Below are positions 1 to 64,000 of a stretch of 64,000 nucleotides of DNA, in pieces. Position 1 is the first letter of the stretch. Each line of letters begins with the position of its first letter. Source of the stretch: Algoriphagus vanfongensis DSM 17529 (GTDB lineage: Bacteria; Bacteroidota; Bacteroidia; Cytophagales; Cyclobacteriaceae). Under the pieces are notes generated by a model. That model saw nothing but the letters and a program-made list of their open reading frames with translations, was not told the DNA's origin and ran no database searches. A program made the position numbers and the translations under genes. The stretch is from contig NZ_AUBX01000014.1 in assembly GCF_000429465.1 (NCBI RefSeq), positions 186,001 to 250,000 of the forward strand, in the 5' to 3' direction.

Positions 1-3000
1 TTGACATCCTCTGACAGTAAGCCATTGACGGGACCTAACTGAGCCATTGCCGGCAAAGGATGCACTTGAAATTTCCCTCCACCTATATTTTCCACATACA
101 CAGATCGATCGTAATTACCCGTAAGCACGAGTGCATCTTTTTTTTCTTCCTCGGTCAGCAGAGACTCTTCTGTACTTAACGCATAGGTTTTATACCTCTC
201 AAACTTTTTCCTAAAAAGTGTGCTTTGCCCATATAAGTCTGCCCAAAAATGACTTGGGAAAGACTGATATTCTCCAGTTCTATTCTTATACCAAGAGAAT
301 GTAATCGGGTCCACACTTCCATTTTTATCAAAGTCCTTTGCATATATTTTGACCGGCCTTTCCTTAGTCGGGTGATGATGGTTATTCATCCCTAGATTCC
401 CGACCACAAAGTCTACATCTCCATCCTGATCAAAATCACCTGAAGTGATCGAATTCCACCACCCAAGGTACTCGCCCAGCCCAGCATCAATCTTTTGTAA
501 CTTTTCACCATCATTCCTGAAGACTGTAATTGGCATCAATTCACCAACCATGACCAAATCCATCCTGCCATCCAAGTCTACATCTGACCAAACCGCATCA
601 GTCACCATTCCTACATTTCTAAGATCTGGAGCCAACTGATCAGTCACATCTTCCAGTACACCATTTCTATTTTTGAGGAGAAAGCTATTCTCAGCAAATG
701 GATAATTGGCAACAGGCGTCCTCCCTCCAACAAAAAGATCCAGATATCCATCTTGATCAAAATCCATCGCTCTCACCGTGCTTCCACTTGCTTTGACAGA
801 TGAGAAGTTTTGATCCAATGTGAAATTTCCCTGTCCATCATTGAGATAAATCCTATCCTGATATTCATGCGCATTCTGAGCAAACTCATTACTCCCACTG
901 ACCAGATAAAGGTCCAAATCACCGTCATTTTCCAGATCAAACAGAAGAATCCCCATTTCCTCATACGTTGTATTTTCACCGGGAAGCAATTCACTTTGGG
1001 AAAAAGTCCCATCCGAACTCTGCTCAAAAAGCATGGGATGAAAACCAGATGATGAGCCTACGATCAAATCTTCCAACCCATCTCCATTGACATCTCCTAC
1101 TGCCATTGCAGGTCCGTACTGAGTCAGCTTATGGGGAAGTATCCTCTGAATGTAAAAATCAATCTTATCCTCTTCCTGATGAGTATAGGACAAGCCTAAA
1201 TCCTGAGACACTTCTTTCAAAAGCGGTGTGGATTCATCCTCATCCACAAGAGCAAGTCTACTTTGGCTAGATTGAGCATCTGTGTAGTTGATTTCTATGA
1301 CAGAGTTCAATGAAGGAGAAGTTATTTCTTGCCGTCTGCCATCAGACCAAATTGCTAAGACAGAAGCGACTTTCTCCCCTTTTGAAATCCCAAAATGCAA
1401 GACCTCCTCTATCGAAGACATGTACCCTCGGACAATCTGCTGCTCTTGATATAGTTTTTGTCCATTCTCAAGAGTCAGTAGAAGTTTAGTCCCAAGACCA
1501 AACGGATTCTGCGCAGTACCCTTAAGTTTGATCCGAAGATAGGATCCTGAATCTTCTTTTTGATCGAGCAGATTTTCAAAGACGAAAGCCGGATCATTGA
1601 TATTGTTGACCACATAATCTAGGTCACCATCGAGATCCAAATCCACAAAAGCAGCTCCATTGGAGAAAGACGGAACACTTAGACCCCAATCTACTCCCAG
1701 ATCCTGAAATGTCAGATCCCCTTGATTCCGAAAAGCATAATTGGGAATCTTCACGATAGGGATCGAGTCCAGAAGCTGTCTCACTGTAGCCACATTTCCT
1801 ACGTCAGCCCGATAATTTGCAAAATCCTTATCTGTGATATCTCTGGGAAATCCATTGGTCACGAGTAAATCCCGCAAGCCATCATTGTCCACATCTCCAA
1901 AAAGTGGTGACCAAGACCAATCCGTCTGATACATCCCAGCATACATTCCTATTTCGCTAAAGGGAAGGTCTTTCCCGTTATTCATATGGAGCATATTGCG
2001 CACATATTGATACTCGTAGCCCCACTGCTCATTGCTGATATACACTTGATAGGTATTCATCCCTATCGTCGTCTTTTTACGATAGTTATCTTCGCCCAGC
2101 ATGTCCAAGGTGATAATATCCGGTTTGAGATCGTTATTGAAATCAGCAATATCAGCCCCCATGGAGAACTGACTTTGGTGTTTGAGACGATCAGCTATCT
2201 GATTAGAAAAAGTACCATCTTGGTTATTGATATACAAAATGTCATTGGTGATATAATCATTGGACACATGTATATCCGGCCAGCCGTCATTATTGATATC
2301 CGCTATCAATAAACCCAAACCAAAACCCTCTATTGTAATCCCTGCCTCCAGTGTCACATTGGTAAATGTACCGTCACCATTGTTTCTATAAAATGCATCA
2401 TTATTAATGGCAGAACCATCTAGGATTTTTTCTCTATAGTTGGAAGGAATCACTTTGCTTTGCTCATTATTGAGCACGTAGAGATCGAGATCACCATCCA
2501 AATCGTAGTCCACAAACGCTGCCCCCATACCATTTCCGGCATCCGCAATTCCATATTCAGCTGCCATTTCCAAGAAAGTAATGGCACCATCTTCATCTTT
2601 ACCTTGATTGACAAAAAGAAGATTATTTCGTTGACCCAAACCTGTCTTCATCGCAGCTACCACATAGAGATCCATCCATCCATCGCCATTGATATCGACA
2701 ATCGTAGTCCCGGTGCACCATGACTCCAAAGCCTCTATTCCGGCTACTGCGGATACATCTTCAAATTTCAGATCACCTTGATTCAGATAGAGTTTATTGC
2801 CTACCTGATTGCCTGTGAAAAATAGATCTGGCAGACCATTTTGATCAAAATCGGCTACAGACACTCCTCCCCCATTGAAAATATATTCATCTGTCAAAAT
2901 ATTGAAAGAATCTGTCTCGACGATCTGATTGGCAAAATCAATCCCGGTATACTCCGGATTTTTCAACTCAAATAAAGTTTCGGTTTTCTGACAGGAAAAA

Positions 3001-3047
3001 AGACAGACTACAAAGCCAATAACAAGAGGAATAGATAGATACTTCAT
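1..3047 (-). CDS. FG-GAP/VCBS repeat and ASPIC/UnbV lipoprotein (C-terminus cut by window edge)
   Basis: The reading frame stays open from an ATG to the window edge, about 1015 codons without a stop. The N-terminus is a lipoprotein signal with lipobox CLFSC (Cys about 19). The body carries many FG-GAP/VCBS motifs of the form DxNxDGxxD, for example DINGDGWMDL, DYDLDGDLDL, DINNDGWPDI and DFDQDGDVDF, which suggest a calcium-binding beta-propeller. An ASPIC/UnbV-like segment lies at about residues 500-575 (GxGxKLxL...GYMSS...WSDGRRQEI). Proteins of this family often sit beside SusC/SusD pairs in Bacteroidota and are thought to be surface exposed; the ligand is unknown. It lies on the same strand downstream of SusD, but a terminator-like hairpin separates the two, so it may have its own promoter. 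Full length is probably near 1100 residues. Confidence 0.9.
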   Translation of the reverse strand, partial: MKYLSIPLVIGFVVCLFSCQKTETLFELKNPEYTGIDFANQIVETDSFNILTDEYIFNGGGVSVADFDQNGLPDLFFTGNQVGNKLYLNQGDLKFEDVSAVAGIEALESWCTGTTIVDINGDGWMDLYVVAAMKTGLGQRNNLLFVNQGKDEDGAITFLEMAAEYGIADAGNGMGAAFVDYDLDGDLDLYVLNNEQSKVIPSNYREKILDGSAINNDAFYRNNGDGTFTNVTLEAGITIEGFGLGLLIADINNDGWPDIHVSNDYITNDILYINNQDGTFSNQIADRLKHQSQFSMGADIADFNNDLKPDIITLDMLGEDNYRKKTTIGMNTYQVYISNEQWGYEYQYVRNMLHMNNGKDLPFSEIGMYAGMYQTDWSWSPLFGDVDNDGLRDLLVTNGFPRDITDKDFANYRADVGNVATVRQLLDSIPIVKIPNYAFRNQGDLTFQDLGVDWGLSVPSFSNGAAFVDLDLDGDLDYVVNNINDPAFVFENLLDQKEDSGSYLRIKLKGTAQNPFGLGTKLLLTLENGQKLYQEQQIVRGYMSSIEEVLHFGISKGEKVASVLAIWSDGRRQEITSPSLNSVIEINYTDAQSSQSRLALVDEDESTPLLKEVSQDLGLSYTHQEEDKIDFYIQRILPHKLTQYGPAMAVGDVNGDGLEDLIVGSSSGFHPMLFEQSSDGTFSQSELLPGENTTYEEMGILLFDLENDGDLDLYLVSGSNEFAQNAHEYQDRIYLNDGQGNFTLDQNFSSVKASGSTVRAMDFDQDGYLDLFVGGRTPVANYPFAENSFLLKNRNGVLEDVTDQLAPDLRNVGMVTDAVWSDVDLDGRMDLVMVGELMPITVFRNDGEKLQKIDAGLGEYLGWWNSITSGDFDQDGDVDFVVGNLGMNNHHHPTKERPVKIYAKDFDKNGSVDPITFSWYKNRTGEYQSFPSHFWADLYGQSTLFRKKFERYKTYALSTEESLLTEEEKKDALVLTGNYDRSVYVENIGGGKFQVHPLPAMAQLGPVNGLLSEDV

Positions 3048-3140
3048 AGGTATTTTTGGGTGATTGAATCAACTCTCAAAATAGCATTTCTTGAAGAGTA
3101 CGAGAAATAAAAACAGCCATTTATCAATGCAAAATCAAAA

Positions 3141-3166
3141 AAAAAGAGGCCCGAAAGCCTCTTTTT
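3141..3166 (-). terminator. Intrinsic terminator downstream of susD
   Basis: A perfect 10-bp stem (AAAAAGAGGC / GCCTCTTTTT) with a 6-nt loop is followed on the minus strand by a run of T. It lies between the SusD stop and the VCBS lipoprotein start. Confidence 0.85.
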
Positions 3167-3184
3167 AAATCATACTTAAATTAA

Positions 3185-4912
3185 TTAGAAACCAGGATTT
3201 TGAATCAAAATATCGGACCCTGTAATATCTATCTGATCTTGCGGAATAGGTAAAAGCTTATACTTTTCAGTAAATGCAGCACCACCAAGGGCAGAAGACA
3301 GCAACTGTCCATCCAAAGCAAAATAGAAATCCAATTCAGACTGAACCGTATTCCATCTCACGAGATCATAGAATCTGTGTCCCTCCATTCCGAGTTCCAA
3401 CATTCTTTCCAACCTTACTGCTCGGCGAGCCATATCTGGGTTAGACCATGCAGACTGGTAGGTACCAATTTTATAATTGGCAGCTTCAGAACCATTATCC
3501 CTCATCAGCTTAGAGTTCATGGCTCTTTCTCTTACCATATTTACTTTGCCTCTGGCAGCTTCCAAATCACCAGTTTCGATATCCGCCTCAGCTGACATAA
3601 GCAACACATCTGCATATCTGATGATATAGACATTTAAACCAGTATAGCCTGGTGTCCAAGAAGAATTATCTTGAAAAGAACCCACCTCAGATTGCGTATA
3701 CACATATTTTTTAGGTGAATATGGACCTCCATTTGGTTGATTTCGAATCCAAGATGCTCCTGGATGGTCTTGCCAATCCAAATAAGGGATTCCTCTTCTT
3801 CCTACTGTGTGATCCAAACGAGGATCAAGGTTGCCAGTATCAGGAGTAAATGGATCAGCAGAACCAAGTCCCATATCACTTTTCACTCGATTAGCAGGAT
3901 CGTTATATGAATTATCGATCAAAGGCAAACCATTTGCGTCAGTTCTGAATGAATTGACAAAAGTGAAAGATGGCTGAAAGAACCCACAACATCCACCTGG
4001 CGCAGCTGAATTGTACGGAAAGTTCAAATCAAACTCCGGATTTGCATTATTAACTGACCCAGTACCCGCAGCTGACTGATAAGCCCATATGGTCTCGCTA
4101 TTATTGTCATGCTCTCCTCTCCAAAGCTCTGCATAGTCATCTACCAAAGCATACTTCAGTCCATTGGATGTCATCCCATTTGCCACGATATCGTCAAATA
4201 GTGATTTTGCCTGTGAATATTTCCCTTGATATAGATAGGCTTTAGCGAGATAGGCTTTTGCAGCCCAAGAATTAACTCTTCCGACCTGTCCCTGCGTAGG
4301 GGCTAGATTATTAGCAGCATATTCAAAGTCAGCTTCGATAAATGGCCACAAATCTTGATTGTTACTGATTTCTTCTAAACCAGAGCCATAATCTACATTT
4401 TCATCCACGTAAGGAGTATCGCCATATAGTTTTTTCAACTCGAAGTAATAATGTCCTCGCAGAAATCTAGCCTGAGCACCGATTCTGATAATATCTTCTT
4501 CGGTCACATCTTCGGCAGCGTTTGCCATCAGTCTCAGCACACTGTTACATCTTGCGATTCCTTCATAGGCACCGTTCCATTTGGCTCCAATATCTCCAGA
4601 AGCAGAGTTCACTTCAAATCTCTGCACGGGATTGATAGTAGCAAAGTCACCAGGGTCAGTTCCCTTGTTGGCTTCTCCGCCCCGAATACTCCCCCAAACC
4701 CAGTTGGATGGAGAAGCGAGTCTATTAGCTCTTCCGTTTACCTGAGAATAAGCCGCTATTAAGGATGCTTCAAGTCCAGCAAGAGTCTGCAACTGAGACT
4801 CATTGAGCACACCGACTGGTGGCACATCCAAGAAATCATCACTACAGCTTACCGCAACCATTAAAGCGGCTGAGGAAAGAAGTGCTCCAATTTTTATATT
4901 AAATCTTTTCAT
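3185..4912 (-). CDS. SusD/RagB family nutrient-binding outer membrane lipoprotein
   Basis: The protein has 575 residues. The ATG used here precedes MKRFNIKIGA; an in-frame TTG four codons upstream is less likely. A lipoprotein signal ends at VAVSC (Cys23), followed by SDD, an acidic stretch resembling the Bacteroidota surface-export signal. SusD features are visible: the N-terminal DDFLDVPP motif, TPR-like helices in the first half (RFLRGHYYFELKKLYGD) and the C-terminal block ending with an RxxRLERMLEL-type helix and a PIPQDQID motif. SusD proteins cap a SusC channel and bind the substrate at the cell surface. The gene starts 48 bp after the SusC stop, so the two are surely co-transcribed. 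The substrate cannot be told from sequence. Confidence 0.95.
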   Translation of the reverse strand: MKRFNIKIGALLSSAALMVAVSCSDDFLDVPPVGVLNESQLQTLAGLEASLIAAYSQVNGRANRLASPSNWVWGSIRGGEANKGTDPGDFATINPVQRFEVNSASGDIGAKWNGAYEGIARCNSVLRLMANAAEDVTEEDIIRIGAQARFLRGHYYFELKKLYGDTPYVDENVDYGSGLEEISNNQDLWPFIEADFEYAANNLAPTQGQVGRVNSWAAKAYLAKAYLYQGKYSQAKSLFDDIVANGMTSNGLKYALVDDYAELWRGEHDNNSETIWAYQSAAGTGSVNNANPEFDLNFPYNSAAPGGCCGFFQPSFTFVNSFRTDANGLPLIDNSYNDPANRVKSDMGLGSADPFTPDTGNLDPRLDHTVGRRGIPYLDWQDHPGASWIRNQPNGGPYSPKKYVYTQSEVGSFQDNSSWTPGYTGLNVYIIRYADVLLMSAEADIETGDLEAARGKVNMVRERAMNSKLMRDNGSEAANYKIGTYQSAWSNPDMARRAVRLERMLELGMEGHRFYDLVRWNTVQSELDFYFALDGQLLSSALGGAAFTEKYKLLPIPQDQIDITGSDILIQNPGF

Positions 4913-4960
4913 TTGAATGATCAATTTTTAAATAAAACATCTCGTTTTCTCTCCTTTGCC

Positions 4961-7900
4961 CTAGAAGCTCAGGTTGACACCGAAAGTATAACCTCTCGTC
5001 ACCGGATAGTTACCTACATCGATACCGAAAGTTGTATCTGCGTTACCTCCAACTTGTGGATCCAACCCTTCATAACCAGTGATTGTAAACAAGTTGTTTG
5101 CAGAAGCAAACACTCGCAAACGTTCCATATTCCATCTTTCAAGAATATTCTGAGGAAGTGTATAGCCTAAAGTCACGTTTTGCAATCTCAAGTAGGAACC
5201 ATCTTCCACATAATAGGAGTTAGCCTGCTCAGATGTGGAGAAGTTCGTTGTTCTTTCTACAATAGGAATGGTTGCATTTGGATTATCTGGAGTCCAAGAA
5301 TCTTTCAATCTTTCTGAAATAGCAGCTCCTTCAAATGTCTGATAGAAATCAGTAAACCATCGAGACTGGTTCCAAATCTCTCCACCAATAGATGTATAGA
5401 AGTAAGCCGCCAAATCAAAACCTTTGTAACCAAGAGAGAAATTTACACCACCTGTGAAATCAGGTACTGGACTACCAAGGAAAGTTCGATCATCAGCATC
5501 AATTTTACCATCTGGCATACCGGTCAAATTTCCATTTTCATCTCTTCCGTCAATATCTGCAAACTTCAACCGACCTGGAGCAGCCCCCAATTGTACCGCA
5601 TGATTTGCGACGTCTTCAGCACTTTGAAATAATCCTATTTGCTTATATCCATAGAATGCAGACAAGGACTGTCCAACTTGATTTCTGATCGGCTGAATAC
5701 CTCTATAGGATGGATTGATAGAAGTAATGATATCTAAACCAGGAGCCAATGAAACTATTTCATTTTTCAAGGTAGACCCTGTTACCGTCAGCTCATAAGT
5801 CAAAGCAGAACTTAAATTACCTTTTGTTTGCACCCATAGATCTATCCCTCTATTCAGCATCTCACCGATGTTGATAAATGGAGGAGCCGCATCACTTCCC
5901 GCTGTTTGAGGAATTGGCAACTGGAACAACAAATCCTTGGTGTCCTTTCTCCACCAATCGAAAATCACATCCAATCGACCATTGAAGAAGGTACCATCAA
6001 AACCAATATTCTTAGTCTCTGCTGTCTCCCATTGCGTGTTTGCGTTACCGATTTGATTTCTTCTATACCCTATGACTGCTGAAGAATTGCTTCCTGTAAT
6101 GTCATAAGAAGTAGAGCCTACATCACCTGCAAAAGTAGAGTATTGGTTTGTTGGAGGCACTGGGTTTGAGTTCCCCATTTGTCCCCATCCACCTCGGATT
6201 TTCAATTCATCTATCCAAGTGGCGCTTTGCATAAATCCTTCAGAGGAGATTCTCCATGCAGCAGAAAATGCGGGGAAGACACCATATCTTGAATTCTCAC
6301 CAAACACAGAGGAACCGTCTCTTCTAACCACAGCACTGAACAAGTATTTGTCATTGAATGTATAATTCACCCTTCCGAAGTAGGAAGAGAAATTCACGCC
6401 TTTGTAAAGTCCTGAGTTTACAATTCTACTGCTCACTGGCAAATTGGTAATCGTCACAAAATCCGGGTCTTTAGAAAATGGATTTTGACCAGATGCAGAG
6501 ATATTTCTTCCTGTACCTGTATTCAAAGCCTCTTGACCCAAGATCACGTCAAACGCATGTTTGTCAAATGTCTTTTTCCAAGAGACTGTATTTGTAAAGG
6601 TCCATTTAAAATCATATCCAGATCCTTCAGAATATCCAAAAGCAGAATTATTCTCTGAGTTCTCGTATTGTCTTCTGGTATAATTCCAGTAATAATAATT
6701 ATTGTATTGCCCACCGATGGAAGTCCTAAACGTCAAGTCCTCCATGAGATCAACTTCAGCATAGATGTTTCCAAAAATATTGGCGTTGAAGTTTCTATTG
6801 TCCTTTTGACCTTCTCGACTGGCTACGGGATTTCTTGGATTGTTAAAGTCACCTACAGAAGTACCTGCATACCCTCCAAACTCATCGTAAATTGGAATAA
6901 TTGAAGGCATTCTAAAAGCACCCAAAATATCATTTTCATCCTGAGCAATACCTTGTCCACCATTGCCTCCAGATTGACCTAAAACTTGTCTATATGTTGC
7001 TTGGAAATTTTCCCCAATTCTGATTCTATTGGTTACATCAAATTCAGAGTTGGCCCTTAGTGAAATTCTTTTGAAGTTGTTATTCAAAATAATTCCAGCC
7101 TGGTCCTGATATCCAAGACCTAGATAGAACCTACTCGTTTCCGACCCTCCATTTACACCAATTGAATGTCGTTGAAGAGGAGCAACTCTTGTAATTGCGT
7201 CATACCAATCAGTCCCTTCTCCTTGAGCTGCTCGGATCAATTGTAAAATGGCACCTTTCTCTGGGTCCACATTATACCACTGAGCCTGCTGTTCGATTTG
7301 AGCCGCTGTCAAAGGAGTAGTTACACCATATTGATTTTGCAAAGAACCATCTGGATTTTGTTGAATTACACTCAGGTAGTAAGGCATCACTGGACTACTT
7401 CCATTGCCAAAATGTGAATGATCAAATTCCGGATCTTCTCCACTTAACCAAGCTCGATTTTGTTCTGCGATCCAAGTGTAGTTTGCAAAGTCCTGTGGAT
7501 TCATCATATCCAACCCTTGGCCTGGATCAGTAGCTCCAAACATCCCATTGTAATCGACTCTGAGCTTCTGATCACCTCTTCTACCTCTTTTAGTAGTATA
7601 GATAATCACACCGTTAGACGCTCTCGCTCCATAGATTGAAGCTGCTGCCGCATCTTTCAACACGGTCGTAGATTCGATATCATCAGGATTTAGAAAATCA
7701 GTAGAGGTGACTGGCACCCCGTCGACTACATAGAGAGGTTGATTCCCTCCAAAAGATCCAAATCCCCTAACGCGTACAATCGAAGAAGTCCCTGGCTGAC
7801 CATTAGAAATCACAGTCACACCTGATACTCTCCCCTGTAGTGTTTGCTCGACATTTCCGGTAGGGATCACCGTCAAATCCTTAGGGTCCACTGTAGCGAT

Positions 7901-8269
7901 GGCACCTGTAGTTTCACGACGGCTATCAATCGTATATCCAGTCACTACAAGCTCTGTCAAAGTCTGCTCATCTGGAGCCAGTTTGACATCTATTACACTT
8001 CTATTCCCGACGACCTGTTCTACTTTGGCATATCCAATGAAGGAAAACACCAATACAGCGTCATCATTAGGCACATTGAGGGAAAACTTCCCATCAATAT
8101 CTGTAGCGGTACCAGATGTGGTTCCCTTCACTAGAACGGACACACCAGGTAACCCTACGTCATATTCATCCAGCACCGTCCCTGTCACCGTGCGCTGAGC
8201 AAAGGCGGCAGAACTCGCTAATACTAAGAGCAATAAGAATGCACTTAGACTTTTGTAAAGATTTTTCAT
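4961..8269 (-). CDS. SusC/RagA family TonB-linked outer membrane protein
   Basis: The protein has 1102 residues, usual for SusC. The start is the ATG before MKNLYKSLSA; longer in-frame options (TTG, and ATG two codons earlier) would put a non-signal extension ahead of the signal peptide, which ends at AAFA-Q. A carboxypeptidase-regulatory-like domain follows (about 25-105, RTVTGTVLDEYDVGLPGVSV), then the TonB plug (about 115-225, with VLKDAAAASIYGARASNGVI) and the 22-strand barrel to the C-terminal LSF. It should import a sugar, glycan or peptide together with the adjacent SusD. The upstream gap of about 490 bp holds an inverted repeat and no evident specific regulator gene. Confidence 0.95.
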   Translation of the reverse strand: MKNLYKSLSAFLLLLVLASSAAFAQRTVTGTVLDEYDVGLPGVSVLVKGTTSGTATDIDGKFSLNVPNDDAVLVFSFIGYAKVEQVVGNRSVIDVKLAPDEQTLTELVVTGYTIDSRRETTGAIATVDPKDLTVIPTGNVEQTLQGRVSGVTVISNGQPGTSSIVRVRGFGSFGGNQPLYVVDGVPVTSTDFLNPDDIESTTVLKDAAAASIYGARASNGVIIYTTKRGRRGDQKLRVDYNGMFGATDPGQGLDMMNPQDFANYTWIAEQNRAWLSGEDPEFDHSHFGNGSSPVMPYYLSVIQQNPDGSLQNQYGVTTPLTAAQIEQQAQWYNVDPEKGAILQLIRAAQGEGTDWYDAITRVAPLQRHSIGVNGGSETSRFYLGLGYQDQAGIILNNNFKRISLRANSEFDVTNRIRIGENFQATYRQVLGQSGGNGGQGIAQDENDILGAFRMPSIIPIYDEFGGYAGTSVGDFNNPRNPVASREGQKDNRNFNANIFGNIYAEVDLMEDLTFRTSIGGQYNNYYYWNYTRRQYENSENNSAFGYSEGSGYDFKWTFTNTVSWKKTFDKHAFDVILGQEALNTGTGRNISASGQNPFSKDPDFVTITNLPVSSRIVNSGLYKGVNFSSYFGRVNYTFNDKYLFSAVVRRDGSSVFGENSRYGVFPAFSAAWRISSEGFMQSATWIDELKIRGGWGQMGNSNPVPPTNQYSTFAGDVGSTSYDITGSNSSAVIGYRRNQIGNANTQWETAETKNIGFDGTFFNGRLDVIFDWWRKDTKDLLFQLPIPQTAGSDAAPPFINIGEMLNRGIDLWVQTKGNLSSALTYELTVTGSTLKNEIVSLAPGLDIITSINPSYRGIQPIRNQVGQSLSAFYGYKQIGLFQSAEDVANHAVQLGAAPGRLKFADIDGRDENGNLTGMPDGKIDADDRTFLGSPVPDFTGGVNFSLGYKGFDLAAYFYTSIGGEIWNQSRWFTDFYQTFEGAAISERLKDSWTPDNPNATIPIVERTTNFSTSEQANSYYVEDGSYLRLQNVTLGYTLPQNILERWNMERLRVFASANNLFTITGYEGLDPQVGGNADTTFGIDVGNYPVTRGYTFGVNLSF

Positions 8270-8757
8270 AAACATAGATAGATTGGGTAACAAGATTATT
8301 CTCAAATACTTGTATGTTAATTGATCATGCAATCGATTGGGGTAGATTGCAGAATAATGGCTACAGATAATAGACTTGCAATAAATTACCTGTGGCTACT
8401 ATACCGTGGTAAGAATACCTGCAAAAGGAGGAAAACCCTCTAGGTTTGAGCGCATCGGATGATGCTAAGTTAGGAGTGGGGGAATAACTACGTAGAATAG
8501 GTCATTGGCGATATTTTGGGTTTTATTGTTAATCATAATCGTCAATGTTAAATATTCTAAAACAATTTTCAAACTTATCAGGCTAAATATTCTTTGGTAT
8601 TTCACCTAAAAAACAATAGGGTATTTGCCCTAATTTTGTTTTGTTTCATAAAAATTCTAAACATAGCTACCCTTTTTCTGATATTTTTTCAAAAAAAACG
8701 ACTTAACTATTACGGAAATCAAACAACTGGGGCTGTTTCTTAACAAAAAGAAAATTC
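8270..8757. other. Intergenic leader of the first susC operon
   Basis: The AT-rich gap of 488 bp contains no credible ORF and no tRNA. The only clear structure is the interrupted inverted repeat listed separately. I could not place a confident promoter for the leftward SusC gene. Confidence 0.5.
8617..8632. promoter_or_regulatory. Interrupted inverted repeat TAGGG-N6-CCCTA
   Basis: Perfect 5-bp arms are separated by TATTTG, about 350 bp upstream of the SusC start. The symmetry and G/C content stand out in an AT-rich spacer, suggesting an operator. The bound protein is unknown. Confidence 0.4.
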
Positions 8758-10551
8758 TTAAAGGCTTCTGTTTCTCTTTAGTACTTCGAAAAATTCTTCT
8801 TCCAACCTCAGATCATCAAAGCTTGGATCAATCAATACTTTCTGATAGATCAAGTCACTTGCTTGGATTGCCTTTTCAAGCTGGATCAGTGCCACTTCAT
8901 TTTGACCACTATTGATAGCTATCAACGCGAGCCCATAGTAGCCATATCCAAAACTTCTATTCCTCACTACTGACTCTTCAAATGCCAACGAAGCAGGCCC
9001 ATATTCCTTAGCTAGAAAATGAGCAAGCCCTTTATTAAAAAAATCCAAGGACTCCGTGAATGGATAGTCATATCGAAGAGTCGCCAACTTATAATCTCCT
9101 CTGATGATATCCAGCGCTCCCCTGAGACTTTCATTCCTCATCAGAAAATCAGGAGATCTATTCAGCACAGAGGCATCCGAGAGATACTGATACGCCTCCC
9201 AATATTGACCACGCAAGGCAAAGATCTGTCCCAAATTATGAAGCGCAAAAGCATTCTCTTCCAGACGCAAGGATCGATTGAGAAGCCATTCGGCCTCCAC
9301 CCAAAGGTTTTCCTGAAGATCCGAATCAAGTGTTCGTTGTGACTCCTTGATTTTGACTACCGCTAGATTGTTGTAGGGTAATGGCGAACGAAATAGCTCT
9401 GTCATCTTGGTATAAATCTGAGCTTTTTCTTCCAGTCTAGGAGCAGTCTCTCCAGCCAAGGCCCATTCAATAAATGACAATTCTGATTGAGATGAATTAG
9501 CTTGTAGTTCTCTTCTCAAAATCTGCATTCGCTCCGCACCCAACCCTGATTCTGGCTTGGCCTTGATTTCAATTTTGGCCATTCGCAATTGTGGGTATAG
9601 CCTTCTTGACAGAGCTGAGAATCCTGAGACTTGCTCAAGCTTTTCCTTTTGCTGCAGGTAACTCTCCCCATTGGTAAGGATAGTATAATAGGTTTCTTTC
9701 TGATCTGGGCCGAGACCTTCGTAGTCCCGGATCAAGATCCTGAGGTCAAACCAGTCATGCCAGCGAGAATCTATCTGAATCATAGAATCTCTCAAAAAAA
9801 GTTTTCGCTCAGACAATAGCTCCTGCACAGTCACTGCCCTATCATATCCCAATTTGCTGTTTTTCCCCTCAGCTTGTTCTGGAGACTGAAGCCCCATCAC
9901 TGAGATAGACAAAATGGAGGGATTTTCCGCCACAAAATCACGGATCTGATTGATCATCTCCTCATTGCGAGTACTGCCTACATAGTTGGATTCCCCGGGG
10001 TTGAAAAAAATCTGAAATTCTTTTGTCTGTGCAATGTCTCTACTGACCGCCCCAGCAGGAATGTATAACCCTGCTTGAGGGATAGGTTCATCCGGGCTTA
10101 CCCTTCCTATTTTCGCCAGAAAAGGAGTGATAATCACCCCTTTGGCCAGCTGCAAAGTCTCAGACGGACTATTGCTTTCTTTTTTCCCTTGGAAAAAAAG
10201 TGCTTCTAGAATAGCTCCTTCCATCCATGGCTCAAATGCCAATACATAATCCTTCTGAAAGGAATAATCAGCCAAGTTCTTTTGTAATTCGAGTACTCCA
10301 AGATCCAACTGCCTATCGACTGTCTTCATGACTACTTTCACTTCAGGATTGCGGGGAGTCATGACTGACTCAATGGCTACTTTCCCTTTGATGGAAAAAC
10401 GGACAGAATCCCGAAAGTACTCCAGCTGACTAGGACGCATCTCTACTTCTTTCAAAAATCGCCCATCCTGCCCCAATGCGAGGAAACTCAGGCAATTCAG
10501 AACCAACAAAAGGAAAACTTTTCTATATTGAAAAAACAATCGGGCAGACAT
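8758..10551 (-). CDS. Secreted OmpA-like/TPR protein of unknown function
   Basis: The protein has 597 residues and a signal peptide ending near LALG-Q28. The middle part (about 175-290) resembles an OmpA-type peptidoglycan-binding module: an FFNPGESNY start, a strand ISVMGLQSPEQAEGKNSKLG and the helix YDRAVTVQELLSER. The usual OmpA Asp/Arg pair is only partly recognisable. The C-terminal half (about 370-590) is built of TPR-like helical pairs (ALHNLGQIFALRGQYWEAYQYL). This suggests a periplasmic or outer-membrane-associated scaffold with a cell-wall contact. The ATG start directly precedes a basic/hydrophobic signal. It stands alone, divergent from the PspC gene. The specific role is unknown. 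Confidence 0.7.
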   Translation of the reverse strand: MSARLFFQYRKVFLLLVLNCLSFLALGQDGRFLKEVEMRPSQLEYFRDSVRFSIKGKVAIESVMTPRNPEVKVVMKTVDRQLDLGVLELQKNLADYSFQKDYVLAFEPWMEGAILEALFFQGKKESNSPSETLQLAKGVIITPFLAKIGRVSPDEPIPQAGLYIPAGAVSRDIAQTKEFQIFFNPGESNYVGSTRNEEMINQIRDFVAENPSILSISVMGLQSPEQAEGKNSKLGYDRAVTVQELLSERKLFLRDSMIQIDSRWHDWFDLRILIRDYEGLGPDQKETYYTILTNGESYLQQKEKLEQVSGFSALSRRLYPQLRMAKIEIKAKPESGLGAERMQILRRELQANSSQSELSFIEWALAGETAPRLEEKAQIYTKMTELFRSPLPYNNLAVVKIKESQRTLDSDLQENLWVEAEWLLNRSLRLEENAFALHNLGQIFALRGQYWEAYQYLSDASVLNRSPDFLMRNESLRGALDIIRGDYKLATLRYDYPFTESLDFFNKGLAHFLAKEYGPASLAFEESVVRNRSFGYGYYGLALIAINSGQNEVALIQLEKAIQASDLIYQKVLIDPSFDDLRLEEEFFEVLKRNRSL

Positions 10552-10610
10552 TTTGCTTTAATTACTTTAAATGATTTTTCTATTTTAGTAAAACTAAACC
10601 ATCAACTGTC

Positions 10611-10829
10611 ATGCAAAAACTGAAACTGTTTTTTGAAGAGAGAGCCTTCGGGGTTTGTTCCAGACTGGGTGAGAAACTTAATTTCCCCATAGACAGCATT
10701 CGATTGTTTTTCATTTACCTCTCTTTCATCACATTGGGTTCGCCAGTGATCATCTATGTTTCTATGGCAATGTTGATGAAAATTCGAAAATACTTCCGAA
10801 AGATGAACAATCCTGCTCTTTTTGACTAA
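10611..10829 (+). CDS. Small PspC-domain membrane protein
   Basis: The protein has 72 residues. It fits the PspC domain: an N-terminal amphipathic RAFGVCSRLGEKLNF segment corresponding to the GVCAGLAxYF motif, followed by IRLFFIYLSF and a hydrophobic segment of about 20 residues (SPVIIYVSMAMLM). PspC proteins act in membrane-stress responses in enterobacteria; many Bacteroidota carry such short stand-alone versions of unknown role. The stop overlaps the convergent glycosyltransferase stop by 4 bp, so the two transcripts overlap tail to tail. Confidence 0.8.
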   Translation: MQKLKLFFEERAFGVCSRLGEKLNFPIDSIRLFFIYLSFITLGSPVIIYVSMAMLMKIRKYFRKMNNPALFD

Positions 10830-11821
10830 AGCTCTTTGAAAGTCTTTTTGCCCAAGACTAAAGAATCCCAATAAATCCAGTTGGAAAGTCCCAATTTTTG
10901 AAATCTGCTTCTTGCCTTATTTGGAAAAAATAAGTCCTTGGAGGCCAGAAAATCCCGATATCCAGACCAGATTGCCTGACTCAATTCATTTTTTCCCTTG
11001 ATCAAATAACCTAATGCAGCAGCTCCCTCGGCAATAGCTTTCACGAGAAAAATCCAATAGTACCGCAATCCCCGCTCAGCCTTATAGATCATCGCCAGAC
11101 TGTTTTTGATATTCAGGTAGAGTTTACGCGGACTGCTGCGCGACAGTGTGGCCCCTCCCAGATGAAGCACTGCAGATTTTCCATTATATAAAATCTGATA
11201 CCCTTCTTGTCTCATGCGTACACAAAGATCAATCTCCTCCATGTGTGCAAAAAAATGCGCATCAAAGCCATTCATCTGATGAAACAAATCTGCCCGAATT
11301 GCAAGACAAGCCCCTGAAGCCCAATCGACCAAGACCGTATCATCATACTGACCGGTATCCTCTTCGAGCACTTCACCAATCCTACCTCTGCAATAAGGAT
11401 AATAAAAAGAATCCAAGTACCCCCCACCGGCACCTGCATAGTCAAACTTGCTCGAATCCTGATAAGACAAAATCTTTGGCTGTACTGCAGCAGCCTGCCT
11501 ATTCTCATCCAATGTCTCTACAAGGATCCTATCCCAGCGAGGGGAGACCTCCACATCAGAATTGAGCAAAATGTAATATTGATACTTACCCTGAAGCTCT
11601 GCCAGGCCCCAGTTGTAGCCTCCGGCATAGCCAAAGTTCTCTTTCAATTCGATCAACTGGACGGGAGAAAAATCACGACGCAACACCTCAAGAGATGCGT
11701 CTTGACTGGCATTGTCGATCACCCAGACATCATAGACAGAATGAGTCAAAACAGAAGGAAGAAATTGCCTCAGCATTTCTTCCCCATTGTAGTTCAATAT
11801 GACAATCGCACAGGTTTTCAA
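10826..11821 (-). CDS. Glycosyltransferase family 2
   Basis: The protein has 331 residues. The GT2 fold is plain: N-terminal strand CAIVILNYNG, DNASQDAS, the DxD-like LLNSDVEV at about residue 90, an acceptor loop WASGACLAIRADLF, and ED-type catalytic acid FAHMEEIDLC. The C-terminal 100 residues contain hydrophobic stretches that may attach it to the membrane. It resembles rhamnosyltransferase-like enzymes of surface-polysaccharide synthesis; donor and acceptor are unknown. The start is a TTG: the frame is closed upstream by a stop, no ATG or GTG lies between, and the family needs its first strand here. It follows ybaB on the same strand by 68 bp, with a hairpin over the start region. Confidence 0.9.
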   Translation of the reverse strand: MKTCAIVILNYNGEEMLRQFLPSVLTHSVYDVWVIDNASQDASLEVLRRDFSPVQLIELKENFGYAGGYNWGLAELQGKYQYYILLNSDVEVSPRWDRILVETLDENRQAAAVQPKILSYQDSSKFDYAGAGGGYLDSFYYPYCRGRIGEVLEEDTGQYDDTVLVDWASGACLAIRADLFHQMNGFDAHFFAHMEEIDLCVRMRQEGYQILYNGKSAVLHLGGATLSRSSPRKLYLNIKNSLAMIYKAERGLRYYWIFLVKAIAEGAAALGYLIKGKNELSQAIWSGYRDFLASKDLFFPNKARSRFQKLGLSNWIYWDSLVLGKKTFKEL

Positions 11822-11836
11822 AGAAAAATAGATCTC

Positions 11837-11872
11837 ACCTCCAGTTATTGCAACTTTTGCTTAGCCGGAGGT
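11837..11872 (-). promoter_or_regulatory. Hairpin covering the GGAGG ahead of the glycosyltransferase TTG start
   Basis: On the minus-strand RNA, ACCUCCGG pairs with CUGGAGGU (8 bp, one G-U). The loop contains a second small stem GCAA/UUGC. The 3' arm holds the only Shine-Dalgarno-like GGAGG near the TTG start. It could gate translation or terminate ybaB transcripts. Confidence 0.4.
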
Positions 11873-11889
11873 CTTGATTGACAGTTTTT

Positions 11890-12225
11890 TTATCCAAACA
11901 TGCTCCCCAGATCCATCCCTGGGATATTTGGCATCATTCCTTCAGTAGCATCTTTCATCTTGGCTTTGATCTTGCCATCGATGGACTCCATGGCAATATT
12001 GGTAGCCGCTACGATCAGATCGCTGAGCATCTCCTTGTCTTGAGGAGTGAGAAGAGACTCATCCAGATCGATCTGCAAAACCTTTCTTTCACCATTGACC
12101 AAGACTTTGACCAAACCTGCCCCTGCTTCTCCCTCAGCAGTCAAGTGAACAAGTTGAGACTGGGCTTCTTTGATTTTAGCCTGAGCCTCCTTGACCTTGT
12201 TCATCATATTCATAAAATCAAACAT
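11890..12225 (-). CDS. YbaB/EbfC family nucleoid-associated protein
   Basis: The protein has 111 residues, the normal length. The typical pattern is seen: N-terminal MFDFMNMMNKVKEAQAKIKE helix, a central sheet with VKVLVNGERKVLQIDLDESLL, the LIVAATNIAMES helix, and a Met/Gly/Pro-rich tail (PNIPGMDLGSMFG). Family members form tweezer-like dimers that bind DNA without strong specificity. The gene is often found with recombination genes; here it is followed on the same strand by a glycosyltransferase and preceded by a divergent 93-residue gene. Confidence 0.92.
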   Translation of the reverse strand: MFDFMNMMNKVKEAQAKIKEAQSQLVHLTAEGEAGAGLVKVLVNGERKVLQIDLDESLLTPQDKEMLSDLIVAATNIAMESIDGKIKAKMKDATEGMMPNIPGMDLGSMFG

Positions 12226-12365
12226 ACTCTAACAAATTATATTTTTACATTTTATATTTTTTCAAAACAATCATCCGAACATAATCCATTCATCAAATTT
12301 TCACTCACAATCGGAAACTTTTCCAGACGATTCTCTGTCTATAATAACATCTAAGCAATCAACCT

Positions 12366-12647
12366 ATGAAGATCAAAGAATCCATTGAAAAAGAGCAAAT
12401 CAACACGCTTAATTTTTCTAGAAAAGAAGTGCTGCAAAGTACCGATGAGATCAAATTGAGACTCGCAGACCTCCAAAGATCTCAGACTTTGGGCAACTTA
12501 CTTCACTCCAAAGTCCATATCACTTTCCAGTCCGCCAATGAGCAAATCTACGAGGTCTACACCACCGTGTGGGCTGTAGCCAGTGAATTCATCGTACTCA
12601 AAGGAGGCGTCACCATTCCTATCAATTCTATTCTGAAAGTCGAATGA
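12366..12647 (+). CDS. Conserved-looking 93-residue protein of unknown function
   Basis: I do not recognise a domain family. The protein begins with a charged helix (MKIKESIEKEQINTLNF), continues with a Lys/Arg-rich helix (EIKLRLADLQRSQTLGNLLHSKV) and ends in alternating hydrophobic strands (HITFQSANEQIYEVYTTVW, FIVLKGGVTIPINSILKVE). The last part looks like a small beta-barrel of SH3 or Sm type, and the sequence shows no signal peptide. It lies divergent from ybaB and ends 1 bp from the convergent hisS stop. The gene is supported by its ATG and protein-like composition, not by homology. Confidence 0.65.
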   Translation: MKIKESIEKEQINTLNFSRKEVLQSTDEIKLRLADLQRSQTLGNLLHSKVHITFQSANEQIYEVYTTVWAVASEFIVLKGGVTIPINSILKVE

Positions 12648-12648
12648 G

Positions 12649-14010
12649 CTAGACTAAAGCCTCTATCACACCTTCTATAGTCAATGCTTGCTGATCTCCT
12701 GTAGCCAGGTTTTTCAGAGCAAGGGTATTGTCTTCTATTTCCTGATCTCCACAGATTCCTACGTAAGGAATGCTATTCTTGGAGGCGTAATCCAGTTGTT
12801 TTTTCATTTTGGCAGATTCTGGATAGATCTCTGCCACGATTCCTTTTTGCCTGAATTGTTGCAGAAGCGACAAGGCATACCCAAATCCCTTCGAATCAAA
12901 ATAGGTCAAAAGCAACTGAGTTCCTTCTAGTTTCGTTTTTGGAAACAGATCCAACTCATCCATCACATCATAGATTCTGTCTACGCCAAAGGAGAAGCCC
13001 ACACCAGATACTCCCTGAAGTCCAAAAACACCTGTCAAATTATCATATCTACCTCCACCGCTCACTGAGCCGATAGAGACATGATTGACTTTCACTTCGA
13101 AAATAGCCCCGGTATAATATGACAGACCTCTGGCCAACACCATGTCCAGTTCCACATGGTTTAGATTTTCGCCCATCTGTCCCAAAAGTTCAAAAGTCTC
13201 CTCCAGCTCTCTCACTCCTTCTAGTCCCACGGCACTGCTTTGAAGAAAAGTCCTTAGAAACTCCAATTTACCGGACTCATCTCCATCATAGTTGACCAAA
13301 GGAGAAAGCTTCTCCATCGAACTCTCCGCGAAGTCCCTTTGCAAAAGCTCTTCCTGAACTTTTTCCCATCCTATTTTATCGAGCTTGTCTATTGCCACAC
13401 ACAAAGGACCTTCTTTCCCTGACTCTCCGATCACCTCGGAAATTCCGGTCAGAATCTTTCGGTTGTTGATTTTGATCGAGTAATCTTTCAAGCCTAGTTG
13501 AGCAAAAACTCTTCTGATCATCAAAATAATCTCAGCTTCACACACCAGGCTATCTGTCCCGACCACGTCGGCATCACATTGGTAAAATTCACGATACCTC
13601 CCCTTCTGCGGTCGATCTGCTCTCCAAACGGGCTGAATCTGAAAACGCTTGAATGGAAACGTCAATTCATTGCGATTCATCACCACAAATCGCGCGAAGG
13701 GAACAGTCAGATCATAGCGCAAACCTTTTTCAGAAACTTTTGAAAGAGTAGCCTGAGGACCTTTTTCTAGGTCTGCTGACTCTACTTTTTTTAGAAAATC
13801 TCCGCTATTCAAGATTTTAAAAAGCAATTGATCGCCTTCGTCGCCATACTTTCCCGTCAATGTACTGAGATTTTCCATCGCGGGAGTTTCGATCTGATTG
13901 TAGCCAAAGAGCCGAAATGTATCTTTGATCGTATCCAGAATAAAATTCCTTCTGGCCATCTGTACAGGTCCAAAATCCCTGGTTCCTTTAGGCAAACTTG
14001 GTTTTTGCAT
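12649..14010 (-). CDS. hisS: Histidine--tRNA ligase
   Basis: The protein has 453 residues, within the long-type HisRS range. It attaches histidine to tRNA-His in the cytoplasm. Class II motifs are present: motif 1 around KDTFRLFGYNQIETPAMEN, motif 2 FQIQPVWRADRPQKGRYREF, the HisRS-specific VLARGLSYYTG, and motif 3 GFSFGVDRIYDVM. A C-terminal alpha/beta anticodon-binding domain follows (about 360-453, LLLTYFDSKGFGYALSLL). The ATG fits the family start (MQKPSLPKGTRDFGP). It is a single gene, convergent with the 93-residue gene. Confidence 0.97.
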   Translation of the reverse strand: MQKPSLPKGTRDFGPVQMARRNFILDTIKDTFRLFGYNQIETPAMENLSTLTGKYGDEGDQLLFKILNSGDFLKKVESADLEKGPQATLSKVSEKGLRYDLTVPFARFVVMNRNELTFPFKRFQIQPVWRADRPQKGRYREFYQCDADVVGTDSLVCEAEIILMIRRVFAQLGLKDYSIKINNRKILTGISEVIGESGKEGPLCVAIDKLDKIGWEKVQEELLQRDFAESSMEKLSPLVNYDGDESGKLEFLRTFLQSSAVGLEGVRELEETFELLGQMGENLNHVELDMVLARGLSYYTGAIFEVKVNHVSIGSVSGGGRYDNLTGVFGLQGVSGVGFSFGVDRIYDVMDELDLFPKTKLEGTQLLLTYFDSKGFGYALSLLQQFRQKGIVAEIYPESAKMKKQLDYASKNSIPYVGICGDQEIEDNTLALKNLATGDQQALTIEGVIEALV

Positions 14011-14129
14011 GCTTCTTTTTCTGGTGATTAAAGCTCAAATTTATCGAAAAAATGTAGAAATCCCTTTGATTTTAAGGATATCCGCTAATTTATTCACCAA
14101 GAATAATAGGCTATAAAAAAATGTTTCTT

Positions 14130-14137
14130 TACCTTTG
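14130..14137 (+). promoter_or_regulatory. Bacteroidota-type -7 promoter element TACCTTTG
   Basis: TACCTTTG matches the Bacteroidota -7 consensus TAnnTTTG exactly. It lies 40 nt ahead of the 48-residue gene, leaving room for a short leader. I do not see a strong -33 TTTG at the expected distance. Confidence 0.6.
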
Positions 14138-14177
14138 CACTCCGTTTCGAAACAAAAATCTTTAAACACATATAGTC

Positions 14178-14324
14178 ATGGCAGTTACTACTCTAAAGAG
14201 AAAACTAAGAAGAAAAAGACAAGGCCAGAATACACGTACGATCAAATTGAAGCAATTGAATGCTCAGCCAGTGATCAAAAACGTGGACGTGGAAGAAATC
14301 AAAAAGTCTTTCGAAAAGAAATAA
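14178..14324 (+). CDS. 48-residue highly basic protein, ribosome-associated-like
   Basis: The ATG opens a 48-codon frame ending in TAA. It is flanked by an exact TAnnTTTG promoter element and a strong intrinsic terminator, so it is a single-gene transcript. The N-terminal half is extremely basic (KRKLRRKRQGQNTRTIKLK). The C-terminal half carries PVIKNVDVEEIKKSFEK, a pattern I recall from small hypothetical proteins of Bacteroidota. The composition resembles ribosomal proteins or ribosome-bound factors, though no known ribosomal protein matches. Function is inferred only. Confidence 0.75.
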   Translation: MAVTTLKRKLRRKRQGQNTRTIKLKQLNAQPVIKNVDVEEIKKSFEKK

Positions 14325-14343
14325 GATCCAATTCAGGATCCTT

Positions 14344-14369
14344 AAAAGCGACCTCAGGTCGCTTTTTTA
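14344..14369 (+). terminator. Intrinsic terminator of the 48-residue gene
   Basis: A 10-bp perfect stem (AAAAGCGACC / GGTCGCTTTT) with loop TCA is followed by T residues, starting 20 bp after the stop codon. Confidence 0.9.
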
Positions 14370-14464
14370 GTTTAAAGACACACCCATCCTCACCAATTGG
14401 CAATGAGCAGTTGACAAACCAGTCAGTTCAGTAACACGCTAGCATGAATCTGAAAAGTCAAGTC

Positions 14465-14980
14465 TTATTTTTTCTCCCATTCTCCTCTTTTTCCTAACTC
14501 TACGACTCGCAAATCCCGGACTTTCCCTGACTCTATCTCAAATAAGAGCATCGTCCGCATCCTGTGAAATCCCTGCTGTCCGATAGCCCCAGGGTTCATA
14601 TACAAGCAATTCAGAGCCCGATCAAATTCCACTTTGCAAATATGAGAATGGCCGCAGATGAACACCTGCGCATTGGCCTGTTTGATTCTTGCTTTTACTC
14701 CTTTGGCATAGCGAGGTGGCTTACCTCCAATATGTGTCATCAAGACTTTTACGCCCTCCACTTCAAATTCAGCCCATTCTGGATATTCCAGCTGAAGCTC
14801 GGGTCCATCTATATTGCCAAAGACAGCCCTGACTGTTTTTGAATCGGGAAGCTTTTGCATGATCGATAGCGAACCTATATCCCCAGCATGCCAAATTTCG
14901 TCTATATCCTGTAGGTACGCGATCGTCTGTTGATCTATATAATTATGTGAATCCGAAATCAGGGCGATTTTGACAGCCAT
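14465..14980 (-). CDS. YfcE/MJ0936-type metallophosphoesterase
   Basis: The protein has 171 residues from the ATG of MAVKIALISDSHNYID. A further ATG 15 codons upstream would overlap the divergent rhodanese start and adds a non-conserved segment, so the shorter form is preferred. Calcineurin-like phosphodiesterase motifs are in order: DSH (metal), HAGDIGS (D-H/GD), GNID (GN[H/D]), MTHIG and CGHSH (GHTH box), then MNPGAIG. Family members hydrolyse phosphodiester bonds with two metal ions; the true substrate is rarely known. It is divergent from the rhodanese gene with about 40 bp between them. Confidence 0.92.
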   Translation of the reverse strand: MAVKIALISDSHNYIDQQTIAYLQDIDEIWHAGDIGSLSIMQKLPDSKTVRAVFGNIDGPELQLEYPEWAEFEVEGVKVLMTHIGGKPPRYAKGVKARIKQANAQVFICGHSHICKVEFDRALNCLYMNPGAIGQQGFHRMRTMLLFEIESGKVRDLRVVELGKRGEWEKK

Positions 14981-15023
14981 AGCAGTTTGTAAGAAAATTT
15001 GAAAACTCCTCAAAAATACTCCC

Positions 15024-15443
15024 ATGAAATCCCTGCCCCACTATTTGCTAGCTGTTTTTTTCATAATTGGTATTTCTTTGAGCTCAGTAGCTTCCACGAT
15101 GGATGAAGGCGAAAAAAGGCTCTCTGTTAGACAATTTGAAAGAAAAATCAACAAGAGAAACACCATCTTGCTAGATGTGCGTACACCGGAAGAGATGCAA
15201 AAATCTCATATTCCGGGGGCCATAAACTTGGATTGCCTCTCCGATAATTTTAAGGCAAAAATCGAACAATTAGACAAGTCCAAGACTTATCTACTGTATT
15301 GTAGATCGGGAATTAGGGCAGCAAAAGCTGCCGCCTACATGAAAACCAAAGGTTTCAAAAAAATTAAATTACTCGATGGAGGGTTCCAAGCCTGGACTCA
15401 ACAAAACAAACCAACCAAAACCATATACCATGCAGTCAATTAA
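15024..15443 (+). CDS. Exported rhodanese-like domain protein
   Basis: The protein has 139 residues. An N-terminal hydrophobic segment (LLAVFFIIGISLSSVAS) acts as a signal peptide or anchor. A single rhodanese domain follows: LLDVRTPEEMQKSHIPGAINLD, then the active-site loop YCRSGIRA with the catalytic Cys, and LLDGGFQAW. Such proteins transfer sulfane sulfur or serve as periplasmic thiol-handling modules. The end overlaps the start of the aldehyde dehydrogenase gene by 14 bp in another frame, which suggests coupled translation. Confidence 0.92.
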   Translation: MKSLPHYLLAVFFIIGISLSSVASTMDEGEKRLSVRQFERKINKRNTILLDVRTPEEMQKSHIPGAINLDCLSDNFKAKIEQLDKSKTYLLYCRSGIRAAKAAAYMKTKGFKKIKLLDGGFQAWTQQNKPTKTIYHAVN

Positions 15444-16791
15444 TCCTTACACTGGAGAACTTTTAAAAGAATACACACTTCTGACCGAGCCTGAAGCAGA
15501 GACCAAACTCAAGCATAGCGAAAAAGCATTTGAATCATGGAAATACACCTCCATGAAAGAGAGGTCTCAATTGATGAAAAAGGCAAGTGAGGAGCTTTTG
15601 GCGAGAAAGGACCACTACGCCAAACTCATCTCGCTGGAAATGGGGAAGGTCATCAAAGAATCAATCGCCGAAATAGAAAAATGTGCCTGGGTATGTGATT
15701 ACTACGCTGATAATGCTGAGAGTTTTTTGCAACCAGAGCAAATGTCTCTTCCAGATCAGAAAAAAGCCAAAGTTCTCTACCAACCTATTGGCCCGGTCTT
15801 GGCAGTGATGCCGTGGAATTTTCCATTCTGGCAGGTATTCCGCTTTGCCGCCCCCACACTCATGGCGGGTAACACCGGACTACTCAAGCACGCATCCAAT
15901 GTCCCACAATGCGCATTGGCCATCGAAGAAGTATTTCAGAGAGCTGGCTTTCCAGATGGAGTGTTTCAGACGCTCTTGATCGATTCCAAGGCCACTACCC
16001 AACTGATCCAGCAGTCAGAGATCAAAGCAGTCACGTTGACCGGAAGTGAAAAAGCCGGAGCCTCGGTAGCTTCAGAAGCCGGGAAAAATATCAAAAAGTC
16101 TCTACTAGAACTTGGCGGCTCGGATCCATTCATTATCCTGAAAGATGCAGACCTGGACACAGCAGCGAAGACTGCCGTCAAGGCCCGTATGCTTAATTTT
16201 GGACAAAGCTGCATTGCTGCCAAGCGTTTCATCATCGAAGAATCCGTCTATGAAGAGTTTTTGGAAGTATTTACCCAAGAAATCAAGCAACTGAAAGGCG
16301 GAGATTCTTTAAGTGAAGAATCAGACTTTGCATGCATGGCAAGACCTGATCTGGCAGAGGAGCTTTTCGAGCAGATTACTAAATCAGTCAATACAGGAGC
16401 CAAAATCTTAGTAGGAGGTGAAAAACCTAAAAAGGATAGCGCTATGTTTCAACCGACTATTTTGACAGACATCCCAAAAAATTCACCTGCCTACACAGAG
16501 GAGTTTTTTGGTCCAGTCGCACTAGTGTTCAAAGCAAAAAATGAGACTGAAGCTATAGCAATTGCCAATGACACGGAATTTGGGCTGGGTGCTTCGATCT
16601 GGACAAAAGATCAAGAAAAAGCCGAAAAATTAGCGGCTGAAATAGAAAGCGGTGCTGTCTTCATCAATGCCATGGTCGCTTCCAACCCCCACCTTCCCTT
16701 TGGAGGAATCAAAAAGTCCGGATATGGTCGGGAATTGAGCAAACAAGGCATTCTTGAATTTGTCAATGCAAAGACCGTTTATCTCGGCTAG
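15430..16791 (+). CDS. NAD(P)-dependent aldehyde dehydrogenase, succinate-semialdehyde dehydrogenase-like
   Basis: The protein has 453 residues from the ATG of MQSINPYTGE, the usual start of this subfamily; an in-frame ATG 18 codons upstream lies inside the rhodanese gene and is unlikely. Aldehyde dehydrogenase signatures are complete: the cofactor segment VLAVMPWNFPFWQ, the TLTGSEKAG nucleotide-binding turn, the general-base motif LELGGSDPF with Glu, and the nucleophile in FGQSCIAAKRF. The short N-terminus and the NPYTGE start place it with the bacterial GabD/Sad group, which oxidises succinate semialdehyde and similar aldehydes. It is cytoplasmic and co-transcribed with the upstream rhodanese gene. 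The exact substrate is inferred. Confidence 0.9.
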   Translation: MQSINPYTGELLKEYTLLTEPEAETKLKHSEKAFESWKYTSMKERSQLMKKASEELLARKDHYAKLISLEMGKVIKESIAEIEKCAWVCDYYADNAESFLQPEQMSLPDQKKAKVLYQPIGPVLAVMPWNFPFWQVFRFAAPTLMAGNTGLLKHASNVPQCALAIEEVFQRAGFPDGVFQTLLIDSKATTQLIQQSEIKAVTLTGSEKAGASVASEAGKNIKKSLLELGGSDPFIILKDADLDTAAKTAVKARMLNFGQSCIAAKRFIIEESVYEEFLEVFTQEIKQLKGGDSLSEESDFACMARPDLAEELFEQITKSVNTGAKILVGGEKPKKDSAMFQPTILTDIPKNSPAYTEEFFGPVALVFKAKNETEAIAIANDTEFGLGASIWTKDQEKAEKLAAEIESGAVFINAMVASNPHLPFGGIKKSGYGRELSKQGILEFVNAKTVYLG

Positions 16792-16876
16792 ATGACGCTT
16801 GGATAATGTAGGAAGCTATTTTTGCAATTGCCCGAATCCTTCCTATTTTTACGAGCCAAAATTTTGTCTTTTACTA

Positions 16877-17857
16877 ATGAGAGAAATACAATTTCGTGAA
16901 GCCCTCAGAGAGGCCATGTCTGAAGAAATGAGACGCGACCCTAATGTCTTCCTGATGGGTGAAGAAGTAGCTGAATACAATGGAGCCTACAAGGTTTCCC
17001 AAGGGATGCTGGATGAATTCGGTCCGACAAGAATCTATGACACTCCGATTTCCGAAGCTGGATTTGCAGGTTTGGGAGTAGGTGCAGCCATGAATGGACT
17101 GAAACCTATCATCGAATTCATGACATTCAACTTTTCGCTAGTGGCGATCGATCAGATCATCAACTCTGCGGCTAAGATGTATGCCATGTCTGGCGGGGCC
17201 TATTCTGTGCCGATTGTATTCAGAGGCCCTACCGGAAATGCCGGTCAATTGGGCGCTACCCACTCTTCCAACTTTGAAAACTGGTTTGCCAATACTCCTG
17301 GACTAAAAGTTCTAGTACCATCCAATCCATACGATGCAAAAGGACTCTTGAAAGCCGCTATTCGCGACCCAGATCCAGTGATCTTCATGGAATCAGAAGT
17401 AATGTACTCAGACAAAGGAGAAGTTCCTGAGTCTGAATATTTGCTTCCAATCGGTGTAGCCGACATCAAGAGAAAAGGAAAAGATGTGACGTTGATCTCT
17501 TTCGGCAAAATGATGAAAGTAGCACTCCAAGCTGCCGAAGAAATGGCCAAAGAAGGAGTAGACTGCGAAGTAATTGACTTGAGAAGTGTACGGCCTATCG
17601 ACTATGCTACCTGTGTGGAGTCTTTGAAGAAGACCAACAGAGCTGTCATCGTAGAAGAAGCAAACCCTGTAGCAGCGATCTCTTCTGAGCTGACTTACCA
17701 CTTCCAGCGTTATGCTTTTGACTTCTTGGACTCTCCAGTACTCCGTGTCAACTCTATGGATGTACCGTTGAGTTATGCTCCGACCTACATCGATGCTACT
17801 ATCCCAAATGTGGCAAGAACAGTAGAAGCAATCAAAAAAGTAACTTACAAAGGATAA
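16877..17857 (+). CDS. pdhB: Pyruvate dehydrogenase E1 component, beta subunit
   Basis: The protein has 326 residues. The ATG before MREIQFREALREAM is the family start; an upstream in-frame TTG gives an unrelated extension. Transketolase-like features are present: MGEEVAEYNGAYKVSQG with the ThDP-activating Glu, the SEAGFAGLGVGAAM segment, and the C-terminal domain with DLRSVRPID and VIVEEA. With an alpha subunit it decarboxylates pyruvate and loads acetyl groups on E2. No alpha subunit or E2 gene is in the window; in Bacteroidota these are often encoded elsewhere. Two terminators follow. Confidence 0.93.
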   Translation: MREIQFREALREAMSEEMRRDPNVFLMGEEVAEYNGAYKVSQGMLDEFGPTRIYDTPISEAGFAGLGVGAAMNGLKPIIEFMTFNFSLVAIDQIINSAAKMYAMSGGAYSVPIVFRGPTGNAGQLGATHSSNFENWFANTPGLKVLVPSNPYDAKGLLKAAIRDPDPVIFMESEVMYSDKGEVPESEYLLPIGVADIKRKGKDVTLISFGKMMKVALQAAEEMAKEGVDCEVIDLRSVRPIDYATCVESLKKTNRAVIVEEANPVAAISSELTYHFQRYAFDFLDSPVLRVNSMDVPLSYAPTYIDATIPNVARTVEAIKKVTYKG

Positions 17858-17880
17858 ACCATTCCTTTTATCAACTATTC

Positions 17881-17908
17881 AAAACCCAGTCATTTGGCTG
17901 GGTTTTTT
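17881..17908 (+). terminator. Intrinsic terminator of pdhB
   Basis: The stem AAAACCCAG / CTGGGTTTT with an 8-nt loop is followed by T residues, 23 bp after the stop. Confidence 0.88.
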
Positions 17909-17932
17909 CATTTCCAGAAGTTTCGTCCAGGC

Positions 17933-17968
17933 AAAAAAAAGCCCGACTTTAACAAAGTCGGGATTTTT
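17933..17968. terminator. Bidirectional terminator between pdhB and the convergent receptor gene
   Basis: A perfect 9-bp stem CCCGACTTT / AAAGTCGGG has a 3-nt loop, with an A-run on the left and T-run on the right, so it can work in both directions. Confidence 0.85.
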
Positions 17969-18035
17969 AGTACCCAATCTATCTATCTGTTTACGCTTAA
18001 ATAAAGCCTTGTTTTGATTGAGCAGGGATTTTTGA

Positions 18036-20552
18036 TTACTTGTTGTTGTTTTGGATCATTCCTCCTTGCTCTCCGCCTCCTTCGCCTCCTTTGAGGTCAT
18101 CGTTGCTGACGGATCTTCTTCTTCTACCTTGGCGCTCATTCATGCTAAGCTTACCAATTCTATAGCTGAAGTTGATTTTGAAGTTCATGTTTCGCATGGT
18201 ATTAGTGCTATGCTGAATTATGTTTGGAGTAATCGTCTCATTCTTGATTGTAAACTCCTTGAAAAGGAAGTTTTCAGCACCGATTCCGATCGAACCTCTT
18301 TTTTCTTTGAATTGCTTATTGAAACTCAAACCATAAGCTGCAAACCCTCCGCTAGATCCTTGCAATTGCACTCTTCTACCTCTTGCAAAAGTGAACAGCT
18401 GGATCTGGTAATCTTTTGGCAACGAATAGTTACCAAACATTCTTCCTGACACGACCCAACCTTCATTTTGTGTGGATAGGCCATCATCCAGCATCGAATA
18501 GTAAAGGTCAAACCCACCATTCAAAGAGAGTTTGTTATTGATATTGATGTTGGTGAACATATTGGTACCGACAGCCTGCTCCTGACCAATGTTTTCATAA
18601 GTTGTGAAGATGACGCCATTCGGCTCTACAGTTCTCACCGCTTGGATTGATCCAGTCGTATTTCTGTAGAAACCTGTGAAGTTGATCATAGTCCCGCCCA
18701 AGAAAGTACTATAGCCCAGTTCAAAATTATCTGTCAACTCTGGGTCCAAAGAAGGATTCCCTTGAGATGGCTGGGTTGGGTTATTAAGTGAATCAAGGTT
18801 TGGATTCAAAAATCGCATGGATGGACGTTGAATTCTTCTGTTGTATGCCGCCTTGATCATGTTGCCGTTTTTCAATTTACGGCTGACGTTTACACTTGGC
18901 ACCAAGGTTCCATAAGATGGGATATCTACAGCCTGCTCGGAGTCAGATACATTTGCAAAGTCTGCTTGGATCGTCGTATACTCATAGCGAAGGCCAGTTT
19001 TCAAGGTGTAGTTTTTCAGGAAATTGAAGGTATAAGACCCATATCCCGAAGTCACATTCTGATCATAGCTAAATTCATTGTTGAGTGTCTGGTCATCTAG
19101 CTCCACAAAGTCTCCATCGGCACCTTCTCCTCGGAAATAAGCAAAATCAGAATAGGCTTTTCTCAAAATAGTTTTGGCTCCATATTCCAAAATCTGATTT
19201 CCATCTTCTCCCAAAGGATTGACAAAATCCAACTGAACAGTAAACTCTCTGTTTCTGCTTGGATTATCGTTTCTTAGTCTATAGTCGATTGTCTGAAAAT
19301 CATCATTGAAAAGAGAGTTGACAGAGAAGTTGTCTTGCTTGTCCTGCGTAAATAAGGTCAACAAACTAATCTCCTTGCCCTTTTTCTCATAAGTTCTTGT
19401 ATAGTTCAAGCTGACATCGACGGAATTACCGTTGTTTTTACTATTGGTTTCATTCAAATTAGAATAGTCCAACTCTCCCTCTGTGTACTTCTCAGTAAGG
19501 AAATCTGTCTGCCAATTCTTTGAATTTCTCATACCGAAATTCACAGCACCGGTAATGAAATTATACTTGTCGATCTCGTAGTCCATTCCAAAGTTATACC
19601 TTCCAAACATGTCTCTTCGCTCAGTATCCGCTGATTGAATAACTGTAGACTGCTCTCCAGTAGTGGAGTTGAAAGATTGCTGCTCGTTTTCAAAACTTCC
19701 GAGGACATTGTATCCTGCACGGCCAAATCCTCCCAGTGAAAAACCGAATTTCCCGATTCTGGCACTACCGTTTAGCCCAAGGTTTGATCCTCTCAGACCA
19801 GCACCTGTATTGATGCTCAAGGTCATCCCTTGCAGGTTGTTTTTCTTGGTCACAATATTGATCACACCAGAAGTACCCTCTGCATCAAATCGGGCAGATG
19901 GTGAAGTGATCACTTCCACTTCTTTGATTTCATCCGCGGGAATCTGTCTCAAGGCATCCGTGATACTGCTTGCTGCGATTGCAGAAGGTCTATTATCAAT
20001 TAATACCGTGATGTTGCTACTTCCTCTCATCGACACATTGCCATCCAAATCCACGGAAAGCATCGGCACTCTTCTCAATACGTCAGTTGCATCACCCCCG
20101 GCTGTAGTTCTGTCATTTTCTGCTTTGTAGATGGTACGATCCACACGCTCTTCGATCAATTCACGCTGTCCTTGTACAGTGACTTCTTCCAAAGCCAATC
20201 CTTCATCAGACATCATCAATTCTCCGAGATTGGTATCTCCTGTTGGGGAGTTTACCTGGATACTCTCAAGAGTCAGGGTTTCAAAACCCATAAAAGTCAG
20301 CTGAAGGGAATATTCTCCAGGCTCGACACCAGTGATATAAAATTTGCCATCTCCATCAGCGACGGCTCCAGCAAAACTGACATCAGCACCTTTCTTATAA
20401 AGTGCGGCGGTAGCATAGCCTACAGGTTCGCCATTGCTGGCGTCTTTCGCTATACCGATGATCCTGGCTGGTTTGGGTTCTGTGCTTTGTGCAAAGGCCT
20501 GATTAAGTCCCAAGACTGCAAAAAGAACGATTAGATTGAGTAGATTTTTCAT
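18036..20552 (-). CDS. TonB-dependent receptor, outer-membrane beta-barrel (OMP_b-brl_3 type)
   Basis: The protein has 838 residues from the ATG of MKNLLNLIVLF; its signal peptide ends at QAFA-Q. A carboxypeptidase-regulatory-like domain (about 30-115) precedes the plug, which carries VLRRVPMLSVDLDGNVSMRG and VLIDNRPS, hallmarks of the Bacteroidota TonB-dependent receptors without a SusD partner. The rest is an outer-membrane barrel. The C-terminus is unusual: a basic stretch QGRRRRSV followed by a Gly/Glu/Asn-rich tail rather than the typical aromatic last residue. It is divergent from the LytS/LytTR pair across 260 bp, so that pair may regulate it. The ligand is unknown. Confidence 0.92.
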   Translation of the reverse strand: MKNLLNLIVLFAVLGLNQAFAQSTEPKPARIIGIAKDASNGEPVGYATAALYKKGADVSFAGAVADGDGKFYITGVEPGEYSLQLTFMGFETLTLESIQVNSPTGDTNLGELMMSDEGLALEEVTVQGQRELIEERVDRTIYKAENDRTTAGGDATDVLRRVPMLSVDLDGNVSMRGSSNITVLIDNRPSAIAASSITDALRQIPADEIKEVEVITSPSARFDAEGTSGVINIVTKKNNLQGMTLSINTGAGLRGSNLGLNGSARIGKFGFSLGGFGRAGYNVLGSFENEQQSFNSTTGEQSTVIQSADTERRDMFGRYNFGMDYEIDKYNFITGAVNFGMRNSKNWQTDFLTEKYTEGELDYSNLNETNSKNNGNSVDVSLNYTRTYEKKGKEISLLTLFTQDKQDNFSVNSLFNDDFQTIDYRLRNDNPSRNREFTVQLDFVNPLGEDGNQILEYGAKTILRKAYSDFAYFRGEGADGDFVELDDQTLNNEFSYDQNVTSGYGSYTFNFLKNYTLKTGLRYEYTTIQADFANVSDSEQAVDIPSYGTLVPSVNVSRKLKNGNMIKAAYNRRIQRPSMRFLNPNLDSLNNPTQPSQGNPSLDPELTDNFELGYSTFLGGTMINFTGFYRNTTGSIQAVRTVEPNGVIFTTYENIGQEQAVGTNMFTNININNKLSLNGGFDLYYSMLDDGLSTQNEGWVVSGRMFGNYSLPKDYQIQLFTFARGRRVQLQGSSGGFAAYGLSFNKQFKEKRGSIGIGAENFLFKEFTIKNETITPNIIQHSTNTMRNMNFKINFSYRIGKLSMNERQGRRRRSVSNDDLKGGEGGGEQGGMIQNNNK

Positions 20553-20812
20553 TGTTATGTTTTCAAATACGGGGCTCACACCACATTCATACCCCAAATT
20601 TGAAGGCTTTGTTTTGATATTTTTGTTCAAATAGACCGATTGAGGAATCTAGTCGACCAAGACCAGAAAAAAGCAGACAAAAAGTAAAAGTGGGTCGATG
20701 AATGGCTTTATCCGCTCATCAGGCAGATTCGACGTGAAAATCAACGCATTGGCAGATTAGTCGGCAGGGATTTGGAATCTATATGTTAGTTTGGCCTCCA
20801 TAATTCTAGGCG

Positions 20813-21895
20813 ATGAATACGATCACCCCCAAAAAAAACCTTTCATTTCTAGTCCACTTATTGGGCTGGATGATGCTTGGTATCATCTTATTGCTGCTCT
20901 CACCTCTTTCCTGGAGAATGGGAGAAGCTGAATTACCCATTGCTTTCTGGTACAAGCAGCTTTTTTTGGTTGGGACTCTGGTATTGGTATTTTATACTAA
21001 CGTAGCCTATTTTGTACCAAAGATCCTTCTCAATGGCAGAAACTACATTTACCTCCTATGTGTGATCGGAGGAGCGGTCGTCTTCTATTTTGCTATAGTC
21101 TATTTTGAAGAATTGATCCACTATCCGATCCGGATGCATGAGTTTTTCAATCCAGACAAACCATTCAGACCTGGAAAAAGATGGATTCAAGGAGATGCAT
21201 TTCAGGTACTTTTATACATCGTTTCTATCGGACTGAGTACTTCTTTGGCTTTGGTACAAAAGTGGCAAAAAGACGAAGCAAATCGGAGAGAACTGGAAAA
21301 GCAACAGATCAATACGGAGCTTTCCTACCTCAAAGCTCAGATCAATCCGCATTTCTTTTTCAATACCTTAAACAACATCTATTCTCTCACCAATCTGGAC
21401 ATCAAAAAGGCCCAGGAAGCGCTCCTCAAGCTTTCGCGAATGATGCGCTATGTCCTCTATGAAAATCAAAAGGAAAACACACTTCTGAGCAAAGAGGTGG
21501 ACTTCATCCGAGACTACATCGAGCTGATGAAGATCCGACTGACCGAAAAAGTCAAACTCAACATTCAACTGGATGATCCCAAAGACAACCAGGTCATCGC
21601 TCCCATGCTGATACTCCCATTTTTGGAAAACTGCTTCAAGCATGGCATCAGCTCCCAAAAGGAAAGCAAGATTCATATCAAGCTAGAAATCATGGGAGAC
21701 ACGCTCTTTTTCGAAACCAGAAATCAGATATTCCCGATCAATCCGGATAGTCCGGAAGCCAAGGAAAGTGGTATAGGCCTCTCCAATACACAACGAAGAC
21801 TGAGCTTGCTGTATCCCCAAAAACACCGATTGAAATTTGGGAAAGACAACAACAATCAGGAATATTATGTAAATCTGACTATCAACCTCTCATGA
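20813..21895 (+). CDS. LytS/YehU-type sensor histidine kinase
   Basis: The protein has 360 residues. Four hydrophobic segments at about 12-32, 48-68, 78-98 and 130-148 form the membrane sensor; there is no large extracellular domain. A short coiled coil (NRRELEKQQINTELSYLKAQ) leads to the His_kinase domain with the phospho-acceptor in INPHFFFNTLNN (His180). The HATPase follows with PFLENCFKHGI (N box) and GIGLSNTQRRL (G box). It overlaps the LytTR regulator by 4 bp, a typical pair. The signal is unknown. Confidence 0.94.
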   Translation: MNTITPKKNLSFLVHLLGWMMLGIILLLLSPLSWRMGEAELPIAFWYKQLFLVGTLVLVFYTNVAYFVPKILLNGRNYIYLLCVIGGAVVFYFAIVYFEELIHYPIRMHEFFNPDKPFRPGKRWIQGDAFQVLLYIVSIGLSTSLALVQKWQKDEANRRELEKQQINTELSYLKAQINPHFFFNTLNNIYSLTNLDIKKAQEALLKLSRMMRYVLYENQKENTLLSKEVDFIRDYIELMKIRLTEKVKLNIQLDDPKDNQVIAPMLILPFLENCFKHGISSQKESKIHIKLEIMGDTLFFETRNQIFPINPDSPEAKESGIGLSNTQRRLSLLYPQKHRLKFGKDNNNQEYYVNLTINLS

Positions 21896-22635
21896 AACTC
21901 AAATGTATCGCTGTAGATGACGAGCCGCTGGCGCTGGATCTGGTATGCAAATACATCGAGCAAACTTCATTTCTAGAGTTGGTCGGGAAATTTTCAAGCG
22001 CCATCGAAGCACTTGGTTTTATCAATCAAAACGAGGTGCAGCTGATCTTCATGGACATCCAAATGCCTGATCTTTCGGGCATGGAGTTGGCCCGAGTACT
22101 AGACGGAAAAAAGGATTCTGACAAAACCCGGATCATTTTTGCCACTGCCTATCATCAGTTTGCTATCGAAGGATACAAAGTAGACGCACTGGATTACCTG
22201 CTCAAGCCTTATTCCTATGAGGACTTCTTAAATGCCGCCACAAAGGCTTACAATTACTTTGACCGACAGCAGCGGACTCTACTGGAGGCCAAAAACCCTG
22301 AGGAAAAAGAACCTGATTACATTTTTCTAAAAGTGGAATATCAGCTAGTCAAAATCATACTCTCTGACATCTCTCATGTCGAGGCGTATAAAGACTATGT
22401 CAAAGTGCACCTGCTTTCCAAAAGCAGTCCTCTATTGTCTCTTACCAGTCTCAAAAACATGGAAGAATTGCTTCCCACAAATAAATTCATGAGAGTGCAC
22501 CGATCCTATATCGTCGCCTTGGACCATATCGATTCCGTATCCAAAAACGTAATCAATGTCAACGGCAACCAGATCACCGTGAGCGACAATTATAAGGATG
22601 CTTTCCTAGAGTTTATGAGCCGTTGGATGAACTGA
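21892..22635 (+). CDS. LytTR family response regulator
   Basis: The protein has 247 residues. The receiver domain has the acidic pair DDE at residues 9-11, the phospho-acceptor in FMDIQMPD (Asp55), and ATAYHQFAIEGY and LLKP near the conserved Thr and Lys. The C-terminal LytTR DNA-binding domain (about 140-247) contains VEAYKDYVKVHL and MRVHRSYIVALDHID. It is translationally coupled to the upstream kinase. LytTR proteins bind direct repeats; the upstream 260-bp gap has GGCAGATT twice, 29 bp apart, which may or may not be a site. Confidence 0.95.
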   Translation: MKLKCIAVDDEPLALDLVCKYIEQTSFLELVGKFSSAIEALGFINQNEVQLIFMDIQMPDLSGMELARVLDGKKDSDKTRIIFATAYHQFAIEGYKVDALDYLLKPYSYEDFLNAATKAYNYFDRQQRTLLEAKNPEEKEPDYIFLKVEYQLVKIILSDISHVEAYKDYVKVHLLSKSSPLLSLTSLKNMEELLPTNKFMRVHRSYIVALDHIDSVSKNVINVNGNQITVSDNYKDAFLEFMSRWMN

Positions 22636-22640
22636 TTTTT

Positions 22641-25586
22641 TCAGATCTTTTCCAAAACAGGAATATCCACCATGACCAAGCAGCCCATCTGAGACTGGCT
22701 CTCTATCTGCAACGTTCCCCCGAGCATTTGTACTTTGGTCTCAATACCCAGCAGTCCCATCCCCCATTGATCTTTGGATTTCTCCATTCCGACACCATTG
22801 TCTTCGATAGAGATATTCAGCGAAGAACCATGATTGATCAACTGAAGCCGAAACTCATCTGCGCGGGAATGCCGGAGCACATTATGAACTAGCTCCTGAC
22901 AAATCCTGTAAAGCGTCAGCTCCAATTGAGAGTCCAACCGCTCCTCAAACCCTAAGATCTGCAGCTCGGCCTTGATCTGTGAGTTCACTCCAAACGACTC
23001 TATCATCGTTTGCAGACCAGAAGCCAGGCCAAATTTTTTAAGCGAAACAGGCGACATGTGATGCGCAATTCTCCTGACATCATCGATCGCTTCATCCAAT
23101 TTCTGTAAAGCCTTTTGGCTCTTAGGGAGCAAGTCCTCTTCTTGATATTGCTCAAAGAGGTGAGCCAAATTCAACTTCAAGGTAGACAGTTGAGATCCTA
23201 GGCTATCATGAAGATCACCGGCTATGCGCTCCCGTTCGTACTCCTGCACCCGTATGAGATCTTGAATATGAGCATCTTTCTGCTTTTCGATAAGCTCCAG
23301 AAGCTTTTGTCTTTCCATCATTTCCTGACGGATTTCCTCATTGAGGCGAAGTGTATTCTCGTAATTTCTGGCATTATCCAAAATCACACCTCCTTGACGT
23401 GCCACGATTCCCACCCAGCGGATGATCTCCGCTGTATAAGCCTCCGAATCAAAACAACTTTCGAGATACACGATCATCGTTTGGTTTTCGGAAAAGCCCA
23501 CCGGGAAAAACAAACAGGATAAAATCCCTTGGCGGGAAATTTTACCTAACTCATCATCCTGAGTAGCAGAGAGATGATTGAAAATCAAGGGAGTCTTATT
23601 TCTATGAGAAATTTGAAAATAGCTCACGAGTGTCTCCTCATCTACTTTCTCTTTGGAAAGCAGTGGTAGATCCATCAATTGCTTTTGGTCAAATACTTTC
23701 AACATCCCCTCTGGGTCGACCCACTGGATCATGGCCCTGCTGGAAGCTGACACTCGCATCAAGAGAGCCATCAATGTTTGGGAAATTTGAGTAGCGTGAA
23801 TCTCACCAGCCAGCTCATAGAGAATCGTTTCCAGATCTAGCCCTCTTTTTGGTTTTAGCTCTTCTCTGATCAGAAAGGCAAATTGACGAGTCAGCTGCTC
23901 GGTTTTTCTGACGGCTCCCCACTCATGATAAAAATACAAAGCATGCTGCAAGTGAGTACTAGCAGATCCTTTTTGTCCAATGCCGAGATAATACTTCCCA
24001 AACAACTCGTGGCTCAGGGCTTTTTGATAGAGGTTTTCCTGCGCCAGTTGAATTGCTGAGATATACATTGCCTCCACATCCTGATACGGAACGGAAGTGA
24101 TTCTAGCCAATTCTGCTTGGAGTAAGAAAGATGTAGAGGAGAAATTATCAGAAGCTTTACTTGCCCATGTATCAAAGTCTTTCAGCGTATTCGAAAGCCA
24201 TTCAAGCTCCTCCATTTGCTCCTGATCGCTGAGGTTACTCCAGTTTTGTGTCAGAGAAAAAGCCCTAAGCGCAAGATTGGCAGGAACTAGAGGTGAGCCT
24301 TCCTGTAGCTTTCTATTTTGATCTGCAAGCTTGGCAGATCGCAGGGCCTGCTTGTAGTAGCCAAATAGAAAATAATATCGCGCCAAAACATAATGCCTGT
24401 AAAAAGTCTCCTCCTGCAGCGTCAGCTTGGCTGCCATCCCTCTTGCTTCTTGTTTGGGCAACGAAAGAAAGGCACTCTCTCCTACTACATAGCGAATCAG
24501 TTCTTTTTGATAATGCGTGATGTAGTATGTCAACTCCATCCCCACGTAGCTTTCCTTGAAATCAAACCCCAGAAGCTCCTGTATGGGCTTCCCACTCAGA
24601 AAATGAAGATTGAAAAGGTGTGTTTTGAGAATGTATAAGCCAATCAAATCACCGGATTTCCGAGCCACTTCCATCCCTTCGAGCAAAAGACCATTGCTCT
24701 TATGGAAACTTTCTTTCCAGGGCAAAATATAAAAGCCAAAAACTCCCAATACACGACATCGGTACTGGATATCTCCAATAGAACTATTGAGATTGAGTCC
24801 ATGCAATCCCAAATCAAAGCCCTCTTCTATTTCTCCTGCGATCACTTTCATCCGCCCATAGCTGACCAATCCCAAGGAGCGGACACTGGGAAGATTGATC
24901 AATCTAGAGCGAATCACAATCTGAAGAGCAGCCCATGTCATCAATAAATCCGAAGTATGGTGGATAGCCATCCCTCCGATATACAGCAATTTTAGGATTC
25001 TACTTTGAGCCTGAACTTCCGACTCCGCCAGTACGGGAAGATCCTGAAGTTCTTGCTTAATCTGACCTTGAAGACGATTGATCTGAAATGAAACAGCGTC
25101 TGTCCCCAGCGGAAGCTCAAGTCCCAACTCATGCAAGACTTCCTCCAATAGCATCAGGGACTTTTTGTATCTACCTAAATGATTGTTTACGATGATTTTG
25201 AGCTCAAAAGCTTCAAATCTCCACTGCGGGTTTCTTCCGTTTTCGATCAAAAGATCCAGATGCATCTCCGCTTCGTCAAACTCACCAAGGTAATAGTTGA
25301 CCCGAGCCAGCTCTACTAAAAGTCTATCGAAAACTGGTTCCAACTCGTTCCACTTGTATTCTTGCAGCAAACCATGAGCAGCTTTTAGTGCAGATTTGGC
25401 CTCCACTAGCTCTTGCTCAGAGCGCGCGATTTCTGCCGAATCAAGCAACAAAACGGCTATTTCCAACCTTTCGGAAAGGGAAACTTTCTCTACACCAGAG
25501 CGCATCAATTCACTCACACGATCCACTTTATCTCCCAACGGGAGCTCTTCCCAACTGCTCAGATGCTTCTTCTCAAACTCCTTCAT
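22641..25586 (-). CDS. Large soluble TPR-GAF-NarX-type sensor histidine kinase
   Basis: The protein has 981 residues and no membrane segment. About 1-560 is an alpha-solenoid of TPR type; the part around IGGMAIHHTSDLLMTWAAL and SYGRMKVIAGEIEEGF resembles the helical region of HstK-type kinase/AAA-ATPase/histidine-kinase fusions, but the Ser/Thr kinase and AAA parts are absent. A GAF-like domain follows at about 595-735. A coiled coil leads to HisKA_3 with RIAGDLHDSLGSQ (His about 793). The HATPase has CQELVHNVLRHS and EDNGVGM. HisKA_3 kinases phosphorylate NarL-type regulators, and such a regulator lies upstream on the same strand, separated by the BadF-family kinase gene. It ends 5 bp from the convergent LytTR gene. 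Confidence 0.88.
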   Translation of the reverse strand: MKEFEKKHLSSWEELPLGDKVDRVSELMRSGVEKVSLSERLEIAVLLLDSAEIARSEQELVEAKSALKAAHGLLQEYKWNELEPVFDRLLVELARVNYYLGEFDEAEMHLDLLIENGRNPQWRFEAFELKIIVNNHLGRYKKSLMLLEEVLHELGLELPLGTDAVSFQINRLQGQIKQELQDLPVLAESEVQAQSRILKLLYIGGMAIHHTSDLLMTWAALQIVIRSRLINLPSVRSLGLVSYGRMKVIAGEIEEGFDLGLHGLNLNSSIGDIQYRCRVLGVFGFYILPWKESFHKSNGLLLEGMEVARKSGDLIGLYILKTHLFNLHFLSGKPIQELLGFDFKESYVGMELTYYITHYQKELIRYVVGESAFLSLPKQEARGMAAKLTLQEETFYRHYVLARYYFLFGYYKQALRSAKLADQNRKLQEGSPLVPANLALRAFSLTQNWSNLSDQEQMEELEWLSNTLKDFDTWASKASDNFSSTSFLLQAELARITSVPYQDVEAMYISAIQLAQENLYQKALSHELFGKYYLGIGQKGSASTHLQHALYFYHEWGAVRKTEQLTRQFAFLIREELKPKRGLDLETILYELAGEIHATQISQTLMALLMRVSASSRAMIQWVDPEGMLKVFDQKQLMDLPLLSKEKVDEETLVSYFQISHRNKTPLIFNHLSATQDDELGKISRQGILSCLFFPVGFSENQTMIVYLESCFDSEAYTAEIIRWVGIVARQGGVILDNARNYENTLRLNEEIRQEMMERQKLLELIEKQKDAHIQDLIRVQEYERERIAGDLHDSLGSQLSTLKLNLAHLFEQYQEEDLLPKSQKALQKLDEAIDDVRRIAHHMSPVSLKKFGLASGLQTMIESFGVNSQIKAELQILGFEERLDSQLELTLYRICQELVHNVLRHSRADEFRLQLINHGSSLNISIEDNGVGMEKSKDQWGMGLLGIETKVQMLGGTLQIESQSQMGCLVMVDIPVLEKI

Positions 25587-25678
25587 GTCTGCATCGCTTT
25601 TATCATTTCCTTTTTCAAAACCTGATCGAAAAGTGAAAATAGGTTTTAACTAGCAATATGCATCGGTCTTCCATAGGA

Positions 25679-25694
25679 ACTGGATTCATCCAGT
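25679..25694. promoter_or_regulatory. 16-bp inverted repeat upstream of the TPR-GAF histidine kinase
   Basis: ACTGGAT-TC-ATCCAGT has 7-bp perfect arms, about 93 bp upstream of the kinase start and in the gap after the BadF-family gene. A run of A follows on the plus strand. It could be an operator, or a weak terminator for a rightward transcript. Confidence 0.35.
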
Positions 25695-25728
25695 AAAAAA
25701 CAGTTTTTGGAAACCGGAAATAGTTAAA

Positions 25729-26616
25729 TCAGTCTCTTGATTTTCGAGCCAATTCTTCCACACCCCATTCTACTTCCCCGCAGTGAAATTTCACAAGACC
25801 GTCCAGCGGTTTGGACTGGATCGTATCAATCGCTTCCCCCAACTGATGGGCTGCCTCCACCAAGGACTCCCGGAAATGGTACGCCACCGAACCAGTGAAA
25901 GCTAACTTGCTCTCTACGCCTTTGGATCGAAAAGGAAGGATGTAGTACTGAAAAAACTGGATAAAGCTATCCAAAATCAACTCTTTGACAGCCGGCACTT
26001 CTCTATGCTGATGGATAAAGGGAATGAAAGATGCAAGAAAGCGATTGGGGAAAGAATATTTATAAATCCTATCCAAAATGGATACCCGATCCATAGAGAA
26101 CCTATCGTAAAACTCCTGAGTCAATTCAGCGGGCAATTTTTCACTGAGAAGCAATCTGACGAACTCTCTTCCCAATACAGCCCCACTCCCATAGTCTCCC
26201 AAAATGTAACCCAACGAAGGAACCGTCCCGCTGATCCCATGTCCGTCATACACACAAGAGCTCGCGCCAGTCCCCAATATGCTGGCTATCCCTGGCTGAT
26301 CCTGAAATAAACTTCTGGCAGCACCAAGGATATCTCCATGCACTTCCGATGGCAGTGTCGCTTCAAATACCTCATCCAACACCTTGGCGAGCTCTCCTGC
26401 TTTCTGAGGATGGGCACAGCCTGCCCCATAAAAAAACACCTGCTCCAAACTAGGAATCTGATCTCCCAGCTGGCTTAGTAGGTCATTTTTGATTTGTTCG
26501 GGAGATTTAAAGTAGGGATTGAAGCCCTGCGTTTTAAATTCTCTGACTGTCTTTCCGGATGATTTTACTACTCTCCACTCGGTCTTGGTAGAGCCACTAT
26601 CAGCCAATAAAAGCAT
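25729..26616 (-). CDS. BadF/BadG/BcrA/BcrD-type ATPase, amino-sugar (GlcNAc or MurNAc) kinase
   Basis: The protein has 295 residues from the ATG of MLLLADSGSTKTEW; a longer form from an upstream TTG adds a segment unlike the family. The ASKHA fold shows PHOSPHATE 1 (ADSGSTKTEW), the LGTGASSCVYDG adenosine-side loop, and YILGDYGSGAVLGREFVR, typical of N-acetylglucosamine kinases and of MurK-type kinases of the BadF group. It probably phosphorylates GlcNAc or MurNAc released from cell wall or chitin. It lies between a NarL regulator and its likely kinase, all leftward, and the window also encodes NagZ, an AmpG-like importer and GH20. No MurNAc-6-P etherase is present. Confidence 0.85.
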   Translation of the reverse strand: MLLLADSGSTKTEWRVVKSSGKTVREFKTQGFNPYFKSPEQIKNDLLSQLGDQIPSLEQVFFYGAGCAHPQKAGELAKVLDEVFEATLPSEVHGDILGAARSLFQDQPGIASILGTGASSCVYDGHGISGTVPSLGYILGDYGSGAVLGREFVRLLLSEKLPAELTQEFYDRFSMDRVSILDRIYKYSFPNRFLASFIPFIHQHREVPAVKELILDSFIQFFQYYILPFRSKGVESKLAFTGSVAYHFRESLVEAAHQLGEAIDTIQSKPLDGLVKFHCGEVEWGVEELARKSRD

Positions 26617-26749
26617 AGCAATTGGTTTGTCGGGTGAAAGGTTTGGAATACCACTATCCTTACAAAAATGAAAGGAAGGGTCGAAACTCCAATCCCTGAA
26701 AATAGTGATTTCACACAATCACGGACTTTCCCAAGGCCATCTTTTAAGA

Positions 26750-27385
26750 TCAATTAATGAGTCCCTTCTTATAGGCGTTGTTGACCAGTTCGGCCGTATT
26801 TTTTGCTTTCAGCTTATAGAGAAGGTTTTTTCGGTGCGTTTCCACCGTGTTTTTGCTGATAAAAAGTTTCTCTGCCACCTCGAGAGTAGTCAGCCCATTG
26901 GCGATACAGTCCAGCACCTGAGACTCTCGTTCCGAGAGTTTCTCTTCTACTTGGTATTTGGATGGATTTTTAAAAAAACTATTCAATAGCAGCTTATTCA
27001 CTTCCTCACTCACGTAGGACTCACCACTATGAAGCGTGTGAATAGCATGGAGCAAGTCACTTTTACCGGTGTTTTTGAGAAGGTATCCAGTGGCTCCACT
27101 TTTGAGCATATCAGAAATATAATAGCGATCCAAATGCATGGATAGCCCCAGTATTTTCATGTCCTGATATTTCTTTGACAAGGTCTTTGTCGCTTCCACT
27201 CCGTCCATTTCGGGCATATTGACATCCATAATCACCAGATCGACAGGAGTCTTTTCACAAAGTTGGAGCACTTCTTTTCCATTGCCGGCTTCGGCCACGA
27301 CACGAATTCCGGGCACATCCAGCAGCATGGCTTTGAGCCCGTCTATAAATAATTGGTGGTCATCCGCTATGAGTACATTGATCAT
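26750..27385 (-). CDS. NarL/FixJ-type response regulator with LuxR HTH
   Basis: The protein has 211 residues. The receiver domain has DDH at 8-10 and the phospho-acceptor in VIMDVNMPEMDG (Asp54). The LuxR helix-turn-helix is at about 148-211 (LSERESQVLDCIANGLTTLE, then ISKNTVETHRKNLL). It is the first gene of a leftward set with the amino-sugar kinase and the HisKA_3 kinase, its likely partner. It is divergent from the second SusC/SusD operon with about 450 bp between, where perfect inverted repeats suggest an operator. Confidence 0.95.
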   Translation of the reverse strand: MINVLIADDHQLFIDGLKAMLLDVPGIRVVAEAGNGKEVLQLCEKTPVDLVIMDVNMPEMDGVEATKTLSKKYQDMKILGLSMHLDRYYISDMLKSGATGYLLKNTGKSDLLHAIHTLHSGESYVSEEVNKLLLNSFFKNPSKYQVEEKLSERESQVLDCIANGLTTLEVAEKLFISKNTVETHRKNLLYKLKAKNTAELVNNAYKKGLIN

Positions 27386-27605
27386 CGGAGCAAGGTCTTT
27401 TCTTAAAATTAATTTGGGTTCTATTGTTGATATAAGTTTACCGATCTTTTAAGAAATCCTCCTTCTTTTTTCCACCAGCGGAGAGTCTCAGCGACTTACA
27501 CTCCCACTACCAGCCATCTTCCGTCTTTGCCGCTAAGCGAAAAGAACCCTACCAAAGAGCCTCTCAAAAAAGCAGCAATAGAGCAAATAAGGGCTCATTA
27601 TCTCA

Positions 27606-27617
27606 CTTGTTTACAAG
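27606..27617. promoter_or_regulatory. Short inverted repeat CTTGT-TT-ACAAG
   Basis: Perfect 5-bp arms with a 2-nt centre, in the divergent gap between the NarL regulator and susC. It is a weak candidate operator on its own. Confidence 0.25.
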
Positions 27618-27689
27618 ACCTTATTTTAATAAACATCGAAAACACCAAAGGCAATTTAGAACTCAGAATCGAATTGGTGATTTATCAAT

Positions 27690-27707
27690 ATCCCTGTTTT
27701 CAGGGAT
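27690..27707. promoter_or_regulatory. Perfect inverted repeat ATCCCTG-TTTT-CAGGGAT
   Basis: Perfect 7-bp arms lie around a TTTT centre, about 130 bp upstream of the second SusC start. This is a good candidate operator for a dimeric regulator; the NarL-type protein encoded just upstream is one possibility. The first SusC leader also contains a GGG/CCC-armed repeat, though of a different arrangement. The rest of the 450-bp gap shows no convincing gene. Confidence 0.5.
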
Positions 27708-27837
27708 GGAGAGACTCTGTTTTTTCAAAAGATTTGACGGTAAAAATATATCTACCCGAATTGGATCATGTGGAATCTGCAGGACTTCACCCTCCCAATC
27801 AGGTAGATAGACCTAACCCATTTCAAACCATTTTAAC

Positions 27838-30800
27838 ATGTCAAACATGAAAAAACTACTACTCGGTGCTTTTACCATGGTATGTTTTCTCCTGTTCCAT
27901 GCTCATGCAAATGCACAGACTTTCAATGTGACGGGAACCGTCAAAAGTGCAGAGGATGGACTATCGCTACCAGGAGCCAGCATATTGGTAAAAGGAACAA
28001 CCAAGGGGGTAACCTCTAACGTCGATGGGAGCTTTTCCATCTCAGTAGAAAGCGGACAAACCCTCGTTTTTAGCTTCATCGGTATGGAAGCTCAAGAGCG
28101 AGTCATCACCCAAAGCCAGACTTTGGAAATCACCCTGCAACCAGACGCACAGTCCTTAGAGGAATTTGTCGTGGTCGGCTATGGCACCCAAAAACGAAGC
28201 GATCTGACTGGTTCTGTCAGTTCGGTAGACACCAAAGTACTGGAGTCCAGGCCTATCACAGATGTGGCCCGAGGCCTTCAAGGCACCACACCAGGCCTGA
28301 CCATCACTACTCCAAGTGGACAAATCGGTCAAAACCCAACCATCCGGTTGAGAGGATCTGTCGGAACTTTGAGTAACTCCGGCGGTGCCCAGCCTTTGAT
28401 CTTGGTGGACAACGTGGAAATCCCAAGCCTCCAGCTTGTCAATCCTGAAGACATCGAATCCATCTCTGTATTGAAAGATGCGGCCTCAGCCTCTATCTAT
28501 GGATCCAGAGCTGCTTGGGGTGTGATCTTGATCACCACCAAAAAAGGCAAAAAGGGAGAAGCTCCCAAAATCAGTTATTCCAATAACTTTTCATTTGCTA
28601 CTCCTACTACCACTCCTACCATCGCTCCTACAGCGGAAGGTGCCGAGATGGCATTCCGTGCTTTGCAGAGAACCAACCCATCCACCAATGTTTTTGGTGT
28701 CGTAGGGATGTACTTCGATGAAATCGGTATTCAGAAGATGAGAGATTGGGAAGCTCAGTATGGAGGTCAAGACCTAGGACCGGAAATGGTGCTGGGAAGA
28801 GATTTTGAAATTCGTGACGGAAGACTATTTTTCTATAGACCATGGGATGCTGGAGAGATGTTCATGAACAAGTGGACTCCTCAGCAAAAACATGATGTCT
28901 CTGTATCTGGTGGCACTGAAAAGACCACCTATCGACTTGGCGTAGGCTACTTGGGACAAAACGGTGTTTTGAAAGTAAATCCTGATGAGTTTAATAGATA
29001 TTCTGCGGATTTGAGCTTGAGCTCTCAGGTGACAGATTGGATGGAAGTAAGAGGTGGCGTACTGTACTCAGACACCAAGTTTACACGACCATTCTACTTC
29101 TCCAGCGAAACATACGATCCATGGTACTACCTATTCAGATGGCCTAAAAACTATCCTTATGGCACCTATGAAGGCAACCCTTTCCGTAGTGCCATCACGG
29201 AAGTACAGCAAGCCAAAATGAATGAGGAAAAAACCACCTTGACCCGATTCAATTTGGGAACCACAATCACCCCTCTCAATGGACTTTCGATTGTGGCCAA
29301 CTACACCCACGATTCTCAAAACTACCATGAGCATCAGACAGGCGGATCTGTATCAGCTTACAACTTCTGGTCTACCGGTGCGAATCTTCAGTATGCCCCA
29401 TACACCAGTGCATCCTACGATAGAGTTTCTTATATGTCATCTTGGAGCAATAGAAATGTAGGAAAACTATTTACCACCTACGAAAAAGCAGCGGGTGATC
29501 ATACCTTCAAAGCCATGGTCGGTGGTGACATCGAGTCTTACGAATACTGGTATCACAGTTCGCAAAGAAGACAATTGATGGATCAGGACAGAGGTGAATT
29601 GGATTTGGCTTCTGGAGATCAATTTGTCGACGGAGCAAGAAACCTTTGGTCCACTGCGGGTCTTTTCAGCCGTTTGAACTATAACTACAAAGGAAAATAC
29701 TTCCTGGAGCTTAATGGTAGATACGATGGATCTTCCAGACTTTCTCCTACCGAAAGATGGGCATTTTTCCCATCGATGTCTGCGGGCTACGTGATCTCCG
29801 AGGAATCCTTCTTTGAGCCAATCACACCGGTGGTTTCTTTCTTGAAACTACGTGGCTCTTGGGGTGCTATCGGCAACCAAAACGCCTACATCAGTGACAT
29901 CTATAGAATCATGTCTTCGTATAGCTCCAGCTGGTTGATCGGCTCGGACAACAAGCTGACATTTGGTACTCCAGGTGCTTTGCCAAGCTCATTGACTTGG
30001 GAAACTGTCACCACCTTGGATTTGGGCTTCGATGCTCGATTCTTCAAGGATAAGTTTGGAGTAAGCTTTGACTGGTACAAAAGAATCACTTCTGACATGC
30101 ACAGTGCAGGTGAAGTATTGCCTGCCAGCTACGGTACATCTGCCACCAAGCAAAACCTCGGTGAATTGGAAACCAAAGGATGGGAATTGGCCCTGGACTA
30201 TGGTCATACATTTGACAATGGACTATCCATCAACTCTACCTTCGTCATTTCTGATTACATAGAGACTGTCACCCAATTTGCTGACAACCAAAGTATCTAT
30301 TCCAACAGACCTGGAAGAGTCATAGGCGATATCTGGGGCTATGAGACAGATCGCCTGTTTACCGAAGATGACTTTGTCAAAGACGGAAACGGTGAATTTG
30401 TTTTGGACAATGGGAAATATGTCTTAAAAGAAGGTATCCCTTCTCAGGAAATCTTCGAAAGTGGCTGGTTCTACTACGGACCAGGCGATGTCAAGTACAA
30501 AGACTTGAACGGCGACGGAGTGATCGACTACGGAAGCAATACCGAAGATGATCATGGAGACTTGAAAGTCATCGGAAATGAAACTCCTCGATATCAGTAT
30601 GGATTCAGATTGGGCATGGACTACAAGGGTGTAGATTTCAGCATGTTCATTCAAGGAGTGGGTAAGCGCGACTTCTGGGCAAACGGACCGATTTTCGTGC
30701 CGGGCTACAGACCGGGAGAAGCGTGGTTTGACCATCATTTGGACTACTGGACTCCAGAAAATCCGGATGCATTCTATCCAAGACCTACTGATGCCGGAGC

Positions 30801-31098
30801 TTCCAGCAACTCTAGAAACTTCCTACGTCAGACCAGATACCTACTGGATCTTTCTTACATGAGAATGAAAAATATCACCGTAGGATACTCTCTTCCATAC
30901 ACTTGGATCTCCAAAGCTGGAATGGAAAAAGTCAGAGTGTATTTCAGTGGAGAAAACCTCTTCGAATTTGACAATTTGAACTTGCCTTTGGATCCGGAAG
31001 TAGATTATACTTCTGCCGGACTAAACGACTCCAACACCTTTGGACGAGTGTATCCTTATAGCCGATCACTTTCTTTCGGTCTACAAGTCACATTTTAA
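27838..31098 (+). CDS. SusC/RagA family TonB-linked outer membrane protein
   Basis: The protein has 1086 residues; the start may instead be the ATG three codons later (MKKLLLGAF), which gives a cleaner signal peptide ending at ANAQ. A carboxypeptidase-regulatory-like domain (about 28-105, FNVTGTVKSAEDGLSLPGAS) is followed by VVVGYGTQKRSDLTGSV, the conserved segment ahead of the SusC plug, and by VLKDAASASIYGSRAAWGVI, then the barrel ending in LQVTF. It should import a specific oligomer with the SusD encoded 12 bp downstream. The residue pattern (many Trp/Tyr in the barrel) does not identify the ligand. Confidence 0.95.
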   Translation: MSNMKKLLLGAFTMVCFLLFHAHANAQTFNVTGTVKSAEDGLSLPGASILVKGTTKGVTSNVDGSFSISVESGQTLVFSFIGMEAQERVITQSQTLEITLQPDAQSLEEFVVVGYGTQKRSDLTGSVSSVDTKVLESRPITDVARGLQGTTPGLTITTPSGQIGQNPTIRLRGSVGTLSNSGGAQPLILVDNVEIPSLQLVNPEDIESISVLKDAASASIYGSRAAWGVILITTKKGKKGEAPKISYSNNFSFATPTTTPTIAPTAEGAEMAFRALQRTNPSTNVFGVVGMYFDEIGIQKMRDWEAQYGGQDLGPEMVLGRDFEIRDGRLFFYRPWDAGEMFMNKWTPQQKHDVSVSGGTEKTTYRLGVGYLGQNGVLKVNPDEFNRYSADLSLSSQVTDWMEVRGGVLYSDTKFTRPFYFSSETYDPWYYLFRWPKNYPYGTYEGNPFRSAITEVQQAKMNEEKTTLTRFNLGTTITPLNGLSIVANYTHDSQNYHEHQTGGSVSAYNFWSTGANLQYAPYTSASYDRVSYMSSWSNRNVGKLFTTYEKAAGDHTFKAMVGGDIESYEYWYHSSQRRQLMDQDRGELDLASGDQFVDGARNLWSTAGLFSRLNYNYKGKYFLELNGRYDGSSRLSPTERWAFFPSMSAGYVISEESFFEPITPVVSFLKLRGSWGAIGNQNAYISDIYRIMSSYSSSWLIGSDNKLTFGTPGALPSSLTWETVTTLDLGFDARFFKDKFGVSFDWYKRITSDMHSAGEVLPASYGTSATKQNLGELETKGWELALDYGHTFDNGLSINSTFVISDYIETVTQFADNQSIYSNRPGRVIGDIWGYETDRLFTEDDFVKDGNGEFVLDNGKYVLKEGIPSQEIFESGWFYYGPGDVKYKDLNGDGVIDYGSNTEDDHGDLKVIGNETPRYQYGFRLGMDYKGVDFSMFIQGVGKRDFWANGPIFVPGYRPGEAWFDHHLDYWTPENPDAFYPRPTDAGASSNSRNFLRQTRYLLDLSYMRMKNITVGYSLPYTWISKAGMEKVRVYFSGENLFEFDNLNLPLDPEVDYTSAGLNDSNTFGRVYPYSRSLSFGLQVTF

Positions 31099-31110
31099 TC
31101 AGCATCAGTC

Positions 31111-32817
31111 ATGAAATTAAAAATAGCAGCACTTGCACTTAGCCTTTTCGCAATGACCAGTTGCGATGATTTTCTGGAAAAGCCTCCTGTGGACAGGTTG
31201 ACAGATGAAACCTACTGGACATCCGAAGACAATGTACGAAGCTTCTCTTGGGGCTTCTACACAGCGTATTTCAGTGGATACGGCTCCAGTTTTTCCTGGG
31301 GAAAATTCTTCTCTGGTCAAAACCTCAACGACGACTTCTCTCCGAGTAACCCTCCACAATTCCGGAGAACAGTCCCTTCAGCAGCCTCTAGTTCCTATTG
31401 GACTTTCTCGTATGTGAGAAAAGCCAATATCTTCCTCAATAGGGTTCAGACCGTCCCGATGGACGAGGAAGCCATTGCCCATTGGTCAGGAGTGGCTCGT
31501 TTCTTCAGAGCGATCGAATATCATGATTTGGTCAAGCAATTTGGTGATGTGCCATGGTTTGGTGAAGAAATAGCCGAGACAGACCAAGAGACTCTTTACA
31601 GACCTAGAGATCCACGGGACTACGTCATGGACAGAGTCCTGGAAGATCTACAATTTGCGGCAGCAAACGTGAGAGTGTCAGACGGCAATGATGGACTTTC
31701 TGTCAATCGGGCTGTAGTCTTGACCTACCTTTCCAGAATCTTCCTCTACGAAGGCACCTGGCAAAAATATCATGAAGGCAATACTGCCAAAGCCAAAGAA
31801 TACCTGGAGGCATCCAAAAACGCGGCAGATCAATTGATCCAGACGGGAGCCTATTCCCTTGGCAACTACCGAGAGGTATTCAATTCTCTCAATCTTGCGG
31901 GCAATCCTGAAGTGATTCTGTACCGTCACTACGAGCCAGGATTGATCACACACGCGCTGAATTCCTACAACAACAAGGAACCTCAGACGGGCGTTTCCAA
32001 AGACGCAGTGGACTCCTACTTGGCCAATGATGGACTTCCTATCGCTCTGTCTGCAGTATATCAAGGAGATCAGGGAATCGACAACGTGATGGCAAACCGT
32101 GACCCAAGAATCTATGAAACCTTGATCAGCAGCGAATTGAGACTGAACGGAATCGCTTCCAATTACAGTACCACTGGCTTTGCAACTCACAAGTTCCTAA
32201 ATGAAGTCATCAAAGACGAGCCAGAAGGAAGCTCCAACCTGAACTATACTGACGCTCCAGTTTTGAGATATGGCGAAGTTTTGATCAACTATGCGGAAGC
32301 TGCAGCTGAACTGGCAACAGTCGGTGGCCCAGCGTTGACGCAAGCTGACCTAGACATGTCCATAAACGTGCTTCGTGACAGACCCGGAGTCATGCTTCCT
32401 CATTTGGAAGTGATGGGCGAAAATGCCGCGGTAAACGGTCAGGTATACGAAGATCCCTCCAAGGATCCATCTGTCTCCTCTATCCTCTGGGAAATCAGAC
32501 GTGAGCGAAGAATCGAGCTAATGATGGAAGGTTTCAGACTAGATGACCTGAAGAGATGGAAAAAACTGGAATACACAGATACTGAATCAAATAGTGATAT
32601 CAATCGTGGCGCCTGGATCTCAAGAGCCGAGTACCCAGAGCTGCAAAGTAGCGTCGTGCTTTCTGATGGAGATGAAGGCTATATCATACCTGCTTCAGCG
32701 GATGCTTCGCAAAGACTATTTGACGACCCAAGAGTTTACTTAGATCCTGTGCCTTTGGATCAAATCACGCTCTACCAAGAAAACGGTGTAGAGCTGACTC
32801 AAAACCCTGGCTGGTAA
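31111..32817 (+). CDS. SusD/RagB family nutrient-binding outer membrane lipoprotein
   Basis: The protein has 568 residues. The lipoprotein signal ends at AMTSC (Cys18) and continues DDFLEKPP, the usual SusD start. An early TPR-like part contains RKANIFLNRV and VARFFRAIEYHDLVKQFGD. The C-terminal half has LRYGEVLINYAEAAAEL and RRERRIELMMEGFRLDDLKRW, both typical of SusD. It caps the SusC channel encoded upstream and binds the ligand on the cell surface. A strong terminator follows, so the operon here is just the pair. Confidence 0.96.
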   Translation: MKLKIAALALSLFAMTSCDDFLEKPPVDRLTDETYWTSEDNVRSFSWGFYTAYFSGYGSSFSWGKFFSGQNLNDDFSPSNPPQFRRTVPSAASSSYWTFSYVRKANIFLNRVQTVPMDEEAIAHWSGVARFFRAIEYHDLVKQFGDVPWFGEEIAETDQETLYRPRDPRDYVMDRVLEDLQFAAANVRVSDGNDGLSVNRAVVLTYLSRIFLYEGTWQKYHEGNTAKAKEYLEASKNAADQLIQTGAYSLGNYREVFNSLNLAGNPEVILYRHYEPGLITHALNSYNNKEPQTGVSKDAVDSYLANDGLPIALSAVYQGDQGIDNVMANRDPRIYETLISSELRLNGIASNYSTTGFATHKFLNEVIKDEPEGSSNLNYTDAPVLRYGEVLINYAEAAAELATVGGPALTQADLDMSINVLRDRPGVMLPHLEVMGENAAVNGQVYEDPSKDPSVSSILWEIRRERRIELMMEGFRLDDLKRWKKLEYTDTESNSDINRGAWISRAEYPELQSSVVLSDGDEGYIIPASADASQRLFDDPRVYLDPVPLDQITLYQENGVELTQNPGW

Positions 32818-32836
32818 TTTGAGTTTATAGTAGAGC

Positions 32837-32875
32837 AATGTCCCTCTTTCCTCTGGATTGAGGGACATTTTTTTT
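32837..32875 (+). terminator. Intrinsic terminator of the second susCD operon
   Basis: The stem AATGTCCCTC / GAGGGACATT (10 bp perfect) is followed by eight T, starting 20 bp after the SusD stop. Confidence 0.92.
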
Positions 32876-32942
32876 GACATCATCCCAAGATGACCCCCAT
32901 ACGTATCCGGACTTTTTCATGGTAAACTTTTAACTTCGCATC

Positions 32943-33419
32943 ATGACGGAAACCCAAAAGAAATTTATGAAAGAAGCTATCCGAATGGCTCATGAAGGGA
33001 TGGAAGCTGGACATGGTGGACCTTTTGGCTGTGTGATAGTAAAGGACAATCAGATCGTAGGAAGAGGCTACAACAGCGTCTTAAAAACTAAAGACCCTAC
33101 AGCCCATGCCGAAGTAGTTGCTATTCGGGATGCCTGCTCTCGACTAAATCATTTCCAGCTGGAAGGCTGCGATATTTATACATCCTGTGAACCTTGCCCC
33201 ATGTGCTTGGGTGCAATTTTCTGGGCTAGACCAAACAAGGTCTATTACGCCTGTACCAAAGAAGACGCTGCTGAAGCGGGCTTTGATGATGATTTTATTT
33301 ATCAAGAGATTGATCTTCCATTGGAAAAGAGATCTATTCCGATGGTCTCACTTCTACGCGAAGAAAGTTTGCAGGCTTTTAGTGCATGGAAAGAGAAAGA
33401 GGACAAAACAGAATATTAA
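32943..33419 (+). CDS. guaD: Guanine deaminase (cytidine deaminase-fold type)
   Basis: The protein has 158 residues, and its sequence is close to what I know of Bacillus subtilis GuaD: GGPFGCVIVKDNQIV, DPTAHAEVVAIRDAC with zinc ligand and general acid (His55, Glu57), TSCEPCPMCLGAIFWARP with Cys85 and Cys88, and the GuaD-type EDAAEAGFDDDFIYQEI and C-terminal EY. It deaminates guanine to xanthine in purine salvage. The C-terminal swap segment separates it from TadA, which lacks AGFDD. It is monocistronic; a TAnCTTCG sequence 20 bp upstream may be its -7 element. Confidence 0.9.
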   Translation: MTETQKKFMKEAIRMAHEGMEAGHGGPFGCVIVKDNQIVGRGYNSVLKTKDPTAHAEVVAIRDACSRLNHFQLEGCDIYTSCEPCPMCLGAIFWARPNKVYYACTKEDAAEAGFDDDFIYQEIDLPLEKRSIPMVSLLREESLQAFSAWKEKEDKTEY

Positions 33420-33463
33420 TACTCTTCTATTCATTGGAGTATTTCAAAACAGGGTGGCAAATC

Positions 33464-33511
33464 GTTTTTTATAAAAAACATTTTTAAAAATTGTTTTTCA
33501 TAGAAAACAAT
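33464..33511. promoter_or_regulatory. Tandem palindromes, two near-identical 16-mers
   Basis: Three adjoining symmetric sequences occupy this gap: GTTTTTTATAAAAAAC (perfect 16-bp), ATTTTTAAAAAT (perfect 12-bp), and ATTGTTTT-N6-AAAACAAT (8-bp arms), whose core GTTTTTCATAGAAAAC differs from the first 16-mer at only two bases. The 16-mers are 29 bp apart. They lie between two convergent gene ends, with a terminator 16 bp to the right, so no intact target gene is evident. Confidence 0.6.
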
Positions 33512-33526
33512 CAGTTTCGCTTAGAA

Positions 33527-33566
33527 CAAACAAAACCCGACCAAAAAGTGATCGGGTTTTGTTCAA
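33527..33566. terminator. Bidirectional intrinsic terminator
   Basis: The stem ACAAAACCCGA / TCGGGTTTTGT (11 bp) has A- and T-rich flanks on both sides. It ends the leftward gene pair and would also stop anything started at the palindromes on the left. Confidence 0.85.
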
Positions 33567-33573
33567 TAAAACT

Positions 33574-34161
33574 TCAATACATTAAGTCTGCTACAGAATT
33601 CCCGAAAAGGCCATTGAAATAAGTGAAATCTCCAGTATCAATATCCAGATGCGTAATTTCCGGGATTTTCATTTCATAAATAATTGAACTTATTCGGGTG
33701 TAGCCTTTGGATTTTAAGTAATCTTGGATAAAAGTAAACTCTTGTGGAATTGCTGATTCAACAACTTGCCCTTCATCCACTAAAAACCCACTTTGAGACT
33801 TGACTTGGACAGTTTCAAAAAAGTAAACTGGAGCCAGTAAACTTAAAGCTAATACAAGTTCTCTATCAGTGAGAATTCCTTTAGCTGAATTTCTTTCGAC
33901 CCGAATTCTAAAACCCAAGCTTCTTTTATGCACAATTGATTTTCGATCACATAAAGTCACTTGATTCCCCTTACTTTCAGCTAAAACAGAAAGCTCTTTC
34001 AAAATAGAAGTCTGATTGGAATGATCTCCTTCTAAAATCAGCTTCTTCAATGTCCTAAACTCCAACGAAGCTTCAATTCTGGGATCTCGCTCTAGTTGGT
34101 GTAAATCGATCTCAGAAGGAAAATAGCTGGAAATTATTTTTTGTAGAAGAGGATGATCCAT
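33574..34161 (-). CDS. Hypothetical protein (195 residues)
   Basis: I do not recognise the family. The ATG (MDHPLLQKIISSYFPSE) is chosen over a GTG two codons upstream. The protein looks soluble and mixed alpha/beta: a charged N-terminal helical half, then RSLGFRIRVERNSAKG, LVLALSLLAPVYFFET, and a C-terminal half with TFIQDYLKSKGYTRISSIIY. There is no signal peptide or transmembrane segment. It lies 16 bp behind a small lipoprotein gene on the same strand, so the two form an operon. Base composition is AT-rich compared with the neighbouring ffh gene, which hints at a newer arrival. Confidence 0.7.
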   Translation of the reverse strand: MDHPLLQKIISSYFPSEIDLHQLERDPRIEASLEFRTLKKLILEGDHSNQTSILKELSVLAESKGNQVTLCDRKSIVHKRSLGFRIRVERNSAKGILTDRELVLALSLLAPVYFFETVQVKSQSGFLVDEGQVVESAIPQEFTFIQDYLKSKGYTRISSIIYEMKIPEITHLDIDTGDFTYFNGLFGNSVADLMY

Positions 34162-34177
34162 TTTCACTTATTGAATT

Positions 34178-34522
34178 TTATAACCTGGCAAATCCAACAC
34201 AAACATCCAGTTCCACATTCCCTCCAGCCTCGTTTGAAACTCTATAGTGGAATGTGGGACTATAGTAATCCCGATTCGTGATCAAGGTGTCCACATTTCC
34301 AGCCGGGAAGGAGAATTCATTGAATTGAATTTCATGATCCACTTTCCCTTTTAATCTGATCCAAACTGAGTAAATCCCATCGTCCATCTCCAGCCCACTG
34401 GGAATGGAATCCTGAAATTGAGTCTCAGAAGTAAGGATTGAAGTACACTTCTCATCGGTGGTCCTAAGGCAGGCAGAGTTAAGAAAAAGTAAAATCGGTA
34501 AAGCAAGTCTTAAGTATTTCAT
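34178..34522 (-). CDS. Small putative lipoprotein (114 residues)
   Basis: The N-terminus MKYLRLALPILLFLNSAC is a lipoprotein signal with the lipid-bearing Cys at 18. The mature part is short and beta-rich (GIYSVWIRLKGKVDHEIQF, DYYSPTFHYRVSNEAG) and contains two further Cys residues (KCTSIL and DVCVGF) that could form a disulfide. I do not recognise a family. It is the first gene of a two-gene leftward operon with the unknown 195-residue protein. Confidence 0.7.
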   Translation of the reverse strand: MKYLRLALPILLFLNSACLRTTDEKCTSILTSETQFQDSIPSGLEMDDGIYSVWIRLKGKVDHEIQFNEFSFPAGNVDTLITNRDYYSPTFHYRVSNEAGGNVELDVCVGFARL

Positions 34523-34577
34523 TGAAAAAAGATTCTGATAGAATTTACCTTTACCAATAAGGCCATTTCAATTTTAA

Positions 34578-34612
34578 AAAACAAAACCCGATCCTTTCAG
34601 ACCGGGTTTTTA
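34578..34612 (-). terminator. Intrinsic terminator of ffh
   Basis: The stem AAAACCCG / CGGGTTTT has a 12-nt loop and a T-rich tract following on the minus strand, 26 bp after the ffh stop. Confidence 0.8.
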
Positions 34613-34637
34613 AACTTCATATTTTATCTTTCAGAAT

Positions 34638-35975
34638 TTAGCGTCTTCCCATCCCAGGCATCATTTTACCCATGGCGGCTTTGGCTCCCCCCATTTTATT
34701 CATCTGCTTCATTAGCTTACGCATATCCGCAAATTGCTTCATCAGGTTGTTCACTTCGGTGATATTTCTACCGGAACCGTTCGCGATTCTCTTTCTTCTG
34801 CTTCCATCGATCACATCCGGATTTTGACGCTCATGAGGGGTCATACTTCTGATGATCGCTTCGATCGGCTTGAATGAATCATCATCGATATCCAATCCTT
34901 TCATGGCTTTGCCCATTCCTGGGATCATCCCCATCAAATCCTTGATGTTACCCATTTTCTTCACTTGCTCAAGCTGGGAAAGGAAATCATCAAAATTGAA
35001 GCTATTCTGACGGATTTTGGCATTGATTCTTTTTGCTTCATCCTCATCAAAGGATTGTTGTGCTCTTTCTACCAAAGAGATCACATCCCCCATACCGAGG
35101 ATTCTCTGCGACATCCTGTCCGGATGAAAAACATCCAGATTCTCCATCTTTTCACCGGTGGAGATAAACTTGATCGGCTTATTGACAACGTGGCGGATAG
35201 AAATAGCAGCACCACCACGGGTATCACCATCCAACTTCGTCAATACAACCCCATCGAAATTCAATCTCTCATCAAAGGTCTTCGCTGTGTTTACAGCATC
35301 TTGACCCGTCATGGAATCCACGACAAACAAAGTTTCTGAAGGATTCAAGGCATTTTTCAATTCCTCGATCTCATTCATCATCTGCTCATCCACTGCCAAA
35401 CGACCTGCAGTATCGACGATTACTGTCTTCTTACCGGTCTTTTTCGCATAGGCAATGGCATTGTTTGCGATTTCAAGCGCATTCTTGTTTTCAGGCTCAG
35501 CATAGACCTCCACTCCGATTTGCTCTCCCAATACTTTCAATTGGTCGATCGCAGCTGGACGGTAAATATCACAGGCAACCAACAAGACCTGACGACCTTG
35601 CTTTTTCAGAAAGCTACCCAATTTCCCAGTGAAGGTCGTTTTACCAGAACCTTGCAAACCGGAAATCAAGATGACCGCAGGATCTCCACTCAATTTGATA
35701 TCCACTTTGGAGCCGCCCATGAGTTTGGTCAACTCTTCCTGGGTGATTTTCACCAACAACTGACCCGGAGAAACAGAGATCAATACATCTCTACCCAAGG
35801 CTTCATTCTTGATCGTATCAGTGACTTCCTTAGCTACTTTATAGTTAACGTCAGCATCGATCAAGGCTCTTCTGATTTCCTTAACCGTAGTTGCAACGTT
35901 GATTTCGGTGATTTTCCCGGTTCCCTTCAGCGTTTTGAAGGCCCGGTCCAGTTTCAAACTTAAATTATCAAACAT
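34638..35975 (-). CDS. ffh: Signal recognition particle protein Ffh (SRP54)
   Basis: The protein has 445 residues, the normal length. It binds signal sequences of nascent membrane proteins and 4.5S RNA, and with FtsY delivers ribosomes to the translocon. The N domain is about 1-90; the G domain shows GLQGSGKTTFTGKL (P-loop, about 106-119), DTAGRLAVDE, TKLDGDTRGG and GMGD. The M domain (about 300-445) has SRRKRIANGSG, the RNA-binding motif, and a Met/Gly-rich tail (MGKMMPGMGRR). It is a single gene with its own terminator, divergent from the YfhO-like gene. Confidence 0.97.
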   Translation of the reverse strand: MFDNLSLKLDRAFKTLKGTGKITEINVATTVKEIRRALIDADVNYKVAKEVTDTIKNEALGRDVLISVSPGQLLVKITQEELTKLMGGSKVDIKLSGDPAVILISGLQGSGKTTFTGKLGSFLKKQGRQVLLVACDIYRPAAIDQLKVLGEQIGVEVYAEPENKNALEIANNAIAYAKKTGKKTVIVDTAGRLAVDEQMMNEIEELKNALNPSETLFVVDSMTGQDAVNTAKTFDERLNFDGVVLTKLDGDTRGGAAISIRHVVNKPIKFISTGEKMENLDVFHPDRMSQRILGMGDVISLVERAQQSFDEDEAKRINAKIRQNSFNFDDFLSQLEQVKKMGNIKDLMGMIPGMGKAMKGLDIDDDSFKPIEAIIRSMTPHERQNPDVIDGSRRKRIANGSGRNITEVNNLMKQFADMRKLMKQMNKMGGAKAAMGKMMPGMGRR

Positions 35976-36113
35976 GTGGTTTATCCGCTATTTGCTGCAA
36001 AAGTAATGATTTTCATTCCCTAAGGAAAGCCTAAATCCAAGGAATCCGATCTTCGTTTCCCTTTTAATTCCTAATTTGCACTCTTTCTGTATTTCCTAAG
36101 AAAATCACCTTTC

Positions 36114-38519
36114 ATGCAGCTGAATTTTCAAAAACAAATTTTGCCACACCTAATCGGAGTGGGCATTTTCTACCTTCTGATTGCCTTTTATTTTTCTCCC
36201 ATGGTTTTCGACGGCAAAGTACTTTTCCAGGGAGACATCCTGCAATGGGAAGGCTCTGCCAAGGAAGTGCTGGACTATCGGGCCGAAACAGGCAAGCAAC
36301 TACTCTGGACCAACTCTATGTTTGGAGGCATGCCCACCTATTTTGTCTCTTTGGAGTTTCCGGGCGATATCACTAATACACTGATCAAAGTCCTGACTTT
36401 GGGGCTTCCACACCCTGTGAGTGGGCTTTTCTTCGGAATGGTCGGAATGTACATTCTACTTTTGAGCTTCCGAGTGAGGCCTCTACTGGCTATCGTCGGA
36501 GCTATTGCTTTTGCGTTCAACACCTTCAATTTACTTTCGCTAGAGGCAGGTCATAATGCCAAAATTTGGGCTGTTTGCCTCATTCCTATTATTTTATCCG
36601 GCATTCATCTGGCTTTTGAGAAAAAGCGAATCTTAGGAGCAGCTTTGTTGGCTTTGGGACTTTTGCTCCAGCTCAAGTTCAACCACCTCCAGATCACCTA
36701 TTACACCTTGATCGTCTCGGTTATTTATGTGGTGGTTCGCTTGATCTTTGACTGGAAAAAAGAAGGGCTACCTCAAATCTCCAAAAGTCTAGGCTTTTTG
36801 GTACTGGGAGCATTGCTGGCAGTTGGCGGAAATATCGGCCGACTTGTGACAGCTTTGGAATATAGCCCCTACTCCACAAGAGGAAAAGCAACGATAGAAA
36901 CTGAATCTGCAGGATTGGATCGAGAATATGCCTTCTCCTGGTCCAATGGCAAATTGGAGACCATGACGCTTTTGGTGCCTGATTTTTACGGAGGTGGCAG
37001 CAGAACACCCTTGCCTAAAAACTCTGCCTCTGAAAAAGCGCTTCGAGCCAATGGCATCGATGCAACTCAAATCAACGGATTTGTCAAAGGTGCTCCGACC
37101 TACTGGGGAGAGCAGACCTTCACCGGCGGACCAATTTACGGCGGAGTGATCCTGGTATTCCTTGCTATTTTGGGAATTTGGGCTGCTCCAAAGGAGAGCC
37201 TTTATACCTTTGGTGCGATCATCGTTCTCTTTATCGTATTGAGCTGGGGCAAGCATTTTGGCTGGTTCAATTACCTGCTATTCGACATTCTTCCTGGTTA
37301 CAATAAGTTTAGAGCGGTCTCCATGGCATTGGGAATTACGCTATTTGCATTTCCAGTTTTGGGCATGATCTCTCTGGAGAGACTCTTACAAAAAGAAGAC
37401 CTCAAGCCACTCTATCTGGCAGGAGGGATTGTTGGGGGACTGATATTGCTCTTAGCAGTTGCTTCCGGAGCATTTTTCAGATTTGAGGCACCCGGAGACG
37501 TCAATCTACCCGAATGGCTTGCGACAGCGATGCAGACGGACCGGAAGGCAATGCTTTCAGCTTCTGCTTGGAAAAGCTTTGGCTTTCTAGCGGCTGCTTT
37601 TGTCCTGATTTATTTCAAACTCCAAGGAAAAATCAATGATCTGATCCTCGGAGCCGGCTTGATAGCCTTGGTGGCCTTGGATCTTTGGACCATCAACCGT
37701 CAATACCTGAATGCGGAATCATTCCAGGCAAACCCAGGCCGTGAGTTTTTCGCAGAAACTCCCGCCGAAAAAGAGATTGCAACTGACCCCGGCTATTTTA
37801 GAGTTTTAAGTCTGACCGAGTCGCTCACTCAGGGTGCGCGAACATCCTATCGATTCCATAGTTTGGGAGGCTATCACGGTGCGAAACTCCGCCGATATCA
37901 GGATCTAATCGATTATCAGCTGCAAGGCGAAATCCAGGAGTTTGTCGGTAAGGCTCAAGAAGGCAATTTTGACTGGGAAGGCATCGGCGTGATGAATATG
38001 CTCAACACCAAGTATCTGATTGCAGGCCAAGAAGCCAATGCCGTATTCCAAAATCCAGAGGCAAATGGTCCTGCTTGGGTTCCTACGGAAATCGTCCCAG
38101 TCACTTCCAACGAAGAAGAAATCCAGCAAATCGGAAATATCAATACTAAAACTCAAGCGACCATCAATTCCGGGGAATTTGGAAGTATTAGTGCTGGTTC
38201 CGGTCAGGTGACGCTAACCGCAGACGAACCCAATCAAATCAGCTATCAAGCAGATATGGAGCAAGGCGGACTCGTAGTATTCTCCGAAATATTCTATCCA
38301 GAAGGTTGGACGGCTACTATTGATGGTCAAGAAGCAGACATTCTTCGTGCAGATTACTTATTGCGTGGATTGGACGTACCAGCAGGAAGCCATGAAATTG
38401 TCTTTACCTTTGCTCCATCCAGCTTTTATGCTACCAAAACTCCGATGATCATCTTCCAATATTTGATTTTGCTCGTATTGATCAGCGGGATTTATTTCAC
38501 ATACAAAGAACATAACTAA
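36114..38519 (+). CDS. YfhO family polytopic membrane protein
   Basis: The protein has 801 residues and about 12 hydrophobic segments, the first at about 12-32 and the last close to the C-terminus (IIFQYLILLVLISGIYF). Large loops include QGDILQWEGSAKEVLDYRAE and, near the C-terminus, a non-membrane domain with VFSEIFYPEGWTATIDGQE. This DxxQ-type first loop and the FYPEGW motif match YfhO (GT-C-like) proteins, thought to be glycosyltransferases using polyprenyl-phosphate sugars; the Bacillus member acts in lipoteichoic acid glycosylation. In Gram-negative Bacteroidota the substrate is unknown. It lies 36 bp upstream of the SlyD-like gene. Confidence 0.88.
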   Translation: MQLNFQKQILPHLIGVGIFYLLIAFYFSPMVFDGKVLFQGDILQWEGSAKEVLDYRAETGKQLLWTNSMFGGMPTYFVSLEFPGDITNTLIKVLTLGLPHPVSGLFFGMVGMYILLLSFRVRPLLAIVGAIAFAFNTFNLLSLEAGHNAKIWAVCLIPIILSGIHLAFEKKRILGAALLALGLLLQLKFNHLQITYYTLIVSVIYVVVRLIFDWKKEGLPQISKSLGFLVLGALLAVGGNIGRLVTALEYSPYSTRGKATIETESAGLDREYAFSWSNGKLETMTLLVPDFYGGGSRTPLPKNSASEKALRANGIDATQINGFVKGAPTYWGEQTFTGGPIYGGVILVFLAILGIWAAPKESLYTFGAIIVLFIVLSWGKHFGWFNYLLFDILPGYNKFRAVSMALGITLFAFPVLGMISLERLLQKEDLKPLYLAGGIVGGLILLLAVASGAFFRFEAPGDVNLPEWLATAMQTDRKAMLSASAWKSFGFLAAAFVLIYFKLQGKINDLILGAGLIALVALDLWTINRQYLNAESFQANPGREFFAETPAEKEIATDPGYFRVLSLTESLTQGARTSYRFHSLGGYHGAKLRRYQDLIDYQLQGEIQEFVGKAQEGNFDWEGIGVMNMLNTKYLIAGQEANAVFQNPEANGPAWVPTEIVPVTSNEEEIQQIGNINTKTQATINSGEFGSISAGSGQVTLTADEPNQISYQADMEQGGLVVFSEIFYPEGWTATIDGQEADILRADYLLRGLDVPAGSHEIVFTFAPSSFYATKTPMIIFQYLILLVLISGIYFTYKEHN

Positions 38520-38555
38520 GAAAGGATCGAATCGGTCTGATAAAATCAAAAATCT

Positions 38556-39080
38556 ATGAAAATCCAAGAAAACGCAGTGGTAGGCCTCACCTACGAACTC
38601 AAAGTCAGCAAGATCGAAGACGATATTGAATCTGTGCCATTTGAGGCGGAAGTGAGAGATGAAGAAGATCCATTCTATTTCTTGTTTGGCAATAGCGGAT
38701 TGCCAGAAAAATTTGAAGAATTGATGGCTGGAAAATCCGTAGGAGATGAGTTTTCTTTCGTGTTGAAAGTCGAGGAAGCTTATGGTGAAGCCGATGATGA
38801 ATTGTTGGTTTCCCTTCCAAAAAGCCAGTTTTCCAATGAAAACGGGTTCAACCCAGAAATGCTCCAAGAAGGAAACTTCCTTCCACTAATGGACGAAGAT
38901 GGCTACTCCATGCAGGCAAAAATATTGAAAGATCTGGGAGAAAATATCCTCTTGGATTTCAACCATCCTTTGGTAGGTTTTGATTTGCATTTTGACGGAA
39001 AAGTAATCGAAGTCAGAGAAGCCACTGAAGAAGAAAAAGAACATGGCCATGTGCATGGCGAGCATGGAGCTCATGATTAA
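38556..39080 (+). CDS. SlyD-like FKBP-type peptidyl-prolyl cis-trans isomerase
   Basis: The protein has 174 residues. The FKBP half (VVGLTYELKV, then the typical end LDFNHPLVGFDLHFDGKVIEV) encloses the insert-in-flap chaperone domain (about 70-130, GEADDELLVSLPKSQF). A His-rich tail with repeated HG (EHGHVHGEHGAHD) fits nickel binding as in SlyD. It should fold prolyl-bonds of cytosolic proteins and may handle Ni(II). It shares an operon position with the membrane protein upstream. Confidence 0.92.
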   Translation: MKIQENAVVGLTYELKVSKIEDDIESVPFEAEVRDEEDPFYFLFGNSGLPEKFEELMAGKSVGDEFSFVLKVEEAYGEADDELLVSLPKSQFSNENGFNPEMLQEGNFLPLMDEDGYSMQAKILKDLGENILLDFNHPLVGFDLHFDGKVIEVREATEEEKEHGHVHGEHGAHD

Positions 39081-39081
39081 A

Positions 39082-39109
39082 ATCTGAAAGCAAAAGTCTG
39101 AAAGCTAAA
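39082..39109. repeat. Heptamer-phased repeat, copy A
   Basis: Four 7-bp units (ATCTGAA, AGCAAAA, GTCTGAA, AGCTAAA) begin 2 bp after the slyD-like stop. Related arrays lie at 57392, 61849, 42551 and 39167. Confidence 0.65.
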
Positions 39110-39154
39110 AAAGCGAAGTCGAATCCTGGATGGGTATTTGACTTCGCTTTTTTT
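39107..39154. terminator. Terminator-like hairpin after the SlyD-like gene
   Basis: The stem AAAAGCGAAGTC / GACTTCGCTTTT (12 bp perfect) has a long loop of 19 nt, flanked by A- and T-runs. It would stop rightward transcription, and perhaps leftward too. Confidence 0.8.
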
Positions 39155-39166
39155 GTAGCAAACTTC

Positions 39167-39187
39167 GGTCATCCGTCATCGGTCTTC
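39167..39187. repeat. Heptamer-phased repeat, copy E
   Basis: Three units GGTCATC, CGTCATC and GGTCTTC follow the terminator. Units differ in sequence from copies A-C but keep the 7-bp phase. Confidence 0.45.
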
Positions 39188-39245
39188 CAACCCTTGAATC
39201 AAAGGAAATCCAGATTGAGGTGAAGAAGCATGTAATTAGGTAGTT

Positions 39246-41522
39246 TTAATTAATCACAATCTCATCCGTGAAAATAAAGGCCCTTTGGGAATTGATTGCT
39301 TTCACATGGATGAACCTTGCTTTTTCTCCAGCCAAACTGCCTGCAAACTCTTTAAAGAGCAATTCTTTTTTCTCTTTTGGAATATCATTTTCGATTGAAA
39401 GAACTTGATGGAAATTTTCCCCATCCAGAGACAAGGAAACTTCTACAGCCCCAGGCATCAAAATCCCCGGACCGCTCAACTGCATAAATGTAGCAGAGAA
39501 GGAATTCACCTCTTGCTCCTCTCCCATATCGATCGTCACATCCAAGTCATTGGTAAATCCCTGCCACTTGCCATCATGATGTGCATCTCCTCCCCTCAAA
39601 CCATCTGTCATAGTCCCTGCATCGCCGGCAGGATAAGCCCCATTCCAAGGCTTATGATAAGTCACTGCTTTCCCGATTGCTTTGTGATAATCCACCTGAC
39701 GGGTCATGAAAGGTTCCAAAGCTTTTCCATCCTCAAAAACAGCCGCAGTAACTAAGGCACTTCCTTGGACGAAAAACTCATCTTCGTACTTTGGAGATTC
39801 CATCGTGGGAACTGAGCCATCCAACGTGTAGTGGATTTCCGGATTGCTCAGCTCGCTATCCAGCATGATCCCAATTTGCTCCTTTTCTGTATCGACATTC
39901 ATAAATGGAATCAGCTCCTTGGTCACCTCGTAGGAATACTTGACACCCAAGGCATCCAGCCTTTTCAGATGAGTTTGTAATCTCACTTTGAAAGACTCCC
40001 AGTCGTGAACTTCGGGTGTGGACCAGGCTCTCTCTGCCAAGGCGAGCATTTTTGGGAAAATAATCGCATCTGCCAAAGTCTCTGATGGCACAGTCTCTGA
40101 CCAAAGAGCCGCTTGCATCCCCTGAATCAAATTGGCTTTTTCCACCGGGAATTTGGGTCCATAAAGCGGCATGTGATAGATAGGGTACATTTTGGCGTCC
40201 AGGCGGGAGAAATAAAGAGGATTTCCAGGCACCAAAATCATCGGATTCCCATTCGCTGCAATTTTCTCAGGCACAGCCGCAGCCCAACTCCTCCAGTACA
40301 TCACATGCAATGTAGAGTCAATCCCGGAGTTCAAGGCATCATCCCAGACGATTACTTCTTTCCCCTTGGACTTCAGGAAGTCTGTCACCCGCTCCACAAA
40401 ATAAGTCTGAAGCTCCTCCACATCTTCAATCCCCTCTGCTGCCATCAAGTTTTTGCATTCTTGAGAGTTTTCCCAAGTGGACTTCTCTACCTCATCAGCA
40501 CCGATATGGACGTATTTGGAAGGGAAAATATCCATCACTTCAGTCAACACATTCTCGACAAATGTGTAAACACCTTCCTTGCCTGGACAAAGTGGTGTGG
40601 AAAAGACTTTGCCCCAGCCAGCACTATTTGTGCAGGCCAATTCCGGATAAACTTGAATCGCTGCCATCATATGACCCGGCATATCGATTTCTGGAATAAT
40701 CTCAATGTGTCTGGATTGCGCATAAGCCACCAATTCTCGAAGTTCCTCTTGGGTATAAAAGCCACCGTACTGCGTCTGGCCATCCACCTCACGAAGGTGT
40801 TTTTGCTCAAAATTGAACCGAGGATCCTCCACGGCTTTTTCCATGCAAACGGAGTCCTGATTATTGAATGTCCTCCAGGCACTTTTCTCAGTCAGTTCCG
40901 GGTAGTTTTTGATTTCGATTCTCCAACCTTGATCATCTGTCAGGTGCAGGTGAAACTTGTTCATTTTATACAAAGCCAAAAGATCCACATAGCGATGCAG
41001 GTATTCGATGGAAAAGAAATGTCTCGAAACATCCAAATGCATGCCTCTCCAACCTAAAGTGGGTTGATCTTCGATTTTGACAGTTGGGATGAAAATCTCT
41101 GTGGATGTCTGATCACCTTCCAAATCAGCAGGAAGCAATTGTCGCAAGGTCTCTATTGCGTAAAACATCCCCGTCGGATCGCCCGCTTTCAAAGCTACTT
41201 TATCAGAACTGACGTCTAATTGATAAGCTCCAGCTGGCTGGATTTGGGAATCAAAAATAAGTTCGAGCTCACTGCCATTACCTTCCTCAGAAATCTGCGA
41301 TCCCAAAGCATGTTCCAACGTGATTTGAAGGAATTCTACTTCGTTTGAAAAATTCCCTTCATCCTTCAAAACAAGTTTGGTGGATGGGTTGAGGGTAAAA
41401 CTTCCATTCAGCACCTCCATTTTTGCTGGAGCTGGAATGATAGAAACTGGAGTGTTGGCAACTGGAGAACTGCAAGCTGTCCAAAACAACACAGCCAACA
41501 TTATAATAGATGAGTACTTCAA
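39246..41522 (-). CDS. Beta-N-acetylhexosaminidase, glycoside hydrolase family 20
   Basis: The protein has 758 residues. The N-terminus MKYSSIIMLAVLFWTAC is a lipoprotein signal (Cys17); it begins with a TTG, preferred over the ATG at Met8 because that would drop the basic n-region. The GH20b fold is at about 25-150 and the catalytic barrel at about 155-500: WRGMHLDVSRHF, FHLHLTDDQGWRIEI, PEIDMPGHM, and HIGADEVEK with the catalytic Asp343-Glu344. The C-terminus contains a chitobiase-type segment (DGSVPTMESPKYEDEFFV) and a discoidin-like region (LDVTIDMGEEQEVNSFSATF). It removes GlcNAc or GalNAc from glycan ends outside the inner membrane. The leftward gene is convergent with the SlyD-like gene. 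Confidence 0.95.
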   Translation of the reverse strand: MKYSSIIMLAVLFWTACSSPVANTPVSIIPAPAKMEVLNGSFTLNPSTKLVLKDEGNFSNEVEFLQITLEHALGSQISEEGNGSELELIFDSQIQPAGAYQLDVSSDKVALKAGDPTGMFYAIETLRQLLPADLEGDQTSTEIFIPTVKIEDQPTLGWRGMHLDVSRHFFSIEYLHRYVDLLALYKMNKFHLHLTDDQGWRIEIKNYPELTEKSAWRTFNNQDSVCMEKAVEDPRFNFEQKHLREVDGQTQYGGFYTQEELRELVAYAQSRHIEIIPEIDMPGHMMAAIQVYPELACTNSAGWGKVFSTPLCPGKEGVYTFVENVLTEVMDIFPSKYVHIGADEVEKSTWENSQECKNLMAAEGIEDVEELQTYFVERVTDFLKSKGKEVIVWDDALNSGIDSTLHVMYWRSWAAAVPEKIAANGNPMILVPGNPLYFSRLDAKMYPIYHMPLYGPKFPVEKANLIQGMQAALWSETVPSETLADAIIFPKMLALAERAWSTPEVHDWESFKVRLQTHLKRLDALGVKYSYEVTKELIPFMNVDTEKEQIGIMLDSELSNPEIHYTLDGSVPTMESPKYEDEFFVQGSALVTAAVFEDGKALEPFMTRQVDYHKAIGKAVTYHKPWNGAYPAGDAGTMTDGLRGGDAHHDGKWQGFTNDLDVTIDMGEEQEVNSFSATFMQLSGPGILMPGAVEVSLSLDGENFHQVLSIENDIPKEKKELLFKEFAGSLAGEKARFIHVKAINSQRAFIFTDEIVIN

Positions 41523-41810
41523 GAGATTAGGGTAAATTTTGAATCACAAAGATAGAAATGCCAATCAGTATTCAGTTGGCGGTCACAGTTCTCATTTTTC
41601 GCCTATGGAATTTTTACTTGTTTTTTGCTTCTTGGGATGGGTGCAATTAGCAAATCAAAAGATTAGACTATAGCTCATAAAATCGGTTTGCTATGGGCAT
41701 GATTCTCGCTACAAATATTCATGCGAAACATAAAACTTTCGGCAACCACAAAACTGTCTTCGGAGCAGAAAACCCAGCCTATTGCAAATGTGCAGTTAGC
41801 AGTAGTAGCT
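41523..41810. other. Spacer with candidate cassette end
   Basis: This 288-bp AT-rich spacer has no gene. Its right part, read on the minus strand from the DUF4279 stop, runs GCTAACTGCACATTTGCAAT and then GGCTGGGTTT. This resembles sequences that follow cassette-like genes in Bacteroidota, which I recall as GCTAAC...TTTGC blocks. No integrase is near. Confidence 0.35.
41795..41804. repeat. Left arm of 10-bp inverted repeat bracketing the DUF4279 gene
   Basis: GTTAGCAGTA lies 7 bp beyond the gene's stop. Its perfect inverse, TACTGCTAAC, lies 6 bp ahead of the start codon. Confidence 0.55.
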
Positions 41811-42464
41811 TCAGTCTTTAAAGCCATTTCCGCCAACATAAAGATCAAAGTTTATGGATAGTTTTAAGTCATTCATTCTTCTTATGTCTTCCGTGTCAAT
41901 GTTGTATCCACCAATCATTCCGTTTGCATTATGAATGTCCATTGCAACTTGAATATAGCCGTTTGCATTGTCCACAAGTCGTTTAATACCTTCTTTATCT
42001 TGCTCCAAAAAGTCAAGTAGCTTTTTTAGCTTGTCTTCAAACTCGTCAGGCTCAGAATTGGGCAGAATTGTAAAGTCGCTGAATGTATAATTTGACTTCC
42101 CACTTTTTCTAAGGTCGCCTTTATTCCAAAATTCAGTTGGTGCCAAACGTGTCATTGCTTTTAACTCATCCGCTGATAATGTTTCTGATGTCGCTCTGAA
42201 ATAAACTCGGTGATATGCTTCTGTCCCAACACCTGTTACTTTTTTTGCCTTTGTGTCAATGTAAACTGCAAAATAAAATTTCTCGTCAAGCACAGGCAAG
42301 TAAGCGATAATTAGCTCGTTTTTTCTGTCTCGGTCAATGCGGTCAACTATTAATTTATTGTTAGTATAGATTGGACTATGAATTTCAAGATACTGCTCCG
42401 TCACCCCAAGCATCTTTTCCTTGAATTCTTTCTCTAAAAGTTCTATGGCTTGTTGATCTGTCAT
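41811..42464 (-). CDS. DUF4279 domain protein
   Basis: The protein has 217 residues. The N-terminal 75 residues (MTDQQAIELLEKEFKEKMLG, then YIDTKAKKVTGVGTE) look like a small separate domain. From about residue 80, HRVYFRATSETLSADELKAM, APTEFWNKGD, LKKLLDFLEQDKEGIKRLVD and the closing LKLSINFDLYVGG match the DUF4279 pattern, a family frequently linked with polymorphic-toxin immunity. There is no toxin gene beside it. It is bracketed by 10-bp inverted repeats and differs in style from its neighbours, so it looks like a mobile cassette. The start is ATG. Confidence 0.72.
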   Translation of the reverse strand: MTDQQAIELLEKEFKEKMLGVTEQYLEIHSPIYTNNKLIVDRIDRDRKNELIIAYLPVLDEKFYFAVYIDTKAKKVTGVGTEAYHRVYFRATSETLSADELKAMTRLAPTEFWNKGDLRKSGKSNYTFSDFTILPNSEPDEFEDKLKKLLDFLEQDKEGIKRLVDNANGYIQVAMDIHNANGMIGGYNIDTEDIRRMNDLKLSINFDLYVGGNGFKD

Positions 42465-42469
42465 ATTAT

Positions 42470-42479
42470 TACTGCTAAC
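42470..42479. repeat. Right arm of 10-bp inverted repeat bracketing the DUF4279 gene
   Basis: TACTGCTAAC is the exact reverse complement of the arm at 41795. It lies just upstream of the DUF4279 start codon. Confidence 0.55.
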
Positions 42480-42550
42480 ATAAATACCATTTTTTAAAAT
42501 GAGCTAAAACTCCATTTCTATTCAAAATTTCAACATGGTTTCAACTGTAT

Positions 42551-42578
42551 TCTATGGACTATGGTCTAAAAGCTATGG
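42551..42578. repeat. Heptamer-phased repeat, copy D
   Basis: The units TCTATGG, ACTATGG, TCTAAAA and GCTATGG end 5 bp before the stop codon of the leftward ABC gene. They share the 7-bp period and a CTAtGG/CTAAA core with the other copies. Confidence 0.6.
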
Positions 42579-42583
42579 TCTCC

Positions 42584-43543
42584 CTAGCTCTTCAGCACCA
42601 TCACCTTCTCTTCGTCCCATTGCAGATAAACCCGATCTGTGATTTGATATTTCCTGCTTGGATCATCGACCTCCCAGATCTCTCCGCCATTTTTCAGTTT
42701 GATTCTTAAGGAATTGTAATGCACCAAATACCTCGAGTCTACTACATGCCCCAATAAACCTCCTTTGCTTCGAAGCCTTACATCATTGGGCCTAAGGAAG
42801 GAATTCATCCGGTCTGGGATCAGATTGATTGGAGAAAAAAGCCTTGCCACATAGCGACTTTTGGGGCTTTCACAGAGCTCCCGCGAATTGCCTTTTTGAA
42901 TGACTTTTCCCTTTTGTAAGATCAAAACCTGATCCGTCAGGCGAAGTGCATCATCCAAATCGTGAGTCACAAATACCACTGTGGTCTCTATCACCTGAAG
43001 CAAATCCCCTAATTCAGAAATCAATTGATGTTTCTGGATGGTATCAAGTGACGAAAAGGGCTCATCCAATAACAGCACCTCCGGCTCGATTACTAATGCC
43101 GTCGCAATGGCGACTTTTTGCTGCTGACCTCCCGAGAGCTGTCTTGGAAATCTATCTCTGAAATCCACCAATCCAAATTGCTTCAACAAAGTCTCAACTC
43201 TGGCTTTTGTATAGGCCTTGTCATAGTGTAGCAAAGGCCTGGCAATGTTTTCCTCGACCGTGCTATTGGGATAAAGATGATAATCCTGATGGATCAATTT
43301 GATCTCATCATAGCCAGCGACCAACTTCTTTTTCGGATTGAGAATCTGAGTTCCATTGAGCCAGACCTCCCCTTCGTCCTGCACTTCCAATCCAGCCATG
43401 ATCCTTAGTAAAGTGGACTTGCCCGAACCACTTTCTCCTACGATTGAAATAAATTCACCTTGTCGCAATTCCAGGGAGAACTGAGATAATGCAGGTTTGT
43501 TTTGGTAAGATTTACTGAGATTTTGGAGGGAATAAAAAGTCAT
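42584..43543 (-). CDS. ABC transporter ATP-binding protein (orphan, PotA-like with C-terminal TOBE-like region)
   Basis: The protein has 319 residues. The ATPase motifs are complete: Walker A GESGSGKST, Q-loop IHQDYHL, signature LSGGQQQKVA, Walker B VLLLDEPFSSLD and switch His VTHDLDDA. The C-terminal 90 residues (VRLRSKGGLLGHVVDSRYLV) look like a TOBE domain as in importer ATPases for polyamines, iron or sulfate. No permease or binding protein gene is adjacent, so the transporter partners must be elsewhere or absent. It overlaps the MmcQ/YjbR gene upstream by 4 bp. Confidence 0.88.
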   Translation of the reverse strand: MTFYSLQNLSKSYQNKPALSQFSLELRQGEFISIVGESGSGKSTLLRIMAGLEVQDEGEVWLNGTQILNPKKKLVAGYDEIKLIHQDYHLYPNSTVEENIARPLLHYDKAYTKARVETLLKQFGLVDFRDRFPRQLSGGQQQKVAIATALVIEPEVLLLDEPFSSLDTIQKHQLISELGDLLQVIETTVVFVTHDLDDALRLTDQVLILQKGKVIQKGNSRELCESPKSRYVARLFSPINLIPDRMNSFLRPNDVRLRSKGGLLGHVVDSRYLVHYNSLRIKLKNGGEIWEVDDPSRKYQITDRVYLQWDEEKVMVLKS

Positions 43544-43890
43544 GGGCGAATTTCGGCTTGCAGCTTTTTGGGTAAGGAAGCAAAGATCAGTTCATAGGAT
43601 TGATCTGCCAAATCCAAAATCAATCGATCCGGGACATTTCCCAAAACAGACACCGAATTCCACAGTTTTTTGTTCATATGATAGCCAGGAGTGATCCCCG
43701 GATACTGTTCCCGCAGATCCAAAGACCGCTCCGGATCACATTTGAGATTGATGTATTCAAATGTTTCCATGTCCGTGATGGAGAAAATTTTACCTCCCAC
43801 ACGAAAACATAGAGTGTTCGCATCGAATGGGGTGTCTTCGGTAGTCCCGGCTTTTGCCAGGCAATAATCACGGAAATATTCGAGAGTCAT
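43540..43890 (-). CDS. MmcQ/YjbR family protein
   Basis: The protein has 116 residues. It fits the MmcQ/YjbR fold: N-terminal LEYFRDYCLAKAGTTEDTPF, the VGGKIFSITDMETFEYINLK core and a C-terminal helix YELIFASLPKKLQAEI. The fold resembles a double-wing DNA-binding domain, although the cellular role is unknown. Its stop overlaps the ABC ATPase start by 4 bp, suggesting translational coupling. It has no signal peptide. Confidence 0.9.
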   Translation of the reverse strand: MTLEYFRDYCLAKAGTTEDTPFDANTLCFRVGGKIFSITDMETFEYINLKCDPERSLDLREQYPGITPGYHMNKKLWNSVSVLGNVPDRLILDLADQSYELIFASLPKKLQAEIRP

Positions 43891-44078
43891 GGGCGCAACT
43901 GTCTTTGAGTGATGGATAGTTCAGTTATAAAAATGCAAAATTCCAGAGATTCCACAGCACGTTTGCGGTTTTTAGGAATTGCCTTAGACCTCCACCCATT
44001 TCTTCCAATTTTTCAGCCCTGCATTTTTTCATCAACTAAAAACCCTTAAATTCAAGGAATTAGATCAAATCATCCTCC

Positions 44079-45215
44079 ATGACAATTGGCCTTTTGAAAG
44101 AGCCCGATCATGAAAGTCGGGTAGCGCTACTTCCAGAAAGTGTAAAAAATCTCGTGAATTTGAAGGTAGATGTTTGGGTGGAAACCCGAGCAGGCCAAAA
44201 GGCTTTTTCCTCTGATGAAGCCTATGTGACTGCTGGCGCAAAGGTCCATTCGCGGGCGGATACCCTCCAAGCAGATGTCATTCTGGGCATTTATCCTCCA
44301 AGCGATTCTGAAATTGACAGGATTCAAGCTCATCAAGTCCTAATTTGCCTTTTCAATCCGCTTGCTAACAAAGCACTTGTGGACACATTCTTACAAAAAG
44401 GGATCACGACTTTTTCGATGGACAATGTCCCCCGAACGACCAGAGCTCAGGCCATGGACATTCTATCTTCCATGGCAACTGTAGCTGGCTACAAAGCCGT
44501 CCTTTTGGCAGCGAGTCATTCGCCTAGATTCTTCCCTATGTTTATGACTGCAGCAGGAAGTATCATCCCTTCCAAAGTATTGGTTTTGGGTGCCGGTGTA
44601 GCCGGACTTCAAGCCATCGCTACAGCCAGAAGACTCGGAGCAGTAGTGGAAGCATTTGATGTTAGAGCTGCCGCCGAAGAAGAAGTGAAAAGCTTGGGGG
44701 CCAAATTCGTCAAAGTCGAAGGCGCGCAAGATGACAAAGGCGCTGGAGGCTATGCTGTCGAGCAATCGGAAGAATTCAAAGCCAAGCAGCAGGCACTCAT
44801 CCAAGAGCACGCTACGAAATCCAACATTATTATCTGTACGGCTCAGATTCCAGGAAGGAAAGCACCACTCTTGATCACGGAAGACACGGTCAAAAATATG
44901 GATTCAGGCTCTGTAATCGTAGATCTGGCGGCAAGTACTGGAGGCAACTGTGAACTGACCGAGAATAATCAAATCTGTCAAAAAGAAGGAGTGACCATCA
45001 TTGGAGACTCAAACCTATCCTCTAGCATGCCACTAGATGCCAGCAAAATGTACGGCAAAAATATGGTCAACTTTCTGAAATTAATCATTGGCCCAGAAGG
45101 AGAATTAAACCTAAACTGGCAAGATGATATCGTCCTGAACACTTGCGTGACCCATCAAGGTCAAGTCCAAAGTCCCCGTGTAAAATCCACTCTTTACCCA
45201 TCAGAAACTGTCTAG
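44079..45215 (+). CDS. pntA: Proton-translocating NAD(P)+ transhydrogenase, alpha subunit part 1
   Basis: The protein has 378 residues and forms the soluble NAD(H)-binding domain dI. The alanine dehydrogenase/PNT N-terminal domain has IGLLKEPDHESRVALLPES. The Rossmann domain shows VLVLGAGVAGLQAIATARRLGA, FDVRAAAEEEVKSLGA and the RQD-loop equivalent. With the following two genes it makes the inner-membrane enzyme that uses the proton gradient to reduce NADP+ with NADH. The alpha subunit is split here into two polypeptides, as in several alphaproteobacteria and Bacteroidota. The start of the next gene is 2 bp away. Confidence 0.95.
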   Translation: MTIGLLKEPDHESRVALLPESVKNLVNLKVDVWVETRAGQKAFSSDEAYVTAGAKVHSRADTLQADVILGIYPPSDSEIDRIQAHQVLICLFNPLANKALVDTFLQKGITTFSMDNVPRTTRAQAMDILSSMATVAGYKAVLLAASHSPRFFPMFMTAAGSIIPSKVLVLGAGVAGLQAIATARRLGAVVEAFDVRAAAEEEVKSLGAKFVKVEGAQDDKGAGGYAVEQSEEFKAKQQALIQEHATKSNIIICTAQIPGRKAPLLITEDTVKNMDSGSVIVDLAASTGGNCELTENNQICQKEGVTIIGDSNLSSSMPLDASKMYGKNMVNFLKLIIGPEGELNLNWQDDIVLNTCVTHQGQVQSPRVKSTLYPSETV

Positions 45216-45217
45216 TC

Positions 45218-45529
45218 ATGGAAGAAATTTTAAGTCTCTTTTACGAAAACCGTGAATTCATTTTCCTCATTGTTGTATCTGTTTTCTTGGGCATTGAAGT
45301 CATATCCAATGTTCCTGCGGTCTTGCATACCCCACTGATGTCCGGTGCCAATGCCATCCATGGAGTGGTGATTATCGGTTCGATTATTATCATGCTTCAG
45401 GCAGACCCCGCCAACTATTACGCCTTGATTTTGGGCTTTATCGCCGTGGTTTTAGGGACACTCAACGTGGTCGGAGGATTTGTGGTGACCAACCGAATGC
45501 TGGAAATGTTTAAAAAGAAATCCAAGTAA
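45218..45529 (+). CDS. NAD(P)+ transhydrogenase alpha subunit part 2 (membrane part)
   Basis: The protein has 103 residues from the ATG of MEEILSLFYENREF; a longer in-frame start would overlap pntA and add a non-membrane segment. The four predicted membrane helices match the PNTB_4TM domain, including GIEVISNVPAVLHTPLMSGANAIHG, whose SGANA turn is typical. It anchors the split alpha subunit and contributes to the proton path. It starts 2 bp after pntA and ends 3 bp ahead of pntB. Confidence 0.93.
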   Translation: MEEILSLFYENREFIFLIVVSVFLGIEVISNVPAVLHTPLMSGANAIHGVVIIGSIIIMLQADPANYYALILGFIAVVLGTLNVVGGFVVTNRMLEMFKKKSK

Positions 45530-45532
45530 TCC

Positions 45533-46942
45533 ATGACAGAACTTTTAGGACTCAGCATTCTCGAGCTTTGCTACATTGTAGCTTCGATTACTTTCATTTT
45601 AGGATTAAAAATGCTTTCCAGCCCAGACAAGGCTCGAAAAGGAAATCTAATCGCTGGTTATGGAATGGGTTTGGCGATCTTCGCTACCATCTTTTTCAAA
45701 GAAGAACTCACTTCTGACAAATGGTTGAATTATACCTTGATTGTTTCTGGATTGATCGTAGGAACAGTCATCGGAACTCGGATGGCGCTGAAAGTAAAGA
45801 TGACCGCCATGCCTCAGATGGTTTCTTTCTTCAATGGAATGGGAGGGGCCTGTGCAGGAGTGATTTCTTTGGTTGAGTTTGACCATTTGAGGCACAATCA
45901 AAATCCGGAAACAGGGATGCTCATCGTCATTCTTTTGGGATTGATCATCGGTTCGGTTTCTTTCTCCGGATCTATGATCGCCTATGGCAAACTGGAAGGT
46001 AAAATAAATGACAAAGCACTTCCAGGCGGACAAATCATCAATATTATTTTACTTCTGGCTCTTTTCGGATTAGCCATTTGGATGAGTTTTGCAGGTAGCC
46101 TGAGTCCTACGCTATTGTATACCCTTTTAGCGATATCCCTGCTTTACGGGATCTTGTTCGTCATGCCAATCGGAGGAGCGGATATGCCTGTAGTGATTTC
46201 ACTTCTGAACAGTTTCACGGGTATGGCAGCAGCTTTTGGTGGGTTTCTATATGGAAATCAGGCGATGTTGACCGGAGGGATTTTGGTAGGTTCTGCGGGC
46301 ACGATTTTGACAGTCTTGATGTGTACTGCCATGAATCGGTCCCTCACCAATGTAATCATCGGTTCATTTGGAGGGAGTAATTCGAGCTCCACAAAATCAG
46401 GAGAACAGGGAACTGTCAAGGAAATCTCCGTGACAGATGCTGCCATTTTGCTAGCCTATGCGAATAAAGTCAGCGTAGTGCCGGGATATGGACTCGCTGT
46501 GGCTCAAGCACAGCATACCATACACAATTTGGAGAAAATACTGGAGGAGAAAGGGGTAGACATGACCTATGCCATCCATCCTGTAGCCGGAAGAATGCCG
46601 GGTCACATGAATGTACTTTTAGCCGAAGCTGATGTCCCCTATCCAAAATTACTGGAAATGGAAGATGCCAATGAAGACATGGGCAGTACCGATGTGGTCT
46701 TGGTAATCGGCGCCAATGACGTGATCAACCCCGCAGCAGAAACGGACGCCAACAGCCCCATCTTTGGAATGCCTGTGGTAAAGGTTTGGAATGCCAAAAA
46801 CAGCATCGTACTCAAACGATCCATGGGAAAAGGCTATGCAGGAATCGAAAATGAATTATTCTTTCACAACAAAAACCGAATGCTTTTTGGGGATGCCAAA
46901 GACTCTTTGGAAAAACTGATCGCTGAAGTCAAAAACCTATAA
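45533..46942 (+). CDS. pntB: NAD(P)+ transhydrogenase, beta subunit
   Basis: The protein has 469 residues. About eight or nine membrane helices form the first 270 residues (domain II), including IGGADMPVVISLLNSFTG. The C-terminal dIII domain binds NADP(H): VPGYGLAVAQAQHTIHNLE, AIHPVAGRMPGHMNVLLAEA, GANDVINPAA and KRSMGKGYAGIENELFF. It completes the transhydrogenase with the two upstream genes. Its stop is 1 bp from the stop of the convergent TMEM220 gene. Confidence 0.96.
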   Translation: MTELLGLSILELCYIVASITFILGLKMLSSPDKARKGNLIAGYGMGLAIFATIFFKEELTSDKWLNYTLIVSGLIVGTVIGTRMALKVKMTAMPQMVSFFNGMGGACAGVISLVEFDHLRHNQNPETGMLIVILLGLIIGSVSFSGSMIAYGKLEGKINDKALPGGQIINIILLLALFGLAIWMSFAGSLSPTLLYTLLAISLLYGILFVMPIGGADMPVVISLLNSFTGMAAAFGGFLYGNQAMLTGGILVGSAGTILTVLMCTAMNRSLTNVIIGSFGGSNSSSTKSGEQGTVKEISVTDAAILLAYANKVSVVPGYGLAVAQAQHTIHNLEKILEEKGVDMTYAIHPVAGRMPGHMNVLLAEADVPYPKLLEMEDANEDMGSTDVVLVIGANDVINPAAETDANSPIFGMPVVKVWNAKNSIVLKRSMGKGYAGIENELFFHNKNRMLFGDAKDSLEKLIAEVKNL

Positions 46943-46943
46943 G

Positions 46944-47312
46944 CTACGCTTTGGTTTTCCAAGATCTGATCAAGCCAGGCAGCATCACGACAGCCACAAT
47001 CAGCAAACCGAAAGACTCTCGCCCTTCTTCCATTTCGGGAGTCTTCATAGTCAAATCTCCCTGCTCCACTTCCTGACCTATCCATCCGCTCACTGAGTCA
47101 GGCCAGAAATACACAGACCCAACCAAACAAGCAATCACAACTACGGTCAGTGGAATTTTGGGAAAAATCCCACGAACAGCCAAAAGACAAAAAATAATAG
47201 CAACTACGTAAATACTCACCCACACTTCGGGGTCTGGATCATTGAACTGCCAAAACGCAAAGAGGGCAAACAATACCGCCCAAATACCATAGAAAATTTT
47301 TGAAAACTTCAT
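46944..47312 (-). CDS. TMEM220 family membrane protein
   Basis: The protein has 122 residues with four predicted membrane helices (about 7-22, 30-47, 53-70 and 101-116). FAFWQFNDPDPEVWVSIY is the conserved TMEM220 pattern. Function in bacteria is unknown. It follows the patatin gene on the same strand by 113 bp. Confidence 0.85.
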   Translation of the reverse strand: MKFSKIFYGIWAVLFALFAFWQFNDPDPEVWVSIYVVAIIFCLLAVRGIFPKIPLTVVVIACLVGSVYFWPDSVSGWIGQEVEQGDLTMKTPEMEEGRESFGLLIVAVVMLPGLIRSWKTKA

Positions 47313-47425
47313 GTTAAGCTTATTCTTATTGGGAATGAAAGAGTGGCCTTAATCAGGACTTCATCAAATCGCCTTCAATTTATGCGAATTGACCTTCTAG
47401 CCCAAACTGATTTTTATCATTTCCG

Positions 47426-49762
47426 TCAGCGGTCGGTGTAGTTGAAGGACAAACCGACTGATACATAGGTCCTCAGCTTGTGATCTGAAGTATTGGAACT
47501 CATGCCCAAGGTGATGGGCCCTAGCAATGACTGATAAGAAACATCCGCTCCAAATCCCAAATAGTCATTTTCGAATCGAAACTCGGAGTCATCCACCACA
47601 TCTTTCAAGGGATTCGAATTGGAAAAGCCCAAGTAATTCACCCCTCCTCGTAAATAGATTTTTTTTGCAGGGATCACCTGCACATCCATGCCCACTTTGG
47701 CAAAATTGGAAGCCGCCACTTCGCCATAGTTAAGCCCCCAAAAACTGGTGTTATTAAAACGCACTAGCTGATACCCACCGATAAAAAATTCTTTGTAAGT
47801 CTTCTCATCAGATCCTCCGGAAAGAGTCAAGCCAAAAGAACCAGAGGGTTTGATCTGAAAACCATTGGAAAGGGAAAGAAACTTGGAATAGCGCCCAAAC
47901 AAAGCCCCATAAGGAGATGGCACCTGCGCCTGAATCAAAGACTCCATCACATCTTTCGGCACTGGAAATATCACATTGTCAATATTCAAATAGAGGGTAT
48001 CTACTCCAGCCTTCAGGTTTATTTTCAGCCAGTTTTTCATCCGAAACTCTCCCTCCAAGAGCGCCTCAGCTCCACGAGTCGGGAAGTTTCTATCATTTTG
48101 TGAATTGCGATAATAGCGAGCCCTAGCTCCTAAATAAGTCTCAACCCCATTTTTCAGTTCTTCGGGGAATGTCACATCAAATAGATACCGTGATTTTTCG
48201 GTATCGTAGACCATTCCAAGTAGAAATGACTGTTTCAGTGAATTGGTGCTTATTACTTGTGCCTCCAGCCGGGTAGTCCTCAGCACATTGACTTCGCTTT
48301 TGCGTCCTTCATCATAAGATGGAAACTCTTGCCTCAAAAAATTCCCTCTTAAATTAAAGGCGAAATTTTTCTTCTGCCCCAAGTATTTGTAATGATCAAA
48401 TCGAAATTTAGGGTTTTCGGACACATCCAACAGGAAGACTGTCCGGGAAGATCTTCCAAGCCAGTTTCGGATCGTCAGATTGGTCAGCAGTCCTGCCGAG
48501 AAAATATTATCATAGTGAATCGCCAAGGAAATATTGGTAGGTGTTTTTTCTTTGGTACGAACCATCAGATCGTAGCTGCCATTTCCTACTGGGTTTAGAT
48601 TATAGTCTACTTTTCTGAATCCATTCAGTCCATAAACCTGCCGAACTGACTCTCTCACCCGGTCACGGTCTACCGTTTCACCGGGCTTGATTTCCAGCTT
48701 GGATTTGATAAAATCCTCTGAAAACAAGCGATTTCCCAATACTTTCACACTATCTATGCGGATAGAGTCCGACACCGGCGTCACCGTAAAAGCCAGCCCA
48801 TGTAAGCCCAAACTGTCAGCAGCCATTTTAAATTTTTCCAGATTCAGCTCACCAGCCTCATCGCCCATTTTTAGGATTTGATCAAAATCACCAAAACTGC
48901 CGGTACTGAAATTCCCCAAATCCGGTTTGATGTAAATATCCGTGCTGTCGATATTGACCATCGTTTTTCGGATCGACTCTGCCATTGCGATCTGCATCAG
49001 GATACCTCCGAATCCTCCCAGGTTTTCTACTCCTTGGAATTCTTCGCTACTCACATTGACCCCGATGACAAAATCCGCTCCCATTTGCCGGACCACGTCT
49101 ACAGGAAAATTGTCTACGACTCCTCCATCCACTACTGTGGTGCTGTCCAAATCAAAAGCTGAAAATGCTGTGGGAATCGCTATACTGGACCGAATGGCAT
49201 CATGTAAACTTCCCCCGTCGAACACGATAGGACTACCGGACATAATATCCGTAGCCACACATCGAAAAGGGATCGGAAAATCATCAAACGATTCGTATTG
49301 AAGCGCGGGCCAAGTATAATAATGGAGTACCTCAGAGAGCACTTGCCCCTCTATCAAGCCGGAGGGCAAAGAAAGTTTCCCATTGACATAAGGCACCTCC
49401 AGCAAGTAGCGGTTGTAATACTCCTTTTCTTCGAAAGCAATATCCTTGAAATCTACCCGATTGGAAATAATCAAGTCCCAATTCATGGAGCGGATGATCT
49501 TTTCCAGCTCATCGGCATTGTAGCCCAAGGCATACAGGCCTCCGACCACAGACCCCATGCTGGTACCTACGACGTAGTCGGGTTTGATTCCTGCTTTCTC
49601 CATAGCTCTGATAATTCCAACATGCGCCATCCCTTTGGCTCCACCGCCACTCAGGACTAGACCGATTTTGGTCTTCTGCTCCACCTGCTGCGCAAACACA
49701 AATTGGAAACAAGCTAATCCCATCAGCAGAATAGGGATTAGCTTGAGAGCCTTTTGGGTCAT
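47426..49762 (-). CDS. Patatin-like phospholipase with POTRA and outer-membrane barrel (PlpD-type)
   Basis: The protein has 778 residues and a signal peptide ending near FVFA-Q. The patatin domain (about 30-310) has the oxyanion-hole GGGAKG (39-44), the nucleophile in GTSMG (Ser68), and the dyad Asp in VVDGG (Asp212). A POTRA-like segment follows (about 340-410, IDSVKVLGNRLFSEDFIKS). The C-terminal 350 residues form a barrel of the Omp85/D15 type ending YVSVGLSFNY. This is the type Vd autotransporter plan: a lipase joined to its own transporter. It starts 6 bp after the M20 amidohydrolase stop. The lipid substrate is unknown. Confidence 0.92.
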   Translation of the reverse strand: MTQKALKLIPILLMGLACFQFVFAQQVEQKTKIGLVLSGGGAKGMAHVGIIRAMEKAGIKPDYVVGTSMGSVVGGLYALGYNADELEKIIRSMNWDLIISNRVDFKDIAFEEKEYYNRYLLEVPYVNGKLSLPSGLIEGQVLSEVLHYYTWPALQYESFDDFPIPFRCVATDIMSGSPIVFDGGSLHDAIRSSIAIPTAFSAFDLDSTTVVDGGVVDNFPVDVVRQMGADFVIGVNVSSEEFQGVENLGGFGGILMQIAMAESIRKTMVNIDSTDIYIKPDLGNFSTGSFGDFDQILKMGDEAGELNLEKFKMAADSLGLHGLAFTVTPVSDSIRIDSVKVLGNRLFSEDFIKSKLEIKPGETVDRDRVRESVRQVYGLNGFRKVDYNLNPVGNGSYDLMVRTKEKTPTNISLAIHYDNIFSAGLLTNLTIRNWLGRSSRTVFLLDVSENPKFRFDHYKYLGQKKNFAFNLRGNFLRQEFPSYDEGRKSEVNVLRTTRLEAQVISTNSLKQSFLLGMVYDTEKSRYLFDVTFPEELKNGVETYLGARARYYRNSQNDRNFPTRGAEALLEGEFRMKNWLKINLKAGVDTLYLNIDNVIFPVPKDVMESLIQAQVPSPYGALFGRYSKFLSLSNGFQIKPSGSFGLTLSGGSDEKTYKEFFIGGYQLVRFNNTSFWGLNYGEVAASNFAKVGMDVQVIPAKKIYLRGGVNYLGFSNSNPLKDVVDDSEFRFENDYLGFGADVSYQSLLGPITLGMSSNTSDHKLRTYVSVGLSFNYTDR

Positions 49763-49768
49763 TCTTAT

Positions 49769-51196
49769 TTATTTTCTATAATCCAAGGGAGCAGTTCTGT
49801 TTCCGACCAATGCCTCATATTCAAAACCTTCCCCCTGTCTTCTCGTCAATTCTTCCTTGGCAGCTTTAGTCACCTCAGGGTTTTTAAACAAATCCGCTGC
49901 TGTCAATGCCAATGTTTTCGCTGCCACCATCATTCCTTTTTGACCGATGCTCATCCCTCCAGCCGCTACAGCCTGCCAGGTGTGAGCCGAAGTGCCCGGG
50001 ACCCAAGTAGCAGCTCCCAGACCGGCAGTAGGTACTAGCCAGCTGACATCTCCTACATCTGTAGAGCCTCCAGATCCTTTTTCCGAAACCATAAATGGTG
50101 CGATCTTGGCTGCATCTTCAGGGCTGGCTTTGACTCCAGCCGGGAAGGTACCGATGATATCCTCCGCAAATTTCTTTTCTTCTCGATCATAGTTGACTCC
50201 CCCCACCAGTTCTAGATTCTTGTGCATGACTCTCGCCAATGTCTCATTGGGCAGTAGATTATACACCCCGTTGATGATCTCGTATTCCATTCTGGTTTGT
50301 GTACCCTGAGCCGCACCTTCAGCCGCATCTACCATTTTCTTAAAGATTTCCTTGACCACCTGAGCATCTGGGTGACGTACGTAGTGATAGGATTCCGCAA
50401 AAGCAGGAACTACATTGGGAGCTTCACCTCCACGGGTAATCACATAATGCATTCGTGTCTCCTGAGGAACATGCTCTCTCATCAGGTTGACCATGAAATT
50501 CATCGCTTCTACCCCATCCAAGGCAGATTTGCCTCTCTCAGGAGCCGCTGCTGCATGGGAAGCCTCTCCATAGAATCTGAATTTGGTAGAAATATTAGCC
50601 AAAGAAGAATACGCTCCGGCAGCATTTTGAGAGCCTGGGTGCCAATGCAGCATCGCATCCACATCATCCATCAGACCTGCTCTCGCCATATAGACTTTCC
50701 CTCCGCCGCCTTCTTCGGCTGGCGTGCCATATACCCGGATAGTTCCCTGAATATTGTTTTGCTCCATCCACTCCTTGACAGAAATGCCGGCGGCTACAGA
50801 TGCTGTTCCAAACAGGTGATGTCCACAAGCATGTCCGGCACCTCCTTCTACGACCGGCTCCCGGAAGGGCACTGCTTGTTGAGAAACACCCGGCAAAGCA
50901 TCGAATTCTGCCATGATTCCGATGACTGGACTTCCCTGTCCATATTCGGCAACAAAGGCAGTAGGAATATCCGCCACTCCTGCTTTCACCGCAAACCCGG
51001 CATCCTGAAGCGTCTTTTGCAGCAAAGTAGAAGACTCAGTTTCTAAGTATCCAAGTTCAGGATTGGACCAGATTTGTTTAGAAATCGTCCCATAAAAGGC
51101 CGCCTTTTCTTCCAAGCCCGTAAGGATTCCTTGATCTTGACCATAGCCAAATCCGACTACTCCAAGGAGACAAATCAAAGTATAAAGTTTTTTCAT
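49769..51196 (-). CDS. Exported M20 family amidohydrolase (AbgB-like)
   Basis: The protein has 475 residues with a signal peptide ending at GYGQ. The M20D metal-site motifs are present: GHACGHHLFGTA, VYGTPAEEGGGGKVYM, and MLHWHPGSQNA, with a lid domain between (about 190-310). This plan fits p-aminobenzoyl-glutamate hydrolase subunit B and related N-acyl amino-acid or dipeptide amidohydrolases. Here the protein is secreted to the periplasm, unlike cytosolic AbgB. It is followed by the patatin gene within 6 bp. Confidence 0.9.
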   Translation of the reverse strand: MKKLYTLICLLGVVGFGYGQDQGILTGLEEKAAFYGTISKQIWSNPELGYLETESSTLLQKTLQDAGFAVKAGVADIPTAFVAEYGQGSPVIGIMAEFDALPGVSQQAVPFREPVVEGGAGHACGHHLFGTASVAAGISVKEWMEQNNIQGTIRVYGTPAEEGGGGKVYMARAGLMDDVDAMLHWHPGSQNAAGAYSSLANISTKFRFYGEASHAAAAPERGKSALDGVEAMNFMVNLMREHVPQETRMHYVITRGGEAPNVVPAFAESYHYVRHPDAQVVKEIFKKMVDAAEGAAQGTQTRMEYEIINGVYNLLPNETLARVMHKNLELVGGVNYDREEKKFAEDIIGTFPAGVKASPEDAAKIAPFMVSEKGSGGSTDVGDVSWLVPTAGLGAATWVPGTSAHTWQAVAAGGMSIGQKGMMVAAKTLALTAADLFKNPEVTKAAKEELTRRQGEGFEYEALVGNRTAPLDYRK

Positions 51197-51389
51197 AAGG
51201 TTGGTTTGAAGCTTTTTATAGCTCTTGTTTAGTTGATATTGAAAAATAGATTGAAATAGACATAGACCAAAGTTTTTGGGTAAAATATGTCTTCAAAATG
51301 TCCTAAAAATCACCCAAGAAAACAAACTTAGTTTAATCCCAAATTTCATCAGAAATAGGAGTATTGAAATATAAAAGCTTAATTATCAG

Positions 51390-51433
51390 TAGTTTTCATT
51401 TTAATATTCCGGAATAATCACTACTTTTCATTT
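51390..51433 (+). promoter_or_regulatory. Direct repeats around a 12-bp palindrome upstream of cytochrome c
   Basis: Two 12-bp copies TAgTTTTCATTT and TAcTTTTCATTT (one mismatch) start 32 bp apart and flank TATTCCGGAATA, a perfect 12-bp palindrome. They lie directly upstream of the cytochrome gene and look like an operator cluster. Confidence 0.4.
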
Positions 51434-51452
51434 GGCCTAAATTATTTTTATC

Positions 51453-52442
51453 ATGAATAGATTGTTTAAAGTTTTAGCATGGTTGGTGGGTGTTGTTTTG
51501 ATCGTCTTAGTAGGAGGTTTAGCATTTTTAAATTTCACCTTCCCTAAGGTTTCCCCAGCCCCCGAACTCAGCTTTGAATATACCTCAGAACGCATAGAAC
51601 GTGGTGCCTATCTCGCCAATCACGTCACTGTCTGTATGGATTGCCATTCGGCTAGGGATTTTTCGGAATTTTCTGGACCACCTACACCGGGCACTTTGGG
51701 CAAGGGAGGAGATCGCTTTGATCATGGCATGGGACTCCCCGGCACCTTTTACGCAAAAAACATCACTCCCTTTGGAATATCTGATTATAGTGATGGAGAA
51801 CTGTATCGCCTGATCACCACAGGAGTCACTAATGAAAACCGCGTCATGTTTCCGCTGATGCCCTACCGCTACTATGGGGGTATGGATCCGGAAGACATCT
51901 ATGACATCATAGCCTATATCCGATCTCTGAAACCAATTGAGTTTGAAGTCCCTGAATCCAAGGCTGATTTCCCAGTGAGTCTGATCATGAAGACGATCCC
52001 TCAAGACCCTCAGCCAATGGTCAAGCCATCACCTGAAGATCAGGTAGCCTACGGCAAATATTTGGTCAATGCAGCGGGATGTGTCGAGTGTCATACACCC
52101 GTGGATGCGCAGGGTATGGTAGTAGCAGATCTGGCTTTTTCTGGAGGGAGAGACTTCCCATTTCCAGGTGGTGCAGTAGTCACCAGTTCCAATATCAGCA
52201 CGGATAAGCAAACAGGAATTGGCAATTGGTCTGAAGAAATGTTTGTCCAGAGATTCAAGCAATACACCGACTCCACTTATGTCAATCCAAAGGTGAATCC
52301 AGGTGAATTTAATACCATCATGCCATGGCTCATGTATGCTGGCATGAAAGAAGCTGATCTAAAAGCTATCTACGTCTATCTTCAGACATTGCCAGCTCAC
52401 TCCAATTCCGTAGTGAAGTTCACCACTGGCACCCAACAATGA
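51453..52442 (+). CDS. Diheme c-type cytochrome, membrane-anchored
   Basis: The protein has 329 residues. A single N-terminal membrane helix (about 7-28) anchors it with the rest in the periplasm. Two CxxCH heme sites are visible: CMDCH at 61-65 and CVECH at 210-214. Candidate distal methionines occur in MFPLMPYRYYGG and TIMPWLMYAGM. Each half is a cytochrome c domain like those in dehydrogenase-linked diheme or triheme subunits. It stands as a single gene ending 1 bp from the convergent DeoR-type gene. The electron donor is unknown. Confidence 0.93.
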   Translation: MNRLFKVLAWLVGVVLIVLVGGLAFLNFTFPKVSPAPELSFEYTSERIERGAYLANHVTVCMDCHSARDFSEFSGPPTPGTLGKGGDRFDHGMGLPGTFYAKNITPFGISDYSDGELYRLITTGVTNENRVMFPLMPYRYYGGMDPEDIYDIIAYIRSLKPIEFEVPESKADFPVSLIMKTIPQDPQPMVKPSPEDQVAYGKYLVNAAGCVECHTPVDAQGMVVADLAFSGGRDFPFPGGAVVTSSNISTDKQTGIGNWSEEMFVQRFKQYTDSTYVNPKVNPGEFNTIMPWLMYAGMKEADLKAIYVYLQTLPAHSNSVVKFTTGTQQ

Positions 52443-52443
52443 T

Positions 52444-53193
52444 CTAAACCAATCGCAAATCAAACTCTCTAAACCGATCCAAGACAGGATCACTCGGGTG
52501 AAGCTCTGTGACTAAAGTATGCACCGCTGTCAGGTCACAAGTTTTGAATTTTTGGACCGAATGAAGCTTATCAGACACCGATAGGATCACTGTCTTTTTG
52601 GCAGCTCTGATCATCGCTTGTTTGACCTGGATCACCTCCCAGTCAAATTCAGTCAAGCCATGATCCGCATCCAGATAACCTGTCCCCAAAATGCATAAGT
52701 CAACTTTAAGTTGATTTAATGAGTTGACTACCGTCCCTCCGACAGCAAACTTGGCTTCGTGCAGAAGCTTCCCGCCCAGAAATATCACCTCTACATCCGG
52801 CAACTCCAAGAGCTGCATCGCGACATGTAAGCTCGGCGTAAAAACAGTCAAGGAAAGCCTTTTCGGAATCATCTTGGCTACCTCCATATTGGTCGTCCCT
52901 CCACTCATCAAGATTACCTGCCCCTCAGAAAGCAGAGACACTGTTTTCTCTGCAATTCGAATCTTTTTGGACAAGAGGTAAATATTATCATCATCCTTGC
53001 TAAAACTCATGAAGCCAAAAGAAGTCGCCCCCCCATGTACTTTTTTAAGCTTCTTTTCTTTGGCCAGTTCTTTGACATCTCTTCGCACCGTGTCAATCGA
53101 GACATTCAGCGATTCCGAAAGATCGGTCAAGAGCACACGGTGATGTAGATGGACCTGATCCAGAATGATTTTTTGTCTTTCCTCTTTGAGCAT
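52444..53193 (-). CDS. DeoR/GlpR family transcriptional regulator
   Basis: The protein has 249 residues from the ATG of MLKEERQKIILDQV, the family start; an ATG 13 codons upstream adds an unlikely segment. The DeoR helix-turn-helix is at about 18-55 (LTDLSESLNVSIDTVRRDVKEL) followed by KKVHGGA. The sugar-phosphate-binding domain follows (about 75-230): ILMSGGTTNMEVAKMI, and GGKLLHEAKFAVGG, with LCILGTGYLDADHGLTEFD. It probably represses sugar-use genes and is released by a phosphorylated sugar. Its target is not evident; the amidase run begins upstream on the opposite strand, 160 bp away. Confidence 0.93.
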   Translation of the reverse strand: MLKEERQKIILDQVHLHHRVLLTDLSESLNVSIDTVRRDVKELAKEKKLKKVHGGATSFGFMSFSKDDDNIYLLSKKIRIAEKTVSLLSEGQVILMSGGTTNMEVAKMIPKRLSLTVFTPSLHVAMQLLELPDVEVIFLGGKLLHEAKFAVGGTVVNSLNQLKVDLCILGTGYLDADHGLTEFDWEVIQVKQAMIRAAKKTVILSVSDKLHSVQKFKTCDLTAVHTLVTELHPSDPVLDRFREFDLRLV

Positions 53194-53353
53194 GATTGGT
53201 TGTTTGGTTTGGGAAACTAACAAAAACAGCAAAAACTTGCAAAAAGTAGCAGTGATAAAATTTTTCTAGCAAATTATTGCGATCAATTCTTCTCTTTCCC
53301 CAAAATTTCTGGGTAGTTTAGCTGGCAAAAGGAAAAGTAATTATCCTGAAAAA

Positions 53354-54016
53354 ATGAAGAAAACCCACATTTTCAACCTCTTGCTAGGTGGAATACTGCT
53401 CGCCTGTAGCCCCAAATCCACCTTTCGAATCATCGACAAACCTATCACTTGGAATGATGAAAGGGAGCAACTTTCTCTACAATATCTGAAAGAACGCCAT
53501 GGACTGGAGCAGGAAACCGCCCAAATCACTCCTCAAATCGTGGTAGTCCATTGGACTGCCATTGACAATATAGAAGTGACATTTGACGTTTTTGACTCGC
53601 CTACTTTGGGTGGCAGAGCTGATTTGACGGGAGCTAGCAATCTAAATGTTAGCAGTCAGTTTTTGATCGATCGCGATGGCACGATCTTTAGACTGCTACC
53701 GGACACTACCTTTGCCCGCCACACCATCGGGCTCAACTATTGCGCCATAGGGATAGAAAACATCGGGAGTGATGACATGCCTCTGACCAAAGCCCAACTC
53801 CAAGCCAACGAAGATCTTATCAGATATTTAAAAAGAAAATACCCAATCGACTACGTTATCGGACATCATGAGTACCAGAAATTCCAAACCACTGAACTCT
53901 GGAAAGAAGCTGACCCGGACTATCGAACAGTCAAAACAGATCCTGGGGATGAATTCATGAAAAAACTCAGAAAAAACCTGCAAGACCTTTCCCTCAAACC
54001 CATTCCTAGCCTCTAA
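53354..54016 (+). CDS. N-acetylmuramoyl-L-alanine amidase lipoprotein
   Basis: The protein has 220 residues. A lipoprotein signal ends at GILLAC (Cys18). The Amidase_2/PGRP fold shows the zinc His of VVHWTA, SSQFLIDRDGTIFRLL, ARHTIG with the second His, IGIENIG, and the DYVIGHHEY segment. It cuts the bond between MurNAc and L-Ala of peptidoglycan at the periplasmic side of a membrane, in the manner of AmiD. It is the first gene of a tightly packed run with GHL10, GNAT, AmpG-like, NagZ and nitrilase genes, which supports a role in wall turnover. Confidence 0.93.
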   Translation: MKKTHIFNLLLGGILLACSPKSTFRIIDKPITWNDEREQLSLQYLKERHGLEQETAQITPQIVVVHWTAIDNIEVTFDVFDSPTLGGRADLTGASNLNVSSQFLIDRDGTIFRLLPDTTFARHTIGLNYCAIGIENIGSDDMPLTKAQLQANEDLIRYLKRKYPIDYVIGHHEYQKFQTTELWKEADPDYRTVKTDPGDEFMKKLRKNLQDLSLKPIPSL

Positions 54017-54019
54017 ACA

Positions 54020-55666
54020 ATGCGTTTATCCATACGACTGCTGCTGACTGCTTTGCTTATTTCTGCTGCGCTAAGTGCATGTAAATCCAGCAAACCTTCC
54101 CAATCGGCAACTACTCCATCTCCGGGCATCAACCTTCCAAAGGACAATCAACCCAGCCAAAATCTTCCAGAAAAGAACATTCCACTCGCTTCTGTATCGC
54201 TACAGCCTCTCAATTACGCGATGCCTGAAATGCCACGAGAATTCCGGGCTGTTTGGATAGCTACTGTAGCCAATATCGACTGGCCTATTTCAGGAACCGA
54301 TTCTTGGGAAAAGCAGAAGTCTGATTTCATCCAATTATTGGACTATTACAAACAGCTAAACTTCAATGCTGTCATAGTGCAGATCAGGACTGCAGGCGAT
54401 GCTTTCTACCCCTCTAATCTCGCTCCTTGGTCCAAGTATTTTACAGGGAAACAAGGAAAGGCACCTCTAAGCAACGTCAACCCGCTCACCTGGATGATCA
54501 AAGAAGCTCATGACAGAGGCTTGGAGTTCCATGCCTGGCTCAATCCTTACCGGGCTACCATGGATCTCAAAACAGACGACCTCAGCCCAGAGCATGATTT
54601 TCATCAGCATCGAGACTGGATGCTTAAGTATGGCACCAAATGGTACTATGACCCGGGCCTGCCGGAGGTCAAAGAGCATCTCCTAGCCATCATTCAGGAA
54701 GTGGTAGCCAACTATGACATTGATGCCATTCATTTTGATGACTATTTCTATCCTTATCGCATTCCCAATCAGGATTTCCCAGATCGAAATTCCTTCAATC
54801 GCTACAAAAGCCCCGGTCAATCCATCGACGACTGGAGAAGACAAAATGTGAATGAATTGATTTTTGCCCTGAACAACACCATCAAAACAACCAAACCCTG
54901 GGTACAATTCGGGATTTCTCCTTTTGGTGTATGGAGAAATCAAAGCAAAGATCCCAAAGGCTCTCCAACTCAAGCCGGCCAGACCAACTATGATGACCTC
55001 TATGCAGATGTCCTATTATGGATGAAAAACGGCTGGGTGGACTATATGCTACCTCAGCTCTATTGGAGTATGGATCACCGACTGGCTTCCTACCGGAAAT
55101 TGGCAGACTGGTGGTCTAATAATAGCTACAACACGCATGTTTACATCGGCAATGGCCCTTACAAAATCAGAGAGGATTCGGATGAAGCTTGGAAAAATCC
55201 TTCCGAAATCAATCAACAAGTCCACTACACTCGCACATTACCAAATATTGAAGGAAATGCATTTTTCTCAGCCAAGTCGATGTATCAGAAAAATCAAGAT
55301 GTGGCCAAGCTGCTGAAAAACGAAGTATATGACAGCCCCACACTCCCTCCCTATTTCAGCCCCAAAAGCCAAACAATCATCGAAAACCCAGTGGTTTTGG
55401 CAGTGGAAACTAATCGGGAATGGACAAAAATCTCCATGGAGAAACCGCTAGATCCAGCAATCCGCTACGCGATGGTGCAGGGTGCGGACGACTTGAACCA
55501 ACTCCCGCTAGCCGAGATCCACACCGTGTGGGTAGGAGGCACTCGGGCGCGCGGTCTAGAAGTAAATAGCCTCAACACCAATTATCTCGCCATCCGATGG
55601 ATAGATCACTATGGCAGAATCGTACAAACCCAGGTTTTCCAAACACCTAAAAAATCGAAGCCATGA
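54020..55666 (+). CDS. GHL10 family glycoside-hydrolase-like lipoprotein (YngK-type)
   Basis: The protein has 548 residues with a lipobox at ALSAC (Cys21) and a Pro/Ser-rich linker. The GHL10 TIM-barrel runs from EFRAVWIATVANIDWP through NAVIVQIRTAGDAFYPSN, FHAWLNPYRA, IHFDDYFYPY and FGISPFGVWRN to LPQLYW. Conserved acids lie in FDDYF. A small beta domain forms the end (about 460-540). It starts 3 bp after the amidase. YngK-type proteins are predicted glycosidases, often linked to cell-wall glycan; the true substrate is not certain. It overlaps the GNAT gene by 4 bp. Confidence 0.9.
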   Translation: MRLSIRLLLTALLISAALSACKSSKPSQSATTPSPGINLPKDNQPSQNLPEKNIPLASVSLQPLNYAMPEMPREFRAVWIATVANIDWPISGTDSWEKQKSDFIQLLDYYKQLNFNAVIVQIRTAGDAFYPSNLAPWSKYFTGKQGKAPLSNVNPLTWMIKEAHDRGLEFHAWLNPYRATMDLKTDDLSPEHDFHQHRDWMLKYGTKWYYDPGLPEVKEHLLAIIQEVVANYDIDAIHFDDYFYPYRIPNQDFPDRNSFNRYKSPGQSIDDWRRQNVNELIFALNNTIKTTKPWVQFGISPFGVWRNQSKDPKGSPTQAGQTNYDDLYADVLLWMKNGWVDYMLPQLYWSMDHRLASYRKLADWWSNNSYNTHVYIGNGPYKIREDSDEAWKNPSEINQQVHYTRTLPNIEGNAFFSAKSMYQKNQDVAKLLKNEVYDSPTLPPYFSPKSQTIIENPVVLAVETNREWTKISMEKPLDPAIRYAMVQGADDLNQLPLAEIHTVWVGGTRARGLEVNSLNTNYLAIRWIDHYGRIVQTQVFQTPKKSKP

Positions 55667-56142
55667 AAGACATGCTGGTGCGATTGCAGGACCTTCCTTC
55701 GGTCCTTTCACTTGAGAAATCATTAGAGAAGAAAGAAAAGATCATCTTTCGAAAAGCTATCGCCCCCGAGAAGCATCTAGTCTGCGAGTGGGTTCATCAG
55801 GAATTTGGTGACTATTGGAAATCTGAAGTAGAAGTAGCTTTCACTCGCCAGCCCATTACCTGCTGGATTGCTCAGCGGGGAAATACTCTTGTCGGTTTTG
55901 CCTGCTATGAGACTACTGCCAAAAATTTCTTCGGCCCTACCGGCACTTTGGAAAGTGAACGAGGCAAAGGCATCGGCAAAATTCTTCTGATCAAAGCACT
56001 CGAATCGCTCAAAGAAATGGGCTATGGCTATGCAATCATCGGAGGTGTAGGACCTGCGGAGTTCTATGAAAAAGTAGTTGGAGCCAAAGAAATCGAAGGA
56101 TCAGAAATCAGCATTTATCAAAACCTTTTGCGAAAATCATGA
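55663..56142 (+). CDS. GNAT family N-acetyltransferase
   Basis: The protein has 159 residues. The acetyl-CoA-binding motif A is ESERGKGIGKILLIKALE, with the preceding strand ATAKNFFGPTG... and a following GYGYAIIGGVGP strand. The fold is complete for GNAT. It overlaps by 4 bp with both neighbours, GHL10 and the AmpG-like transporter, so it is translated with them. The substrate may be an amino-sugar or a muropeptide product, but this is only inferred from context. Confidence 0.88.
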   Translation: MKDMLVRLQDLPSVLSLEKSLEKKEKIIFRKAIAPEKHLVCEWVHQEFGDYWKSEVEVAFTRQPITCWIAQRGNTLVGFACYETTAKNFFGPTGTLESERGKGIGKILLIKALESLKEMGYGYAIIGGVGPAEFYEKVVGAKEIEGSEISIYQNLLRKS

Positions 56143-57404
56143 GCCAAACCAGTTCCAAAAACCCTTGGCTATGGGTTCCCCCTCTTTACCTTACTGAGTC
56201 AATTCCATATGTGATCATTATTACCGTATCGGTAGTCATGTATAAGAACCTCGGAATTTCCAATGCTGACATTGGCCTTTACACCTCCTTTCTCTATCTC
56301 CCTTGGGTCATCAAACCTATCTGGAGTCCGATTTTGGAATTGGTAGGGAACAAAAAACAATGGTATCTCAGCATGCAGCTGATCCTTGCCGCGGTATTTC
56401 TAGGGGTTGGTTTGACGACAGGGCTAAATCAATTTTTCATCATCACATTAGCTTTTTTCTGGATGGGAGCTTTCGCTTCCGCTACCAATGACATCGCCTC
56501 TGACGGAATGTATCTTTTGGCACTGAAACCAGAACAACAAAGCTTCTTCGTCGGTCTCCGCAGCACCTTCTACCGTGTCGGCATGATCACTGGACAGGGA
56601 CTGATCGTCATCATAGCCGGCAATTTGGAAACTTCCCTTGGCGATCCTTCCAAAGCTTGGTCCTGGACTATGATAATCGTGGCAGGCTTGATGCTGGTAT
56701 TGACCTTGGTCAACTGGATCACTACTCCTACTATCAAAGAATCAAGCACTCCAAAAGAACCACACCCCAGTTTTGCTAAGGTATTTTCCACTTTTTTCAA
56801 TAAGAAAAACATAGGACTTTCCTTGGCATTTGTACTTCTATATCGCCTTGGCGAATCACAATTGGTCAAGATGGCCTCACCATTTTTCTTGGACGAAAGA
56901 GCCAAAGGTGGCTTGGGGCTGAGCGTGACAGACGTTGGGTATTTATATGGCACTTTGGGAGTGATTGCTTTGCTGGCAGGAGGCATCTTAGGAGGCATTG
57001 TGATTTCCCGTGACGGACTGGGCAAGTGGATGATGCCGATGGCTTTTGCGATCAACGCACCGAATATCGGCTATGTGATTCTTTCTTGGACTATGCCCGA
57101 AGGACTCCTTAATCCTGCCATAGTCGTGATTATCGAACAATTGGGCTACGGATTTGGATTTGCTGCCTACATGATCTTTTTGATTTATCTGGCTGAAGGC
57201 CTTTTCAAAACGGCCCACTACGCCTTAGCTACAGGCTTTATGGCTATGGGAATGATGTTTCCCGGCATGCTTTCCGGCTATATCCAAGAATGGCTTGGGT
57301 ATGACGGCTTCTTCGTTTGGGTCGTGATTGCGACGATTCCGAGTTTCCTGATGGCTTATTTAGCCAAGTATCCGAAGGAATTTGGCAAGAAGTCTGAAAG
57401 CTAA
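56139..57404 (+). CDS. AmpG-like MFS transporter
   Basis: The protein has 421 residues and about 12 membrane helices. The start, WLWVPPLYLTESIPYVII, and ASATNDIASDGMYL match AmpG/acetyl-CoA-transporter-type permeases. AmpG carries anhydromuropeptides from periplasm to cytoplasm. The neighbours, a muramoyl amidase and NagZ, fit that role. The last codons and the stop fall within a heptamer repeat, so the C-terminal residues KSES come from that repeat. Confidence 0.85.
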   Translation: MSQTSSKNPWLWVPPLYLTESIPYVIIITVSVVMYKNLGISNADIGLYTSFLYLPWVIKPIWSPILELVGNKKQWYLSMQLILAAVFLGVGLTTGLNQFFIITLAFFWMGAFASATNDIASDGMYLLALKPEQQSFFVGLRSTFYRVGMITGQGLIVIIAGNLETSLGDPSKAWSWTMIIVAGLMLVLTLVNWITTPTIKESSTPKEPHPSFAKVFSTFFNKKNIGLSLAFVLLYRLGESQLVKMASPFFLDERAKGGLGLSVTDVGYLYGTLGVIALLAGGILGGIVISRDGLGKWMMPMAFAINAPNIGYVILSWTMPEGLLNPAIVVIIEQLGYGFGFAAYMIFLIYLAEGLFKTAHYALATGFMAMGMMFPGMLSGYIQEWLGYDGFFVWVVIATIPSFLMAYLAKYPKEFGKKSES

Positions 57405-57419
57405 AGTCAGAAATCTGAA
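57392..57419. repeat. Heptamer-phased repeat, copy B (overlaps a stop codon)
   Basis: The units GTCTGAA, AGCTAAA, GTCAGAA and ATCTGAA span the end of the transporter gene and supply its stop codon. The array is nearly identical in unit sequence to copy A and, on the other strand, copy C. Confidence 0.7.
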
Positions 57420-57457
57420 ACCAATTTTTCTAATCTTCCAATTTTCGAATTGAAACA

Positions 57458-58948
57458 ATGAACAAATCCCAAAAAATCGCCCAATGCTTTTCTCCAGCAG
57501 CATTTATTCATGATTCGGAGGAAAATTATCAGGCTATCGAAAAACTGATTTTAGAGGAAGAAATTGGCGGATTGACCTTTTTTCATAGCCGCCATTCTGC
57601 CGCTGCTAATTTTGAGAAAAGAGCGGAATCATTGGATACAGAAGGAACCTTTGAGAAGCTAATCACTCTGATCAACCGCTATCAAAAGATTTCAAAAACA
57701 CCTTTGTTAATAAGCATTGATGGGGAATATGGTTTGGCGATGCGCATCGAGAACACGCCACAATACCCTTTTGCAATTTCTCTGGGAGCCCTAAAAAATG
57801 ATGCTGAAAAATGGGTAGAAGAAGTGGGCTATCTCATGGGACTGGACATGAAAAAATCCGGAATCCACCTAAATCTCGCCCCCTGTGCCGATGTCAATAC
57901 AAATCCTGACAATCCGGTGATCGGTTATCGTTCATTTGGCACCAATACAAAAAAAGTAGCCAAGCTCTCATTGGCAGCTTATCAGGGAATGAAAAAGGCA
58001 GGAATTGGAGCATGTTTGAAACACTTTCCCGGTCATGGAGATACGGCGGTTGATTCTCATTTGGGACTGCCAATTTTGAATAAAACAAAAGAACAGCTAG
58101 AAGCACAGGAACTCTTCCCATTTCAATACGGAATCGATCGTGGAGTAGGAATGATCATGGTTGGCCACTTGGCTGTACCTGCTTTGACTGGAGGAAAGGA
58201 AATTCCTGCCAGCATCAGCCTCGAACTGATTACCGGATTGCTCAAAGAGGAGATGGGGTTTAAAGGTTTGGTGATTTCTGATGCGCTGAATATGAAAGCC
58301 GTGGCTAAACATTTTCCGGAACCGGGAATGCTGGAATGGGAAGCATTTCAGGCCGGAAATGACATTTTATGTTTTTCAGATCATGTGAAAGAAGGAATTC
58401 AGAAAATAACTGAAAATGCCTTGGATGAGGAAGTTGATTTGGTTTTCGAGAAGGTCATGAACCTGAAAAAACAATTGGGAGTTTTCGATTTCCAGCCTTT
58501 AGATCTTCCTACCTTCGATTGGAATCAGCATTCTGAACTTCAAAGAGAGTTGGCACAAAACTATGTTTCGGTCCTTTCAGGCAAGCAGGACATTCCAAAA
58601 TTGAAAGAATTAACACAATCTGGCAAGCTGGGTTATACTGAGTTTTTCACATCACAACCAAGTTTACTTTCTAAGCAACTGAACTTGCATTCTGATTCAC
58701 CAGAAAAACAAATCATCGCGGTTTTTGTGCCTAGTCATAAGCCTCTGAATCAATTTGGGATGGATATGGAAACGCTAGAAAAAATCAAAAAACTAGTCAG
58801 CTCTAAGCCAAGTATTTTGGTACACTTTGGAAATCCCTTGGCGCTGAAGCACCTTGGTAATCTAGAAAATTTTGAAACCGTAGTCTGCGCCTATCAAGGA
58901 TTTGAAGAAGTACAGGAAGTGGTGGCTGATATTTTGGTTAAACAATAA
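57458..58948 (+). CDS. nagZ: Beta-N-acetylhexosaminidase NagZ-like, glycoside hydrolase family 3
   Basis: The protein has 496 residues and no signal peptide, so it is cytoplasmic. The GH3 barrel carries IGGLTFFHSR, LISIDGEYG, KHFPGHGDTAVDSHLGLP (His201 in the NagZ general-acid loop) and VISDALNMKAV with the nucleophile Asp275. The N-terminal domain matches NagZ, which removes GlcNAc from GlcNAc-anhydroMurNAc peptides. A C-terminal segment (about 370-496) is shorter than the usual GH3 second domain. Coming right after an AmpG-like importer and an amidase gene, it completes the recycling order. It could also act on chitobiose. Confidence 0.9.
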   Translation: MNKSQKIAQCFSPAAFIHDSEENYQAIEKLILEEEIGGLTFFHSRHSAAANFEKRAESLDTEGTFEKLITLINRYQKISKTPLLISIDGEYGLAMRIENTPQYPFAISLGALKNDAEKWVEEVGYLMGLDMKKSGIHLNLAPCADVNTNPDNPVIGYRSFGTNTKKVAKLSLAAYQGMKKAGIGACLKHFPGHGDTAVDSHLGLPILNKTKEQLEAQELFPFQYGIDRGVGMIMVGHLAVPALTGGKEIPASISLELITGLLKEEMGFKGLVISDALNMKAVAKHFPEPGMLEWEAFQAGNDILCFSDHVKEGIQKITENALDEEVDLVFEKVMNLKKQLGVFDFQPLDLPTFDWNQHSELQRELAQNYVSVLSGKQDIPKLKELTQSGKLGYTEFFTSQPSLLSKQLNLHSDSPEKQIIAVFVPSHKPLNQFGMDMETLEKIKKLVSSKPSILVHFGNPLALKHLGNLENFETVVCAYQGFEEVQEVVADILVKQ

Positions 58949-59007
58949 TTCCTGATTCTTATTCTATCGGAAAAAAATAGCCTAAAACCTCCTACTTTTA
59001 ACCTATT

Positions 59008-59730
59008 ATGAAAATCAGTCTAGCTCAGATCAATCCCATCTCAGGGAATATTCCCGAAAAAATTGAGCTCCACAAAAAATGGATTGAGAAGGCTGTTTCA
59101 GCCAGTTCCGACCTGATTATTTTCCCAGAACTTTCTCTGACGGGCTACGAACCGTCCTTGGCAAAGACACTAGCCTTGGACTCTGACGACAGCAGATTGA
59201 ATATTTTTCAGCAGCTCAGTGACAAGCATAAGATTGTCATTGGAGTCGGGTTGCCTACTAGATCCACCCGTGGAATTTTGATCAGCTTGCTATTTTTTCA
59301 GCCCCAGGCAAAAAGACTTCTTTATTCCAAGCAACAACTTCACTCGGATGAAAAGCCCTTTTTCATAGAGGGAAATCAACAACTCATTTTGGAAGTAAAA
59401 GGCAAAAAAATCGCCCCAGCCATTTGCTACGAATCTTTGCAGGCAAGTCACCTCCGGCATGCACATGATTTGGGGGCGGAAATTTACCTCGCATCGGTAG
59501 CCAAATCCGAGTCCGGTCTCAAAAAAGCTTTTGACCATTTTCCCGAAATGGCAAAACAATTTCAAGTTCCTATATTGATGACAAACAGCATAGGCTTTTG
59601 CGACAATTTCATGAGTGCCGGTCAAAGCGCCGTTTGGAACTCATCGGGTGAATTAGTATCGCAGCTGTCTGCCGATGAGGAAGGGCTACTGACTTTTGAC
59701 ACCATTTATTCGCAAATAACACCAATTTAA
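59008..59730 (+). CDS. Carbon-nitrogen hydrolase (nitrilase superfamily)
   Basis: The protein has 240 residues. The catalytic triad is seen: Glu in IIFPELSLTGYEP, Lys in LYSKQQLHSDEK and Cys in PAICYESLQ. It lacks a signal peptide. These enzymes hydrolyse amides or ureides; the specific substrate is unknown. It lies 60 bp after nagZ on the same strand, the last gene of the run. Confidence 0.9.
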   Translation: MKISLAQINPISGNIPEKIELHKKWIEKAVSASSDLIIFPELSLTGYEPSLAKTLALDSDDSRLNIFQQLSDKHKIVIGVGLPTRSTRGILISLLFFQPQAKRLLYSKQQLHSDEKPFFIEGNQQLILEVKGKKIAPAICYESLQASHLRHAHDLGAEIYLASVAKSESGLKKAFDHFPEMAKQFQVPILMTNSIGFCDNFMSAGQSAVWNSSGELVSQLSADEEGLLTFDTIYSQITPI

Positions 59731-59790
59731 AATGGGCAAAAGAAAAGTTCTTTAGTTAACCAACAGCCTAATCGCACACATTGATCACAA

Positions 59791-59824
59791 AAAAAGTCGA
59801 CTAGTATCAACTAGCCGACTTTCG
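59791..59824. terminator. Terminator between the nitrilase and DUF4142 genes
   Basis: A stem of 12 bp with one mismatch (AAGTCGACTAGT / ACTAGCCGACTT) and a 4-nt loop has A- and T-runs around it. It could serve both convergent genes. Confidence 0.75.
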
Positions 59825-59887
59825 GTTTTCTGACTTACTGCCTATTCTGTGGTGAGTCTGATAAGCAGTAGGGGTTGATTGTCAGTT

Positions 59888-60478
59888 TTAGATGTCTTCG
59901 ATTTTAATCTCAGCCTCCACTAGATCAGCTTCAGTGTTATGTTTCTTAATGACATCATCCACTTTGGAAGCAAAACTTTTCAACAGGTAATTTTCCCCAT
60001 TGTCTACCTCATTGGCCAAAGCTGAACGAAGATTATCATTGATTTCCTGCTGACTGTTGATAAACTCCATATCAAACTCCTCATCGCTCAATTCTGAAAG
60101 CCGATCGATTTCAGACTGGATTTCTGGAAGCACCTCTCCGGAAATTTCTACATCCTTTCCATCCACGATTCCCGTCAGCTCGATCATCGCTTCACCATGA
60201 TCTTCGGAGATCATAGTCGCGTATTCCTGCACCGAATCATCCTGACCTTTGACACTGGCCAATTGTCCGAGCGCAATTTGACCATTGAAAGACTGAGATA
60301 CCGCTATTGCAAAATTCCGATCTTGCTCATTGATTGTGTCAACGATAGGCTCATCGTCTTCATTTTCACAAGCGGTAAATCCGGCTACAGCAAAAGCCGA
60401 CAGCAACAACATCCCAGAAATTCTTGCCTTTCTTTTGATTTGAGATGTGGCGCGGTTTAAAACAGTTAACTTTTTCAT
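59888..60478 (-). CDS. DUF4142 domain lipoprotein
   Basis: The protein has 196 residues. A basic start (MKKLTVLNRATSQIKRKARI) leads to the hydrophobic segment and FTAC (Cys37), with a very acidic ENEDDEP following, which fits surface export of Bacteroidota lipoproteins. The DUF4142 four-helix region begins DRNFAIAVSQSFNGQIALGQ and holds VQEYATMISEDHGEAMIEL and MEFINSQQEINDNLR. The family is ferritin-like in helix plan but of unknown function. It is a single gene. Confidence 0.88.
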   Translation of the reverse strand: MKKLTVLNRATSQIKRKARISGMLLLSAFAVAGFTACENEDDEPIVDTINEQDRNFAIAVSQSFNGQIALGQLASVKGQDDSVQEYATMISEDHGEAMIELTGIVDGKDVEISGEVLPEIQSEIDRLSELSDEEFDMEFINSQQEINDNLRSALANEVDNGENYLLKSFASKVDDVIKKHNTEADLVEAEIKIEDI

Positions 60479-60648
60479 AAGTGATAGTTGGTTAATAATT
60501 GTATCACCTAGTTGACAAGGACTGTTCCAAGCGCCTCAAATCATCATATCAGGCATTTTCGCAGCAAACACATGGACCAAGGGTAGAAAAAAATCCTCAC
60601 ATTGCCCTTTTATTCCCACTTCCTTCTTTGGATACGGAACACTTCTGT

Positions 60649-61785
60649 CTATTGCTCCACAGAAAACCTATACTCTATCAAGTGCTCGTACTTTTCACCG
60701 GGATTGAGGATTGGGCTTGGGAAATTTTCATGATTGATCGCATCTGGCCAAACCTGTGACTCCAGACAAAAGCCCCAATGCTTTTGGTAGGTTTTACCAT
60801 CTGCACCTTCAAAATCACTCAGGAAATTCCCAGTATAAAACTGCACTCCCACATTATCTGAATACATATCCATGACACGGCCGCTTTCCGGATGTTTGAC
60901 TTGAGCGAAATGCTTCATCTCATCCGATTGCTCTGTTTTCATCACCAAATTATGGTCAAATCCACCTTCATTGGCGGCGATTTGCTCTCCTAGGACTTTT
61001 GGAGTTCGGAAGTCGAAAGGAGTTCCAGTCACATCCTTGATTTCACCAGTTGGGATCAGCCCTTTATCTACCGGAGTATAGGCATCTGCCCAAAACTTGA
61101 ACACATGATCCTGCACATCGGCTTTCACACCACTGAGATTGAAATAAGTGTGATTGGTCAAATTGAGAATCGTCTGCTGATCTGTCTCTGATTCAAACCT
61201 GATGCGTAATGTATTCGAATCGGTCAATTCCATCCACAAGGTTGTCTGTAGATTTCCGGGATAGCCTTCTTCTCCATCTGGGCTGAGGTATTCCATCTTG
61301 ACTCCCACTACCGAATCATTGGAGTAGGGCTCCCCTTTCCAGACTTTTTTATTAAAGCCTTCATTTCCTCCATGGAGGTGGTTTGCGCCATCATTTGTTG
61401 CTAATTGATAGGTATTTCCATCCAAAGTAAACTTACCCGCAGCGATTCTATTGGCGACCCTTCCGGCTGTCGCCCCAAAAAACGGATTGCTTTTGGTCAA
61501 ATATTCTTCGGTAGTATCAAAGGTCAAGGTCACATTCTCTTTGTTTCCATCTTTGTCCGGTGTGATGATCTTGGTGATTAGGCCTCCAAAATTGGAAAGC
61601 TCGACTTGCATTGTGCCATTGTCCAATACATAGCGGTAAACCGCTTGGCCTTGATGCTCGGCCACTTGCTCAGATTTGATCATGAGATTGGTTTCTTCTT
61701 TGATAGTTTCTTGTGTGTTTTTCTGCTGGCAGGATCCTGTAAATGCCAGAATACTAGCAGCAATAAAAATTGAGGTTAATTTCAT
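60649..61785 (-). CDS. Aldose 1-epimerase, lipoprotein form
   Basis: The protein has 378 residues. A lipoprotein signal ends at TGSC (Cys19), so this mutarotase is exported. GalM features: VELSNFGGLITKI, GATAGRVANRI, DGANHLHGG with the first catalytic His, TNHTYFNLSG with the second, and the C-terminal Glu in FCLESQVWPDA. It interconverts anomers of hexoses such as galactose or glucose outside the inner membrane. The gene starts 100 bp after the end of the amidohydrolase gene on the same strand. Confidence 0.94.
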   Translation of the reverse strand: MKLTSIFIAASILAFTGSCQQKNTQETIKEETNLMIKSEQVAEHQGQAVYRYVLDNGTMQVELSNFGGLITKIITPDKDGNKENVTLTFDTTEEYLTKSNPFFGATAGRVANRIAAGKFTLDGNTYQLATNDGANHLHGGNEGFNKKVWKGEPYSNDSVVGVKMEYLSPDGEEGYPGNLQTTLWMELTDSNTLRIRFESETDQQTILNLTNHTYFNLSGVKADVQDHVFKFWADAYTPVDKGLIPTGEIKDVTGTPFDFRTPKVLGEQIAANEGGFDHNLVMKTEQSDEMKHFAQVKHPESGRVMDMYSDNVGVQFYTGNFLSDFEGADGKTYQKHWGFCLESQVWPDAINHENFPSPILNPGEKYEHLIEYRFSVEQ

Positions 61786-61848
61786 AAGGTTTATGTTGAG
61801 ACTATTGAAAATTAAGCTTGTGGGTAAATTTTCTTCCTGATCGGGAGT

Positions 61849-61876
61849 TTCAGATTTCAGACTTTAGATTTTAGAC
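61849..61876. repeat. Heptamer-phased repeat, copy C
   Basis: On the minus strand the units are GTCTAAA, ATCTAAA, GTCTGAA and ATCTGAA, beginning 8 bp after the amidohydrolase stop. It has the same strand relation to its gene as copies A and B. Confidence 0.7.
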
Positions 61877-61884
61877 TTCAAATT

Positions 61885-63255
61885 TCACTTCCTTTCGTGA
61901 TTTTTCTCGATTCGATCCAGTTCAGCTTTTAGTTTTTCCTCCGAAAGCCATTGGCCAGCCATCATCACTCCTTTTGGATTTTGGAGTGTTTTCAGGTCTT
62001 CCAAAGGATTTTTTTCTACAAGCACAAAATCCGCTGCCATTCCTTTCTTGATCATTCCCCACTCGTTTTCTTTCCCCATGTATTGGGCCGGAACGACCGA
62101 GCCTGTTTTCAAAATTTCATAATTGGACATCCCTGCCTCAGACATAAGTGCTATCTCATGCTGGATAGAAAATCCCGGGACATTGAAAACCTGAGGTGAA
62201 TCTGAGGCCAAGATCATAGGAACTCCAGCTTGATGCAGTTCCAAAAAAAGCTGTCTTCGAAAAGCCAAATAAGGAGCGACATTCGCCTCATCCAGCATTC
62301 CAGCACGTTCTAGCTGCTTTTTGGTATTGACCCATTGCTGAATCAGCGGCCCTGGCAAATATTTCATTTCTGGAGCTTTTCTAAATTCTTCCGCAGGAAT
62401 ATAGCCAAAGTACCGATCAAAAAGAGTCAAAGTCGGAGCGATATAAGTTCCCTGGTCTAATGTTTCCTCAATCAAAGCCGGCAACTTCTCTAGTTGCACT
62501 TGCCCGACCAGCTTCAGATTAAACGGGCCTGAGGTAGTGGGGTCTATTACCAGATCTTCAGGCAAAAGCCCTTCCATGTAGCCATCCATGTGCTCTACGG
62601 ATTTGAATCCACTTGCCAAGGCATTGTCAATCCCGACAGCCAAGGGTACATGTCCACCAAAAGGAATCTTAACTTCTTTGGCAGTTTTGGAAATGGCCCA
62701 CATTTCGTCCAACTCAACCCCGGGATGGATTTTCAGATGATCATAGCCTGCTTGTTTTTGATCACGAACCATCTGGGCTGCCTGATCTGGACTGCTCACC
62801 GAATTACCATTGAAGGAAGGACCTGAAATAAAAACCCGAGGCCCCATCATTTCACCAGAATTGACTCTTCTTCGCAAATCCACATGGCTAGGATGTCCTA
62901 GCATACTTCTGATCCGAAGCACCCCATTGGCTAGGTACAGCCACAGCGATTCTTCTTGCAGCTGAGTACTTCCGTCATCGGCAACAGGAAGATGTGCATG
63001 AAATTCCGCCAATCCGGGATATACAAAAGCTCCTCCCCCATCTACCACCCTATCAGCACTCATTCGGGGAGTTTGAGGTCCTAGCGCTATGATTTCTTTG
63101 ATTTTCCCATCGGAAACATAAATTGCCTGATTCTCCAATACCTCCTCCCCATCCATCGTTACGACATTCACATTCATCACGAGGATATCCTGCGCCAAAA
63201 GTCCACCGGCAAAAAGCCAGGCAAACACTCCAAAAAGAACTCCTTTGAATTTCAT
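61885..63255 (-). CDS. Exported amidohydrolase (metal-dependent, imidazolonepropionase/prolidase-like)
   Basis: The protein has 456 residues with a signal peptide ending near LLAQ. The amidohydrolase barrel has the metal HxH in EFHAHLP (His86 and His88), further candidate ligands in GGHVPLAVG and KSVEHMDGY, and the Asp in ILASDSPQVF. It ends with the small beta domain (KGMAADFVLVEKNPLED). Related exported proteins act on peptides, lactones or imidazolones; the true substrate is unknown. It is a leftward gene between the epimerase and gluconokinase. Confidence 0.88.
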   Translation of the reverse strand: MKFKGVLFGVFAWLFAGGLLAQDILVMNVNVVTMDGEEVLENQAIYVSDGKIKEIIALGPQTPRMSADRVVDGGGAFVYPGLAEFHAHLPVADDGSTQLQEESLWLYLANGVLRIRSMLGHPSHVDLRRRVNSGEMMGPRVFISGPSFNGNSVSSPDQAAQMVRDQKQAGYDHLKIHPGVELDEMWAISKTAKEVKIPFGGHVPLAVGIDNALASGFKSVEHMDGYMEGLLPEDLVIDPTTSGPFNLKLVGQVQLEKLPALIEETLDQGTYIAPTLTLFDRYFGYIPAEEFRKAPEMKYLPGPLIQQWVNTKKQLERAGMLDEANVAPYLAFRRQLFLELHQAGVPMILASDSPQVFNVPGFSIQHEIALMSEAGMSNYEILKTGSVVPAQYMGKENEWGMIKKGMAADFVLVEKNPLEDLKTLQNPKGVMMAGQWLSEEKLKAELDRIEKNHERK

Positions 63256-63325
63256 GACAGATTCATTTAGGTAATGATCTCAAGTTCGCTTTTAGAAGGC
63301 TAGAAAACAATCCGATCCTGTAAAA

Positions 63326-63805
63326 TCACCTTGCTAGAAAATCGATGGCTTCTTGGATCATTTTCTCAGGACTTTGATCAATACTCAATTTGTATCCATA
63401 GCTAGGCTCCTCCCACGTAGCAAACTGAGAGTCCAGCATCCCTGCTTTCATAAAGTGATTTTTGCGGGCAATCATTCGTAACCAAATCAGTTCCTTTTCA
63501 CCTTTCAGATGAATCCATTTGATTTCGGGATCAACTGCCAAAATTTCTCTATACTTCTCTTTCAACGCTGAGCAACCTAGGATACACCCCCCGTTTCCTT
63601 TGGAACCCAGTAATTTATTTGCCAAAATCTCTAGCCAAGGTTTTCTATCCTCATCGTTCAGCGGATTTCCAGCACTCATTTTGGCTATGTTATCCGCAGG
63701 GTGAAAAAGATCCCCGTCATAAAACGGAATTTGAAAGTGTTCAGAAAGCGCATTTCCCAAAGTACTTTTGCCCGTACCGGAAACACCTGTAATAATTACT
63801 AACAT
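63326..63805 (-). CDS. gntK: Gluconokinase (GntK type)
   Basis: The protein has 159 residues from the ATG of MLVIITGVSGTGKS; a further ATG 21 codons upstream gives an unlikely extension. P-loop GVSGTGKST, FYDGDLFHPADNIAKMSAG, LNDEDRKPWLE, CSALKEKYR and HFMKAGMLDSQ are typical of gluconokinases. It phosphorylates gluconate to 6-phosphogluconate for the pentose phosphate pathway. The leftward gene has 50 bp to the divergent last gene. Confidence 0.95.
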   Translation of the reverse strand: MLVIITGVSGTGKSTLGNALSEHFQIPFYDGDLFHPADNIAKMSAGNPLNDEDRKPWLEILANKLLGSKGNGGCILGCSALKEKYREILAVDPEIKWIHLKGEKELIWLRMIARKNHFMKAGMLDSQFATWEEPSYGYKLSIDQSPEKMIQEAIDFLAR

Positions 63806-63856
63806 TTGATTGATTTCAGCAGCGATCAATCTTAAAGATTGGCTATTTTGTGGAAG

Positions 63857-64000
63857 ATGAAAAGCCAAGCTACCTTAATTTCCGAACAATTTTACACCAA
63901 GCCGGTCCGGAAACTTCATTTTCGCCATTTGAGAATGACCAAGCCTGAAACCAGCATTCAAGAAGCAGCCAATCAGATGGCTACTGAGCAGGTAAGCTGT
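63857..64000 (+). CDS. Probable CBS-domain protein (start only, cut by window edge)
   Basis: Forty-eight codons are visible from an ATG. After a short N-terminus, TKPETSIQEAANQMATEQVSC fits the opening of a CBS domain (PxTSIxEAAxxMxxxxVSC). In Bacteroidota such an opening often belongs to CBS/DUF294 nucleotidyltransferase proteins. The rest lies outside the window. Confidence 0.5.
   Translation, partial: MKSQATLISEQFYTKPVRKLHFRHLRMTKPETSIQEAANQMATEQVSC

Follow-up and report, generated by a model that had tools for sequence, protein, structure and literature searches.

The 48-residue basic protein encoded in a 64,000-nucleotide stretch of DNA from Algoriphagus vanfongensis DSM 17529 (order Cytophagales, class Bacteroidia; the whole stretch is called the window here) is the product of a real and strongly conserved gene under purifying selection. 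The evidence leans slightly towards the view that its product is a ribosomal protein, or one stably bound to the ribosome, that is specific to lineages in one part of the Bacteroidia. The putative link to the ribosome rests on signs of abundance, on the shape of the protein, and on its phyletic pattern. If the protein is ribosomal, a large part of the Bacteroidia has a ribosomal component that is missing from both Bacteroidota structures found, and protein lists based on 7jil and 9i5t are incomplete for those Bacteroidia. Even if it is not ribosomal, it is a conserved protein, probably an abundant one, for which the libraries searched contain no family model.

Table 1. Features of the gene unit, its neighbours in the window, and the sites of the extended promoter motif in the ribosomal cluster of the same genome.
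Feature	Position	Strand	Remarks
hisS (histidine--tRNA ligase), divergent neighbour	12649-14010	-	NCBIfam TIGR00442, E 2.1e-118
Promoter -7 element TACCTTTG plus extension, together TAnnTTTGCAnnCC	14130-14143	+	
Predicted 5' leader, about 36 nt	14142-14177	+	Inferred from the position of the -7 element
Gene of the 48-aa basic protein	14178-14324	+	ATG at 14178, stop at 14322-14324; product MAVTTLKRKLRRKRQGQNTRTIKLKQLNAQPVIKNVDVEEIKKSFEKK
Regions of the protein			Basic N-terminal helix (predicted, residues 2-28), PVIKNVD linker, short C-terminal helix (predicted, residues 38-46)
Intrinsic terminator	14344-14366	+	10-pair stem, then T run
YfcE family phosphodiesterase, convergent neighbour	14465-15025	-	NCBIfam TIGR00040, E 1.3e-19
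TAnnTTTGCAnnCC sites in the ribosomal cluster	L226:1809, 5364, 11744		Before rpsL, uL3 and uS8 by ORF positions

The original prediction had described a short gene between an exact TAnnTTTG element and a strong terminator, and both elements are present (Table 1). The element TACCTTTG (14130-14137) starts 48 nt before the ATG, with 40 nt between its end and the start codon, so that transcription is expected to begin near 14142; no Shine-Dalgarno sequence is seen by eye in the 5' leader. Downstream of the stop codon, the segment 14325-14375 folds with -19.3 kcal/mol (z -6.0), a value that none of 200 shuffles equals. The protein contains 15 lysine and arginine residues in 48 (31%) and four acidic ones (Asp and Glu), resulting in a pI of 11.2. 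Its earlier description as half basic is accurate for residues 1-14, of which seven are basic as read from the sequence, but is overstated for the protein as a whole. A scan of the window for RNA genes gives no Rfam match at the gathering score and no tRNA. A separate 93-aa ORF lies between ybaB and hisS (12366-12647, plus strand) and has no NCBIfam match at E 1e-8.

The gene, present as a single copy in its own genome, belongs to the conserved core of its lineage and encodes a small, basic protein. In a search of a set of relatives, 36 of the 38 genomes match at E<=1 (own genome included), one of them through a weak, stop-containing match in a genome that is 67% complete, and the two genomes without a match are only 76-78% complete. 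All 25 genomes with a completeness of 90% or more and a contamination of 5% or less, again counting the own genome, match the protein. One match of E 0.072 in this search (genome G033) reaches 4e-14 with a profile that does not contain the sequence of that genome. A scan of named genomes confirms 246 relatives among 333 candidates, and the best 80 of these 246, mostly from Algoriphagus, Cyclobacterium, Belliella, Cecembia and Echinicola, form together with the window a set of 81 close copies. All 81 start with ATG and have 45-49 codons. Over 384 close pairs, pN/pS amounts to 0.14, and comparing the window with the 80 relatives gives 0.21. Conservation beyond close strains with synonymous bias had been named beforehand as the mark of a real gene, and this is what is found, with homologues across the class; the absence of conservation and the frame breaks that would have spoken against it do not appear, as start and frame are kept in every close copy.

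The promoter is conserved along with the gene. In Flavobacterium johnsoniae, the refined -7 consensus is TAHHTTTG with a T at -12, according to an excerpt of PMC6847099, and TACCTTTG fits the consensus as given there. The window contains 48 TAnnTTTG sites where 44.5 are expected; since the motif is as common as chance, its mere presence is no evidence, and it is its conservation that counts. In this respect, TAnnTTTG is found within -110..-15 in 81/81 close copies (6.7% in mononucleotide shuffles), the counts over positions -42..-49 alone add up to 81, and the longer reading TAnnTTTGC (ending in TTTGC) is likewise upstream in all 81. Among 40 distant copies, 25 have TAnnTTTG in the same interval of -110..-15 (5.9% in shuffles) and 18 have a strict hairpin with a T tail within 150 nt downstream.

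The extended motif TAnnTTTGCAnnCC is a possible marker of the strongest housekeeping promoters in the class, rather than of ribosomal genes alone. It occurs once in the window, at the 48-aa gene, with 0.21 sites expected and at least one site in 19 of 100 shuffles, a rarity that is partly post hoc because the motif was first noticed at this gene. The 20 kb ribosomal cluster contains three sites (Table 1) as against 0.07 expected (0/200 shuffles), and two other stretches of this genome contain none. In the relatives, the 48-aa gene follows within 150 nt at all 18 sites found in 80 loci and at six of the nine sites found in 40, while the exact extension is missing in 62/80 and 34/40 of these loci, respectively. 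The motif also precedes uL3 in 7 of the 30 uL4 loci examined (30 of 60) and HU, recognised by eye, in seven of the eight rows listed of bS22 loci. The HU-like gene of A. vanfongensis itself (L343) is preceded by it too; L313-L318, L324 and L343 are among the loci in which TAnnTTTGCAnnCC precedes a ribosomal-protein gene of this kind or an HU-like gene. As HU genes share the motif, promoter and codon use mark abundance and not the ribosome.

The codon score of the 48-aa gene is 0.104, while the 40 genes of the window that are 150 codons or longer reach 0.043 at best. The value of 0.104 falls inside the span covered by 31 genes of the ribosomal cluster; this set omits rpsL and takes in a few genes that are not ribosomal (e.g. 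fusA, secY and map). In the own genome, 66% of ribosomal 48-codon fragments score above the gene, compared with 1.3% of background fragments; when the background is held out, 217 of 10,000 such fragments reach its score. The genes of bL38 (0.173) and bS22 (0.229, without the first three residues) in the same genome both score higher. In nine of ten further genomes, at most 0.1% of background fragments score as high, with G123 intermediate at 7.8%, a contrast that is widened because training and testing used the same genes; in eight of the ten, the 48-aa gene is below the median ribosomal fragment. Taken over 10 of 11 genomes, with G123 in between, codon use is like that of highly expressed translation genes. 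The likeness in shape to a ribosomal protein that the original prediction proposed is borne out, and the codon use is like that of ribosomal proteins as well. Codon use and promoter suggest that the protein may be a ribosomal component outside the structures solved so far.

In the class Bacteroidia, the family is distributed by lineage. Profile A1 matches 54 of 296 genomes (E<=0.01), its matches outside the order mostly covering the first 25-30 residues only, and profile A3 matches 70/296 at E<=0.05. Some of the A3 matches arise by construction, because A3 is built partly from sequences of the genomes searched. At E<=2e-5, 64/296 genomes match A3, and they fall into 12 families in a nearly all-or-none manner (f1 9/9, f11 2/2, f13 2/2, f25 11/12, f30 3/3, f39 1/1, f50 4/4, f52 12/12, f61 8/8, f64 8/8, f70 1/1, f71 3/3). 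The sole f25 genome without a match, G300, lacks a match to uL4 as well. The remaining A3 matches comprise two weak ones (G061 and G060) and four at E 0.018-0.049; these four resemble chance matches, showing long frames, a stop, or a short partial alignment. The other 226 genomes have no match at E<=0.05, and the protein is therefore dispensable for the ribosomes of Bacteroidia in general. In a phylum-wide search, profile A2 matches 27 of 392 genomes, all of the same class except for one match with three stops. A profile of bS22, which is even shorter, detects its target in 294/296 genomes of the class, and short length alone therefore does not explain the absences of the 48-aa family; faster divergence could.

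The absences include the sampled lineages nearest the two solved Bacteroidota ribosomes. In the F. johnsoniae ribosome (7jil), uL4 shares 98% identity with its counterpart in two genomes of family f65, in which none of the ten genomes has the 48-aa family. For 9i5t, the nearest uL4 sequences come from f45, f68 and f78 (best 73% among the matches listed in 296 genomes), and none of their nine genomes has it either; this second point is weaker than the first because the organism of 9i5t is outside the genome sample. Both Bacteroidota ribosomes found in the PDB thus belong to, or come closest to, sampled families in which no copy can be recognised.

Two tiny ribosomal proteins resemble the 48-aa protein in kind. 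One is bL38 (DUF4295, PF14128), reportedly located in the 50S subunit of Flavobacterium johnsoniae, which is likewise about 50 aa long, basic, and from Bacteroidota; it differs in having no sequence match with the 48-aa protein and in being a separate gene in 11/11 genomes including the own one, so that identity with it is rejected. In A. vanfongensis, this gene lies at G000:C8:9928-10068 and matches the chains named DUF4295 in 9i5t and L38 in 7jil. The other is bS22, an AURKAIP1/COX24-like 30S protein, which is tiny, very basic, and in this genome encoded outside the ribosomal-protein genes. By contrast, there is no sequence match between the two, bS22 is not limited to the lineages that carry the 48-aa gene, and the sole match of profile A4 in the genome is another gene (G000:C7:82018-82104). 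A replacement of bS22 by the 48-aa protein is rejected as well, since bS22 is nearly universal (294/296). The domain COX24_C (PF08213) is set aside, being over the cut-off in 0/11 genomes; the bS22 profile matches all nine of those 11 PF08213-negative genomes that it covered. A precedent for a ribosomal reading comes from Borrelia, where bS22 and bL38 were unannotated in the genome and were found via cryo-EM density, bL38 being assigned afterwards by mass spectrometry, as stated in an excerpt of PMC10618245.

The original prediction could also name no protein of the ribosomal kind that it matches, and the database searches agree. The protein of the window has no Pfam or PDB match at E<=10, the family has no significant match in Pfam, NCBIfam or the PDB, and profiles A1, A2, A3 and A5 have no PDB match below E 0.09. 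Scattered matches to Pfam, NCBIfam and PADLOC families, with one or two members each and the best at about E 0.007, are taken as chance. A possible distant phage relative, judging by the alignments, is phrog_27005 (of unknown function), which matches 4 of 26 A3 members (best E 0.0017) and, in a re-scan, two of ten members (E 0.022 and 0.087), with alignments that run colinearly starting at residue 2-4. With tblastn (E<=1), the protein of the window has no match among 72,556 plasmid and 50,697 phage records, and three scans of viral contigs confirm 0 of 46, 10 and 51 pattern candidates. No paper was recognised as describing the protein from the titles and abstract beginnings of open-licence papers, and none of four of its peptide strings was found in the open-licence literature.

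The two halves of the protein differ in their conservation. R8-K9 is the same in all 26 rows of alignment A3, with fixed spacing, and members outside the order begin with M(A/G)VTRLKRKxRRNK-like sequences exactly at the start codon. The C-terminal half varies between families, with PVIKNVDxExIKxxF in this order and SPYKxESGIIL and other forms elsewhere. AlphaFold2 predicts a helix of residues 2-28 with high confidence and one of 38-46 with less certainty for the protein of the window, and a helix of residues 5-31 for an f64-type member; the predicted basic helix has a block pLDDT of 84-94. A Foldseek search with the model of the window protein returns no matches, and is uninformative for a single helix.

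These features can be combined into a model in which the basic N-terminal helix (about residues 2-28, including the invariant R8-K9) would lie along an rRNA helix, while the C-terminal segment would attach to an adjacent ribosomal protein or to a turn in the rRNA. The gene's own strong housekeeping promoter and terminator would supply the protein in an amount similar to that of ribosomal proteins. Tentatively, and just short of probable, the family would be a ribosomal family without a name in the copies of Pfam, NCBIfam and the PDB that were searched, a core part of the ribosome in about one fifth of the sampled Bacteroidia (64/296) that is absent nearest the solved ribosomes. Its helix would bind rRNA in a fixed manner, whereas its C-terminal anchor would differ by lineage, having been swapped (PVIKNVD versus SPYKxES type) as the class evolved.

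An unlikely alternative with several points in common is that the protein is small, abundant, and either nucleoid-associated or a general binder of nucleic acids. Its basic helix would then cover DNA or RNA, and its C-terminus would serve self-association or the binding of a partner. The basic helix, the pI of 11.2, and the Lys/Ala/Glu-rich tails of some members would suit such a function, and so would the extended promoter that HU genes have in this and other genomes. HU, the nucleoid protein recognised by eye, is comparable in being abundant and basic with the same promoter type, but has another size and sequence, with no homology seen. Against a general binder stands the invariance of R8-K9 with fixed spacing in 26 diverse members, which looks like one specific binding site and not like general charge.

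Quite unlikely, too, is a factor for ribosome assembly, hibernation or translation, which would bind only transiently instead of being present in stoichiometric amounts like a ribosomal protein. The evidence from codons and promoter would apply to it equally, and the stand-alone gene unit is near translation genes in places: the BLAST cluster of hisS stands divergently upstream in the window and in 11 of 20 regions from the order, and a SpoU-type methylase is upstream in f52 regions. The high-expression codon use in 10/11 genomes argues against this reading as it suggests a stoichiometric need, and so does the inconsistency of the neighbours across families. The synteny with hisS that the original prediction proposed to check holds within the order, the annotated neighbours in other families being different ones (SpoU-type methylase, decarboxylase, polyphosphate kinase, TrkA, M28 peptidase); three of ten scanned neighbours in other families have no Pfam match at E 1e-10. 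The cluster of the YfcE neighbour is found in 6/20 regions of the order. None of the regions examined places the gene in a ribosomal-protein operon. Such a location is usual for ribosomal protein genes, but not required, and the bS22 gene of this genome is likewise found outside them.

There is a slim chance that the protein is a small subunit of another abundant machine, such as RNA polymerase or a secretion or respiratory complex. The conserved C-terminal PVIKNVDxExIKxxF looks like a protein-protein contact, as such a subunit would need, but there is no significant family or structure match, and no operon shared with such genes is seen in 40 regions, in which only some neighbours are annotated. 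A spurious ORF or a non-coding transcript, which the short length and the lack of a database name might suggest, is hardly credible given the intact start and frame of the 81 close copies, the pN/pS of 0.14-0.21, and homologues throughout the class.

Some members of the family are extended at the C-terminus. Long Lys/Ala/Glu-rich or Ala/Thr-rich tails follow the conserved core in L171, L173, L174, L179 and L182, all from the same order. In two f64 genomes, G209 and G288 (L187 and L193), a protein of the 48-aa type is fused to a C-terminal helix-hairpin-helix domain, identified as PF14520 in the fusion protein of G209. A similar domain ends bS1 in both genomes, with a weak likeness (E about 2e-4 and 7e-4). 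As a link to the ribosome this fusion is set aside as weak, because the likeness to bS1 is exceeded by that to the domain on a membrane coiled-coil protein of the same genomes, which the fused domain resembles most.
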